Below, one piece after another: positions 1-43,504 of a stretch of DNA of 43,504 nt; within the stretch, counting starts at the first letter, position 1; each line of letters opens with the position of its first letter. The notes under the pieces were generated by a model that saw only the letters and a list, made by a program, of their open reading frames with translations, was not told the DNA's origin and did no database searches. Source of the DNA: a virus. The stretch spans positions 1 to 43,504 of the IMG/VR virus record IMGVR_UViG_3300027861_000056, one strand, 5' to 3'. The translations under genes and the position numbers were made by a program.

Positions 1-1
1 A

Positions 2-613
2 GCCCCTCTTGATAAAATGATTGAATCAATTATTAGAAAATATGGATTATATAGAAAGGGTGAAACGTTTGAAGACCTTCACTCAGACACCCTTTCTTTC
101 CTAATCACAAAAGCTGATAAATTTGCAGCTTCTAAAGGTAAAAAGGCATACTCTTATTATGGGACAATATGTAAGAATTATATATTAGGGTTATTAATTA
201 ATGACACTAAGAGAGGTAAACAATTATATTCTTACGAGGATATGAGTAGTGAATTAGAAAAGAGAGAAGACTTTCAATACGAGTTGACTGATACTGAGTT
301 TACAATGGAGAAATTTATTAGTAAATTAATAGAAAGTGTTAGAGATGAGTTAAACGGTGATAGTGTAATTGGTAAGAAAAAATTAAATGAAAACGAAGAA
401 AAAGTTGGTTTTGGTTTAATTGATATTCTTAAAGACTGGGAAGTTACTTTAGACTCAATGAGTGGAGGTACAAAATTTAATAAAAACTCTTTTTTAGAGA
501 GTATGAGAAACTATACTGGTTTAAATACTAAAGACATTAGATTAGCCATGAAAAGGTATAAATCATTATACGGTATAATAAAATTAGATGGTTTAGAGAA
601 TGGTATTGATTAA
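2..613 (+). CDS. Probable phage late sigma factor (gp55-like), 5' end outside window
   Basis: The reading frame is already open at base 2. The first ATG (17) lies inside a frame reading A-P-L-D-K before it, so the N-terminus is probably cut by the window edge. Residues around HSDTLSFLITKADKF followed by KGKKAYSYYGTICKNYI resemble sigma-70 region 2 (core and -10 recognition helices) as found in the short late sigma factors of T4-like phages. No region 4 is visible in the roughly 200 residues, as in T4 gp55, which reads only a -10 element. The C-terminal half is charged and helical. The presence of a -33-less ATATTTAT motif before many virion genes here fits this role. The assignment is by motif memory and not by alignment; another small DNA-binding protein is possible. 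Confidence 0.6.
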   Translation, partial: APLDKMIESIIRKYGLYRKGETFEDLHSDTLSFLITKADKFAASKGKKAYSYYGTICKNYILGLLINDTKRGKQLYSYEDMSSELEKREDFQYELTDTEFTMEKFISKLIESVRDELNGDSVIGKKKLNENEEKVGFGLIDILKDWEVTLDSMSGGTKFNKNSFLESMRNYTGLNTKDIRLAMKRYKSLYGIIKLDGLENGID

Positions 614-628
614 AAACTATTTTTTTTG

Positions 629-636
629 ATATTTAT
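629..636 (+). promoter_or_regulatory. ATATTTAT late-type promoter motif
   Basis: GATATTTAT lies 14 nt before the ATG at 651, in the sense direction, after a T-rich run. It is one of a recurring set in this window and has no TTG at -33. The promoter role is inferred from recurrence and position. Confidence 0.4.
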
Positions 637-650
637 ATTAAAAGTGAATT

Positions 651-1040
651 ATGCCCCGTAAGAAAAAACAACAAATAAAGACAAATAATAATGATAGTCT
701 AGAAGGACTTCTACAAGAGACTTATAATGACGCATGTGCTAACATCTCAGATGCCCAAAAGAATATTAATATTATGGATAAATCAGCCGAACCAGAAGAT
801 GTCGATGATTTAACTAAAATAGCAAAAGGTAAAAACGACTCCCTTAAAATTAAGGAATCAGCAATTAAAATAAAATTAGAAATAGCAAAATTGCAAAGTG
901 ATATCATTAAACACAGTGGTAATGCTAGTGACGCTATTAATGAGAAAAGTGGTGGTAAAGTATCAATGAGTGATTTTAAAGCTGTCAGAAAAATGATTGA
1001 TGATGCAGCTAATGAAGATAATGTAGATGATATAGATTAA
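651..1040 (+). CDS. Hypothetical lysine-rich helical protein, head/tail region
   Basis: This 129-residue protein begins with a basic stretch (MPRKKKQQIK). A long helical, probably coiled-coil middle follows (about 40-95), then an acidic C-terminus ending NVDDID. No catalytic motif is visible. It follows the sigma-like gene behind an ATATTTAT motif and lies 4 nt before the next virion-type gene, so it is probably a late gene in the same unit. The size, central coiled coil and charge layout would also fit a terminase small subunit (gp16-like), but nothing in the sequence proves that and gp17 is 15 kb away. I do not recognise it securely. Confidence 0.8.
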   Translation: MPRKKKQQIKTNNNDSLEGLLQETYNDACANISDAQKNINIMDKSAEPEDVDDLTKIAKGKNDSLKIKESAIKIKLEIAKLQSDIIKHSGNASDAINEKSGGKVSMSDFKAVRKMIDDAANEDNVDDID

Positions 1041-1044
1041 TAAT

Positions 1045-2535
1045 ATGGCAACAATTGTAAACCAAAAAAATGAGGTATTTTCTAATATTACAGCACTAAA
1101 CGTAGTTAATGATGATGTACCTAAATTGCCAGAATTTAATTCAGAAGATACTATTAATAATGAAACAAACTCATCCGATTTTTTAGTAGGTTTAATTAAA
1201 GCTTTAGAAGGTGCTGAAAAATTAAAAGATATTGTAGTTGATACCATAGTTTATAAATTACCAGAAATTGAAAGTTTAATTAAGGAAGGACTTAAACAAG
1301 AACTAAAGGAATGTGTAGCTTGTAGTATTAACCCAGCAATACCAGACTGGTTTCAAAATGGGGGTTCTGGTGTTGTCATGAAAGTTACTGATATAGATTT
1401 CTTTGGTATGATGAAAACTAATCCAGATAGCGTAACGGGTGGACTTATTTATACCGATATAACTTCCGAGGTATATAGTAAAGATTTTAACACCTACCTC
1501 TATTACTCTATCCAAGCCCCAACAACACAAAACCCATGGGGTAACTCAATGATTGGTACGGACGTACTAGAAACAGAGTTTCAAGAAGTTGGGGTCAACA
1601 ACAATAACGTACTTAAGTTTACCACTAGTGCTGCTTACAGTAATAAAAAATTAACAGAATTCAATAATGATTTTATTGATACACTAACACTTTTCGGTGA
1701 ACCAAATAGTGTTGACTCCGCAACCTTCATAAGTTTAATACTTGAACAGCTATTCGGCTCTATTGGTTCAACATCAAGTTCATCATCAAGTTCATCATCA
1801 AGTTCATCATTGAGTAGTAGTACAACTAAATCCACTAAAGAAGTGAAGGATAAAGTGGAGATTGAAGAAATACTTGATTGTATTATTAATTCTGAAGATG
1901 ATAACATAACTGATAATTTCTTTGAGTTCGATAACCCAACATTAGGTAGACTAAGCCAAATAAGTAATGATAGAGCAAAGGGGATTAGAAGAATAGAATG
2001 TTGCGAGGATGTAGAAAATGGGATAAGTGAAAGATTAGCAATTGATGTTTACAACACAATTAAATCCGCAACAACTAAACAAGCAGAACTTGAAGCCGTA
2101 AGTAATGGTCTTAGTGATATTGCAGATAGCCAAGCAGACGGAACTATGAACCCAGAAGACAAAACAACGATTAAAAGTAATTTCTTCAAGGACATTATAA
2201 ATTCACTTGTTAGAATTGTTATGACTGTTATAATTTCACCAAAATTCATTACACTATTTGCGATAAACCACCAGATAATCTATGGTCAAGGTAGTAGTTA
2301 CTCTAACGCTAAAGATTTTATTTCTAAAAACAGAAAGTTAATGAAAGATATTTCTAAAGTTATTCTAAAAATAATATTAGAAATATTACTAAAAATAGCT
2401 TTATATCAACTTAGTTTAAAACTTGCACAAAAATTTGCCGCTGATGAAATAGAAAAAGGTAAACTTTATTTAAGTAGAATAACAAACGCTATTGGTGTTG
2501 ACCCAGAAATTTTGAAATTGATAGCAGAATTATAA
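1045..2535 (+). CDS. Putative virion structural protein with poly-serine linker
   Basis: This 496-residue protein has no enzyme motif. An N-terminal part of about 230 residues is separated by a nearly pure serine tract (about residues 242-257, made by a repeated 12-nt unit) from a C-terminal half. That half carries hydrophobic helical segments, about 385-410 (IVMTVIISPKFITLFAIN) and 430-460 (isoleucine/leucine-rich). The SPK-x-x-x-LFAIN region followed by repeated I/L helices resembles large baseplate or virion proteins of T4-like and jumbo phages. The start follows the upstream stop by 4 nt and the downstream gene starts after 12 nt, indicating an operon. The role (baseplate or tail component) is inferred from context. 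Confidence 0.8.
   Translation: MATIVNQKNEVFSNITALNVVNDDVPKLPEFNSEDTINNETNSSDFLVGLIKALEGAEKLKDIVVDTIVYKLPEIESLIKEGLKQELKECVACSINPAIPDWFQNGGSGVVMKVTDIDFFGMMKTNPDSVTGGLIYTDITSEVYSKDFNTYLYYSIQAPTTQNPWGNSMIGTDVLETEFQEVGVNNNNVLKFTTSAAYSNKKLTEFNNDFIDTLTLFGEPNSVDSATFISLILEQLFGSIGSTSSSSSSSSSSSSLSSSTTKSTKEVKDKVEIEEILDCIINSEDDNITDNFFEFDNPTLGRLSQISNDRAKGIRRIECCEDVENGISERLAIDVYNTIKSATTKQAELEAVSNGLSDIADSQADGTMNPEDKTTIKSNFFKDIINSLVRIVMTVIISPKFITLFAINHQIIYGQGSSYSNAKDFISKNRKLMKDISKVILKIILEILLKIALYQLSLKLAQKFAADEIEKGKLYLSRITNAIGVDPEILKLIAEL
1771..1812 (+). repeat. 12-nt tandem repeat encoding poly-serine
   Basis: The unit TCATCAAGTTCA is repeated about three times in frame, followed by further serine codons. 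It encodes a flexible serine linker inside the structural gene. Such tracts expand and contract by slippage, so length variation between relatives is expected. Confidence 0.8.
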
Positions 2536-2547
2536 AAAGATAAAAAT

Positions 2548-2991
2548 ATGTTAGATTGTAAACCAGATGAAAAAGGTGCAGACGTTGAGGCTGACTTAAC
2601 CTCAATGAGTAGTGTACTTAAAATAATATTAGCCGCTTTTAAAATTGGCGGTAAACCAAGTCCTTCTCTACCGCTACCGATTGGTGCAGCGGCAGCTTAT
2701 TTAAAACCAGGTATGAGTCCTAGAAATATAGCCGCAAGACAAATGGCTGCTGCTGAATCTATAGGTTTACCCATGGGTAATGTGTTTGCTGACGGACCAA
2801 ATAAAGACGCTCAAGCAATGTTATCAAATGCAAAAGAATTACACAATGAAATACAAAACAACATGTCTATTTCAGCTTATGGTCTCCCTGGCGCTTCACA
2901 ACATGTTGGAAGTGGTTCAGCTGGACCAATTCCAGTTGTTATTACATCGACAAATCCCGTACCGTATGAGATTAAAGGTAGTGCAAACTAG
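2548..2991 (+). CDS. Hypothetical virion protein, Gly/Pro/Ala-rich
   Basis: This 147-residue protein has a short acidic N-terminus (CKPDEKGADVEADL). A hydrophobic, proline- and alanine-rich middle follows (about 40-60, KPSPSLPLPIGAAAAY), then a glycine-rich C-terminus with PGASQHVGSGSAGPIP. There are no enzyme motifs or signal peptide. It lies 12 nt behind the preceding structural gene and just before a small coupled pair, so it is read as part of a late structural operon. The composition suggests a small structural or chaperone-like tail component. I do not recognise the family. Confidence 0.8.
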   Translation: MLDCKPDEKGADVEADLTSMSSVLKIILAAFKIGGKPSPSLPLPIGAAAAYLKPGMSPRNIAARQMAAAESIGLPMGNVFADGPNKDAQAMLSNAKELHNEIQNNMSISAYGLPGASQHVGSGSAGPIPVVITSTNPVPYEIKGSAN

Positions 2992-3012
2992 TACATTTTA
3001 AAAAACATAGTT

Positions 3013-3192
3013 ATGAATGAATATACAGATAAAACAAATAATGAAATACTTTCCGATATTAAACAAATGGAATTTGATTATAAATCCTTAAAATCTAAGA
3101 TACTTAAGGACTATGACGAACTTATAGCTATGGAAAAATCATTTGCTATAGCACATAAGATAATAAATGAAAGATTAAAAAGAAGTGAATGA
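3013..3192 (+). CDS. Small coiled-coil protein coupled to baseplate gene
   Basis: This 59-residue ORF starts MNEYTDKTNNEIL and is largely amphipathic helix (KQMEFDYKSLKSKILKDYDE), so it is a probable coiled coil. Its TGA stop overlaps the next ATG as ATGA, typical of translational coupling with the OB-fold baseplate gene at 3189. It lies in a run of same-strand structural genes, which makes a small virion or assembly-chaperone role plausible. There is no known family that I can name. Confidence 0.75.
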   Translation: MNEYTDKTNNEILSDIKQMEFDYKSLKSKILKDYDELIAMEKSFAIAHKIINERLKRSE

Positions 3193-4223
3193 GTTTAAAT
3201 GGTAAATTTTCAAGTGGAAAGGCTAGTAGTTTTAATAAATCTAGTCCATTTAAGACCTTTCAACTAGGTGTTGTCATAGCGGTAGGAAAAGTGCCCGTGA
3301 ATAAAGATGATAAAGGAGCTGCTAATAGAGATAGAAGATTTAATGCAGATACTCACGCTATTAGAGTTAGAATAGTTGGCTCTAAATACGATAATGCGTT
3401 AACAGATTCTGAATTACCAAATTGTTTACCATTTATGCCAAGACATATTAACTTTGTACCAAAAGTTAATGAAGTCGTTATGGTTATGGTTATGAGTGAA
3501 GATGAAAAGTTTGGGGATAGATGGTATACGGGACCAGTAATCTCATCAGATGATAAATTAAATAAAGATACTATCGATGGTACCGCAATGTCAAACATGG
3601 CAAATGGTATTACAGAATCAAGTGCAGACATTAGTTTTAATCCCTTAGCTAATGGTGTTTATGAGAATCCACAAAATGTAGTTCTTGAGGGTAGAGACAA
3701 TACCGATATAATTCAAAGAAGTGGTGAAGTACTTATAAGAGCTGGTAAGTTCGTCAAAAATAACCCATTACTGTTTAACGCTACAAATCCAGCTTACTTC
3801 CAATTAAAACATAATGTAATAATTAAAGGTGATTTATCACCAACAACAATAGATGAAACCGAGTACGGTTCAGTAAGTAATATAGTAGCCAATAAAATTA
3901 ACTTATTAACTTACGGAACACCCACAGCGAACAATGAAACATTTAGTCTAACCAATGTTAATAAAGATACAAAAATTGCTGATTATATTACTAATGATGA
4001 GTTACTTAAAATTATCAATACAGCACATCCAGCAGTATTTGGTGATACACTTGTTGAATATTTAAAGTTATTTAGAAATGCATTAATTCAACACGTACAT
4101 AATGGTAACGGTAATGAAGCAACTGATAGAACAGATAGGGGTACTTTGGCCGTTAACAATTTTATAAGTAAAGCTGAGGAATTAGAAAAAAAGATGTTAT
4201 CTGATAATATACGAATTAATTGA
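3189..4223 (+). CDS. OB-fold baseplate protein (gp5/gpV-like)
   Basis: This 344-residue protein starts with a disordered stretch of about 25 residues. Then come beta-rich strands with VRIVGSKYDN, CLPFMPRHINFVPKVNEVVMVMV and DRWYTGPVIS. This is the layout of the OB domain of phage spike/hub proteins, where the fluid is expressed as PKVGE-V-V...YIGPI. The C-terminal half holds VLEGRDNTDII and QLKHNVIIKGDL, consistent with repeating beta-prism elements. No lysozyme domain is seen, unlike T4 gp5. It overlaps the preceding small gene by an ATGA junction. The role as central spike or hub component of the baseplate is inferred from the fold pattern and from neighbours. Confidence 0.6.
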   Translation: MSLNGKFSSGKASSFNKSSPFKTFQLGVVIAVGKVPVNKDDKGAANRDRRFNADTHAIRVRIVGSKYDNALTDSELPNCLPFMPRHINFVPKVNEVVMVMVMSEDEKFGDRWYTGPVISSDDKLNKDTIDGTAMSNMANGITESSADISFNPLANGVYENPQNVVLEGRDNTDIIQRSGEVLIRAGKFVKNNPLLFNATNPAYFQLKHNVIIKGDLSPTTIDETEYGSVSNIVANKINLLTYGTPTANNETFSLTNVNKDTKIADYITNDELLKIINTAHPAVFGDTLVEYLKLFRNALIQHVHNGNGNEATDRTDRGTLAVNNFISKAEELEKKMLSDNIRIN

Positions 4224-4232
4224 TATTACCAG

Positions 4233-4240
4233 ATATTTAT
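4233..4240 (+). promoter_or_regulatory. ATATTTAT late-type promoter motif
   Basis: AGATATTTATTA lies 13 nt before the ATG at 4254, in the sense direction and between two structural genes. Confidence 0.4.
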
Positions 4241-4253
4241 TAATAAAGGTAAA

Positions 4254-5657
4254 ATGGTAGTACGTACATATTTTGATAGAAACACAACAATAATTCACCA
4301 AAGGAATACTAATGTAGGGTTAAACCCAATATTTGAATTGTATTATGGTGGTTCTGAAGCTGCTAATTCGTACACAAGACTATTGTTTCAATTTGACGAA
4401 ACCAAGTTAAAGGATTTATATACTGGTGGAACTTATACTGATTTAACTAAATTAACACATACACTTAGAATGACCAATACTGGTGCGCTTGATACTGAGT
4501 TACTTGGAACGAACACTTGTGCTGGAAAAGAAAGAGCTTGTTCATTCGACCTTATAGTCTTTCCCATAGACCAAGATTGGGATGAAGGTAATGGATATGA
4601 TTATGGTGATTGCACTTTTATTGGTGAGGGTTCACAATCGTTATGTCCAGCTAACTGGTTTGAGTCTGAAACAATTACACCTTGGTCTAATGGGGGTGGT
4701 GTTTATTCTGGCTCTCCAACCATATTAGCGACTCAACATTTCGAACAAGGTAATGAGAATATTGAAATTGATATTACCAACATAGTTAATGGTTACTTAA
4801 CGGGTGACACTAATTATGGTTTAGGTCTTGCATTTACACCAACACTAGAAGCTACTGAAACTACGAATCATCAATATGTTGGGTTCTTCACTAGACATAC
4901 ACAAACATTCTATGAACCACTTGTGGAGAGTATTTATAATTGTCATATAAAAGATGATAGAGCAGATTTTTATCTAGATAAGGATAATAAGCTTTATTTA
5001 TATGTTAATTTAGGTGGAACACCAACTAATTTAGACTCTAACCCTAGTGTGGTTATTACAGATGGTAATGGAGATATATTCTCAGCAATAACATCTAGTG
5101 CCGTTACTCATGTTACAAAGGGTATTTATTGCGTTGAATTAAACGTACCAACAACAACAAATAATGAAGATTGTATTCAATTTACAGATACATGGTCTGG
5201 AATAACTATTAATGGTGTCGTTAGACCAGATATTGAATTAGACTTTATTCTTAAGGATAGTTCTGGATATTATAATATAGGTGATAATGACACCCTTCCA
5301 AAGAAAGTTGGTTTAAGTGTTACTGGTATAAGAAGAGATGAGAGAATACATAGAGGTGATATAAGAAAGGTTATAGTGTCAGCTAGAATTCCATATACAA
5401 TTGAACAAAAACAAACAATAGATAAACTTAAATACCGTCTATATGTTAAAGAAGGTAGAAATGAATATACTGTTATTGACTTCCAAGACATAGAAATGGC
5501 AAATAATCATAATTATTTTCTTTTAGATAGTGAAAGTCTTGTGCCTGGTACGTATTACCTAGATGTTAAGGTTGAATCTAATTTAGAAGTAACAACACTT
5601 AAAGATATTCTAAGTTTTGATATAGTAAGTGAAAGTAACCTTAGAATTAGTCAATAA
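4254..5657 (+). CDS. Putative virion/appendage structural protein
   Basis: This 467-residue protein is beta-rich throughout and has no catalytic signature. The first 230 residues look like a jelly-roll or carbohydrate-binding type module (FELYYGGSE, RLLFQFDE, DIDITNIVNGYL, YGLGLAF). This is followed by at least two immunoglobulin-like or fibronectin-like modules (LYLYVNLGG, PSVVITDGNGD, VKVESNLEV). It has its own ATATTTAT motif 13 nt upstream. It is followed after 12 nt by a gene carrying a putative capsid-targeting leader. It could be a baseplate, neck or head-decoration protein; host-surface adhesion is possible but not demonstrable. Confidence 0.7.
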   Translation: MVVRTYFDRNTTIIHQRNTNVGLNPIFELYYGGSEAANSYTRLLFQFDETKLKDLYTGGTYTDLTKLTHTLRMTNTGALDTELLGTNTCAGKERACSFDLIVFPIDQDWDEGNGYDYGDCTFIGEGSQSLCPANWFESETITPWSNGGGVYSGSPTILATQHFEQGNENIEIDITNIVNGYLTGDTNYGLGLAFTPTLEATETTNHQYVGFFTRHTQTFYEPLVESIYNCHIKDDRADFYLDKDNKLYLYVNLGGTPTNLDSNPSVVITDGNGDIFSAITSSAVTHVTKGIYCVELNVPTTTNNEDCIQFTDTWSGITINGVVRPDIELDFILKDSSGYYNIGDNDTLPKKVGLSVTGIRRDERIHRGDIRKVIVSARIPYTIEQKQTIDKLKYRLYVKEGRNEYTVIDFQDIEMANNHNYFLLDSESLVPGTYYLDVKVESNLEVTTLKDILSFDIVSESNLRISQ

Positions 5658-5669
5658 AAATAAAATATT

Positions 5670-6038
5670 ATGAGAAGATTTGATAAAGATAAGAATATAG
5701 AAAAAGCTAATATATTAACTGAACAAAGATATATAGAATCCAAAGGATTATTAAAAGAAAATAGTGACACATATTTCGAATCACTTGCGGAAACCTTAGA
5801 TGCGGTTAGAGATAAGGCAACTAGTATGGGTTTAGAATTAGATGAAGAAGATATATGGGCACATTTTGGTACGGGTGGAATACCCTATGGTTCAACAAAA
5901 TCAGCAACGATACCTCTATTAAAAGATAATAACCCAATTTTAAATAAAAGGGGTAAGGTAGCAAATATGGCAATTCGTGTTTCGATATACAGAATGGATT
6001 CTGGTAGATATGAATTAACACAATATAAAACTTGGTAA
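5670..6038 (+). CDS. Virion protein with shared N-terminal leader, paralogue A
   Basis: This 122-residue protein starts with a 30-residue leader (MRRFDKDKNIEKANILTEQR, then YIESKGLLKE). The next gene carries almost the same leader at both DNA and protein level, while the two bodies are unrelated. The leader ends in L-K-E, which fits the (L/I)-x-E cleavage rule of T4 gp21-type prohead proteases. By analogy with T4 internal proteins, it may be a capsid-targeting sequence removed during maturation. The body contains EEDIWAHFGTGGIPYGSTKS and a beta-rich end. There is no recognised domain. It follows the structural gene by 12 nt. Confidence 0.75.
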   Translation: MRRFDKDKNIEKANILTEQRYIESKGLLKENSDTYFESLAETLDAVRDKATSMGLELDEEDIWAHFGTGGIPYGSTKSATIPLLKDNNPILNKRGKVANMAIRVSIYRMDSGRYELTQYKTW

Positions 6039-6148
6039 TAAGGTAATATAATATTATGAGAAGATTTGATAAAGATAAGAATATAGAAAAGGTTAATATA
6101 TTAACTGAACAAAGATATATAGAATCCAAAGGATTATTAAAAGAAGAT
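5670..6148 (+). repeat. Direct repeat of about 93 bp at the 5' ends of two adjacent genes
   Basis: Positions 5670-5762 and 6056-6148 are nearly identical; only two base differences are seen in the first 90. The similarity extends a few bases upstream across the AATATTATG start context. It stops sharply at the codon after L-K-E. The near identity at synonymous positions points to recent duplication or gene conversion of only the leader. Confidence 0.85.
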
Positions 6149-6397
6149 GTCACATCAGATAAAGAAATTGATTTAGCTAACTCAAATGATACAGATTATA
6201 ATATCTGTGATGATATGAGTAGTAACACTAAGGAAGAATTAATCGATTTACTTAATAATACTAAAATCACACCAGAAGATAGAGTTAAGATACAATCTTT
6301 ATTAGATGAATTAACAAGTACTAATAAAAGATTAAGCAATGACGGTGATAACGTAAATCTAATCCAACATAAGATTGGTTCAACACTCTGTAGATAA
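6056..6397 (+). CDS. Virion protein with shared N-terminal leader, paralogue B
   Basis: This 113-residue protein repeats the leader of the preceding gene with only one amino-acid change (A to V) before diverging at the L-K-E site. The rest is acidic and helical (DLANSNDTDYNICDDMSSN, then KEELIDLLNNTKITPEDRVK), with no known domain. A rho-independent terminator follows at 6437-6463, so this ends the rightward unit. It is likely an internal or head-associated protein if the leader is a capsid-targeting signal; that function is inferred. Confidence 0.75.
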   Translation: MRRFDKDKNIEKVNILTEQRYIESKGLLKEDVTSDKEIDLANSNDTDYNICDDMSSNTKEELIDLLNNTKITPEDRVKIQSLLDELTSTNKRLSNDGDNVNLIQHKIGSTLCR

Positions 6398-6436
6398 TCA
6401 CTAATTAAATAATAAGTTATACAGGTTAATTAAATT

Positions 6437-6463
6437 AATGGGGTTTGCGTTGCAAGTCCCATT
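6437..6463 (+). terminator. Rho-independent terminator after leader-paralogue genes
   Basis: AATGGG pairs with CCCATT, with an inner TTGC/GCAA stem, followed by a run of seven T. It ends the rightward structural operon. Confidence 0.8.
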
Positions 6464-6473
6464 TTTTTGTGAT

Positions 6474-6481
6474 ATATTTAT
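6474..6481 (+). promoter_or_regulatory. ATATTTAT late-type promoter motif for a tiny unit
   Basis: GATATATTTATA lies directly behind the 6437-6463 terminator and ahead of a small ORF that is itself followed by another terminator. It would make a separate short transcript. Confidence 0.35.
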
Positions 6482-6531
6482 AGTATACGAGTATAGAAAG
6501 ACTACAACAAGAACATGATGATACTATAGTA

Positions 6532-6663
6532 ATGGCCAAGACTGTTTTAAGTACCATTTTAAAGGATATTAAGGACATACCTAATGATACTGACCCAGGA
6601 AAAAAGATAAGGTCTAACAAGAAAGCTATTGGAGCTTTAAATCGTATGGTTAATCGTTTATAA
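6532..6663 (+). CDS. Small hypothetical protein in its own terminator-bounded unit
   Basis: The ATG at 6532 gives 43 residues (MAKTVLSTILKDIKDIPNDT then DPGKKIRSNKKAIGALNRMV...). The frame is open and protein-like back to 6484, with no ATG or GTG. An ATA at 6493, 11 nt behind the ATATTTAT motif, would add E-R-L-Q-Q-E-H-D-D. The stretch sits alone between two terminators and behind a putative promoter, which argues that it is expressed. It is basic and helical; function unknown. Confidence 0.4.
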   Translation: MAKTVLSTILKDIKDIPNDTDPGKKIRSNKKAIGALNRMVNRL

Positions 6664-6678
6664 AAGTATATAACACAA

Positions 6679-6705
6679 AAAAGCCCTCACTAAGTGAAGG
6701 CTTTT
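6679..6705. terminator. Bidirectional terminator between convergent units
   Basis: AAAAGCC and GGCTTTT flank an inner TCAC/GTGA stem with a TAA loop. There are A and T runs on both sides, so it can stop rightward transcription from the small unit and leftward transcription from the capsid gene. Confidence 0.8.
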
Positions 6706-6730
6706 AAGTTTATATAAGATTATATTTCTA

Positions 6731-8533
6731 TTATCTAAGTTCTGCAATGTTAAAAGTAGGTACTCCGTCAACTCTAACATGGCCGTAAAACCTGTTGTTG
6801 ACAACTTTCTTCGCATATCTTGTCATAATCCCCTTCACTGGTGCGAAGTTAAATGGATTGTACATTGTAGGCGTTAATTGCATTGGCACGTATGGTGCGT
6901 AGATATATCCTGTGTCTAATAAAGATTTACCTTTGTGACCGATAATCATAGAATATGACGGTGCATAAGGGTCTCTGTAAACTTGGTATCTTCCAGAAAG
7001 AGAACCAACTCTTTCAATTCCCATGTTATATTGGTCTTGCTCTGGAGCAGCATCAGATACGTGGAAGTATTCTAAGTCATCCATAACAGCTGAAATTTCA
7101 GAAGAAACTACGATGAAGTTTGCACCACCTCTTAGTGTACTTTTGTGAATTTGAGCAGAAACTTGATTCACTTTTGTGATTAAAGTTTGGTTCCAATCTT
7201 TTTGTGTATAAGGACTAGCAGCAGAAGAAGCTTTTCTCCATCCGTTATAATCCCATCTAAGAGTCCAAGCAGCAGCTTTTCTAATATCTCTAAGAATCTC
7301 TCTATCGATTTCAGCAGCAACTTGCTCAGAAAGCATAGCAGTTAATTCAGCTTCAGCATCAATGTTGTGGAATGCACTAACATCTTGCGCTAATTCTGGA
7401 GACCATGTAGCTCTTAATTTTCTTTCTTCAACAGCAACAACAACTTCGTCTAATTTGAAAGATACTTCTCCCATTTCAGTCTCAAGTTCTAATGAAGCAT
7501 ATTGCGTCCAAGATACAGAGAAGTCAGCTTGTGTATAAGCAGATTGTGTTGCATCCATAATTGCACCTACATAACCATCATAAGTCGCAGTACCACCATT
7601 AGCAGAAACTGGATGAGTTAAATCAAGTTCAATATATAAATCACCAGCAGCATCACAAATGTCATCATATTCAACAATACCTTTTCCGTATTTTTGAGTT
7701 ACAAGTCTCATTGGAACTTCAGCAGCAGCAGCAATAATAGTTTCACCATCTTGGTCTAATAACGCATTATCAGAAGTAGCTTTTAAAGAAGCTAAGAAAG
7801 CTTCAGTATCCATTTCGTTACCATCTGGTCCCGTTAATCTACCTTTATCTCTACCAGCACCAAAACCAGTTACTTTAATGATAGCACTTCTAAGAGAACC
7901 ATCAGTAGCAGTAGGTAAATCAGCTAATTCAGTAGCAACAGTAAATTGACCATCAGCACCTAACGTTTGTAACGCAAGAACTGGGTTAGTAAAAATAGTT
8001 ACAGTACCTTTAGAATTGTCAAACATACCATCATTGTAAAATAAATCATAAAGAGATTTAGCTTTCATTGAAGTTGCAGCACAGTTTCCAGCTACATCAA
8101 CGCAATCTGGTAAACCTTCAGCAGCCATAGATGTATGAGCAGAAAAAGTTCCACCATCAACATAAGGGTCACCAGCAGCTCCAGAACCATCAACTCTATT
8201 AGAAGTTTGAGGAACGAAGAAGAATAACTTCCCGATTGGCATATTCATAGCTTGTACTGATACGATATCATTAGCTAATAATTTACTGAATACTCTCCTT
8301 ACGATAGGGAATACTACAGTTTCGAAAGAACCAGAAGACGATGCATCTGTACTTTCAGTTAATAAAGAAGACGCTTGGTTCTCAAATAATTGAGCAACGT
8401 TTTCTTTAACGTGACCTTTAAGTCCTTCTAAGAACCCTAAAGAATCCCATTTTGTTTGGGTTTGTTTACGAATAGCCTTCATGTGGTTTAATCCGATGTT
8501 TCCAACTTGCCCAGAATTTAATAAATGTGACAT
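6731..8533 (-). CDS. gp23: Major capsid protein (gp23-like)
   Basis: This 600-residue protein has the T4-type major head protein layout. The N-terminal delta domain (about 1-60) ends in S-S-L-L-T-E followed by S-T-D. This is a canonical (L/I)-x-E prohead protease site at residues 60/61, close to the T4 site. The mature chain starts with SFETVVFPIVRRVFSKLLAN and GKLFFFVPQT, the conserved beginning of gp23 proteins, and later shows RGGANFIVVSSEISAVMDDL and DTGYIYAPYVPMQLTPT. It is longer than T4 gp23 (521), with extra sequence in the middle (about 120-330) that could be an inserted surface domain. It lies directly downstream of scaffold and protease in T4 order and ends at a bidirectional terminator. 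Confidence 0.95.
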   Translation of the reverse strand: MSHLLNSGQVGNIGLNHMKAIRKQTQTKWDSLGFLEGLKGHVKENVAQLFENQASSLLTESTDASSSGSFETVVFPIVRRVFSKLLANDIVSVQAMNMPIGKLFFFVPQTSNRVDGSGAAGDPYVDGGTFSAHTSMAAEGLPDCVDVAGNCAATSMKAKSLYDLFYNDGMFDNSKGTVTIFTNPVLALQTLGADGQFTVATELADLPTATDGSLRSAIIKVTGFGAGRDKGRLTGPDGNEMDTEAFLASLKATSDNALLDQDGETIIAAAAEVPMRLVTQKYGKGIVEYDDICDAAGDLYIELDLTHPVSANGGTATYDGYVGAIMDATQSAYTQADFSVSWTQYASLELETEMGEVSFKLDEVVVAVEERKLRATWSPELAQDVSAFHNIDAEAELTAMLSEQVAAEIDREILRDIRKAAAWTLRWDYNGWRKASSAASPYTQKDWNQTLITKVNQVSAQIHKSTLRGGANFIVVSSEISAVMDDLEYFHVSDAAPEQDQYNMGIERVGSLSGRYQVYRDPYAPSYSMIIGHKGKSLLDTGYIYAPYVPMQLTPTMYNPFNFAPVKGIMTRYAKKVVNNRFYGHVRVDGVPTFNIAELR

Positions 8534-8570
8534 AATTTTTATTTTTTTTTATTTTTATTTATTTTTATTA

Positions 8571-10091
8571 TTATTTATTATCGACTCTTTTCATAAGGTC
8601 CATAATTCTTGAAGTTTCTTTATCAACATAAGCAGTACTTTCGTTTAATTGCTTAGAAGAGCTAGATGTTACTTCTTTATTCATTTTATTTCCAATTGAT
8701 TCGTTCATTGGTTTTCTTGAACCTAATTCACTTGCAATTGTTTTATATAACTTTTTCGATTCCTTAAGAGTTGAAACTTCATTATCAAATCTATTAAAGA
8801 TTCCTTCTTTTTCATCTCTTGTAGTGGAATGTTCCATAAATAACTTAGTTGTATAAGTTAAATTAGAATTAAAAACTACTGTCTCCGCTAACATTGTTCT
8901 AAATTGCTTAAGTGCTTTCTTGTACTCGCCATTCTTAGCCTTAAGGTCTTTAGCCTCTGTTAATAGAGTATTATATTTTTTGTTAGATTCGTTAACTGCT
9001 GTTACATTAGGAGCTTTAACATTGTTTGCATCAGCACCAGCACCTTGAATTTCAGTTTGAACATTAGCAACAATACGTTTCTTACCAACTTGTATCTTTT
9101 CAGATACTTTATCACCTTCAGCAACTCCATCTTCTTCAGTTAAATCATTTTCATTACAGTCTTCGTCAACTTCTTTTTCATTCATTACCATTTGACCTTC
9201 ACCCTTACCGTGCGCTTGGTCTTCTTCAAATCCACCTTCTAAGTTATCACCAGCCCAGTTATCATCTTTTTTGTTTCCTACTGGAGCAGTAACATCATCA
9301 ATGTCTCCTGTTTGTAAAGTATTTTCATCTAACGCTATTTCATACACAACATTTTCTTCATCTTCTTCGTCACCGATTGCATCTAAATCAACTTCTCCAT
9401 CTACAGCATCAACTGCATCTAAATCCATATCATCATCTACATCGTCAATGTCCATATCAACATCTAAATCAACTTCTCCATCTACAGCATCAACTGCATC
9501 TAAATCCATTTCTATATCATCTGAATAATCATCCTCCACTTCTGGAGTACTCTCGCCAGTTTTTATTACAAACTCGCCTGGTTCATTAACTGTAAGTTTT
9601 ACCTCACCAGCTTCGTCATCGACTACTACTTCGATTTCATCATCACCAGTTAACTTTTTGTAAACTGAGATAACGTCTTCATCAGATGCCATCGTCATAT
9701 CCATCTCAACTTCATCGTCTGATGCTACCGCATCCATTCCAGATTCGTAATCACCTTCAAGGTCACCACCTATTTCTAAGTCTTCGATTTCTTTATCACC
9801 AGTTAGTTCAGCATTTAAATCAAGTTCCATATCATCTCCTTCTGGAGCTTCTACTTCTTCTGGTTCTTCTGCATCCATATCATCTCCTTCTGGAGCTTCC
9901 ATTTCTTCTGGTTCTACTGCCTCAACATCCTCTTCTGTATAATCTTCTTTTAAAGATTCTTTCACTAATTCGTCAATTTCTTCTTTCGCAACGGAACGAA
10001 GTATTTCTTTCGAGTTGGCATTTAGAGCTTCCTGGATTCTTTTCGCATCCATTATTGCTTCTTCTAAAATTGATTTTTTTTTATCAGCCAT
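8571..10091 (-). CDS. Acidic prohead scaffold/core protein (gp22-like position)
   Basis: This 506-residue protein lies exactly where T4 has gene 22, between prohead protease and major capsid protein. N-terminal helices (KKKSILEEAIMDAKRIQEAL) lead into a very acidic, repeat-rich region (about 50-260). There, EEPEE-V/M-EAPEGDDM and DAVDAVDGEVDLD units recur. The C-terminal part is helical (EAKDLKAKNGEYKKALKQFR) and resembles scaffold cores. Several L-x-E sites (for example L-K-E, L-T-E) would let the protease degrade it, as happens to gp22. It is much longer than T4 gp22 because of the acidic repeats. The role as scaffold comes from position, charge and coiled-coil content. Confidence 0.7.
   Translation of the reverse strand: MADKKKSILEEAIMDAKRIQEALNANSKEILRSVAKEEIDELVKESLKEDYTEEDVEAVEPEEMEAPEGDDMDAEEPEEVEAPEGDDMELDLNAELTGDKEIEDLEIGGDLEGDYESGMDAVASDDEVEMDMTMASDEDVISVYKKLTGDDEIEVVVDDEAGEVKLTVNEPGEFVIKTGESTPEVEDDYSDDIEMDLDAVDAVDGEVDLDVDMDIDDVDDDMDLDAVDAVDGEVDLDAIGDEEDEENVVYEIALDENTLQTGDIDDVTAPVGNKKDDNWAGDNLEGGFEEDQAHGKGEGQMVMNEKEVDEDCNENDLTEEDGVAEGDKVSEKIQVGKKRIVANVQTEIQGAGADANNVKAPNVTAVNESNKKYNTLLTEAKDLKAKNGEYKKALKQFRTMLAETVVFNSNLTYTTKLFMEHSTTRDEKEGIFNRFDNEVSTLKESKKLYKTIASELGSRKPMNESIGNKMNKEVTSSSSKQLNESTAYVDKETSRIMDLMKRVDNK
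9380..9509 (-). repeat. 81-nt period direct repeat in scaffold gene
   Basis: The 49-nt segment at 9380-9428 recurs at 9461-9509. It encodes the repeated DAVDAVDGEVDLD acidic unit. The frame is kept (81 nt is 27 codons). Confidence 0.85.
9827..9918 (-). repeat. 48-nt tandem repeat in scaffold gene
   Basis: Two near-identical 48-nt units encode the E-P-E-E-V/M-E-A-P-E-G-D-D-M motif (16 codons per unit). They lengthen the acidic N-terminal part of the scaffold protein. Confidence 0.8.
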
Positions 10092-10121
10092 TTTTTTAAA
10101 TATTAATTTATATTTTTATGT

Positions 10122-10147
10122 AAGCGGATGAATATTTATTTCCGCTT
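10122..10147 (-). other. Hairpin in the scaffold-gene leader
   Basis: AAGCGGA and TCCGCTT pair around a 12-nt AT-rich loop. On the minus strand it lies just after the ATATTTAT motif at 10152-10159, so it would form the very 5' end of the scaffold mRNA. There is no T run behind it on the minus strand, so it is read as a leader hairpin and not a terminator. Confidence 0.5.
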
Positions 10148-10151
10148 GTTA

Positions 10152-10159
10152 ATAAATAT
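10152..10159 (-). promoter_or_regulatory. ATATTTAT late-type promoter motif for scaffold/capsid genes
   Basis: On the minus strand GATATATTTATTA lies about 60 nt before the scaffold ATG, with a hairpin between. No closer motif precedes the major capsid gene, so this is a candidate promoter for both. Confidence 0.4.
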
Positions 10160-10198
10160 ATCTTTTTTATATAAAAAGACATTTTTTTTTATTTTTTT

Positions 10199-10897
10199 TT
10201 AATCTAACAAAAATTTATTAATCTTATCGACCAATAGATTTTTATTTTCATCAATAGATTCTGTAAATTGTTTTGCTTCCTTATGGTCTTTAAACATCCA
10301 AGAGCCAGGTGTACTTGGGGACGTTACAACGTCCCAACAAATCAACTCAAAATCATCTTGAACAATGTTCTGTCCATTTACCTCTTTAAGTGAGCCAACC
10401 CCCCTTGAAGAAACACCAATCATAATATTATTTCTAACTAAGTTAGCAACCTCATCACCCTTACAAGAAATTATACCTTGATTAACGTATCCTGGTGACA
10501 TAAGAATTTCCATCTTACCCATGAGCGTTTTATTCTCCCACCATGTTTCAATAATGTTATGTGATATTCTATCACCAGCAATAATAGAAGATTCTGGGTG
10601 GTCTAATTCGCCTAATGCTCTTCTCTCTTTAATAAGTTGTTGATAGTTGTTGTTTTCTCTTACAAGAATATCTTTAGGGTAGATTCTCCCATTCCTGTTT
10701 TGAACTCCCCACTTCTGTAATACTACATAAAGTACCAATGGGTCAGCGATAACTTGTGAACCGCTGTTAATCTTTTTAATCTCGTTTACAAAGTCTTTGT
10801 TTCTTTCGTCACTTGGGTTAACAAAACCAGCGTCTTGTTCGATAAGATATCCGAATCCTGTTTGACCTGGTTTAATTATTTTTATTTCATCTGACAT
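10199..10897 (-). CDS. gp21: Prohead core protease (gp21-like)
   Basis: This 232-residue serine protease belongs to the herpesvirus-assemblin-like prohead protease family and matures the head by cutting scaffold and capsid proteins at (L/I)-x-E. The motif NRNGRIYPKDIL is followed by GELDHPE with the catalytic histidine at about residue 100. Then comes IGVSSRGVGSL with the catalytic serine at about 163/164, and a D-rich strand (DDFELICWDVVTSPSTPGS). Length is close to T4 gp21 (212). It lies upstream of scaffold and major capsid genes, as in T4, and has an ATATTTAT motif 17 nt before its start. Its predicted cleavage sites can be seen in the major capsid protein and in the 5670/6056 leader proteins. 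Confidence 0.93.
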   Translation of the reverse strand: MSDEIKIIKPGQTGFGYLIEQDAGFVNPSDERNKDFVNEIKKINSGSQVIADPLVLYVVLQKWGVQNRNGRIYPKDILVRENNNYQQLIKERRALGELDHPESSIIAGDRISHNIIETWWENKTLMGKMEILMSPGYVNQGIISCKGDEVANLVRNNIMIGVSSRGVGSLKEVNGQNIVQDDFELICWDVVTSPSTPGSWMFKDHKEAKQFTESIDENKNLLVDKINKFLLD

Positions 10898-10914
10898 ATT
10901 AATAGTTTATAGTT

Positions 10915-10922
10915 ATAAATAT
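10915..10922 (-). promoter_or_regulatory. ATATTTAT late-type promoter motif for prohead protease
   Basis: On the minus strand TGATATATTTATAAC lies 17 nt before the protease ATG, downstream of the terminator at 10938-10963. It would therefore start a new unit. Confidence 0.45.
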
Positions 10923-10937
10923 ATCAGATAGCATAAA

Positions 10938-10963
10938 AAACCCAGAAACAATGTTCTGGGTTT
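10938..10963 (-). terminator. Rho-independent terminator
   Basis: On the minus strand AAACCCAGAA pairs with TTCTGGGTTT around a 6-nt loop, followed by a T run. It ends the 10970-11410 gene just before the protease promoter motif. Confidence 0.85.
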
Positions 10964-10969
10964 AATTAA

Positions 10970-11410
10970 TTAATTTTTACCTCTATAGTAATCAAAGAAT
11001 ATTTGATTATCAAATACATTACAAACTATATCATTTAGTATTTGATTTAAGGATTTCTCTATCTCTTTCTCTTGTATTTTTAAACGGTGTTTTTGATAAA
11101 AAGTTATTTCACAATTCATATAACTTCTCTTACCGTATATTATTCCAGACTCCCTCATATCGAAATCCACAATACTTCTTTCGGGATTAAATAGCTCAGA
11201 ATCTAGATTATCATGTAATTCTTTTTTTATTCTTTTGGTTAGTTTTTTAATTACTGAACTGTAATTAACACCCTCTTTATTTAAGGGGTCAGCCCAAGCC
11301 GAAATACTTACATAAATTGCCTTTGGATTCTTGTTATCAACAGTACCAGTGACTATGTTGTAATTCGTGTGATTCTTTACCATTAATTGTTTTCCTTTCT
11401 TAGTTATCAT
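10970..11410 (-). CDS. Conserved-looking hypothetical protein
   Basis: The longer frame begins at 11479, but its first 23 residues are AT-tract coded (FSFFLFTFNKKK). The ATG at 11410, starting MITKKGKQLMVK behind an A-rich stretch, is the better start and gives 146 residues. Visible features are VTGTVDNKNPKAIYVSISAW, a helical KKLTKRIKKELHDNL, and RSIVDFDMRESGIIYGKRSY with alternating strands and a C-terminal helix. It may be a small alpha/beta head or head-tail connector protein, but I cannot name it. A terminator follows and a weaker host-type promoter (TTG-N18-TATATTTG) lies upstream at 11456-11484. Confidence 0.75.
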   Translation of the reverse strand: MITKKGKQLMVKNHTNYNIVTGTVDNKNPKAIYVSISAWADPLNKEGVNYSSVIKKLTKRIKKELHDNLDSELFNPERSIVDFDMRESGIIYGKRSYMNCEITFYQKHRLKIQEKEIEKSLNQILNDIVCNVFDNQIFFDYYRGKN

Positions 11411-11455
11411 ATTAATCTTTTTTTTATTAAATGTAAATAAAAAAAATGAGAAAGT

Positions 11456-11484
11456 CAAATATATATTTTTACTTCTCAACCCAA
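11456..11484 (-). promoter_or_regulatory. Weak host-type promoter candidate (TTG-N18-TATATTTG)
   Basis: On the minus strand TATATTTG (11463-11456) is preceded by TTG at 11484-11482 with an 18-nt spacer, shorter than the 20 nt of the others here. It would serve the gene starting at 11410. Confidence 0.35.
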
Positions 11485-11600
11485 TCTTCTAAAGATTTAA
11501 TTGTTGTAGATAAAAGCATGATAACAGCTCTATATGGGTTCACGTTTGAAGCTGGTCTTATATCCCCAAAATAACCCTTACCATCTAATTTAGTTTGTAT
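11469..11600 (-). CDS. Coding-like segment without a canonical start codon
   Basis: From 11600 the minus strand reads I-Q-T-K-L-D-G-K-G-Y-F-G-D-I-R-P-A-S-N-V, ending K-S-L-E-D-W-V-E-K and TAA. That is 43 residues with a convincing protein-like composition. Two TAA codons precede it directly and the first codon available is ATA; no ATG or GTG fits a full-length product (one internal GTG gives 25 residues). It may be a small gene using an AUA start, a decayed gene, or a stretch with a sequencing error. It lies between the holin-like gene and the gene at 11410. Confidence 0.3.
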   Translation of the reverse strand: MQTKLDGKGYFGDIRPASNVNPYRAVIMLLSTTIKSLEDWVEK

Positions 11601-11606
11601 TTGTTA

Positions 11607-11942
11607 TTAACTTTTAAATAACGCTATGAATATTCCGAAACCTACCTGAACCACTGTCCATACAGTTATAGCTACAGTTTTAAAAACATTTAACGAAGCT
11701 ACATCTTTTTTAATTTCTTTTAGTGTATTAGGACTAGCTATATCGTCCATATAACGCTTCCACTTACCTATTGCTTCCAAGTCCCTTTCTATCGTATCTA
11801 CCTTACCTAGTTTTAGGTTAATCTCATTAAGGGTCTCTTGAATCTTCTCATCATTATCATTCAACCTTTCTAGTTCAGCCAATACTAATTTAGAATACTC
11901 ATTCCACCCATTCTGTGGGACTCCTTCCTTACTCATTTCCAT
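11607..11942 (-). CDS. Coiled-coil protein with C-terminal membrane helix (holin-like?)
   Basis: This 111-residue protein has an N-terminal PQNGWNEYSKLVLAELERL, a long coiled coil (about 30-80) and a single hydrophobic segment at the C-terminus (about 88-109, FKTVAITVWTVVQVGFGIFI). This layout is found in small phage membrane proteins often annotated as holin or superinfection-type proteins. Its start is 2 nt behind the stop of the PAS gene, so the two are probably translated together. ATG codons at 11942 and 11936 are both possible. Sitting inside the head cluster is unusual for a lysis gene; anchoring of assembling heads to the membrane is another possibility. Confidence 0.7.
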   Translation of the reverse strand: MEMSKEGVPQNGWNEYSKLVLAELERLNDNDEKIQETLNEINLKLGKVDTIERDLEAIGKWKRYMDDIASPNTLKEIKKDVASLNVFKTVAITVWTVVQVGFGIFIALFKS

Positions 11943-11944
11943 TT

Positions 11945-12394
11945 CTATAAGTTTGTTAAATCTATGTGCATACCAACCATCTTGATTGGCTCACCATTAT
12001 TATTCCATTCTATAACCTTTCCCCTACAAAGTATTTTAACTTCATGTCCATTTTTATGTTTATATCTAGCCACAATTCTAAATGGATAATCACCATTACT
12101 ATCGATATGTTTTTTTAATTCACAGTTCATCTTATCCAAATCATCATTTAACATTAAATCATTCCAGGTTTCTGGGGTATTAGGTAACTCATGGTCTTTG
12201 TACCCTAGTTGAAGTTTGTAGTTAGGGCTTAAGAACGCTGTACCATGTTCCATATCCCATTCCCATAACCCATCAGAACTTGCTTCAAGTATAGCCTCTA
12301 AAGTGTCTTTTCTTCTGAATACAGAAGTGTCTCTAATAGTTAACTGTTCCACTAAAACTTTTAATTTATTTATGTTTTCTGATTTAGATAACAT
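11945..12394 (-). CDS. Stand-alone PAS-domain protein
   Basis: This 149-residue protein consists of a short N-terminal helix plus one PAS fold (about 30-147). ILEASSDGLWEWDMEHGTAF begins the domain, followed by LSPNYKLQLGYKDHEL, WNDLMLNDDLDKMNCEL and FRIVARYKHKNGHEVKILCR, ending GEPIKMVGMHIDLT. This is the PAS_3-type pattern seen in bacterial histidine kinases and cyclases, but no kinase, GGDEF or DNA-binding domain follows. It is 1 nt downstream of the 12396 gene and 2 nt upstream of the membrane protein gene, in the head cluster. It could bind a ligand or act as a protein-interaction module; its function in a phage head operon is unknown. Confidence 0.85.
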   Translation of the reverse strand: MLSKSENINKLKVLVEQLTIRDTSVFRRKDTLEAILEASSDGLWEWDMEHGTAFLSPNYKLQLGYKDHELPNTPETWNDLMLNDDLDKMNCELKKHIDSNGDYPFRIVARYKHKNGHEVKILCRGKVIEWNNNGEPIKMVGMHIDLTNL

Positions 12395-12395
12395 A

Positions 12396-13148
12396 TTACA
12401 TTAAATCTTCTTTTAAATCTAATATTTTAAATATGTCTTTATCAAAACTTTCTTTAATATATTTTCTATTTAATAAATTATCTTTAACGGACAGTAAACT
12501 TTCTTTTAAATCAGTGTTAGCGTCTTTAAGTTTATCGTTAACTAATACTAAACATTCTTTAACTGTTTTTGAAAATAAAGCAATATTATATGTTTCATTA
12601 TTTTCTATAATTACCTTAAGTGTATCTATTTGTGATTCCGTTAAGTCACTATACTTCTCATTGAATCTATCAACAACTAAAGGTGCAAATATTTTATTAG
12701 ATATACCAACACCCTCATTAACTTGTCTATATACATTTGATTTAACATACTCTATAGTTTCGTTTAATGAATCAACAAACTTATTGATATTCTTAGAGAA
12801 AATCATATTAGTAATATTCTCATGTAGTTTATCGTTTACATAAGACTCTTTAACGGTTCTGCCGTTAGCTAACTTAAATAAAGTAGTATTAGCTTCTAAT
12901 ATATCTTGTCTATCATACGACTTTAATAAATCGATATTTCTCTTTATCTTTTCACTAGCTTTAAATTGGTTATCCTCCGTCAATGATTCGATTGATGTGT
13001 ATATATTGAATTGAGTTTTTAATATCTCATTTTCCTTAATCATTTTTAAATAGTTCTTAAAGGCATCTCTCTTATCAGCATTCTTAGAGCCCATAGATTC
13101 TGATAACATTGTATTAAAAACATTTTTAATTTTACCGAAATTTCTCAT
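12396..13148 (-). CDS. Hypothetical helical protein between portal and PAS genes
   Basis: This 250-residue protein appears almost entirely alpha-helical. It opens MRNFGKIKNVFNTMLSESMG, with an L-S-E followed by S that fits the prohead protease rule. The rest contains many helix-forming segments (for example NKIFAPLVVDRFNEKYSDL). There are no enzyme motifs. In T4 the space between portal and protease holds the prohead core genes 67 and 68. Position, helical content and an early L-x-E site make a core or internal head protein plausible, but homology is not visible. An ATATTTAT motif lies 19 nt upstream of the start. Confidence 0.75.
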   Translation of the reverse strand: MRNFGKIKNVFNTMLSESMGSKNADKRDAFKNYLKMIKENEILKTQFNIYTSIESLTEDNQFKASEKIKRNIDLLKSYDRQDILEANTTLFKLANGRTVKESYVNDKLHENITNMIFSKNINKFVDSLNETIEYVKSNVYRQVNEGVGISNKIFAPLVVDRFNEKYSDLTESQIDTLKVIIENNETYNIALFSKTVKECLVLVNDKLKDANTDLKESLLSVKDNLLNRKYIKESFDKDIFKILDLKEDLM

Positions 13149-13167
13149 AGTTAAATCTTTTATAATA

Positions 13168-13175
13168 ATAAATAT
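13168..13175 (-). promoter_or_regulatory. ATATTTAT late-type promoter motif
   Basis: On the minus strand AGATATTTATTATTA lies 19 nt before the ATG at 13148, just after the portal gene. Confidence 0.4.
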
Positions 13176-13195
13176 CTATTTTATAGATAAAACAC

Positions 13196-15220
13196 TCAAT
13201 CATCAATCATTTTATCGATGTCATTAATCATATCATTAATATTTTCATTAATTTTTATGTTCTTATCCACTATCTTAACCCTTTCATTCATAATCTCCTT
13301 TTCCTTTGGTTTAATAGAAGTTATTAACTTATCGTAATAGTTTCCTTGGTACTTATTAATTTTCTTATTAATTTTATCTTTACTTTCAGTAATTAAGTTT
13401 TCAGTTCTCTTAATTGACTCTTCAGTAGCTTCTGGTTCATCACCACCGAAGCCTTCATCACCACCTTCATCATCACCGAAGCCTTCATCACCACCTTCAC
13501 CGAAGCCTTCATCACCACCTTCACCGAAGTCAAGACCACCGCCTCCACCACCGAAGCCGCCTCCACCGCCTCCACCACCGAAGCCTTCATCACCACCTTC
13601 ATCACCACCTTCATCACCACCACCAGACTCACCTTCTTGAGCAACCTTAATATCACCATATATCCTATCAACCTCATCGAATGTACCAGTATGTTTAATA
13701 ACCGATGATGTTTTTTCTAATTCAGAAGAAGCAGCTTTCTCCATTCTCTGTTCAAGTAAATCTTGTTTAATTTCATCATCAGCCCATCCAAGAATTTCTC
13801 TTTTTGCCCTAGTCATAGACATAACACCGAATCCATTACCAGAGTCACTAACAGCATCTTTAAAAAGTGTAACCTTAGCTTGTAAATGTTCAACTTTAAG
13901 CATCTCTGCTTGTGTAGATGGATTATTAAGTGCAAGTGTAAAATTATCTAATTCTTCATCAAGACCTAAAAGGAATAAGTGTAAGATAGCAATCTTATTT
14001 AATTCCATTATCATAGCTTGTTGGATTCTATTAATTGTTCTAGTGAATCTAATATCCTGTAAAGCTAAATTCTTACCCTCGCCCATAGCATCTTCATACC
14101 CTAAGAAAGACTTAGGTACCCTTAATGCTGTAAATAATTTCTTTTGTAAATATTCGATATCTGCAATTTGGTCAAGATTAGACGCTCCAGCAAGAACATC
14201 AATTGGATTAGGAGCATCTTCACTTCTAACTGGAATAAAGAAATCCTGGTCATTCGCCATTTGATTATATTGTAAATCTATTTGACCAGTTTGTGGGTCA
14301 ACAACAGGACTTCTCTTAAACCTATTTGCAATATCATCTACATAAGACGGTACATCTTCATCATCGATATTACCAACATAGATTTTATATACCTTTCTTT
14401 CTGGAGCTCTTGTAACCCTATAAATAAGCATTGCATCTTCAGAAAGTATTAATTGTTTCCATATTCTCCTAGCTTTCTCTAATACTGAAGTTCCATAAGG
14501 AAGTCTCCTATCATCACCTAGAAGTCTAAAGTGTGCAATTTGCCATGAATTAAACTCAAGGTCTCTACCTCTCCATATAAACTTAACCTTTGGGTCATCC
14601 GCTTCTTCTCCACCAATCGGAGTAGAACCACCGCCATTAACCATTCTAGAATATAAATCACCCTCTCTTCTCTCAATCTCAAAGTTAGGCATTTGTCTTC
14701 CACCAATTACTCCAGCCTTATCATCAATATTAAGAAATACGAAGTTATCACCATACTTACAGGTATTTCTAACCCACATTGGAAGTGACGTATGTATGTC
14801 AAGTCTATTAAAGAATAAATCCTCTAGAATTGTCTTAACCCTCTTAGATTCTGAATAAATATTAAGAACTCTACCCTTTTCGTTTATTGTTGAGGATTCC
14901 TCCATCATAATATCTAAAGCAGCTGAAATCTCTGGATAACCCTCCATAGCCTCAAAATCACTATATGAACCAATACGAGTTGTTTCATAATGAATTGCCT
15001 TTTGAAACATTTCATTATCAACCTTTCTCCATTGCCCACCAAGATACTTATTTTGTTGGGCCTGTAATTTAGCCTGGTTGAATTCCTCCTTATTTTGTGT
15101 TTTTAATAATGTATCATTACCAATAGAATACCTATTAGTTTTAGACTTAGGTGCGTTGACACCATCTGGTCCAAATATATTGTTTAATCTTTGAAATATT
15201 GTTAAATTTTTCTTAGCCAT
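13196..15220 (-). CDS. gp20: Portal protein (gp20-like) with Gly/acidic repeat tail
   Basis: This 674-residue protein forms the ring at the head vertex through which DNA is packaged. Conserved segments are FEAMEGYPEISAALDIMMEE, VRNTCKYGDNFVFLNI, WQIAHFRLLGDDRRLPYGTS, VLEKARRIWKQLILSEDAML, YRVTRAPERKVYKIYVGN, DQDFFIPVR and RVPKSFLGYEDAMGEGKNLA, all typical of T4-type portals. It is longer than T4 gp20 (524). The surplus is mainly a glycine/acidic low-complexity tail (about 527-600, GGDEGFGE-type units with a run of glycines) followed by a charged helical end. It is downstream of the terminase and a small zinc protein. No ATATTTAT motif is seen directly before it. Confidence 0.93.
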   Translation of the reverse strand: MAKKNLTIFQRLNNIFGPDGVNAPKSKTNRYSIGNDTLLKTQNKEEFNQAKLQAQQNKYLGGQWRKVDNEMFQKAIHYETTRIGSYSDFEAMEGYPEISAALDIMMEESSTINEKGRVLNIYSESKRVKTILEDLFFNRLDIHTSLPMWVRNTCKYGDNFVFLNIDDKAGVIGGRQMPNFEIERREGDLYSRMVNGGGSTPIGGEEADDPKVKFIWRGRDLEFNSWQIAHFRLLGDDRRLPYGTSVLEKARRIWKQLILSEDAMLIYRVTRAPERKVYKIYVGNIDDEDVPSYVDDIANRFKRSPVVDPQTGQIDLQYNQMANDQDFFIPVRSEDAPNPIDVLAGASNLDQIADIEYLQKKLFTALRVPKSFLGYEDAMGEGKNLALQDIRFTRTINRIQQAMIMELNKIAILHLFLLGLDEELDNFTLALNNPSTQAEMLKVEHLQAKVTLFKDAVSDSGNGFGVMSMTRAKREILGWADDEIKQDLLEQRMEKAASSELEKTSSVIKHTGTFDEVDRIYGDIKVAQEGESGGGDEGGDEGGDEGFGGGGGGGGFGGGGGGLDFGEGGDEGFGEGGDEGFGDDEGGDEGFGGDEPEATEESIKRTENLITESKDKINKKINKYQGNYYDKLITSIKPKEKEIMNERVKIVDKNIKINENINDMINDIDKMIDD
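13430..13640 (-). repeat. Tandem repeats encoding portal Gly/acidic tail
   Basis: Short in-frame units of 15 to 24 nt (such as TTCATCACCACC and TTCACCGAAGCC blocks on the plus strand) are repeated many times. They encode GGDEGFGE and a poly-glycine core. They are coding repeats, not a CRISPR array. Confidence 0.85.
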
Positions 15221-15277
15221 TTCTTTTACTTTTTATTATAGTTATAATTATAATGAATTTATACTAAAATTAAATAC

Positions 15278-15529
15278 TTACTTCACATAATCACATTGTG
15301 CATAAGCTGTTCTTACTGCTTGACCAGTAATAACTACAATCACATAACTATATGTTGATATAAAATCATCCCCTTGAGACCCAATTGGAGTTGTACAGTA
15401 ATAATTACCAACCCCGCCAGAACTCTTAGCTTTTTTCTTAACACTAGTATCTGGACACCATTTATATAGTTTACCACCCTTTTGAAACCCTTGTTTCCTA
15501 CCACATTTTTTACATCTTTCTAACCCCAT
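15278..15529 (-). CDS. Small CxxC zinc-ribbon-like protein
   Basis: The ATG at 15529, one nucleotide after the terminase stop, gives 83 residues starting MGLERCKKCGRKQGF. A longer frame upstream would overlap the terminase end and is not needed. Cysteines at about 6, 9, 25 and 45 (CKKC ... WCPD ... YYC) could bind zinc. The C-terminal half (GDDFISTYSYVIVVITGQAV) is beta-rich. The tight spacing suggests translational coupling to terminase. Function unknown; a packaging accessory or head-completion role would be speculation. Confidence 0.7.
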   Translation of the reverse strand: MGLERCKKCGRKQGFQKGGKLYKWCPDTSVKKKAKSSGGVGNYYCTTPIGSQGDDFISTYSYVIVVITGQAVRTAYAQCDYVK

Positions 15530-15530
15530 A

Positions 15531-17324
15531 TTATCTTGTTCCACTAAATAGCCATAAATATTCACCTTTTGGGTCTTGCATGTTCTTAGACACCCCTGGT
15601 TTAAATTTAGGTTTTGGATGTGCTTTCTTACCTCTATTCTTTTGAGACACGAAACCAGTACCACTTGTATCGTTATTTAATTCACCACCAACCTTCCAAG
15701 CTGATAGTATTGCTTTAGTTTGATTCTCTAACTTCTTTAAATTTTTAAATGAATGTTCAAGAGTCCATAATGGCATTGCAAATGCCATAAGTAAATCATC
15801 ATGATAACCTTCCATATGGTCTGGTCTACCATTTTTATAAATAAACGTCTTCATTTCAGATGTAGTTCTTATGGACCTAATCTTAATACCATCCGTTCTA
15901 ATCATATATTCTAAATGAGCAATCATTGGAAGTCTAACACCGTTAGCGTTAAATCCAGGTATTTTACTATCCTTAGTGTGGTGTTCTAATTGCCCTTTCT
16001 TACTATTAAGAATCTTACCCCTAGGTTCGTCATAGTGTAAGAATTTATAACCTAACTCAATTAACTTAAGTACTGTTGAAACACCCATACCACCTGTGAT
16101 ATCAACCACAGTATAAGACTCATATAAATTACCATATTCATAAACTATCTCACCTAGTAAATCTGGCTGTACCTTTCCTTGGTACTCCATAACCTGTTCC
16201 ATAGTTGTAAAATCAATTATTACTATTGTGGATGAATCTTCACCATCACCCCTAGCTACATCGACCCCCATTATATATTGGTGACCTTCTTCTGGTTGTT
16301 TCCATATCCAGTATTCTTGTTCAAGGCCAGAAGTCCACTTAGGGTCTTGAACGTTGTTTTCTTCTTGATAAACAATATCCTCATCCTTTATTACGTTACC
16401 CCCAGAACCAAGGAATGATACGTCAAGCTCTTGTGCAATCTTTCTTGTATTATTATTAAGAGTCATACACATATCTTCATACCATGTAGAAGTAGGTTTA
16501 TAACCATCTTTAATCCTATGTTCATATTCATCAACTAAAAATTCAATCTCTGGCAACTCTTCAGTTATCTCACCATCCTTATTCTTTTTAATCCATCTTA
16601 AATCCTTATTGTAACGTGGGTCCTCAAACCAACGCATTTCAACAATATTATAATTATTCTTACCAGTTTTAGATTGGTCATATGTTTTATAATATAGTGG
16701 GTCCATACCATTCGGTGTAGAAATAAGCATTACTCTACCCCCAGTAGCACATGATGACATTGCAGCAGCATACACAGCATCTCCGTTATCAATAAAGGCT
16801 GCCTCATCAAATACTAGATAAGTGGGTGTGTACCCCCTAAGCGCATCCTCAGATGTAGCAACCGCAATAATTTGACATCCGTTAGGTAATTCAATCTCAA
16901 TCTTAGAGTCAGTAATAAAGATACTTTTCTTTTCATTCTCTACTGAACCGTAGTATTCTGGCCCCCATACCCATCTAGGTAATTGGTTACAATAATCTTT
17001 AATACCTTTAACAAATTTTTGAGCTAATTTTAACTTATTTGCGATTATTAGAATAACCTCTGGGTTATCTGGGTCAGCAAAACCACCCTTTATAGCCATA
17101 TAAGCTTGTGTTGTTGTTGATATACCAGCCTGTCTAGGTTTAGTTACTAAATTGAATCTATGTTCCTCGTATGCGTTTACGATTTGCTTTTGTCTAGGGA
17201 ATAACTTAAAAGGTACAAAACCGCCCTGTGTTAAATCTTTAGTCTCTAAATAAGTACCAATAGCATAGATAGGGTCTTGCACACATTTAACGTATTCAGT
17301 TAATATTTCTGCATTTGTTAACAT
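15531..17324 (-). CDS. gp17: Terminase large subunit (gp17-like)
   Basis: This is the ATP-driven DNA packaging motor and headful nuclease. The start is placed at the ATG at 17324 (MLTNAEILTEYVKCVQD), giving 597 residues; the frame upstream is AT-tract noise, and an ATATTTAT motif lies 12 nt upstream. The ATPase part shows FPRQKQIVNAY, a deviant Walker A at about 61-70 (TKPRQAGIST), Walker B LVFDEAAF at about 170-177 and coupling motif LISTPNGMDP. The nuclease part has the acidic motifs MGVDVARGDGEDSS, VVDITGGMG and HDDLLMAFAMP. Length matches T4 gp17 (610). It is followed by the zinc protein and then the portal. Tail sheath and tube genes, which sit between 17 and 20 in T4, are absent. Confidence 0.96.
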   Translation of the reverse strand: MLTNAEILTEYVKCVQDPIYAIGTYLETKDLTQGGFVPFKLFPRQKQIVNAYEEHRFNLVTKPRQAGISTTTQAYMAIKGGFADPDNPEVILIIANKLKLAQKFVKGIKDYCNQLPRWVWGPEYYGSVENEKKSIFITDSKIEIELPNGCQIIAVATSEDALRGYTPTYLVFDEAAFIDNGDAVYAAAMSSCATGGRVMLISTPNGMDPLYYKTYDQSKTGKNNYNIVEMRWFEDPRYNKDLRWIKKNKDGEITEELPEIEFLVDEYEHRIKDGYKPTSTWYEDMCMTLNNNTRKIAQELDVSFLGSGGNVIKDEDIVYQEENNVQDPKWTSGLEQEYWIWKQPEEGHQYIMGVDVARGDGEDSSTIVIIDFTTMEQVMEYQGKVQPDLLGEIVYEYGNLYESYTVVDITGGMGVSTVLKLIELGYKFLHYDEPRGKILNSKKGQLEHHTKDSKIPGFNANGVRLPMIAHLEYMIRTDGIKIRSIRTTSEMKTFIYKNGRPDHMEGYHDDLLMAFAMPLWTLEHSFKNLKKLENQTKAILSAWKVGGELNNDTSGTGFVSQKNRGKKAHPKPKFKPGVSKNMQDPKGEYLWLFSGTR

Positions 17325-17336
17325 AGTCTTTATTAT

Positions 17337-17344
17337 ATAAATAT
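17337..17344 (-). promoter_or_regulatory. ATATTTAT late-type promoter motif for terminase
   Basis: On the minus strand CATATTTATATAAT lies 12 nt before the terminase ATG, just behind the terminator at 17367-17388. Confidence 0.45.
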
Positions 17345-17366
17345 GATGACACAAGTAAAAACAAAA

Positions 17367-17388
17367 AAGACCCACACTAATGGACCTT
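17367..17388 (-). terminator. Rho-independent terminator upstream of terminase
   Basis: On the minus strand AAGGTCC pairs with GGGTCTT (two G-U pairs) around an 8-nt loop, followed by TTTTTTG and more T. It ends the 21330-17418 operon. Confidence 0.65.
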
Positions 17389-17417
17389 TTTTTTTAGCAT
17401 TATATATTATGATTTAA

Positions 17418-18614
17418 CTAACCTAATAATTCATTGATATCAAAATTAGATTCACCCATTCGTTCATTGTAATCATCCTCTTGTAGTTCTCTCTTAATCT
17501 CACTAATCATTTCACCCATTCTTTTCTTACCAGTCTTAGTCTTACCGATGATTTCTTTCATAAATGAATTAAATTCAGATGGTGGTAATGCAGCAACATC
17601 AGCATAAGCGTGGTGCTTAAGGTTGAAGTCATCAACTGGTATTGCTTCACAAAATCTATTCCATATCTTAGAAAATCTCATATCCCATGGTTCGGCTTGA
17701 ATAAAATCAGCTTTATTAATTGCGTATTTAGCAATGTTTTCTTGTGATGGTTGACCATGCATAGATAATACTTCCATTACACCCTTAACTAATTCATGTA
17801 TAAGTACTGGAAATACCATTGCTTGTGCTTTAATTTGTGGTTTTGAATCCTCACCTACACCACAATCAACATCACACTTACCCGCATCAACACCCTTATC
17901 CATATCTGGCATAATGAAAAACATATAATCAGCAGCAGACATCATCTTTTTATAATTCCCAGGTAGTCTTGGATTCATACCAATTAAATCATCGTGTCTC
18001 ATATGAAACATGTGGTTAACGTTCTTAGCGGCACCTTGAGTCATTGCATTTAATACTCTTCTTTTCTTTACTTCAGCATTAGCTTGTGAAATCTCATCTG
18101 AATCTTCAAATTGAAAATCTTCTTCCATTTCTAGTGGTCCATCACTATCACTAGTTCCACTTCTTGTTATATGTGAAGTTAATTCAGCCACCATATCAAT
18201 AGACCCTTCTGGAATATCAAATTCATTAAGTACCATCTCTACAGCCAACTCTTCTAATTTTTTTCTATGTGGTTCTTCCATTTCCATTGCTTGTCTAACT
18301 AAAGGCATCTGTTTTTCCATAATTTGATTATTATCAATAGTATCAACATCAAATGCCTCACGACATCTCTCAACAACTTCTTTAAATCTTTCTTTGATAA
18401 GTCTCATTTCACTTGTTATTTCATTTCCTTCTGGGAATATACCACATTCAGCTAATGAGTGTTTATTGTTTCTTAAATCATCTTCTAATTGTTGATGCAT
18501 TCTTTCAGTAATGTTTTCCTCATAAAGAAGGTTCTCATTAATTGGTTGTTTATCACTCCCCACATTTGCCTCCTTTAAAGCTTTCTTTGCTAATTCTCTA
18601 TATTTTTTACTCAT
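17418..18614 (-). CDS. Hypothetical head-cluster protein, acidic and helical
   Basis: This 398-residue protein has a helical, acidic N-terminal half (many E/D, QPINENLLYEENITERMHQQ). The C-terminal half is more structured and contains VFPVLIHELVKGVMEVLSMHG, NKADFIQAEPWDMRFSKIWN and ALPPSEFNSFMKEIIGK. HELVKG is not an HExxH metalloprotease motif. Its ATG overlaps the stop of the upstream gene as ATGA, and it is the last gene before a terminator. It is likely a virion or assembly protein made with the terminase-proximal late genes. I do not recognise the family. Confidence 0.75.
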   Translation of the reverse strand: MSKKYRELAKKALKEANVGSDKQPINENLLYEENITERMHQQLEDDLRNNKHSLAECGIFPEGNEITSEMRLIKERFKEVVERCREAFDVDTIDNNQIMEKQMPLVRQAMEMEEPHRKKLEELAVEMVLNEFDIPEGSIDMVAELTSHITRSGTSDSDGPLEMEEDFQFEDSDEISQANAEVKKRRVLNAMTQGAAKNVNHMFHMRHDDLIGMNPRLPGNYKKMMSAADYMFFIMPDMDKGVDAGKCDVDCGVGEDSKPQIKAQAMVFPVLIHELVKGVMEVLSMHGQPSQENIAKYAINKADFIQAEPWDMRFSKIWNRFCEAIPVDDFNLKHHAYADVAALPPSEFNSFMKEIIGKTKTGKKRMGEMISEIKRELQEDDYNERMGESNFDINELLG

Positions 18615-19255
18615 TTTCTTAAGTTTTTTACTTTAAATGTTTTTATAACTTTTCTTTTTTTATTACCCAATATAGTTTCAATCAGTTGGTCTTTACTCAT
18701 CTTTGGTCTAACATTCTCATTAGTTTTACTACCCTTACTAGCCGCTAATTCCTCTTTCTCCATCTTCCCCAACCAATCCTTTAAGGATGCAAGTTTTTCA
18801 GGGTCTTTAGTGCGGTCTATTTGGGCTTTAAGAGCTTGAATGCGTGAGTGTAAATTATCATCACATTCTAACATATTATCATTAGTATCAGCACCACCTA
18901 CTGAGGTAGTGTTTATTGTAGGTCTAGGTTTTTTATCACCATAATCTGGACCGCCATCTTGACCATTCCAATCGTTACTTAAATCACTTAGTTCTGGGTT
19001 AATTCCAGCTTCAATACCTCTACTAACCACATCATCAGGAAAGTCAGTTTCATTAACTTCACTATTATAAGCCGTATCTATAGCGGTTGTAGCAATCTTT
19101 GAGGCTAGGAATTTAGCGTCTTCAATATTACCAGTGATAGGCTCAACAGAACTTTCGATTTCACCAGCGATTGTAGTAATATCATCAACATCGTTCTTAG
19201 CTAACTTCCTAGCTTTATCAATATCCTCTTGTATATGTTTCTTTTTAATTCTCAT
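18611..19255 (-). CDS. Hypothetical acidic protein, coupled late gene
   Basis: The ATG at 19255 (MRIKKKHIQEDIDKARKLAK) is preferred over a TTG one codon upstream; it overlaps the end of the preceding gene by 11 nt. It has 214 residues: a basic start, a long acidic disordered middle (NDWNGQDGGPDYGDKKPRPT) and a helical segment with SRIQALKAQIDRTKDPEKLA, then a basic C-terminus. The end overlaps the next ATG as ATGA. The gene order and overlaps show one translationally coupled operon from 21330 to 17418. No domain recognised. Confidence 0.75.
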   Translation of the reverse strand: MRIKKKHIQEDIDKARKLAKNDVDDITTIAGEIESSVEPITGNIEDAKFLASKIATTAIDTAYNSEVNETDFPDDVVSRGIEAGINPELSDLSNDWNGQDGGPDYGDKKPRPTINTTSVGGADTNDNMLECDDNLHSRIQALKAQIDRTKDPEKLASLKDWLGKMEKEELAASKGSKTNENVRPKMSKDQLIETILGNKKRKVIKTFKVKNLRK

Positions 19256-19655
19256 CAACTATTTTTTTATTAGCATTATTATATTCAAGAATAACATCTT
19301 TTTCGTATAATTTATCTTCAACTTCTTTAATATCAATTCCAAAATCAAAATAAAGCCTTGTATCTGGATATTCATCATATTCCGATATGTCTTCCCAACC
19401 AAGTGCTACAACACCATCTACGGCATCCCAAACTGCGAATGTATCGCTTTTCTGAACCAAGTCAAATTTTAATTCAGAAGTAAGTTTGCCAACCTTCACG
19501 ATAAAATCGCTACTAGGTGGTGCTGGTCTACCAGATGCTGGTAAAGCGTCCCAATCGTCACCATCAATATTCTCAATCTCATCAGCGAATAAGAACTCAT
19601 AAATATTATTACCAGTCCAATCTTCACCAACTTCATTTATATAAACTAACTTCAT
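19245..19655 (-). CDS. Conserved-looking hypothetical protein, alpha/beta
   Basis: This 136-residue protein starts MKLVYINEVGEDWTGNNIYEF. It continues with DGDDWDALPASGRP, FIVKVGKLTSELKFDLVQ and FAVWDAVDGVVALGWED, and ends in an acidic helix. The tryptophan-aspartate-rich segments suggest a compact, well-conserved fold. It begins 2 nt after the stop of the 19658 gene and overlaps the next start by 11 nt. No enzyme motif. It seems to belong with the late structural operon; function unknown. Confidence 0.75.
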   Translation of the reverse strand: MKLVYINEVGEDWTGNNIYEFLFADEIENIDGDDWDALPASGRPAPPSSDFIVKVGKLTSELKFDLVQKSDTFAVWDAVDGVVALGWEDISEYDEYPDTRLYFDFGIDIKEVEDKLYEKDVILEYNNANKKIVDEN

Positions 19656-19657
19656 TA

Positions 19658-20485
19658 TTATTCTCCCATTTTAGGTCTTGGTTTAACAATTGGTTTTGGT
19701 TCCCAAATCCTCTTTGTTCTACGTGAAGGTTTTTCACCTGGTTTAACAACTGGAGGTTTGATAGCTGGTTCAACCATTTCACCTAATCCTACTTTAATTG
19801 TATCTTTCATGTCTGTGTTTTCAACAAATATATCATTTTTTTTTGATTCTTGCAATTCACTTAACCTTTTTAATGTTTTATTCCCAAAATCAAACTGACT
19901 AAAAGTATCGTCTTCTTCTAAACCACCTTCATCACCACTAAACACCTCTTCAGTATCGCTTGTTGGTTCAGAATCTACTTCTGGCTCAACCTCTGGTTCA
20001 GCAGACACTTCTTTCTCAGCATCACTAGTATCGTCAGCAGCTCCAGAAGTCTTAACCTTTCTAATAATATCATCTTGGTCTTCTTCATCCATTTCAGATG
20101 TGTGACTAGCAGATATAACAGAGTTAATTGCGTATTTCTCTAAATCAAAATCTGGCTCACCTCTTTCATCGTTATATTTCCTCATTGAGGTGCCTATCTT
20201 ACCAGCTAATTGTTGAATGTATTTTTCTGGGTCTTCTTCTTCACTAGCCTCAACGCCAGCATCGAATGGTTCTTCATCGAATGGCTTATCACCTTCAGAC
20301 TCAGCTTCATCCCCAAATCCACCAGCATCATCAGCTGGAGCATCTGCAAAGGCATCTAATCCCCCACTACCAGAATCATCAAAAGCTGGTTCACTCTTTG
20401 GAGCGTCCAGCTTGATTTTGTATTTAGTATCTTCTTCTAGATTTTCGGTGATATCTTCATCGATATTGACTTCATCAATATCCAT
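19658..20485 (-). CDS. Acidic head-cluster protein with KYIQQLAGKIG domain
   Basis: The first good start is the ATG at 20485 (MDIDEVNIDEDITE, 275 residues) behind an A-rich stretch. The frame remains open upstream through a TTG at 20527 and across an A10 run into the end of the preceding gene, see the frameshift note. Very acidic, glycine/alanine-rich disordered stretches surround a helical domain (about 95-160). That domain contains EKYIQQLAGKIGTSMRKYND and LEKYAINSVISASHTSEMDE, a pattern I associate with T4-like phage structural proteins. The C-terminus is basic and proline-rich (KPSRRTKRIWEPKPIVKPR). Probably a virion or scaffold-associated protein. Confidence 0.75.
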   Translation of the reverse strand: MDIDEVNIDEDITENLEEDTKYKIKLDAPKSEPAFDDSGSGGLDAFADAPADDAGGFGDEAESEGDKPFDEEPFDAGVEASEEEDPEKYIQQLAGKIGTSMRKYNDERGEPDFDLEKYAINSVISASHTSEMDEEDQDDIIRKVKTSGAADDTSDAEKEVSAEPEVEPEVDSEPTSDTEEVFSGDEGGLEEDDTFSQFDFGNKTLKRLSELQESKKNDIFVENTDMKDTIKVGLGEMVEPAIKPPVVKPGEKPSRRTKRIWEPKPIVKPRPKMGE

Positions 20486-20553
20486 TTTATTGTATCCACC
20501 ATTGTTGGGTTGTTCGTCAGAAAACAAACCAGTAGTGTCCCTAGGCGCTTCGG

Positions 20554-21330
20554 TTAAACTTTTTTTTTTAAAGCTTCCATCATAATAGCTCTCTCATCTT
20601 CACCAAGTGACTCAAGAATAGATTCAATCTTACTATTTTCACCACTAAGTTCATCAATTACTGAATCCATCTCCATCATTGCTTTAGCGATAGAATATCC
20701 TTTTTTCTTAGGAGCTTCCTCTACTTTACCAGTAATCATTTCATCAATAGCACTTTCAGTTACAGTTAACTTAACATCTTTGTTGTCAGATTCAGCCTTA
20801 CCTTTAGCTACGTTAGAACCAGAATTTTCTTTATCTTCGTCAGCATCATAATCTAGTTTATCACCTTTCTTATCAACAACATATTCATCAGCATCACCAA
20901 AAGCCTTATCCGCAGATAATGTAGCGTTAGCATTCATTCCGTGATGTTCTGTAATTAAGTTATCATCTAGGAATACATTTACTTGACCAGATTTACCAGC
21001 CGCTTCGTTAAGACTCATGAACTTAAGGTTAAGCATCTTAATTGCTTTTGCGTAAGAAGGATAAGATTTATCTTTCTTATTTTGTAAGCCACCAACATAA
21101 TTAAAATCTTCTGTTACTAAGTTTTCTTTATTCTCAGCAGTCTTTATGTAGTATTCGTGGTTTTCTCTAATTACACCATATATTTTACCATCTGGTCCTT
21201 CTTTAGTTAATTCAACAACAGAACCACTTTCGTTTTCATTAATAGATGTCGTACCCATTAATTCTTTCATTCTGTTAATTACTTCATTACCTTTTAAACC
21301 TACTGGTTTTACTATATTACCTTTTTTCAT
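20554..21330 (-). CDS. Head-cluster protein, possible upstream half of a frameshifted product
   Basis: This 258-residue protein begins with a beta-rich module (about 35-130: GPDGKIYGVIRENHEYYIKT, YVGGLQNKKDKSYPSYAKAI, LNLKFMSLNEAAG). A linker and a helical acidic C-terminus follow, ending in E-A-L-K-K-K-V. SLNE followed by A fits the prohead protease rule. The last codons lie on a run of ten A. In the -1 frame the sequence continues without a stop straight into the next ORF. It has an ATATTTAT motif 18 nt upstream and opens the 21330-17418 operon. Function unknown; a virion protein is likely. Confidence 0.75.
   Translation of the reverse strand: MKKGNIVKPVGLKGNEVINRMKELMGTTSINENESGSVVELTKEGPDGKIYGVIRENHEYYIKTAENKENLVTEDFNYVGGLQNKKDKSYPSYAKAIKMLNLKFMSLNEAAGKSGQVNVFLDDNLITEHHGMNANATLSADKAFGDADEYVVDKKGDKLDYDADEDKENSGSNVAKGKAESDNKDVKLTVTESAIDEMITGKVEEAPKKKGYSIAKAMMEMDSVIDELSGENSKIESILESLGEDERAIMMEALKKKV
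20560..20569 (-). other. A10 run, possible -1 frameshift or slippage site
   Basis: On the minus strand the codons tta aaa aaa aaa gtt taa end the upstream ORF, giving an A-AAA-AAA slippery heptamer. A -1 shift reads through S-L-T-E-A-P-R-D-T-T-G-L-F-S-D-E into the 19658 ORF. No clear downstream stem-loop was found by eye, so transcriptional slippage or an assembly error in the homopolymer are equally possible. Confidence 0.4.
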
Positions 21331-21348
21331 CTCTTTTGTGATTTATAT

Positions 21349-21356
21349 ATAAATAT
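21349..21356 (-). promoter_or_regulatory. ATATTTAT late-type promoter motif
   Basis: On the minus strand AATATTTATATATA lies 18 nt before the ATG at 21330 and would start the 21330-17418 operon. Confidence 0.4.
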
Positions 21357-21377
21357 TATGTTTTCTTGTAAAAGTTA

Positions 21378-21638
21378 TTATGGATTTGGATAATTACTTA
21401 ATGTTGGGCTACCATCCGACACATCGTTATTTTCACCTAACACATATACATTGTTAGTATCAGCAGTAAGACTCCTTACCTTAATAGGTAATTGCGTTGT
21501 TGCAACTAAGAATACACTTACCCCATTAATAACTGCGTTTGAATCAACACTCGCATAAACTAGGTTATATGTGTGTGAACTATAGTCTGCATTATTCCAT
21601 GCGTGTATAATTGAGTTTTGTGTTCTATTTACTGACAT
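21378..21638 (-). CDS. Small beta-rich hypothetical protein
   Basis: This 86-residue protein (MSVNRTQNSIIHAWNNADYS) has beta-strand alternation (YNLVYASVDSNAVINGVSV, LPIKVRSLTADTNNVYVLG) and ends LSNYPNP. It looks like a compact single-domain structural or decoration protein, being polar, with no signal peptide and few charges. It has its own ATATTTAT motif 33 nt upstream, which supports late expression. Family not recognised. Confidence 0.75.
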   Translation of the reverse strand: MSVNRTQNSIIHAWNNADYSSHTYNLVYASVDSNAVINGVSVFLVATTQLPIKVRSLTADTNNVYVLGENNDVSDGSPTLSNYPNP

Positions 21639-21671
21639 ATTATTTTTTTATTAAAATTCTATTATTTAATA

Positions 21672-21679
21672 ATAAATAT
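21672..21679 (-). promoter_or_regulatory. ATATTTAT late-type promoter motif
   Basis: On the minus strand ACATATTTATTATTAA lies 33 nt before the ATG at 21638. Confidence 0.4.
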
Positions 21680-21694
21680 GTTGATAAACAAAAA

Positions 21695-21715
21695 AAAGCA
21701 TCATTTAGAAGCTTT
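21695..21715 (-). terminator. Short rho-independent terminator
   Basis: On the minus strand AAAGC pairs with GCTTT around an 11-nt loop, followed by a T run. The loop holds the TGA stop of the 21701-21907 gene. The stem is only 5 bp. Confidence 0.5.
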
Positions 21716-21907
21716 ATTATTTTTTAAAGAGACTTTACTAAAAAAAAATAAATATTTAGATAAAGTACATACCCTTTTTTGTGAGTCTAATCTTTTATTT
21801 TCGTTACTATTTTCTAGGTGTGTGTCACGCATAGCCTCAATCTCTTTCCTTACAGATTTAGTGCAACCATTAAAATTCATTTTCGATGTATCCACTGTTA
21901 TTATCAT
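21701..21907 (-). CDS. Small hypothetical protein
   Basis: This 68-residue protein starts MIITVDTSKMNFNGCTKSVR. The middle is helical and charged (KEIEAMRDTHLENSNENKRL) and the end basic. It is preferred over an overlapping plus-strand ORF because an ATATTTAT motif lies 8 nt upstream and its stop falls in a terminator hairpin. It begins 21 nt behind the thymidylate synthase stop and may also be read from that operon. Function unknown. Confidence 0.55.
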   Translation of the reverse strand: MIITVDTSKMNFNGCTKSVRKEIEAMRDTHLENSNENKRLDSQKRVCTLSKYLFFFSKVSLKNNKASK

Positions 21908-21915
21908 TTGATATA

Positions 21916-21923
21916 ATAAATAT
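21916..21923 (-). promoter_or_regulatory. ATATTTAT late-type promoter motif
   Basis: On the minus strand ACATATTTATTATATC lies 8 nt before the ATG at 21907. Confidence 0.35.
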
Positions 21924-21928
21924 GTGGA

Positions 21929-23143
21929 TTAAACCGAAATGTCACCCTTAATTGTTGGATGAGGGTCATAATTAACAATTTGATAATCTTGGAGCCCATA
22001 ACTAAATATATCATCAGCTTTATTTAATACTAATTGTGGTAAGGGTTTAGCCTTTCTTTTTAACTGTTCCTTACACTGTTCAATATGATTTTTATATATG
22101 TGAACATTTGTTAAATCTCCTACAAGGACACCAGGAACCATATTAACTTGTTGTGCTATCATCTCTAATAAGAAACCATAACTTGCGATATTAAATGGAA
22201 GCCCTAAGAATGTATCTACTGAACGTTGATGCCATTTAAGTGATAGTCTTCTGGATGGTACATTATATTCGTCATAATGTTCTGTTTTTGTTTTCGTTGG
22301 TGGTGATGGCTTTCCATCAACAATATCAACTCCCAATTTAGGACCCATTGATTTAGCCCTAAACATTTGTCCTCTTTCGGCTTCGGTCAATTCTTCAGTA
22401 TATAATTCAAATGCCCAGTGACATGGTGGAAGTTTCATATCGATTAATTCACCAACATTCCAAGCTGATACCATAATTCTACGTGAATCTGGATTGTTGT
22501 TTAATGTGTCAATAGCGTTTTGGATTTGATTAATACCCTTATTTAAACCCTCAACCTCTTTACCAGAAATTATCTCATAACCACCCCAATTAACCCATTG
22601 TTTTCCATAAACAGGACCTAACTCACCATACATTTCAGCAAACTTATCGTTATTTATGATAGTCTCCTTAAATTCATCTATTGATAAATAGAAATCTGGT
22701 TTTACCGCCTTTCCTTCTAAAAAAGCGTTTATCTGACCTAATTTGTATGATGGGTTAGGGTTATCCATTGAAGTGTAACCCATTACTTGGTCACTATGAC
22801 CCTTTAACATAAAATCAATATCAATATTTCCAGTCGGGTGTACTTCGAAACTCTTTTTATATTCCCTATACGCATCTGGTGTCCATATATTAACTCCGTT
22901 TCTTACAAGGTATTGAATGTTAGTATCACCATTAAGAAACCAAAGTAATTCATGAATAATACCACGAGTAAACATCTTCTTTGTTGTAAGAAGTGGGAAC
23001 CCTTGAGCCATATCAATCTCAAGTGTATGTGAAAAAGTGGAGATAGTACCAGTTGATGTTCTATCTTCTTTCTCTTTACCATTATTAATTACCTTAAGTA
23101 ATAATTCTTGGTATTGTCGGTCAACGTTATAAAGTAAATTCAT
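21929..23143 (-). CDS. thyA: Thymidylate synthase (ThyA type) with insertions
   Basis: The enzyme converts dUMP to dTMP with methylene-tetrahydrofolate and supplies phage DNA synthesis. Motifs seen are EDRTSTGTISTF (phosphate-binding arginine), FPLLTTKKM, ELLWFLNGDTNI, GPVYGKQW, NPDSRRIMVSAWN, the catalytic cysteine in LPPCHWAFELY (about 241), RSVDTFLGLPFNIASYGFLL, NVHIYKNH and the usual C-terminal YDPHPTIKGDISV. At 404 residues it exceeds the bacterial length of about 264. The extra residues lie at about 90-170 (between WTPDAYREY and GELGPVYG) and about 250-295. Its ATG shares an A with the upstream TAA (TAATG), so it is coupled to the KTSC-domain gene. Confidence 0.95.
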   Translation of the reverse strand: MNLLYNVDRQYQELLLKVINNGKEKEDRTSTGTISTFSHTLEIDMAQGFPLLTTKKMFTRGIIHELLWFLNGDTNIQYLVRNGVNIWTPDAYREYKKSFEVHPTGNIDIDFMLKGHSDQVMGYTSMDNPNPSYKLGQINAFLEGKAVKPDFYLSIDEFKETIINNDKFAEMYGELGPVYGKQWVNWGGYEIISGKEVEGLNKGINQIQNAIDTLNNNPDSRRIMVSAWNVGELIDMKLPPCHWAFELYTEELTEAERGQMFRAKSMGPKLGVDIVDGKPSPPTKTKTEHYDEYNVPSRRLSLKWHQRSVDTFLGLPFNIASYGFLLEMIAQQVNMVPGVLVGDLTNVHIYKNHIEQCKEQLKRKAKPLPQLVLNKADDIFSYGLQDYQIVNYDPHPTIKGDISV

Positions 23144-23574
23144 TATACTGTTACCATTTGGTTATAAACCGAAAGCATACTAGTTAACCTACCAACCCTA
23201 GTGGTATCTAATTTAGATGTATCTCTAAAATGTTCCACCATTTCCTCCATAAGTTTAGAGATACCTAGTTCCATAGCTGAAGTTTCACTGCCCTTAATAG
23301 CCTTAATCTTTTTAATGACAACATCAACATCAACGTTATCATGTTTTAGAAACGCATAAGACTTAAGGTTTGAATTAAGAATCTTACCTTGACTATCAGC
23401 GGTCTCAAATCTCATGTAATCAGTTTCCGACACATTCTGATAAGTATAACTACCACCATGTTTGAATATGATATTTAAATCTTTATTATTTTTGTTATAT
23501 GTTGATGCAACAATATTTGATGATTCATAAATTGCTTTTACTAATTTATCTTTTTCTACTCTTTCTAAAATCAT
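23143..23574 (-). CDS. KTSC-domain protein
   Basis: This 143-residue protein contains a KTSC domain (about 15-72). IYESSNIVASTYNKNNKDLN is followed by IIFKHGGSYTYQNVSETDY and FETADSQGKILNSNLKSY, which fits the family pattern of small beta-sheet domains also fused to lysyl-tRNA synthetase and common in phages. A helical tail of about 65 residues follows. KTSC is thought to be nucleic-acid-associated; its precise role is unknown. It is coupled to thymidylate synthase by a TAATG overlap and is probably transcribed from the leftward host-type promoter at 23845-23875. Confidence 0.75.
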   Translation of the reverse strand: MILERVEKDKLVKAIYESSNIVASTYNKNNKDLNIIFKHGGSYTYQNVSETDYMRFETADSQGKILNSNLKSYAFLKHDNVDVDVVIKKIKAIKGSETSAMELGISKLMEEMVEHFRDTSKLDTTRVGRLTSMLSVYNQMVTV

Positions 23575-23597
23575 AATTTATATTTTATTTGTTATTA

Positions 23598-23819
23598 TTA
23601 AAGTGCGTGTGTTTTATATTTTTCTATTTCAGTAAGGTTATATATTGTTCCAGTACTACTTGTTGTGGTTTCCACAACATTATCCCCATCTTCAACTATA
23701 ATAATATAATTACCAGTAAACATCATAATACAATCATGATGCTCAATTTTTTTACGACTATCACCATCCTTAACAATTAAGTCAATTCTATTGAATTTTG
23801 TATCTCTCTTTATATCCAC
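23598..23819 (-). CDS. Small hypothetical early protein, GTG start
   Basis: An apparent start at 23858 would lie inside the promoter, so the GTG at 23819 (VDIKRDTKFNRIDLIVKDGD, 73 residues) behind an A-rich stretch is chosen. The protein is beta-rich (HDCIMMFTGNYIIIVEDGD), followed by T-T-T-S-S-T-G-T and a short helix. It is the first gene behind the leftward host-type promoter, ahead of the KTSC and thymidylate synthase genes. Function unknown. Confidence 0.6.
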   Translation of the reverse strand: MDIKRDTKFNRIDLIVKDGDSRKKIEHHDCIMMFTGNYIIIVEDGDNVVETTTSSTGTIYNLTEIEKYKTHAL

Positions 23820-23844
23820 ATTTTTATTTATTATATAATAAATG

Positions 23845-23875
23845 CAAATATACAACATATTTATTAATAAATCAA
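23845..23875 (-). promoter_or_regulatory. Host-type promoter TTG-N20-TATATTTG (leftward)
   Basis: On the minus strand TTG (23875-23873) is followed by a 20-nt spacer and TATATTTG (23852-23845), matching the Bacteroidota consensus exactly. It drives the 23819/KTSC/thymidylate synthase unit. Confidence 0.75.
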
Positions 23876-23878
23876 GGG

Positions 23879-23909
23879 TTGATTATTAAATAATAAAGGT
23901 GTAAGTTTG
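23879..23909 (+). promoter_or_regulatory. Host-type promoter TTG-N20-TAAGTTTG (rightward)
   Basis: TTG at 23879-23881, a 20-nt spacer, then TAAGTTTG at 23902-23909 match TAnnTTTG. The end of the box is 19 nt before the Clp ATG. Its -33 lies 3 nt from the -33 of the leftward promoter, a compact divergent pair. Confidence 0.65.
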
Positions 23910-23928
23910 TTGAAATAAACGTTATATA

Positions 23929-26499
23929 ATGGATAAAAATAGAGAAATAGTACCAAAGGTAAAATACATAATGAATAAGTCTCAAGAAGAGGCTAAACAT
24001 TATGAAGATAACTATGTTAGACAAGAACATATATTATTATCAATTATTAATGACAATACTAATAGGTGTCATAGAATACTTAAAGGAATGAAAGTAGATG
24101 TTAATGATTTATACGACAAAATTACTGAATATATTAGGTATCGTCAATTAAATATAGGTTCTGAAAATAAAAAAAGATTAAAATTACCCTTTAGTAGTGA
24201 GGTTAAAAAAACACTAAAGAAAATTGATTCAGAAGCTGAAAAGCTAAATGACCATTTTATTGATACAACACATATAATGTTATCAATGTTAACTTATGTT
24301 AAATTAGATTTGGTTAAATTATTAAATAATGAAGGAATAAACTATGATAATTTTAAAGAGCAGATTATGAAAAACAACAAGAATGAGGATAATTATTCAC
24401 TAGAAGAAGAGTCAATAGATATTGAAAGGACGAGAGCTAGGATTGAAGAGGTTAGAAGTGAGTTAGATGATGAAGATGAATTCACCATGGGTGGAAGAGG
24501 TAGAAATGGTAAATTTGAAAAGAAAAGTGACAAAAAGGTTAGTTCTAAAACACCAGTATTAGATAACTTCTGTAGAGATATATCTAAATCAGCTGAAGAT
24601 GGAATACTTGACCCAGTTGTTGGTAGAGCCACAGAAATTAAAAGAGTGTCTCAAATTATTGCTAGAAGAAAAAAGAATAACCCAGTTCTTATCGGTGAGC
24701 CAGGTGTTGGTAAAACTGCAATAGTTGAAGGTCTTGCTATGTTAATTAAAGAAGGTAAAGCACCTAGAATTATTCTTGATAAACGAATTTACTCATTAGA
24801 TTTATCTTCGATAGTTGCTGGTACAAAATACCGAGGACAATTTGAAGAAAGAATGAAAGCTATATTAGATGAACTTAGAAATAACCCAAATGTAATACTT
24901 TTTATTGATGAGTTACATACGATTGTAGGTGCTGGTAATGCATCTGGGTCAATGGATGCTGCTAATATATTTAAACCAGCATTAGCTAGAGGTGAAATAC
25001 AAGTAATTGGTGCTACAACCCTTGATGAATTTAGAGAAAAAATTGAATCTGATGGTGCCCTCACAAGAAGATTCCAACAAGTATTGATAGAGGAACCAAG
25101 TATTTCAGAAACTAAAACAATCCTTATGAATATCAAGGAAAAGTATGAAGACCACCACAAAGTAATCTATACTGAAGAAGCTATAGAAGAATGTGTAAAG
25201 TTATCTGATAGATATATTATGGATAGGTCAATGCCAGATAAAGCAATTGATGTTCTTGATGAGGCTGGTGCAACAACCAACGTAAATCATGAAGCTCCAG
25301 AAAGTATTAAAAAATTAGAACATGCTTTAATAAAAATCAATGAAGATAAGAAGATTGTTGTTCAGAAACAAAAATACGAAGAAGCGGCAAAACTTAGAGA
25401 TGAAGAAAGAAAAATAGTCGAAAAATTAGACACTGAAAAATCAGATTGGCTTGAATCTCTCGATAAAAAGAGGACAATAGTTGATGTTGAGTTGGTTGCT
25501 GAAGTTGTTTCAATGATGTCTGGTATTCCTATTAATAAAATTTCCTCACAAGAAACTAAGAGACTTATGAATATGGATAAGGAACTTACAGGTAAAGTGA
25601 TTGGTCAAGATGAAGCTGTTGTAAAAGTAGTTAAAGCTATTAAACGTAATAGACTCGGAATTAAAGATAAGGGTAAACCAATTGGTTCATTCATTTTCTT
25701 AGGACCTACTGGTGTTGGTAAAACTTATTTAACTAAATTACTTGCAGAAAGTATGTTTGGTGATGCCGAATCACTTGTTAGAATAGATATGTCAGAATAC
25801 ATGGAGAAACATTCCGTATCAAGACTTATTGGCCCACCACCAGGATATGTTGGTTATGAAGAAGGTGGACAATTAACAGAAAAGATAAGAAGAAAACCTT
25901 ATTCAGTTATTCTTTTTGATGAAATTGAAAAAGCACATGACGATGTATTTAACCTATTACTTCAATTACTTGATGAAGGTCAATTAACTGATGGGTTAGG
26001 TAGAAAGGTAAACTTTAAGAATACCCTTATTATTCTTACATCTAATGTTGGTGTTAAAGAATTAAGTAGTTTCGGTAAAGATATGGGATTCAATACGGGT
26101 GCTGCAATTGTTAATGAAGAAGAAAAATCTCGTTCGATTATAGAAAAAGCCCTTAAGAAGAAGTTTAAACCAGAATTTCTTAATCGTATTGATGATACAA
26201 TCATCTTTAATGGACTTAAAAGAGATGACATACATGTTATCATCCATAATGAGTTAGATAAGCTTAAAAGTAGAGTTATTGATGAATTAGGAATTACCCT
26301 AAAAATTAATAAGGCTGCTATTGAATATGTTGCTGACCAAGGTTATGACCCAGAATTTGGAGCAAGACCACTTAATAGGTCAATTCAAAGACATATCGAA
26401 GACCCAGTAGCTGATGAGATTTTAAATGGTAATTTTGTTGAAGGTGACACAATTAAAATTGGTTACGACAAGAAGGAATCTAAAATCGTGTTAAGTTAA
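23929..26499 (+). CDS. clpC: ClpC-like AAA+ unfoldase
   Basis: This 856-residue double AAA+ ATPase unfolds proteins, usually for ClpP. Order: Clp-N repeat domain (about 1-145, with [13 protein letters not shown] and [14 protein letters not shown]); D1 with Walker A GEPGVGKT (about 256), Walker [14 protein letters not shown] and arginine-finger region GALTRRFQ. Next comes a short middle domain with a UVR-like motif ([15 protein letters not shown]); then D2 with GPTGVGKT (about 592), [18 protein letters not shown] and the C-terminal D2-small domain. The short middle domain resembles ClpC and not ClpB. DMGFNTG sits where ClpC/ClpA carry the ClpP-docking loop, so docking to host ClpP is possible. 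A terminator follows. Confidence 0.92.
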
Positions 26500-26524
26500 C
26501 CTAAATGGAAATAATATATAAATT

Positions 26525-26543
26525 AAGCGGAAATTTTCCGCTT
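26525..26543 (+). terminator. Rho-independent terminator after ClpC-like gene
   Basis: AAGCGGAA pairs with TTCCGCTT around a short loop, followed by six further T. It separates the Clp gene from the next unit. Confidence 0.85.
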
Positions 26544-26550
26544 TTTTTAT

Positions 26551-26558
26551 ATATTTAT
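26551..26558 (+). promoter_or_regulatory. ATATTTAT late-type promoter motif
   Basis: TATATATTTATCTTA lies just behind the Clp terminator and 17 nt before the ATG at 26576. Confidence 0.4.
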
Positions 26559-26575
26559 CTTATATAAAGTAAATC

Positions 26576-27820
26576 ATGATAGAAGATATATTATTATCAA
26601 AGTACGGTGAACACATAAATGGAATAGATATTTATGAAAAGGAATCCAGTCTTATACTATCCAAGATTGTTGTCAATGATGACTCAAAAGAAGAAGGTTA
26701 TGGTACTAAAATTATGACTGACTTAATTAACTACGCTGATAAGAATAATAAAATTATAGCATTAACACCATCGGCTGATTATGGTGGTAATAAAAATAGA
26801 CTTAACAGGTTCTACCATAGATTCAACTTTAAACCCAACAAGGGTAAAAACAAGAATTTTGAGTTCCGTGAAGCGATGATAAGGTATCCAGAATCTGATG
26901 TGATTAAGGAAGGTAAAATTAATGACATCCTTAAAGATAAAGTATTTGATAGACAAAAGTTTATTCAAAATATAAAGAATGGTAGTTCTCAAACTAAAGA
27001 AGCTTATAAATTACTTCATGGTAGTATTGTTAATAATGTCGATTTAAGTGATGATGAAAAAGACTTCATTAATAATAATTTAAAAAATATATTTACAGCG
27101 TTAGGTTATGGTGCATTATTTATGGTACCAGGTGGATTAACACTTATAGGGTTAACTAAAATATTAACACCAATATTTAAAAAGAAATCGGTTATGAATG
27201 AACAGGATAAATTAAAGGGTGGTCTTGCTGATAACAAAAGTAAGAAAGACATAGCTAATAAGTTTGGTATTACAGTTGCTAAGATTAACAAAGAACTTAA
27301 GATGGGTGAAGACGTTGAAATGGAACATGTAACCAATAGAACGTTATCTAGAGAGATAGCTATGGACCACCTAGTTGAAATTCCAGATTATTATACTAGA
27401 CTTAAGAAGATGGAGAAAGAAGGTGATAAGTACTGGAAAGATAAAACAAAAAAACTTAATGAATCAATAAGAGATTTTATTAAAAGAAGAATTAAAGAAA
27501 ATATAACCCTATCGTTAATGGATGAAACTCCAGTGACCACAGCATTTAATATTATGCACAAGGAAAATGTTGTTGGTCAGATAGAAGTTGGGAAATTCAA
27601 CAAAAAACTTAATGATGATGATTTAGAGATTGTTCTAATAAAAATTGAAGAGCAATTTAGAGGTGTTAAATTAGGTGCTGAAACAATCAAAGCATTATGG
27701 GTTCAATTTCCAGATATAAATAGATTCATCCTTATGCCAACTCAAGAAAGTAAAGACTTTTGGGAAAGGATTGGAGCAGTAATACTTAATGATACGTATT
27801 ACATGATTAATAGAAGTTAA
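26576..27820 (+). CDS. Multidomain GNAT / LETM1-like / DUF5661 / GNAT protein
   Basis: This 414-residue fusion has an N-terminal GNAT-like acetyltransferase fold (about 1-105). It shows LILSKIVVNDDSKEEGYGTK with a G-x-G acetyl-CoA loop and LNRFYHRFNFKPN. A LETM1-like segment follows (about 130-205, SSQTKEAYKLL, then ALGYGALFMVPGGLTLIGL) with a hydrophobic stretch. Next is a DUF5661-like module (about 212-285: GGLADNKSKKDIANKFGIT, MGEDVEMEH, EIAMDHLVEIPDYYTRLKK). A second, more degenerate GNAT-like domain (about 300-414: VVGQIEVGKF, IEEQFRGVKLGAETIKAL, FWERIGAVI) ends the chain. Substrates are unknown. It lies behind an ATATTTAT motif and converges with the transglycosylase gene, overlapping it by 4 nt. 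Confidence 0.75.
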   Translation: MIEDILLSKYGEHINGIDIYEKESSLILSKIVVNDDSKEEGYGTKIMTDLINYADKNNKIIALTPSADYGGNKNRLNRFYHRFNFKPNKGKNKNFEFREAMIRYPESDVIKEGKINDILKDKVFDRQKFIQNIKNGSSQTKEAYKLLHGSIVNNVDLSDDEKDFINNNLKNIFTALGYGALFMVPGGLTLIGLTKILTPIFKKKSVMNEQDKLKGGLADNKSKKDIANKFGITVAKINKELKMGEDVEMEHVTNRTLSREIAMDHLVEIPDYYTRLKKMEKEGDKYWKDKTKKLNESIRDFIKRRIKENITLSLMDETPVTTAFNIMHKENVVGQIEVGKFNKKLNDDDLEIVLIKIEEQFRGVKLGAETIKALWVQFPDINRFILMPTQESKDFWERIGAVILNDTYYMINRS

Positions 27821-28557
27821 AGACCAACCTTACTTAATCTATCTTTAATACCCCTTATATATTTATGTTTTATTTTTAAACCACCAGAGTTTACGTACTT
27901 ATTTAAACCACCAGACCCAGCATTATAGGTAATCAACGCATCAATTATTGGTTTTGTCTTTAATTTTGAACTCATAATCTTACCCCACATAGCCATATTG
28001 TTATTCTCATCCATTAACCAAACCTTAGTCATGTTAATCTTTTTTGTTTTACTATATATTTTACTATAAGCAAAAGAAAAATCAGTAACACCCAATTCTC
28101 TAAAACACTCTTTATCTTCCTTACTAACTTTCTTTATCATATAACCATAAGCAGTTGATGGAAGTATTTGAGTAAACCCAATTGCGCCAGCACTACTAAC
28201 AACTAACCTACCCTCTTTTGGGTGTGTTGGTTGGTAATACTGTTTAGCACCAGACTCTAATAGAATTTGACCTATGGACCACCTAACCGTTTCTTTATCG
28301 TTAAGTCCAAAACAATTAACAACGTCAGCGAATCTTAACGCAGTAACACTGTCCACATACGGGTTATACTTTTTAAAGGAGTTATAAATAATAAGGAAAT
28401 TATCTGGTAGATAGTTTTCTTCAACACAAATTGAATTAACCTCAACTGGTTGACTTAATTTTACTTTAATACGAGTTTTTTGGGGTGGGACCTTAACTGA
28501 TGATAAAAAACTTACAGCGAATAATAGTCCAATTAGGTTTAATAGTTTATTTTTCAT
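27817..28557 (-). CDS. Secreted lytic transglycosylase (SLT, endolysin-like)
   Basis: The ATG at 28557 is chosen because it starts a clean signal peptide (MKNKLLNLIGLLFAVSFLSS); an in-frame ATG at 28572 lies inside the promoter. The product has 246 residues. The catalytic domain shows IGQILLESGAK with the catalytic glutamate at about 101, SSAGAIGFTQILPSTAYGYM and the substrate-binding ALITYNAGSGGLNKYV, the order of SLT-type transglycosylases that cleave peptidoglycan. Export by the host Sec system would place it in the periplasm. Its -7 box ends only 4 nt before the ATG, so the mRNA is probably leaderless. Confidence 0.88.
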   Translation of the reverse strand: MKNKLLNLIGLLFAVSFLSSVKVPPQKTRIKVKLSQPVEVNSICVEENYLPDNFLIIYNSFKKYNPYVDSVTALRFADVVNCFGLNDKETVRWSIGQILLESGAKQYYQPTHPKEGRLVVSSAGAIGFTQILPSTAYGYMIKKVSKEDKECFRELGVTDFSFAYSKIYSKTKKINMTKVWLMDENNNMAMWGKIMSSKLKTKPIIDALITYNAGSGGLNKYVNSGGLKIKHKYIRGIKDRLSKVGL

Positions 28558-28561
28558 GGTA

Positions 28562-28592
28562 CAAATATACACATAAAAATCCAGTAAACCAA
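28562..28592 (-). promoter_or_regulatory. Host-type promoter TTG-N20-TATATTTG
   Basis: On the minus strand TTG (28592-28590), a 20-nt spacer and TATATTTG (28569-28562) precede the transglycosylase ATG by only 4 nt. Confidence 0.75.
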
Positions 28593-28608
28593 ATTTTTTG
28601 GAAAAAAA

Positions 28609-28640
28609 AAGCTGAGAACTACATTCTAATCCTTCAGCTT
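28609..28640 (-). terminator. Rho-independent terminator
   Basis: On the minus strand AAGCTGA pairs with TCAGCTT around an 18-nt loop, followed by a long T run. It ends the 28659-28862 gene, just upstream of the transglycosylase promoter. Confidence 0.8.
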
Positions 28641-28658
28641 AATATTTTTAATATATAA

Positions 28659-28862
28659 TTACTTCTTAGATTCAGAAAGCATTTTAATCTTCTTCTCTAA
28701 ATCAGCAACTTTACTTTCAAGAACAGTCGCTTTCTTCTTTGCTTGTTCAGCAATCCACGATTTTTTCTTTTCAGTTACAGCTTCATTAACGATATTATCG
28801 ATTAAATCAACTAATTCGTTTTCGGTAATCTTAACAGTCTTTTTAGTCTTAGTATTTGACAT
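28659..28862 (-). CDS. Small helical coiled-coil protein
   Basis: This 67-residue protein starts with a basic tail (MSNTKTKKTVK), then ITENELVDLIDNIVNEAV and a C-terminal coiled coil (about 38-64, VLESKVADLEKKIKMLSE). The ITE-x-EL-x-x-L-I segment is a recurring pattern at the N-terminus of small phage proteins. It has its own terminator and an ATATTTAT motif 39 nt upstream, so it is a single-gene unit. Likely a small virion or assembly protein; not identified further. Confidence 0.7.
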   Translation of the reverse strand: MSNTKTKKTVKITENELVDLIDNIVNEAVTEKKKSWIAEQAKKKATVLESKVADLEKKIKMLSESKK

Positions 28863-28901
28863 AATTCTAGAATTTTTTAAATATTTTTATTCACTCTTTT
28901 A

Positions 28902-28909
28902 ATAAATAT
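28902..28909 (-). promoter_or_regulatory. ATATTTAT late-type promoter motif
   Basis: On the minus strand AGATATTTATTAAAAG lies 39 nt before the ATG at 28862. Confidence 0.4.
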
Positions 28910-28945
28910 CTATAAATACCATAAAAAGTCAAAATAAATTAAAAT

Positions 28946-29092
28946 TTAATCAATAAAAACAATACTATAAATTATTAATAGAGCCTCCCTACGTAAATTT
29001 TTAATAATTGAGAATGTTCTAATAGCGTCTTCCATTGAGCTTGCTTCTATTTTACTTATTGCCTCACCATCTTTAGTTACTAATTTATACAT
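28946..29092 (-). CDS. Small hypothetical protein
   Basis: This 48-residue ORF starts MYKLVTKDGEAISKIEASSM, followed by E-D-A-I-R-T-F-S-I-I and a short hydrophobic end. The strand-helix layout with an EA-x-x-F-type helix is protein-like. The start lies only 4 nt behind an ATATTTAT motif, so the transcript may be nearly leaderless. It is the only gene in the 290-nt interval between 28862 and 29154. Function unknown. Confidence 0.55.
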   Translation of the reverse strand: MYKLVTKDGEAISKIEASSMEDAIRTFSIIKNLRREALLIIYSIVFID

Positions 29093-29096
29093 ACTA

Positions 29097-29104
29097 ATAA
29101 ATAT
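29097..29104 (-). promoter_or_regulatory. ATATTTAT late-type promoter motif
   Basis: On the minus strand ATATATTTATTAGT ends 4 nt before the ATG at 29092. Confidence 0.35.
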
Positions 29105-29153
29105 ATTTATATACCTTAAAAGTTAAATACCTATAAGGTTATTTGTTATTTTA

Positions 29154-29687
29154 TTACATTCTACTCATCCTATCCGCAGTTGATGAACTAGCGAATGAGT
29201 TCGGTTTTACTTTGAAATCATAACCCATACCAAGAATGTAACCAACAGCGTCAGAAAGAGCCTTATTGGACTCCCACTTAATATCTGGATTTATATCAGC
29301 GTGAACTTCTAATGGAACATTATATTCATCTAAGAGTGGTGATATTTCATATGCAACCTCAATAGATTTAGCTACTTCATAAAGCATTCTTTCTTTAACC
29401 CCCTCTTTATTATTTGTGTGATTAGTGTTAAAATAATTAGAGCCAATTACAATACCACCCCTACCAACAGTAGTCCCCCCACCAAGGTCTTGGTGTGTAG
29501 ATATTACTATTACGGTAGCAAATTTATAACCCATACCACTTCTTTGTGAATCGGTCCCAACACATACTTTAAATTCGTAACCCTTTTCAGTTTCTTCTTT
29601 AAATATTTTTCTTAAATAATCGAATAACGGCATCCCTATTGGTCCTTTCGTCATTCTGTTCCACTTCATTTTTACTTTTTTTTTCAT
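29154..29687 (-). CDS. RNase H-fold DUF458/YkuK-like protein
   Basis: This 177-residue protein matches the YkuK/DUF458 pattern, an RNase H-like fold. VCVGTDSQRSGMGYKFATVI carries an acidic residue on the first strand (about 46). MLYEVAKSIEVAYEISPLL follows, then LEVHADINPDIKWESNKALS with further acidic residues, and the ending GYDFKVKPNSFASSSTADRM. Nuclease activity is presumed from the fold but not established for the family. It starts 1 nt after the stop of the leucine-rich-repeat gene, so the two are co-translated. Confidence 0.8.
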   Translation of the reverse strand: MKKKVKMKWNRMTKGPIGMPLFDYLRKIFKEETEKGYEFKVCVGTDSQRSGMGYKFATVIVISTHQDLGGGTTVGRGGIVIGSNYFNTNHTNNKEGVKERMLYEVAKSIEVAYEISPLLDEYNVPLEVHADINPDIKWESNKALSDAVGYILGMGYDFKVKPNSFASSSTADRMSRM

Positions 29688-29688
29688 A

Positions 29689-31122
29689 TTACATCTTTAC
29701 TGATGGTAATAATCTTTTTAATTTACGATAATTATCCTCCCCTATTTCTTTACGATTAGCAACCATTCTATGTAGGCACCCACCATTTGTTTTATCAAGA
29801 TATTTAATCTCATCTGGAATGTCTTTTATTTTATTCCCTTTAATATTAAGCATTATTAGGTTTTTAAGTTTACCAATCTCTTTTGGTAATGAAGTTAATT
29901 TATTATCTGGTAATAATAATTCCTGTAACGTACCCAATGAACCAATAGATGGATGAAGCTCAGTTAATTTAGCCCCATTAATTATAAGTGTATTAAGTTG
30001 ATTAAATCTTGAGATGTCTGGTAACTTGGGTACATCTCTATTACTAAACCTAATTATAGGTGTGTAGACTTCAATTATATCAAATAAAGCTTCAGTCCAC
30101 CCAAACTTAATTAAATAGTCAATGTATAAATTATTCGTTATGTCTTTACTAGCCTTAGCCATTGTTGTTAACTCTTCATTAAAGAAATTTGCAATGCCTT
30201 CACTTTTTAATATAACATCACCGAAAAAAGTACCACTACCCTTTCCGTTTTGTTTTCTATTCTTTAGTTGTGAGGTCTCAAAATGTATTTGATATAAATA
30301 ATTATCCTCCAGCTCACCTTCAAAAAACCTATTATCAATTATAATATAAATATCAGATAATTTACCGTTAGGTTTTTTATTATTCTTTGTGTAGTTATCA
30401 AACATACCATTACCTGGGTTACACGTACACCAATTAGCAAACTTACTAAAGATTACGTTAGCGTCTCTAGACTTAGGCATATACAACGTAAACCTCCTAT
30501 CCCTAACTGGGATTTCAGCTTGACCAGCATCAACATATCTCTGCATAAGCTTCTCCATTTCTGAAGGGTCCCTATCAATGAATGGGTCAACCGCATCATA
30601 TAATTGAGAAAGAGACTTATATTGATTTATGTTAGTTGGGTCTTTAACATTCCTAAGAGTAAAACTACTAACACAAAGTTCTTTAAACTTCTTCTTCCTC
30701 TTATTAGTTTCGAATAGTTCTAGATATTCTTTAGCTAATGGTAAATCTTCTTCAGCAAACCTTAGTGAGGCATCAAATTTCTTTTCTTTTAATAGTCTAT
30801 AGAATGTAGTAAGCATCCATTGGGTGTATTGTTTATTAGTTGTTAAATCAGAATCCACCATTGCTTTAAATATAACATATGAGATACTAATCTTTGACTT
30901 AACCCTTACATATTCGCCATACTCTTCATTAATTCCACTAGTTTCTGTGTTAGAGATAAGTGCGATAACGTTATCATTGTTACCCATGATTGGAATCACA
31001 ATAGTAACGCCAGATTCAGTTAGCTCATCAGTTTTTATTTTTACACCCTTTTCATCAGATTCAAAAACATCAAATTTCTCAGCTAAGAACTCAAGCCTAT
31101 CTGCCACATCAACTTTACCCAT
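29689..31122 (-). CDS. Leucine-rich-repeat protein with WCTC-type phage domain
   Basis: This 477-residue protein has an N-terminal helical part (about 1-210) and a central segment ANVIFSKFANWCTCNPGNGM followed by DIYIIIDNRFFEGE and YQIHFETSQL. That segment resembles the W-C-T/S-A type domain found in phage proteins related to PcfJ-like families. The C-terminus holds three to four LRRs (about 365-450: LNTLIINGAKLTELHPSIG, LQELLLPDNKLTSLPKEIG, LIMLNIKGNKIKDIPDEI). LRRs usually bind proteins. No signal peptide. A near-consensus host-type promoter lies upstream, suggesting early expression and an intracellular host target, which is inference. Confidence 0.8.
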   Translation of the reverse strand: MGKVDVADRLEFLAEKFDVFESDEKGVKIKTDELTESGVTIVIPIMGNNDNVIALISNTETSGINEEYGEYVRVKSKISISYVIFKAMVDSDLTTNKQYTQWMLTTFYRLLKEKKFDASLRFAEEDLPLAKEYLELFETNKRKKKFKELCVSSFTLRNVKDPTNINQYKSLSQLYDAVDPFIDRDPSEMEKLMQRYVDAGQAEIPVRDRRFTLYMPKSRDANVIFSKFANWCTCNPGNGMFDNYTKNNKKPNGKLSDIYIIIDNRFFEGELEDNYLYQIHFETSQLKNRKQNGKGSGTFFGDVILKSEGIANFFNEELTTMAKASKDITNNLYIDYLIKFGWTEALFDIIEVYTPIIRFSNRDVPKLPDISRFNQLNTLIINGAKLTELHPSIGSLGTLQELLLPDNKLTSLPKEIGKLKNLIMLNIKGNKIKDIPDEIKYLDKTNGGCLHRMVANRKEIGEDNYRKLKRLLPSVKM

Positions 31123-31137
31123 TAAATTAATTTTACG

Positions 31138-31168
31138 TAAATATACTTAACTTTTAACTAATAATCAA
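31138..31168 (-). promoter_or_regulatory. Host-type promoter TTG-N20-TATATTTA
   Basis: On the minus strand TTG (31168-31166), a 20-nt spacer and TATATTTA (31145-31138, one mismatch to TATATTTG) lie 15 nt before the LRR ATG. The -33 overlaps the end of the upstream gene. Confidence 0.5.
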
Positions 31169-31500
31169 TAAAATTGGTTATAAAAGTCTTCCTCTATATA
31201 ATCTTCTATTCTTTTTTTAATGAACCACAATAATCCAGATGTATTACTATCTCTAGTTATCACATCTAACATAACCTTATTTACACACTCATTATCTGTC
31301 AATCTATATTTTATTTCCTCAAATAATTTAACCTTATCTAAGGTAAGTAATTCTTCCATGATTAAATTATAGCTTTCCCATCTATATATCATTTCTTCAT
31401 CAAGGTTTCTTAGGGTTTCTTTTAGGTATTTATTATACTCTTTGTCCAAGTCTGTGTAATGACCAGAACTCCCTTTAATAGTAAAATCAAAGTTTCTCAT
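31165..31500 (-). CDS. Hypothetical helical protein, paralogue of 31630-31989
   Basis: This 111-residue protein is mostly helical. W-E-S-Y-N-L-I-M-E-E-L and EIKYRLTDNECVNKVMLDVI match the layout W-x-x-Y-N ... E-L ... LQYRLTE of the next upstream gene, so the pair is probably an old duplication. It ends EDFYNQFY. There is an ATATTTAT motif 30 nt upstream. No known domain. Confidence 0.7.
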   Translation of the reverse strand: MRNFDFTIKGSSGHYTDLDKEYNKYLKETLRNLDEEMIYRWESYNLIMEELLTLDKVKLFEEIKYRLTDNECVNKVMLDVITRDSNTSGLLWFIKKRIEDYIEEDFYNQFY

Positions 31501-31530
31501 TAGTCTAATTTTAGTAATTGTTATATAATG

Positions 31531-31538
31531 ATAAATAT
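31531..31538 (-). promoter_or_regulatory. ATATTTAT late-type promoter motif
   Basis: On the minus strand AGATATTTATCATTA lies 30 nt before the ATG at 31500. Confidence 0.4.
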
Positions 31539-31629
31539 CTTAAAATTGGTCAATATACCAACGATTATATAACTTTTTTTTGAGATGTGGCTATATTGAA
31601 TGTATAGGTAATTTTATCTAAAAATAATA

Positions 31630-31989
31630 TTAAAAATTCCTTATTTTGTAATATAACCTATCTAATTCTGGAGTCCAATCACTTAAACCTTCAATGAAAT
31701 TAATACAGACCTCCCTAGGTTCTTTCTCTTCAGTTAAACGGTATTGTAACTCCTTTACCTTAAGCATATCCTTAAGGTTATGTTTCAATTCTAGAATTAC
31801 TTGGTTATAAGTTAACCACTCTTTTTTATTCTTCTTTGTGCCAGTACATAAATTCTCGGTAATCCGATTTTCATACTCATATTCTAAGTATGTTTGGAAA
31901 CCTCCATAAACTTCCCTAAGTTTACCTTTTATTTTGTCCTTGAGCTCCACAACATTATTTAACACTAATATTTTTAGATAACATACCAT
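31630..31989 (-). CDS. Hypothetical helical protein, paralogue of 31165-31500
   Basis: The 119-residue frame starts at an ATG overlapping the preceding gene by 35 nt. In-frame GTG codons a few residues later (before LNNVVELKD) are alternative starts. W-L-T-Y-N-Q-V-I-L-E-L followed by KVKELQYRLTEEKEPREVCI aligns with the downstream gene. There are no enzyme motifs. The overlap with the 31955 gene suggests co-translation. Confidence 0.65.
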   Translation of the reverse strand: MVCYLKILVLNNVVELKDKIKGKLREVYGGFQTYLEYEYENRITENLCTGTKKNKKEWLTYNQVILELKHNLKDMLKVKELQYRLTEEKEPREVCINFIEGLSDWTPELDRLYYKIRNF

Positions 31990-32293
31990 CTACAATTTTC
32001 CTGTCACACCAATCATTAATCACTTGCTTTAAGAATTCATCACTAACTTCATAATTTAATTTAAGATATTCCAATAAGTCGTGTGGTGTTACCACCTCAC
32101 CAACATCCTTAACTTGAAAAACTACCCTTTTCTTATATTCATTACCATCTCGATAGGTCTCTTCAGCTCTATCATAGTTACTATCTAAATTAGACGAAAT
32201 CTCCTTAACCATTACTTCATGATATTCAGATTCATTCAATAACGATTTAAGTCTCGTTAATTGACCTTCAGATATAATTAACCTTTTTTTCAT
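31955..32293 (-). CDS. Hypothetical protein with ISEGQLTRL N-terminal motif
   Basis: This 112-residue protein starts MKKRLIISEGQLTRLKSLLN, a short helix seen at the head of many small phage proteins. The C-terminal helical part follows (DLLEYLKLNYEVSDEFLKQV, then INDWCDRKIVDGMLSKNI). The strong pattern VSDEFLKQVINDW suggests a conserved family, but I cannot name it. An ATATTTAT motif ends 4 nt before its ATG. It is directly downstream of thioredoxin on the same strand. Confidence 0.7.
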   Translation of the reverse strand: MKKRLIISEGQLTRLKSLLNESEYHEVMVKEISSNLDSNYDRAEETYRDGNEYKKRVVFQVKDVGEVVTPHDLLEYLKLNYEVSDEFLKQVINDWCDRKIVDGMLSKNISVK

Positions 32294-32297
32294 ATTA

Positions 32298-32305
32298 ATA
32301 AATAT
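32298..32305 (-). promoter_or_regulatory. ATATTTAT late-type promoter motif
   Basis: On the minus strand AGATATTTATTAAT ends 4 nt before the ATG at 32293, within the short gap behind thioredoxin. Confidence 0.35.
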
Positions 32306-32312
32306 CTGAGAA

Positions 32313-32660
32313 TTAACCTAAATTCGTTACAAACTCCGTCAACTTTGATTTTGGTATGACACCAGGTACCTTAGTTATTATCTGACCATCTTTAAATAGT
32401 ATAGTTGTCGGTATACTTCTAATCCCATGTTTCATAGCTGTTACAGTATTTTCATCAATATTCATTTTAGTAACCCTAACTGGAGTTGCCCCATCACTTT
32501 TAGTTAATAAATCTCTTTCGGTAGCAAATTCTTCCAATATTGGACCGTATACTCTGCAAGGTCCACACCATTCTGCCCAAAAGTCTATTATTGTAATTCC
32601 TTTTTGATTCACTATAGTATCAACTGTACTATCAGTAATTTCCATAACATTTTTTTCCAT
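32313..32660 (-). CDS. trxA: Thioredoxin
   Basis: This 115-residue protein has the complete thioredoxin fold. It carries IDFWAEWCGPC with the redox pair C32-C35 (WCGPC at 31-35), a partner strand VTKMNIDENTV, and IRSIPTTILFKDGQ with the cis-proline, ending KLTEFVTNLG. In phages, thioredoxin can reduce phage or host ribonucleotide reductase, and T7 uses the host protein as polymerase processivity factor; which role applies here is unknown. An ATATTTAT motif lies 30 nt upstream. Confidence 0.95.
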   Translation of the reverse strand: MEKNVMEITDSTVDTIVNQKGITIIDFWAEWCGPCRVYGPILEEFATERDLLTKSDGATPVRVTKMNIDENTVTAMKHGIRSIPTTILFKDGQIITKVPGVIPKSKLTEFVTNLG

Positions 32661-32690
32661 TTACTTTTATTTTACTTTTATTTATTATAT

Positions 32691-32698
32691 ATAAATAT
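32691..32698 (-). promoter_or_regulatory. ATATTTAT late-type promoter motif for thioredoxin
   Basis: On the minus strand TTATATTTATATATAAT lies 30 nt before the thioredoxin ATG. It lies in the divergent gap with the gene at 32721. Confidence 0.35.
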
Positions 32699-32720
32699 AA
32701 GATAATATAATTAAAAATAA

Positions 32721-32972
32721 ATGAGTGACACAGAAATAATATATAATTTTATTAAGGTTTCAGTACCAGACAACCACCCATCGCTGTATCAATATATTAT
32801 GGGTAAGAAGCGAAGTAAAGAAACCGCAGTCAATAACATCCTTAAGTTAGCTGAAGGTATTTTAACGCCACCATATACCCACGGTCATATCAGAACCGTA
32901 GTCAGACGATTTTTAAAAGAAAAAGAAAAGGATTATAACGAAGGTCTTATTGAAATTAAATCTATTTATTAA
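32721..32972 (+). CDS. Hypothetical small basic protein
   Basis: This 83-residue protein is helical and basic: KVSVPDNHPSLYQYIMGKKR, then NNILKLAEGILTPPYTHGHI and a basic end RTVVRRFLKEKEKDY. The basic helices could contact nucleic acid. The ATG follows an AT-only leader (TTAAAAATAA). It is divergent from thioredoxin and just upstream of the host-type promoter of the PcfJ-like gene. Family not recognised. Confidence 0.65.
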   Translation: MSDTEIIYNFIKVSVPDNHPSLYQYIMGKKRSKETAVNNILKLAEGILTPPYTHGHIRTVVRRFLKEKEKDYNEGLIEIKSIY

Positions 32973-32989
32973 AATTTATTGATAATCTT

Positions 32990-33020
32990 TTGGTTTTATG
33001 GATTTTTATTTATATATTTG
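32990..33020 (+). promoter_or_regulatory. Host-type promoter TTG-N20-TATATTTG
   Basis: TTG at 32990-32992, a 20-nt spacer and TATATTTG at 33013-33020 lie 23 nt before the ATG at 33044. Confidence 0.75.
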
Positions 33021-33043
33021 CATAAACAATAATAAATAGGTTT

Positions 33044-34264
33044 ATGGAAAAGGGTAAAAAGAAGAGTAAAAACACTTGTGATTATACATGTCTATATCAC
33101 TTTAAAGATGCTAAGGTTGACGCATTAAGAGAATTATACGAAAGGGATAGTTATAAAGCTAGAATTTTATATATGAACAATACAAGTTATCATGAAAGTA
33201 ATAGAGTTGGATTATTTAAAGAAAATAATGGTGAGTTCTCATTAGTTTTTTTTACCAGAACTTATGGTATTAGTAAAACTAATAAATGGTATTCACACGA
33301 AAAAAGAGTGGCTACTATATCATATAAAGGTGGTAAGTTCTGGTTTATAAATAACTTCCATAGAAAATATGTAACCCACCTAACTCTATCAGGTATTGGT
33401 CAGATTCCATTACACCAACGTGAAGTCATGTTAAACTACCTTACTAAAAAGTTTAGTTGGATTAATTTCATGATTGAACATCAGGTCCTACATAATGTTA
33501 GTTTTAATACTATCGTTAGTAAAAAAATATATTCATTAAGGAAAGCCTTAACTCACCAATATAAAGTCCCATACCCAGTAGCTAAATTAATTCACAAACA
33601 AACGAAAAGTAGTGGATACCATACAGCAATAAACTTAATACATTATTTAGATTACATTAAGGGTATTACTAACTTAAGAGAAGAATGGTTCAAAGATGGT
33701 AATCAGAGAAGTATATTTCACGACACTCTTAAGATGGGTAAAACCCTTAATAAACAAGTTAATTGTTCCTGGTCAAATAAAAGGCTTAAACTTGAACACG
33801 ATAAATGGTCTGAAGAAATATCACATGTTATTTTTATTGATGGTAATAGAGATATGAGAATTAATGAATCATTTATTGACTTTAATTCCTTTGCTGGATA
33901 TCACATATTAACCACAACAAAAGAAATGGCTATTGAAGGTAAACGAAACAACCATTGTGTTGCTAGTTATATAAATAAAGTAGAGGGTGGTTACTCAGCA
34001 ATATATAGAATAGGTGATTATACCCTTGAGCTTATTAGACAACGGTGTGATAAAACATACGCTTTAAAGATAGGTCAAATTAGAGGTTATGGAAATTGTT
34101 CAGCCCCAGATTATATTAAAGACGATGTAATGAAAAATATTATAGAATATAATAAAAATGTGATTGGTGTTGAAACCAGTGAGGACTTTTACGACAAAAT
34201 AGATATGTGGAATGTTCGTGGTGATTTAGAAGTCAATATTAATGAAAATGATTTACCATTTTAA
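33044..34264 (+). CDS. PcfJ-like protein
   Basis: This 406-residue protein has a C-terminal PcfJ-like domain (about 285-385). Its hallmark is EMAIEGKRNNHCVASYINKV followed by a beta-hairpin (YSAIYRIGDYTLELI) and ALKIGQIRGYGNCSAP. The N-terminal part has beta strands (GEFSLVFFTRTYGIS, FWFINNFHRKYVTHLTLSG) and basic helices. PcfJ-type proteins are widespread on plasmids and phages; no biochemical role is established. A perfect host-type promoter lies upstream, so early expression is likely. The zinc-ribbon gene follows after 8 nt. Confidence 0.75.
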   Translation: MEKGKKKSKNTCDYTCLYHFKDAKVDALRELYERDSYKARILYMNNTSYHESNRVGLFKENNGEFSLVFFTRTYGISKTNKWYSHEKRVATISYKGGKFWFINNFHRKYVTHLTLSGIGQIPLHQREVMLNYLTKKFSWINFMIEHQVLHNVSFNTIVSKKIYSLRKALTHQYKVPYPVAKLIHKQTKSSGYHTAINLIHYLDYIKGITNLREEWFKDGNQRSIFHDTLKMGKTLNKQVNCSWSNKRLKLEHDKWSEEISHVIFIDGNRDMRINESFIDFNSFAGYHILTTTKEMAIEGKRNNHCVASYINKVEGGYSAIYRIGDYTLELIRQRCDKTYALKIGQIRGYGNCSAPDYIKDDVMKNIIEYNKNVIGVETSEDFYDKIDMWNVRGDLEVNINENDLPF

Positions 34265-34272
34265 AATAAATT

Positions 34273-34431
34273 ATGAAAGTAGTTAGAGATATAGAAGATA
34301 CGATTTGTGAGATGTGTGGTACTAAGTTCGTAGGGACTGGTGGTGTATGTTCACAAGAATGTTCAGATACATGGGTTAAAATCCATATAGATGGTCCATG
34401 GAACCTAGATAGATTAAATAGTGTTGACTAA
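34273..34431 (+). CDS. Small zinc-ribbon protein
   Basis: This 52-residue ORF (MKVVRDIEDTICEMCGTKFV) carries CxxC at about 12-15 and a second pair in G-V-C-S-Q-E-C-S (about 26-30), a compact zinc ribbon. It ends W-N-L-D-R-L-N-S-V-D. The ATG follows AAAATAAATT, the A-rich start context seen before several genes here. It lies 8 nt behind the PcfJ-like gene and is probably co-transcribed. Likely a nucleic-acid or protein adaptor; function unknown. Confidence 0.7.
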   Translation: MKVVRDIEDTICEMCGTKFVGTGGVCSQECSDTWVKIHIDGPWNLDRLNSVD

Positions 34432-34459
34432 CAGGTTGTGACTTACCACTAAATACATT

Positions 34460-35245
34460 ATGTCAAAGAAATTTGAAATTGAAGAATTATTCATGTTAGA
34501 AAAACTCTTCACAAATAAATACTTTCCTGAAAAAGAGAAAGTAAAAATTAAAGAGTTCTTCAAAAAGAAAGAACATCGTTCAAAGGCAAAAGATTTTAAA
34601 CCTGGCTCACCTAATCATACTGAAGAACTAGCAAAAGATAAAATCATAGCTGATATTCCTGAACATCCTGTAACATTTGAGGAGTACAGTAATGAAGATT
34701 CATATGAACTCAAGCTTGTTAATGGTTATAGTGATGCTAACATCAGTCTTCAAAGAGGTTATATTACTATTAAAGATAGTACTTACGATTATGATAATGA
34801 TGAATATGAAGAGCGTGAAACAGAATGGTATTTCTTTAAAGCAAGTAGTTACGGAAGCTTTATGTCTGACTCATTAATTTTTGATTTTATGCAATTATTT
34901 ACTATGGATGAAATAGTAAATAAATTAATGGGTAAACAAAAAGAGGATGATTACTTTATGTGGAGAGACTGGTTCAACTCTAAAGAGGAACTAAAACCTT
35001 ATCTATTAGTGCTTCATAAAATAACAATACCCCAACTTCAGAAGAGAGATGTCAAAGTTTATGATGATAAAATTGAAATTGGAGATGATACCTGGACTCA
35101 TAAATATTTATCAGCTGTTGCTAAAGCAGATAAAGACAATGATTATGAATTCTATGATTATGACGATAAGCGTATAACATTTCACGGTGATTATAATCAT
35201 AAGTATTTCTTAGATTTTTGGGAGGCTCATACCGAACAAGTATAA
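34460..35245 (+). CDS. Hypothetical acidic/aromatic protein
   Basis: This 261-residue protein has a helical, basic N-terminus (MSKKFEIEELFMLEKLFTNK, EKVKIKEFFKKKEHRSKAK). An aromatic, acidic C-terminal part follows with a possible antiparallel sheet (GYITIKDSTYDYDNDEYEER, TEWYFFKASSYGSFMSD, KVYDDKIEIGDDTW, KRITFHGDYNHKYF). No catalytic motif recognised. It lies in the early-type rightward group between the zinc ribbon and RNase HI. Confidence 0.7.
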   Translation: MSKKFEIEELFMLEKLFTNKYFPEKEKVKIKEFFKKKEHRSKAKDFKPGSPNHTEELAKDKIIADIPEHPVTFEEYSNEDSYELKLVNGYSDANISLQRGYITIKDSTYDYDNDEYEERETEWYFFKASSYGSFMSDSLIFDFMQLFTMDEIVNKLMGKQKEDDYFMWRDWFNSKEELKPYLLVLHKITIPQLQKRDVKVYDDKIEIGDDTWTHKYLSAVAKADKDNDYEFYDYDDKRITFHGDYNHKYFLDFWEAHTEQV

Positions 35246-35286
35246 CTCTTAAATGCTTATATTAAGTAGTAAAATAAATTAAGATA

Positions 35287-35688
35287 ATGAGTAAAGAAGT
35301 AATTAAGCCAGTTAGTGGTATTTGTGTTGACGGTGGTACTGTAGGTAATCCTGGCCCATGCTTCTACCAAGGAGTTGATTTAGCAACAGGTAGAAAGTTA
35401 TTCTATCAACATTTAGGTGAAGGTACAAATAATATCGCAGAGTTTTTAGCTATAGTACACGCCATATATTATTGTAATAAAAACGATATAGAACCCAACA
35501 TTTGGTCCGATAGTAAAACCGCAATTGCCTGGGTTAGCCATAAGAACTGCAACTCAACGTTTAATGGTGACGTTAATGCAAGACTAGATAAGGCATGTAA
35601 ATACCTTAAGAGTATAAATAGTGTTGAGATTAATAAATGGTCAACTAAGAAGTGGGGTGAAATACCAGCCGATTTCGGTAGAAAGTAG
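35287..35688 (+). CDS. rnhA: Ribonuclease HI, Bacteroidota type
   Basis: This 133-residue protein degrades RNA in RNA:DNA hybrids, for example Okazaki primers. Catalytic carboxylates are visible: D15 in GICVDGGTVGNPGP, E52 in NNIAEFLAIVHA, D75 in IWSDSKTAIAWV and D129 in IPADFGRK. The strand order (GVDLATGRKLF, then GTNNIAEFLAIVHA and SDSKTAIAWVSHK) is that of RNase HI from Bacteroidota, which supports the host assignment. The start follows AAAATAAATTAAG. It ends against the convergent gene at 35689 with no gap. Confidence 0.88.
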   Translation: MSKEVIKPVSGICVDGGTVGNPGPCFYQGVDLATGRKLFYQHLGEGTNNIAEFLAIVHAIYYCNKNDIEPNIWSDSKTAIAWVSHKNCNSTFNGDVNARLDKACKYLKSINSVEINKWSTKKWGEIPADFGRK

Positions 35689-35952
35689 CTAGTACCCAGC
35701 ATCACTTATTTCATCCTCCGTTGGGTAACCCAATACCTTATCGCAGTACTTACAAATAGTTCGTAAGGTTAAAATACCACTACTAGTGTTTTTTAACTCT
35801 GTATCGGTATGCCTACATTCTTCTTGTAATTCATCGATAACTTTATTTAATTTACATACCTCATCCTTATGATGAGACACTAAATTTCTAATTTCATCTT
35901 GTTCCATACTATTGTCCTCCAAATTTATTTCTATTGTTGATTGCTGTAACAT
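35689..35952 (-). CDS. Small coiled-coil protein with C-terminal cysteines
   Basis: This 87-residue frame has a coiled coil (about 18-52, EIRNLVSHHKDEVCKLNKVI) and a C-terminal segment ECRHTDTEL ... RTICKYCDK that could bind one zinc (C, H, C-x-x-C). The ATG at 35952 follows an A-rich tract. A second ATG at 35907 is preceded by GGAGGAC, one of the few Shine-Dalgarno-like sequences here, so the shorter 72-residue form is possible. Function unknown. Confidence 0.65.
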   Translation of the reverse strand: MLQQSTIEINLEDNSMEQDEIRNLVSHHKDEVCKLNKVIDELQEECRHTDTELKNTSSGILTLRTICKYCDKVLGYPTEDEISDAGY

Positions 35953-35974
35953 TTTATTAAAATCTTATTGAAAA

Positions 35975-36349
35975 CTATTCGTTATTAGTATAAATTTCTG
36001 GGTTTTGTTTACCGAAAACTCTAATGATTTCCCCAGCTTTTGCATTTGCTTCATTCTCGATAGGTGAACCATCAGCACCTTCTTCCGCATTTCCCTTTAA
36101 TTCTCCATTTTGGTTTTGTAAATGATGAACCAATTCATGTGCTACTGAACGCATTACATCCATTATAGCCCTATCTCTTATATAAACACATATGTAAGAC
36201 TTTTGAGGGTCATAATAAGCTGTTGTAGTAACATCCTCTCTATCCTTAGTTAAATGTATTGTAAATGGGTTAGATAACCCTAAATAATCCTTACAGAACC
36301 CAATGAACTTATCCATTAACACTCTATTCGTCATTCTACCTTCTTCCAT
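35975..36349 (-). CDS. HExxH zinc-metallopeptidase-like protein
   Basis: This 124-residue protein carries SVAHELVHHLQNQNG (HELVH at about 71-75) and a downstream ENEANAKAGEII whose glutamate could be the third ligand, the layout of minimal zincins. The N-terminal part has strands (PFTIHLTKDREDVTTTAYYD, KSYICVYIRD) that fit the edge sheet of such enzymes. No signal peptide. Its ATG shares an A with the stop of the membrane-protein gene (TAATG). The substrate is unknown; intracellular processing of a phage or host protein is the simplest reading. Confidence 0.7.
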   Translation of the reverse strand: MEEGRMTNRVLMDKFIGFCKDYLGLSNPFTIHLTKDREDVTTTAYYDPQKSYICVYIRDRAIMDVMRSVAHELVHHLQNQNGELKGNAEEGADGSPIENEANAKAGEIIRVFGKQNPEIYTNNE

Positions 36350-36756
36350 TATTGTTCCATTATTGGTGGTCCACCTGGTCCACTTGTATCGTTATCAATT
36401 ATTTCTGGTCTTGATGTGTTATTATTAACACTATGTCTTGAGTTAGTTCTTTCGTAAAGTCTAACAATATCTAAATCTTGTTTATAGTTCTTATCTGCGT
36501 TAGGTTTAACCTTCTCCTTATCCAACCCATCAATCTTATCAATAATAGCCTTTTGATTAGCTTCCATCTTTGATTCGATATCAGAATGTTTAATATCAAT
36601 CTTACCATCAACTCTAAGGTAAAGCCCCCAAACAAAGGAAAGTAGAGTAATCATACCACCCACAAGAATACCTATAATCCATTTTACAGACCTATTGGTG
36701 ATAACAATCTTACTATCATCGTCAGTTACTTTATCTACTACATTTTTCTTTGCCAT
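36349..36756 (-). CDS. Single-pass membrane protein
   Basis: The ATG at 36756 (MAKKNVVDKVTDDDSKIVIT), one nucleotide after the preceding stop, is chosen over a frame start 14 codons earlier. It gives 135 residues. A membrane helix lies at about 25-47 (SVKWIIGILVGGMITLLSFV), followed by a coiled coil (about 50-85) and a polar, disordered tail ending GPGGPPIMEQ. It could be a spanin-like or holin-like component. It is coupled on both sides: secreted protein upstream, HExxH protein downstream. Confidence 0.7.
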   Translation of the reverse strand: MAKKNVVDKVTDDDSKIVITNRSVKWIIGILVGGMITLLSFVWGLYLRVDGKIDIKHSDIESKMEANQKAIIDKIDGLDKEKVKPNADKNYKQDLDIVRLYERTNSRHSVNNNTSRPEIIDNDTSGPGGPPIMEQ

Positions 36757-36757
36757 G

Positions 36758-37216
36758 TTATTTTCTAATACTATAATCAAAGGCAGATGCCTTACCAAAC
36801 GTTATTGTAAACCTACCATAAGGATTATAAGACCAAAATGTAGCCGCATAATAATTAGGGTCACAATACCAATCACAAGTGAATGATGGTAGATTAAGAA
36901 AAATCTTACTTGTCATAACCTTCTTACCATAAACATAATTGTAATCTTTCATTACTATATCAATATCTCTTATATAAGTACTAGCCTTATCGTAATTGTA
37001 CCCATCACTTTTACTATTAAAGTAAGAATTACTAAAGAAATAAATATAATAGCCATATTTTCCCTGGAAATCTGTTTGATTAGTTCTAAGAACACTCCAA
37101 TAAAATGAATCCCACTCACCCTCGTTCTCAAGCCTCCAATTTTGCTGTACCACCGTTTGTGATGTAACAACAAAACTAATAAGTGTAAATAATATTCCTA
37201 ATAAAAACCTTTTCAT
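36758..37216 (-). CDS. Secreted beta-rich protein of unknown function
   Basis: This 152-residue protein has a signal peptide (MKRFLLGILFTLISFVVTSQ, cleavage around S-Q-T). A tyrosine-, tryptophan- and asparagine-rich beta-type domain follows (WDSFYWSVLRTNQ, GYYIYFFSNSYFN, TCDWYCDPNYYAATFWSYNP) with two nearby cysteines that could bond in the periplasm. There is no lipobox. It is the first gene of the coupled 37216-35975 group. A periplasmic or cell-surface role is likely. It starts 3 nt after the stop of the 37220 gene. Confidence 0.7.
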   Translation of the reverse strand: MKRFLLGILFTLISFVVTSQTVVQQNWRLENEGEWDSFYWSVLRTNQTDFQGKYGYYIYFFSNSYFNSKSDGYNYDKASTYIRDIDIVMKDYNYVYGKKVMTSKIFLNLPSFTCDWYCDPNYYAATFWSYNPYGRFTITFGKASAFDYSIRK

Positions 37217-37219
37217 ATC

Positions 37220-38092
37220 TTATGAATTTCTTAACGTCTCAATTTGTTTAATAATTTCTCTTCTCTCATCACCCTTAGCTCTTGCTTTTTGCTTTAATAA
37301 ATCATTAATCATATCCATATTATCTGATACGTTAGCATCGTATGTTTGTTCTGGTCGTGTCTGCATGGTTTTTTTCCCGACTACTCCATGGTAGAACCTA
37401 CCAAATTGAGTTCTTGTACCAGGCTTACTATTATTATTCTTTAAATAAGTAATTACCTCTGGTAAATTAAGATTTAAAGAATGTAGCTCGTCAAGTTCTG
37501 GTTGAGTAAGGTTTCTACCCATCTCCCTTACAATGTCAGCCTTAACCTTAGACCTAAGTTTTTTTTCTCCAACATCTACAGCTAAATCCATACCCCTACC
37601 ATCATCATAACCCTCATCACCCTTCATAAAACTTATAATATCTTTACCCATAAAATGTAATACCTTTGTTGGAACATCTATTTCAAATGGTGACCTACCA
37701 ACAGCAGTACCCTCTCTATCGGCATCATCATATTCTGGATGTGACCCAGCTCTATAGGCTTTCATTGGTAAATATAATCCCCTACCACCAGCTGCTGGCT
37801 CTGGTACTCCAGACTGTAAATTAATACCCTTTGGACTTGGGATACCCTTTAAATGTCCAGAATCAGTTATCATCATGACATACATACCATCACCATCATT
37901 CTCCATTCCAAATGCTATTGGATTCTCTTTGTATAACCTACTAGCGTTAGCTATCTTAGCTAACATACTGTTAATCATACCTTGCGTAATGTTTTTTCTA
38001 TATATTTTTTCGGACTTAGCGTTAGTTGGTGTATGTGTTGATAACCTACCTTCTAAAACAAGTCTTAATTTATCCTTTATAAATGACTTCAT
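37220..38092 (-). CDS. Hypothetical protein, possible virion protein
   Basis: This 290-residue protein opens MKSFIKDKLRLVLEGRLSTH, a basic amphipathic N-terminus like those of many virion proteins of T4-like phages. A central domain follows with AFGMENDGDGMYVMMITDSG, GLYLPMKAYRAGSHPEYDDA and PTKVLHFMGKDIISFMKGD, then TRTQFGRFYHGVVGKKTMQT and a helical C-terminus. No known enzyme motif recognised. An ATATTTAT motif 15 nt upstream supports late expression. Confidence 0.7.
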   Translation of the reverse strand: MKSFIKDKLRLVLEGRLSTHTPTNAKSEKIYRKNITQGMINSMLAKIANASRLYKENPIAFGMENDGDGMYVMMITDSGHLKGIPSPKGINLQSGVPEPAAGGRGLYLPMKAYRAGSHPEYDDADREGTAVGRSPFEIDVPTKVLHFMGKDIISFMKGDEGYDDGRGMDLAVDVGEKKLRSKVKADIVREMGRNLTQPELDELHSLNLNLPEVITYLKNNNSKPGTRTQFGRFYHGVVGKKTMQTRPEQTYDANVSDNMDMINDLLKQKARAKGDERREIIKQIETLRNS

Positions 38093-38107
38093 AAAATCTT
38101 TTTTTAT

Positions 38108-38115
38108 ATAAATAT
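38108..38115 (-). promoter_or_regulatory. ATATTTAT late-type promoter motif
   Basis: On the minus strand AAATATTTATATAAA lies 15 nt before the ATG at 38092. It abuts the -33 of the rightward host-type promoter at 38116. Confidence 0.4.
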
Positions 38116-38146
38116 TTGCAAATGTGAAAGAAATACCATATATTTG
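38116..38146 (+). promoter_or_regulatory. Host-type promoter TTG-N20-TATATTTG
   Basis: TTG at 38116-38118, a 20-nt spacer and TATATTTG at 38139-38146 precede the 38187 gene by about 40 nt and drive the nuclease group. Confidence 0.75.
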
Positions 38147-38186
38147 TATTTATTAAGTTTAATATAAATAATTAAAATAAATTAAA

Positions 38187-38423
38187 ATGAGAAAATTTAA
38201 CGACATGAGCCCTATTACTATGTGTTTCGAGGGTAAAACAAATCCACTAATTAAAATTGGTGTTGATAGAGATATGACTTTTTACTCAAGTAAAAATCAG
38301 AAATTAGATGCTTTACGAAATAGAAAAGATACCGATAAATTCATAATTAGTTGGGCTGGTAAATGGAGTAGCGATGTTTTTGAAGTTAGTGAAAATGATA
38401 TTGAACAAGTCTTAAGTACATAA
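38187..38423 (+). CDS. Small hypothetical early protein
   Basis: This 78-residue protein (MRKFNDMSPITMCFEGKTNP) is first behind the host-type promoter at 38116-38146. The ATG follows AAAATAAATTAAA. The sequence alternates strands and helices (KIGVDRDMTFYSSKNQKLDA, DKFIISWAGKWSSDVFEVS). Function unknown. The next gene starts 2 nt after its stop. Confidence 0.7.
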   Translation: MRKFNDMSPITMCFEGKTNPLIKIGVDRDMTFYSSKNQKLDALRNRKDTDKFIISWAGKWSSDVFEVSENDIEQVLST

Positions 38424-38425
38424 TA

Positions 38426-38791
38426 ATGGCAACTAAATTAGAAAAGGATATATCAAGAGAATCAACGGTTAAGGTGGATGATAGGGAGATTATGTTAACC
38501 CTAACAAAAGACCAAAAGATTTCAATGAAATTAAAAGGAAAGCGTACTGGTGCCGTTTCTATGGGTATAGATGAACTCTATGGTCAGTTAACGGGTAAAC
38601 CAATAACAAACCCATCAACAGATAACAAACCCATAACAATAACTCAAAGTAATACCAAACCAACTAAAAATAATCCAATGATTCTACTTAATGACTTGAG
38701 GTCCCAAAATGCGATAACAAGTATGGATTATGAATTTAAAGCAAAATTCGATACAATTATTAAATCATTAATAGATAAATTAATGTTATAA
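38426..38791 (+). CDS. Hypothetical protein, coupled to PD-(D/E)XK gene
   Basis: This 121-residue protein has a short beta-rich N-terminal module (KVDDREIMLTLTKDQKISMK), a polar threonine/asparagine/proline linker (about 55-85) and a C-terminal helix. Its stop overlaps the next ATG (TAATG). The layout of a small domain plus flexible linker suggests a binding or accessory protein, possibly a partner of the next gene product; not recognised. Confidence 0.65.
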   Translation: MATKLEKDISRESTVKVDDREIMLTLTKDQKISMKLKGKRTGAVSMGIDELYGQLTGKPITNPSTDNKPITITQSNTKPTKNNPMILLNDLRSQNAITSMDYEFKAKFDTIIKSLIDKLML

Positions 38792-39306
38792 TGGCTAACT
38801 ATAACTTTAATAAAGACATTGCCGATGGTGAAAGAGGTGAGCAAGTAGTAAGAGAAGATTTAGAATTAGCTGGAGCTTCATATATTGGTGATAATAAAAA
38901 TAATCAATATGATATAATAATGACAATGCCTAATGGTAAGGATGTTAAATTTGAAATAAAAACAGATGTCTGGTGTATCCCAGGTAAAATAATAGAAATG
39001 CCATTCGGTAATATAACTATACCCAGTAGAGATAATGGAAATATGTTCATTGAGTTTGAATGTAGAGGAAAAGATTCTGGAATAAGGGTGTCAAAAGCTG
39101 AGTGGTTTGTCACTTACTTCCCTCATTATGGTGAAATGTGGTATATAATGATGGATAAACTAATCACACTATGTGAAAGTGAGAATATACCAACGTCAGA
39201 ACAAGCTGGTGATGAAGATTCAAATACCAAAGGATATTTATTACCAAGAAATGAATATAAAGAACATTTTAAAATTAGAAAAACAGAATATAAATGGGAA
39301 AGTTAA
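38791..39306 (+). CDS. PD-(D/E)XK-superfamily nuclease-like protein
   Basis: This 171-residue protein has an N-terminal helix with IADGERGEQVVREDLELAG (glutamates on the helix). YIGDNKNNQYDIIMTMPNGK follows with D41, then VKFEIKTDV with E55-x-K57, the core acidic/lysine signature of restriction-like nucleases. The remainder (MFIEFECRGKDSGIRVSKAE, YWFV-type strands) fits the same fold. It could be a resolvase-like or DNA-end-processing enzyme. It is coupled to the preceding gene by TAATG and overlaps the HNH gene by 13 nt. Confidence 0.7.
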   Translation: MANYNFNKDIADGERGEQVVREDLELAGASYIGDNKNNQYDIIMTMPNGKDVKFEIKTDVWCIPGKIIEMPFGNITIPSRDNGNMFIEFECRGKDSGIRVSKAEWFVTYFPHYGEMWYIMMDKLITLCESENIPTSEQAGDEDSNTKGYLLPRNEYKEHFKIRKTEYKWES

Positions 39307-39785
39307 CAATTGAATTAATACCTAAAACTTGTTTTGGTTCAAACGTAAGGTCACTATTCAAACCTAAGTATTGGGATATCCTTAGAAAAGCTTCTTACGA
39401 GAAAGCTGGTCACGTATGTGAGATTTGTAGTGAGAATGGTAAAGACCAAGGATATAGACACAATGTTGAATGTCATGAAATATGGACATATAATGATATA
39501 ACTAGAACTCAAAAATTAGATGGTCTTATATCTCTTTGTCCAAAATGTCACCAAGTTAAACATTTTGGGAGAACCAGTGCTATAGGTAAACAAGCGGAAG
39601 CTTTTAAACATTTAGAGAAAGTTAATAACTGGAATCATCATGATTGTGTTAATCATGCGGCAGAGTCAATGACCGAATGGTTAGAAAGGTCCAAATATAA
39701 ATGGTATATTGACCTAAGCATTCTTCATGAAGAATTTGAGCTACCCAAGAATTTAATAACAGAAGCAGAGAAGAAACGTAAATAA
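39294..39785 (+). CDS. HNH endonuclease-like protein
   Basis: This 163-residue protein has an HNH zinc-finger nuclease core: C42-E-I-C45, the H61-containing VECHEIW, an interior LDGLISLC82PKC85H86QVKH pair and H90. This C-x-x-C ... H ... C-x-x-C-H pattern is typical of phage HNH enzymes. No intron or homing context is visible and the gene sits inside an ordinary operon, so a free-standing DNA-processing nuclease is likely. It overlaps the preceding gene. Confidence 0.82.
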   Translation: MGKLTIELIPKTCFGSNVRSLFKPKYWDILRKASYEKAGHVCEICSENGKDQGYRHNVECHEIWTYNDITRTQKLDGLISLCPKCHQVKHFGRTSAIGKQAEAFKHLEKVNNWNHHDCVNHAAESMTEWLERSKYKWYIDLSILHEEFELPKNLITEAEKKRK

Positions 39786-39808
39786 AAGTATATTATAATA
39801 ATATAAAA

Positions 39809-40489
39809 ATGAAAAACTTATTACTAATAATCGGATTAACTGCAATTATCCAAGTATCAGCACAATTACCAACCCTTATTGATTCAAATAATCAAATAAT
39901 AAAATATGATGGCTACACTATATCGTATAATGAATTGCATGAACAACCTAATTGGGTTTTCTACAGAATGGATAGTACAGACATAATATGTGGTGCCGAA
40001 AATAAAGCTAAAAGAAAAAACAATTTTAAAGAAGATAAAAGAATACGAACTGGTTCGGCTTCTTTAAAAGATTATAAGGGTAGTGGATATGATAGAGGAC
40101 ATCTTAAATCATCAGCTGATGAAAGTTGTAACCAAGCCCAAATGAATGAAACATTCTATATGTCAAATATGTCACCACAGTTACCAGCACTAAATAGAGG
40201 TGGATGGAAAAAATTAGAAAACTATGTTAGAAAATTAACAAAGACTAATGACAGCCTTTATGTTTATACTGGTCCAGTTTTAAATCCTACCCTGAAAACC
40301 ATAGGTGAAAACAAAGTATCAGTACCGCTATTATATTTTAAAGTTGTATATGTCTTTAATAATAGTGACAAAAAAGTGATTAGCTACCTCATACCTAACA
40401 ATAAAATTACAGAAGAATTAAATACCTATAGAATTGAATTAACTGACTTAGAAAAGTTAATTGGAATAACTTTTCCGAAAAGTTTTTAA
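39809..40489 (+). CDS. Secreted DNA/RNA non-specific endonuclease (NucA type)
   Basis: This 226-residue protein has a signal peptide (MKNLLLIIGLTAIIQVSAQL). It belongs to the beta-beta-alpha metal nuclease family, with GYDRGHLKSSAD (catalytic histidine at about 98), FYMSNMSPQ and ALNRGGWKKLE (metal-binding asparagine at about 129), then LYVYTGPVL. Export to the periplasm or outside is predicted. Possible roles are destruction of competing or host extracellular DNA or nucleotide scavenging; self-protection of phage DNA comes from compartmentation. It lies 24 nt behind the HNH gene. Confidence 0.9.
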   Translation: MKNLLLIIGLTAIIQVSAQLPTLIDSNNQIIKYDGYTISYNELHEQPNWVFYRMDSTDIICGAENKAKRKNNFKEDKRIRTGSASLKDYKGSGYDRGHLKSSADESCNQAQMNETFYMSNMSPQLPALNRGGWKKLENYVRKLTKTNDSLYVYTGPVLNPTLKTIGENKVSVPLLYFKVVYVFNNSDKKVISYLIPNNKITEELNTYRIELTDLEKLIGITFPKSF

Positions 40490-40497
40490 TAAAAAAT

Positions 40498-40528
40498 TAG
40501 GTTATGTGAAATATTCTTTCTATATTTG
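40498..40528 (+). promoter_or_regulatory. Host-type promoter with TATATTTG and weak -33
   Basis: TATATTTG at 40521-40528 has TAG (40498-40500) at the 20-nt spacing in place of TTG. It lies 27 nt before the lipoprotein ATG. Confidence 0.5.
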
Positions 40529-40555
40529 TAGAACAAAACAATTAAATATAGAATT

Positions 40556-41134
40556 ATGAAAAAGTTTTTTTACATCTTATTAGCACTTACTCTAACATTT
40601 ACCTCTTGTAAAAAAGAAACCTTAGAGTTAGCAAACACAGAAGAAGTTCTTGTTGATGAAGAATTAAGAATATACGGGAAGTATGTTTTACTTTCTGGTG
40701 AAATGCTAGTAACTAACCTAGAATTAAATATTAAAACATCTTATAGTCACTTCGATGCAATTAAGACAACTTCAAGTCTTAGATACAGTGGGTCACAATT
40801 TAACTTTGAAACAATTGAACAAAATGTTACAACATGGGAATTTTATGAACCAAACTCTGTACCAGGTTTCGGTGAATTTGTACTTAATGGTGATACTATA
40901 AACCCAATGGGGTTTTATGTTACTAATTCTAATTGGACTATTGTTGAACACCCAACATCTACCACAGCTAATGAAATGCAATTAGGGGGGTCTTCTAGAC
41001 CAATTGAAGGTTATGTTGAAGACTATGACCAAAACATAGTCGTTGTATACGTACAAGATGCTTATGAAAATATTGATGGTTACAACTGTAAATATTACTC
41101 AGAACTTAGGTTTCAAAAAATAGAACAATGGTAG
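40556..41134 (+). CDS. Phage-encoded lipoprotein
   Basis: This 192-residue protein has a lipoprotein signal peptide (MKKFFYILLALTLTFTSCKK) with a lipobox ending T-S-C; C-K-K-E follows. The mature part is beta-rich and polar (IYGKYVLLSGEMLVTNLEL, NFETIEQNVTTWEFYE, VPGFGEFVLNGDTINPMGFY). It would be anchored in the outer or inner membrane. By analogy with other phage lipoproteins it may block receptors (superinfection exclusion), but no family is recognised. The layout resembles small lipocalin-like or DUF-type host lipoproteins, so capture from a Bacteroidota host is possible. Confidence 0.85.
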   Translation: MKKFFYILLALTLTFTSCKKETLELANTEEVLVDEELRIYGKYVLLSGEMLVTNLELNIKTSYSHFDAIKTTSSLRYSGSQFNFETIEQNVTTWEFYEPNSVPGFGEFVLNGDTINPMGFYVTNSNWTIVEHPTSTTANEMQLGGSSRPIEGYVEDYDQNIVVVYVQDAYENIDGYNCKYYSELRFQKIEQW

Positions 41135-41157
41135 AATTAATCCTAATGTAATAGATA

Positions 41158-41319
41158 ATGTTTAGAAGACCAGATATAACCCTATATAATATAATGCTAA
41201 TGACTGGGATTTACTTATCATATCACTTTCGTGATGATTCAGATAAGTTACAACTATGTATAACATTCCTTATTTGGATAGCTATAAGGTTGTTTTTTGC
41301 TGAAAGACGTAAAAATTAA
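41158..41319 (+). CDS. Small two-helix membrane protein
   Basis: This 53-residue ORF (MFRRPDITLYNIMLMTGIYL) has two hydrophobic segments (about 10-22 and 33-48, LQLCITFLIWIAIRLFF) and a basic C-terminus (AERRKN). It lies 23 nt behind the lipoprotein gene and is probably co-transcribed. It converges on the gene at 41316, overlapping by 4 nt. A holin-like or exclusion-accessory role is possible but unproven. Confidence 0.55.
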   Translation: MFRRPDITLYNIMLMTGIYLSYHFRDDSDKLQLCITFLIWIAIRLFFAERRKN

Positions 41320-41585
41320 CCCTTAATTGAGTAAAAATTGGTTAAAACATGCTTTATTTCATCATCATTTGCCCCATATAGAGTCCTAAGTTCACTAAAT
41401 AAGTCACCAAATATTACGTAGTTATCCTTGGGTATTAGAAATGTATGACCATTAATATCAACACCCCTCTTGAAACGGTTTTTATGCTTAATTCTACCTA
41501 TTGGATAACATCGCTTTAATAAACTAAACATCATATTAATGATAATTTCATCCATTTCTTCTACTTCTATGGTTTTAGAACCCAT
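41316..41585 (-). CDS. Hypothetical small protein
   Basis: This 89-residue protein has an acidic N-terminus (MGSKTIEVEEMDEIIINMMF), a basic middle (RIKHKNRFKRGVDINGH) and a C-terminal helix. Its ATATTTAT motif lies 17 nt upstream. It is the only minus-strand gene in the right-hand early region and is read convergently to the small membrane protein. Not recognised. Confidence 0.65.
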   Translation of the reverse strand: MGSKTIEVEEMDEIIINMMFSLLKRCYPIGRIKHKNRFKRGVDINGHTFLIPKDNYVIFGDLFSELRTLYGANDDEIKHVLTNFYSIKG

Positions 41586-41602
41586 TATTATAACTCTTTA
41601 TT

Positions 41603-41610
41603 ATAAATAT
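41603..41610 (-). promoter_or_regulatory. ATATTTAT late-type promoter motif
   Basis: On the minus strand AAATATTTATAATAA lies 17 nt before the ATG at 41585 and directly abuts the rightward host-type promoter at 41611. Confidence 0.4.
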
Positions 41611-41641
41611 TTGACTAACTCATTAAAAAACTGTATATTAG
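41611..41641 (+). promoter_or_regulatory. Host-type promoter TTG-N20-TATATTAG
   Basis: TTG at 41611-41613, a 20-nt spacer and TATATTAG at 41634-41641 (one mismatch) lie 16 nt before the ATG at 41658. Confidence 0.55.
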
Positions 41642-41657
41642 TTAAAATAGTACTTAT

Positions 41658-41972
41658 ATGAATGAAGATTTTAATAAATTAATTAGTTATGCCATTTGTG
41701 AAAGATTATACTTCGAAATGAAAAATACAAACTATTCAACATTTGGCGCAATGTGTCAAAACTTGCATGATTCAATAATTAATGGATTAGAGCTATCAAG
41801 TGACTTGTATAAAGTATTAAGCAAAACAATAACAACTATTACAAAATTATACGGGTTTGAATATGATGAAACAAATGAACACATTACCAGGTTCCTTAGT
41901 GAAAAAGAATGGGAAATATATAAAGAATGGGTGATAATTTTAAAAAATGATACAAAGAATTCATTCCAATAA
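41658..41972 (+). CDS. Hypothetical helical early protein
   Basis: This 104-residue, mostly helical protein (MNEDFNKLISYAICERLYFE, TITKLYGFEYDETNEHITRF) is behind a near-consensus host-type promoter. It ends in front of the second promoter at 41974-42004. No motif is recognised. Like many early phage genes it is small, acidic and orphan in appearance. Confidence 0.65.
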   Translation: MNEDFNKLISYAICERLYFEMKNTNYSTFGAMCQNLHDSIINGLELSSDLYKVLSKTITTITKLYGFEYDETNEHITRFLSEKEWEIYKEWVIILKNDTKNSFQ

Positions 41973-41973
41973 C

Positions 41974-42004
41974 TTGTATATGTTAAAACTATTTCGTATA
42001 TTTG
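41974..42004 (+). promoter_or_regulatory. Host-type promoter TTG-N20-TATATTTG ahead of G-rich block
   Basis: TTG at 41974-41976, a 20-nt spacer and TATATTTG at 41997-42004. Transcription would begin near 42010 and run straight through the G-rich block. Confidence 0.75.
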
Positions 42005-42030
42005 TAATATGAATGAAGAGCACACTTTGT

Positions 42031-42110
42031 AAACCTGGGGAAACCTAGAGGGGGCTGGGGGTGTGTCGAAAGGGGTCGAAAGGGGCCGATAGGCCGCCAA
42101 AGAAATTTTT
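42031..42110 (+). other. G-rich transcribed element, possible G-quadruplex/R-loop site
   Basis: In an otherwise AT-rich genome this block has G runs at 42037-42040, 42050-42054, 42057-42061, 42072-42075 and 42082-42085, separated by 2 to 10 nt. It satisfies the usual G-quadruplex rule. T-C-G-A-A-A-G-G-G-G is directly repeated, and GGCC-GATA-GGCC can form a small hairpin at 42084-42095. A T run follows at 42106. C is scarce on this strand, so ordinary pairing is limited. No ORF with a canonical start covers it (only a 7-codon ATG frame at 42009). It lies between the 41974 promoter and the 42135 gene. Confidence 0.6.
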
Positions 42111-42134
42111 TTAATAATATAATACCTAATAACA

Positions 42135-42365
42135 ATGACTAAATACGAACATATAGAACTACTTAACCAAACAATGGCTCTAGCCATGAATATGCTTCAT
42201 AATTTACAACCTAATGGTCTCAATAGAGTAAAAATAATAGCACTACTTAATAATGCCCTAACTATTAGTAATTGCCCAAAAGATATGATAGAACATAATC
42301 AAAATATTCTAAAACTTAAATTAGAAAGAAATATTAACTACTATGATGATGAAATAAATAAATAA
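42135..42365 (+). CDS. Hypothetical small helical protein
   Basis: This 76-residue protein (MTKYEHIELLNQTMALAMNM) is helical throughout with L/N-rich stretches (IALLNNALTISN). It is the first gene behind the G-rich block and opens a run of tiny, closely packed genes that continues to the right edge. Its expression may be affected by any structure in that leader. Not recognised. Confidence 0.6.
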   Translation: MTKYEHIELLNQTMALAMNMLHNLQPNGLNRVKIIALLNNALTISNCPKDMIEHNQNILKLKLERNINYYDDEINK

Positions 42366-42366
42366 T

Positions 42367-42543
42367 ATGAGCAAAGAATTAAGAAAGGAAATAAATAACT
42401 TACAAAAAGAAAAAAAAGAACTGATGGTGATAATAGATACTCTACAAAGAGCTCTTAGATGTGCCGAATCAGTCCTGGAAGATAATCAACAATATGATTA
42501 CGTGTTTACGCAAAGTGCAAAGTGGTCAATGAATTGGAAATAA
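42367..42543 (+). CDS. Small coiled-coil protein
   Basis: This 58-residue ORF (MSKELRKEINNLQKEKKELM) forms a basic coiled coil (about 3-35) and a short aromatic C-terminus. It begins 1 nt after the stop of the previous gene (TAATATG context) and ends 11 nt before the next ATG. Small coiled-coil early proteins are common in T4-like phages and usually of unknown function. Confidence 0.6.
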   Translation: MSKELRKEINNLQKEKKELMVIIDTLQRALRCAESVLEDNQQYDYVFTQSAKWSMNWK

Positions 42544-42554
42544 AAGAATTAATT

Positions 42555-42845
42555 ATGAAAATACTAGTAGATAGTCTTAATCATCTTAAGTCTGACTTAG
42601 CTAACATGAACCAAAAAAAGCTAACTAAAACTATAAATCATGAATATCTTCATGATATAACACCCAAATTAAATAACATAGTTAAATATATTAAATCAGA
42701 TTTAGCAGCACCTAATATAGGTGAAGAAGGTATAGTAATAAATATACTAAATGATTATATTGATTTACTAATGGATAATGGTGTCGAAATTAGACTTCTT
42801 AATAGTGACTTCAATAAACATTTTAAAGTAGTAGAATTAAACTAA
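42555..42845 (+). CDS. Hypothetical small helical protein
   Basis: The ATG at 42555 (MKILVDSLNHLKSDLANMNQ) is chosen. A GTG at 42522 would overlap the preceding gene. The 96-residue product is helical with one central linker (AAPNIGEEGIV) and ends FKVVELN. It follows the 42367 gene after 11 nt. No recognised domain. Confidence 0.6.
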   Translation: MKILVDSLNHLKSDLANMNQKKLTKTINHEYLHDITPKLNNIVKYIKSDLAAPNIGEEGIVINILNDYIDLLMDNGVEIRLLNSDFNKHFKVVELN

Positions 42846-42852
42846 AATAAAG

Positions 42853-43029
42853 ATGAGTAAGAGTGAACTAACGCTAAAGGAAAGAGAGTTGCTGTGCAGT
42901 CAAAAGGGTGCTACTTGGAATTTACCGTTTAAGCATGAGGTTGGTGATAGATGGCGAATACCAAGATTCAAAAATGAATTAACAGAGCAACAAATAAAGC
43001 TATTAAAACAAAACAAAGATGAGAAATAA
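42853..43029 (+). CDS. Small hypothetical protein
   Basis: This 58-residue ORF (MSKSELTLKERELLCSQKGA) has a central W-N-L-P-F-K-H-E-V-G-D-R-W-R-I segment resembling a short SH3-like strand pair. It ends K-Q-N-K-D-E-K. The start context AAAATAAAGATGAGTAA closely matches those of the following genes, and its end overlaps the next ATG. Function unknown. Confidence 0.6.
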   Translation: MSKSELTLKERELLCSQKGATWNLPFKHEVGDRWRIPRFKNELTEQQIKLLKQNKDEK

Positions 43030-43207
43030 AATAATAAGATATAAGTTATACAAATGGAGGTTAAACTTTATTAATAACAAAAGAATTAAAAAAGACCAGT
43101 TACCTATTTGTGACACTAAAGGATATCCTTATATGTCATCTAACTATAAAGATGTCCCATCAGTAGGGTTACCAAAACCAATAGGTAAACTTATTTATTT
43201 AAACTAA
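43019..43207 (+). CDS. Small basic hypothetical protein
   Basis: This 62-residue, strongly basic protein (MRNKIIRYKLYKWRLNFINN) has a basic N-terminal helix and a proline/glycine-rich C-terminus (DVPSVGLPKPIGKL). It starts within the end of the preceding gene. The composition would suit nucleic-acid or ribosome contact; not recognised. Confidence 0.55.
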   Translation: MRNKIIRYKLYKWRLNFINNKRIKKDQLPICDTKGYPYMSSNYKDVPSVGLPKPIGKLIYLN

Positions 43208-43214
43208 AACAAAG

Positions 43215-43403
43215 ATGAGTAAAGAAGAAATTAAGCAAGAGAATATCGAACTTAAAATATTGGTAGAGTTAGTTAAAAAGAAGCTAAGGATTAGTGAACA
43301 AGATGTATCTAGGTTGGCGGTTGAAAAGCAAGAATTATTAAACCAAAACAATTCTTTTGGCAAAATCGTTCATGAATTATTAAACCAAAACGAAGATGAG
43401 TGA
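43215..43403 (+). CDS. Small coiled-coil protein
   Basis: This 62-residue protein (MSKEEIKQENIELKILVELV) is almost entirely coiled coil. It ends L-L-N-Q-N-E-D-E, whose codons also form the A-rich start context of the next gene. The start AAAACAAAGATGAGTAAAG closely resembles that of the 42853 gene, so start signals seem duplicated. Function unknown. Confidence 0.6.
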   Translation: MSKEEIKQENIELKILVELVKKKLRISEQDVSRLAVEKQELLNQNNSFGKIVHELLNQNEDE

Positions 43404-43504
43404 CGAAGAAGAATATTGGGAACAAAAAGGATATGATGATAAGTGTTGGGGATACCCTATATTAGACCATGCATGGGATGAAGATAAAAAATACCCAAAG
43501 AAAT
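43396..43504 (+). CDS. Partial hypothetical protein at right edge
   Basis: The ATG at 43396 overlaps the previous stop. It reads MSDEEEYWEQKGYDDKCWGY then P-I-L-D-H-A-W-D-E-D-K-K-Y-P-K-K and continues past the window edge. It is acidic and tryptophan-rich. The C-terminus is not visible and no family can be assigned. Confidence 0.55.
   Translation, partial: MSDEEEYWEQKGYDDKCWGYPILDHAWDEDKKYPKK

What the first reader, a model, noticed from the sequence alone, without database searches (positions are those of the whole stretch)
41974..42110. G-rich transcribed block directly behind a perfect host-type promoter
Five runs of four or five G lie within 49 nt in a genome that elsewhere rarely has G runs, and they begin about 27 nt after the predicted transcription start. 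The G-rich strand is the non-template strand, so nascent RNA could form a G-quadruplex or a stable R-loop. T4 starts replication at R-loops made by promoters with unwinding elements, so one hypothesis is a replication origin or priming site. Other options are a regulatory RNA leader for the small-gene operon, a transcription-pausing element or an acquired fragment. No coding explanation was found.
Basis: partly seen in the sequence, partly recalled or inferred. Interest (0 to 1): 0.75.

Follow-up and report, generated by a model that had tools for sequence, protein, structure and literature searches.

The report
Oriented G-rich intergenic phage cassette
The G-rich block is real and is a copy of a short, strand-oriented intergenic cassette (core AGGGGGCTGGGGG plus a small hairpin) that recurs at one part of the genome in several related T4-like phages of Bacteroidota; its function is not proven, and the promoter in front of it is a feature of this phage alone.

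Summary
In detail: five runs of 4-5 G lie in 42037-42085 behind TTG-N20-TATATTTG (41974-42004); none of 2500 shuffles gives such a cluster. The window is a fragment of a T4-like Bacteroidota phage. Relatives show what is conserved: only the core AGGGGGCTGGGGG (42049-42061), and in the closest ones a small hairpin and T tract after it. Ten copies of the core (one with a variant core) occur in eight phage genomes. In about 7.6 Mb of 96 phage records, all seven exact cores lie within 8 kb downstream of one conserved HNH gene and on its strand; none lies elsewhere. Copies are sharp-edged cassettes of about 60-125 bp between unrelated genes; one genome carries three. The strand is fixed relative to the genome, not to transcription, and the upstream promoter exists only in this window. 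A conserved transcript leader or R-loop origin is therefore unlikely. I favour a DNA-level modular cassette: a G-quadruplex-capable signal at transcription-unit borders of the plastic region, in the manner of T4 PeSL shuffling cassettes. A second and far more conserved G-rich element (repeats plus poly-G) lies 1-6 kb further downstream in relatives, beyond the window's end; it is the better replication-origin candidate.

The parts
41974..42004 (+). Bacteroidota-type promoter TTG-N20-TATATTTG; predicted start near 42010
   Evidence: sequence; pattern count against shuffles; absent from the G strand upstream of the core in all other copies
42009..42032 (+). seven-codon open frame ATGAATGAAGAGCACACTTTGTAA directly before the block; probably not a gene
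   Evidence: sequence; its start overlaps the predicted transcription start
42037..42040 (+). G run 1, specific to this phage
   Evidence: absent in G002 and G006 cassettes
42041..42112 (+). intergenic cassette: AAACCTAGAGGGGGCTGGGGGTGT, tandem G runs, hairpin, T tract
   Evidence: profile match 42039-42120, E 2.4e-15, with the window copy itself in the profile; local identity with G002 and G006 copies
42049..42061 (+). conserved core AGGGGGCTGGGGG (G runs 2 and 3); alone able to form a two-tetrad G-quadruplex
   Evidence: exact core in G002 (3 copies), G019, G042, G043, G044, and in L245/L249; GGGG version in G006; Vienna G-quadruplex fold
42066..42085 (+). tandem duplication TCGAAAGGGG x2, giving G runs 4 and 5
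   Evidence: sequence; absent in relatives
42084..42095 (+). hairpin GGCC-GATA-GGCC
   Evidence: paired in 5 of 5 window-type cassettes, with GACC-GAA-GGTC (compensatory G-C to A-T) in G006
42106..42112 (+). T7 tract, 10 nt after the hairpin
   Evidence: sequence; not a canonical intrinsic terminator
41658..41972 (+). upstream gene (104 aa, no family); homologue ends 24 nt before the core in G006
42135..42365 (+). downstream small gene (76 aa, no homologue found), first of a small-gene run
39294..39785 (+). anchor gene, HNH endonuclease (phrog_5200)
   Evidence: relatives

Best explanation
The block is one copy of a short, sharp-edged intergenic DNA cassette (AGGGGGCTGGGGG core; in the window's nearest relatives a small GGCC hairpin and a T tract follow). 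It belongs to the plastic region downstream of the HNH gene in a clade of T4-like phages of Bacteroidota. Shown: recurrence, fixed region, fixed strand relative to the genome, unrelated flanking genes, three copies in one genome. Inferred: it works at DNA level as a module-border signal. The G strand can fold into a quadruplex when the duplex opens (replication fork, recombination, or passing transcription), and shared cassettes give homology and stalled or single-stranded DNA at which neighbouring small-gene modules are exchanged, much as PeSL cassettes are proposed to do in T4-type phages. In this one phage a promoter lies just upstream and would also transcribe through the block, which could help the G strand open.
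For: All 7 exact cores in 96 phage records (7.57 Mb) lie within 8 kb downstream of the HNH gene on its strand, none elsewhere even with one mismatch; under uniform placement, five genomes p about 5e-8. Sharp edges: G002 copies share -13..+48 at 90%; L257 and L258 share -15..+110 at 89% with unrelated flanks. Three copies in G002 between different genes. G strand agrees with the upstream gene in window, G002 and G006 but opposes both flanking genes in L257, L258, L259 and L274, and the upstream gene in L260. Copies sit between transcription units: after gene ends, after a terminator (G002b, L245), or before a promoter (G006, L245). Core rare in Flavobacteriaceae: 12 hits in 299 genomes of about 1 Gb. 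Quadruplex potential: G4Hunter 1.5-2.3 in all ten copies; two-tetrad fold of the core.
Against: No experiment shows quadruplex formation or recombination. The four G3+ tracts needed for a strong quadruplex are missing in G002 and G006, where only the core pair is long; the Vienna fold with quadruplexes allowed does not choose one in 4 of 10 copies. Many relatives lack the cassette, including close relative G011, whose contig covers the 2.7 kb after the same gene. The family link between the window type and the L257 type rests on 13-14 shared bases plus place and strand.
Confidence: 0.42

Rival explanations
1. RNA-level element: in the window type the cassette is a 3'-end or leader element. The G pair, hairpin and T tract act in the transcript as a pause, decay barrier or weak terminator, or as a translational operator.
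For: In G002a, G002c and G006 the core begins 15-25 nt after the stop codon of a + strand gene. The hairpin is kept with a compensatory change, followed by a T tract. RNA folding with quadruplexes gives -34.1 against -30.4 kcal/mol for the window.
Against: In L257-L259 and L274 the RNA of the flanking genes would be C-rich, and in L245 the core lies after a terminator and before a promoter, so outside transcripts. Canonical terminator spacing is not met. Fold z-score without quadruplex is only -0.99. No Rfam family.
Confidence: 0.25
2. Relic or relative of a bacterial interspersed G-rich repeat picked up by phages, without a function for the phage.
For: Spirosoma oryzae carries 81 copies of AGGGGGCTGGGGG, many in inverted pairs. 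Flavobacteriaceae carry CTCCCCCTCCTTCGGAGGGGGCTGGGGGGAGG-type repeats. Some phage copies keep a short CC(C)T..AGG palindrome before the core.
Against: Host copies usually have a C5 arm forming a hairpin with the first G5, which phage copies lack. Phage copies are few, of one orientation and confined to one region. The core is about 80 times rarer in Flavobacteriaceae than in these phage records.
Confidence: 0.17
3. R-loop replication origin: the promoter makes an RNA that stays paired to the C strand and primes replication, as at T4 origins.
For: Promoter and G-rich non-template strand are present in the window.
Against: Promoter upstream of the core in only 1 of 10 copies. No GC-skew switch in G002, G025 or G032 beyond gene direction. 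G002 has three copies. A repeat plus poly-G element elsewhere is far more conserved.
Confidence: 0.06
4. Strand-oriented protein-binding signal, for example a Chi-like recombination-control or packaging-control site read by a phage enzyme as sequence and not as a quadruplex.
For: Near-invariant core sequence, fixed strand relative to the genome and to the terminase in the genomes where both were located, fixed region.
Against: Many phages with the same HNH gene lack it. No binding protein identified. Not near the terminase genes.
Confidence: 0.1

Closest known systems
PeSL cassettes (promoter early stem-loops) of T4-type phages (Arbiol 2010 and Comeau 2014, cited in PMC4503421; the originals were not available here)
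   Same: Short intergenic cassettes with a stem-loop, several copies in plastic regions of T4-like genomes, unrelated genes on either side, a promoter next to some copies
   Different: G-tract core and fixed genome strand; a promoter directly after the stem-loop is seen only in G006 and L245; the hairpin is not a canonical terminator
pilE G-quadruplex with its sRNA promoter, Neisseria gonorrhoeae (PMC3547852)
   Same: G-rich non-template strand next to a dedicated promoter; recombination-linked region; strand matters
   Different: Promoter not conserved with the phage element; four-tract motif not conserved in the nearest relatives; no recombination data
Bacterial REP/BIME-type G-rich interspersed repeats (Spirosoma, Flavobacteriaceae)
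   Same: Same AGGGGGCTGGGGG string
   Different: Host repeats usually have a C-rich hairpin arm, both strands, many copies; phage cassettes have none of these
T4 R-loop replication origins
   Same: Promoter feeding a region that could hold RNA-DNA hybrid
   Different: Promoter not conserved; no sign of an origin

Membership tests
PeSL cassettes of T4-type phages | early promoter directly after the stem-loop | tested here: not met
   In the window the promoter precedes the block; a promoter follows the block only in G006 and L245
PeSL cassettes of T4-type phages | recurrent cassette in several intergenic places of the plastic region | tested here: met
   three copies in G002, sharp edges, unrelated flanking genes
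PeSL cassettes of T4-type phages | mediates recombination between phages | not testable with these tools
   needs crosses, or many closely related genomes
pilE-type recombinogenic G-quadruplex | four or more G3+ tracts with short loops, conserved | tested here: inconclusive
   met in window, L257-L260 and L274; not met in G002 and G006
pilE-type recombinogenic G-quadruplex | dedicated promoter transcribing with the G strand as non-template, conserved | tested here: not met
   1 of 10 copies
R-loop replication origin | conserved promoter plus replication start at the site | tested here: not met
   promoter not conserved; no skew switch; replication starts themselves not testable here
REP/BIME repeats | palindromic, dispersed, both orientations, high copy | tested here: not met
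   1-3 copies per genome, one strand, one region
Intrinsic transcription terminator | G+C-rich stem directly followed by a T run | tested here: not met
   4-bp hairpin, T7 begins 10 nt later; scan finds none at the block
Known RNA families (Rfam 15) | score above gathering cut-off | tested here: not met
   none in the window; only sub-threshold chance-level matches

The most novel reading that the evidence does not exclude
T4-like phages of Bacteroidota carry a dedicated system of strand-oriented G-rich DNA signals: the cassette described here and, 1-6 kb downstream, a more conserved element of AT-rich repeats plus poly-G. Together they would direct replication initiation or recombination in the region of fastest gene turnover, which would be a phage counterpart of the pilE G-quadruplex.
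Probability: 0.2. Interest if true: 0.8.

Novelty: new variant of a known kind. Interest (0 to 1): 0.52.

Why it matters
G-rich elements are scarce in viruses of Bacteroidetes (lowest but one of the bacterial host groups, mean 0.41 predicted sites per kb, PMC8036883). An oriented, region-specific G-rich cassette there suggests a selected DNA signal in large, little-studied phages. If it marks module borders, it makes gene shuffling in T4-like phages outside E. coli testable. The second element found on the way gives a concrete candidate replication origin for a clade with genome records up to about 370 kb.

Tried and rejected
Coding explanation: only antisense ORFs cross the block, rejected. 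Direct DNA search of annotated phages: no true match. L002, brought in by the downstream protein, was a chance match in a G+C-rich contig. The relatives' poly-G element first looked like the same feature, but five genomes carry both elements, in the order HNH gene, cassette, poly-G. Chi-like reading (GCTGGGGG resembles E. coli Chi GCTGGTGG) noted but untested. GC skew as an origin test was uninformative because it follows gene direction. Genome-wide motif scan mostly returned G+C-rich bacterial repeats. The nhmmer profile of the window-type cassette found no copies beyond those known. The match of the poly-G region to Cronobacter/Enterobacter phages covers only its downstream part, apparently a terminator hairpin, not the G block.

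Full report
What the window is. The 43.5-kb window is an IMG/VR virus record, apparently a fragment. Its terminase hits T4-like phages and 271 environmental stretches, and it carries thymidylate synthase and portal-like and ClpA/B-like genes (my reading of the translations). Promoters of the form TTG-N~20-TATATTTG point to a Bacteroidota host (established knowledge).

The observation. Five runs of four or five G lie at 42037-42085, behind TTG (41974) N20 TATATTTG (41997). This is the only G3+ quadruplex motif in the window and the highest G4Hunter score. None of 2500 dinucleotide shuffles gave five such runs in 50 nt. No plausible gene crosses the block.

A first false trail. Terminase relatives showed a striking cluster of G runs, one per genome, always downstream of the same HNH gene (39294-39785 in the window) and on its strand. 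Reading these clusters showed a different element: AT-rich repeats of the type AAAAATTTCCCAGAAAAATTTT, then GAACATCATCAT, then GGGGGGTATATAAGGGGGGTAACGGGGGGAGGGGTAC. I call it element B. In the window it would lie beyond the end.

The window's own element. Directly after the homologue of the upstream gene 41658-41972, phage G006 has GAACCCTTGAAGGGGCTGGGGATTTGAGGAGAG...GACCGAAGGTC...TTTTTTT, and G002 has three copies of AACCTNAGAGGGGGCTGGGGGTGTTAGGAAAAGGCCGAAGGCC or a close variant nearby. The window reads AAACCTAGAGGGGGCTGGGGGTGTGTCGAAAGGGGTCGAAAGGGGCCGATAGGCC. So runs 2 and 3, the hairpin and the T tract are shared; run 1 and the tandem TCGAAAGGGG are this phage's own. The hairpin pairs in all five copies, with a compensatory G-C to A-T change in G006.

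Region and strand. An alignment of the HNH protein fetched 80 loci. The core occurs in L257, L258, L259 and L274 and, as GGGGGTCGGGGG, in L260. Scanning 96 phage records (7.57 Mb) with up to one mismatch gave seven exact cores; all lie within 8 kb downstream of the HNH gene and on its strand. For five genomes, uniform placement gives about 5e-8; the records are related, so this is a guide only. Five genomes carry both elements, always in the order HNH gene, cassette, element B.

Sharp edges. The G002 copies share 62 bp at 90% identity and then diverge; L257 and L258 share 126 bp at 89% between unrelated genes. This is the behaviour of a modular cassette.

Transcription. On the G strand, a promoter upstream of the core exists only in the window. 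G006 has one downstream, and L245, a related T4-like phage, has a terminator before the core and a promoter after it. In L257-L259 and L274 the flanking genes run against the G strand, and in L260 the upstream gene does. What is constant is the strand relative to the genome: in the genomes where terminase and HNH gene were both located they lie on opposite strands, with the G elements on the HNH strand. A transcript leader or promoter-fed R-loop is therefore not the conserved function.

Hosts. In 299 Flavobacteriaceae genomes (about 1 Gb) AGGGGGCTGGGGG occurs 12 times (reversed control 4), often inside a C5-G5 hairpin repeat. Spirosoma oryzae has 81 copies, many in inverted pairs. The phage cassette is unlike these in lacking the C arm and in its single orientation, but shared origin cannot be excluded.

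Mechanism. I favour a DNA-level signal at borders of transcription units in the plastic region, which can open into a quadruplex and offers shared homology for module exchange. Shown: recurrence, place, strand, edges, quadruplex potential by sequence score. Inferred: the quadruplex itself, recombination, and any help from the window's promoter. PMC3547852 shows that a promoter beside a G-rich strand can drive quadruplex-dependent recombination in another organism; PMC4503421 summarises the PeSL shuffling cassettes. Both are analogies, not membership: the tested defining feature failed in each case (promoter conservation; promoter directly after the stem-loop).

Limits. Most records are fragments; absence of the cassette in one is weak evidence. 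Window-type and L257-type copies share only 13-14 bases plus place and strand. No experiment was possible.

Noticed in passing
L270:16200-16520; L254:19507; L268:18278; L274:17875; L276:15233; L286:17863; L298:19422 and about 15 more: Element B: AT-rich repeats, then GAACATCATCAT, then poly-G (GGGGGGTATATAAGGGGGGTAACGGGGGGAGGGGTAC), one per genome, same strand as the HNH gene, conserved in over 20 loci of T4-like phages; where a downstream gene is held it always runs towards it (20 of 20). Replication-origin candidate.
   Followed up: partly
L290:16412 and L302:11059: Two contigs end inside or just after element B, perhaps because poly-G breaks assembly, perhaps because of real ends.
   Followed up: no
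L281:15626-16510, L286, L270 (gene beside element B): A DUF932 protein family is the neighbour of element B in three phages; other phages have different, mutually related families there.
   Followed up: partly
G098 (Spirosoma oryzae; L341-L344): 81 copies of AGGGGGCTGGGGG, many as inverted pairs about 51 nt apart: a large interspersed repeat family.
   Followed up: no
window 13481-13640 (- strand, portal-like ORF 13196-15220): Glycine- and glutamate-rich low-complexity stretch, the most G+C-rich part of the window.
   Followed up: no
window 5670-6038 and 6056-6397: Two neighbouring ORFs begin with nearly the same 30 residues (MRRFDKDKNIEKANILTEQRYIESKGLLKE), a recent partial duplication.
   Followed up: no
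window 1045-2535: ORF with a poly-serine run (13 S in a row).
   Followed up: no
L003: A second IMG/VR contig (29 kb) has a terminase identical to the window's, apparently the same phage population; it does not cover the G block.
   Followed up: partly
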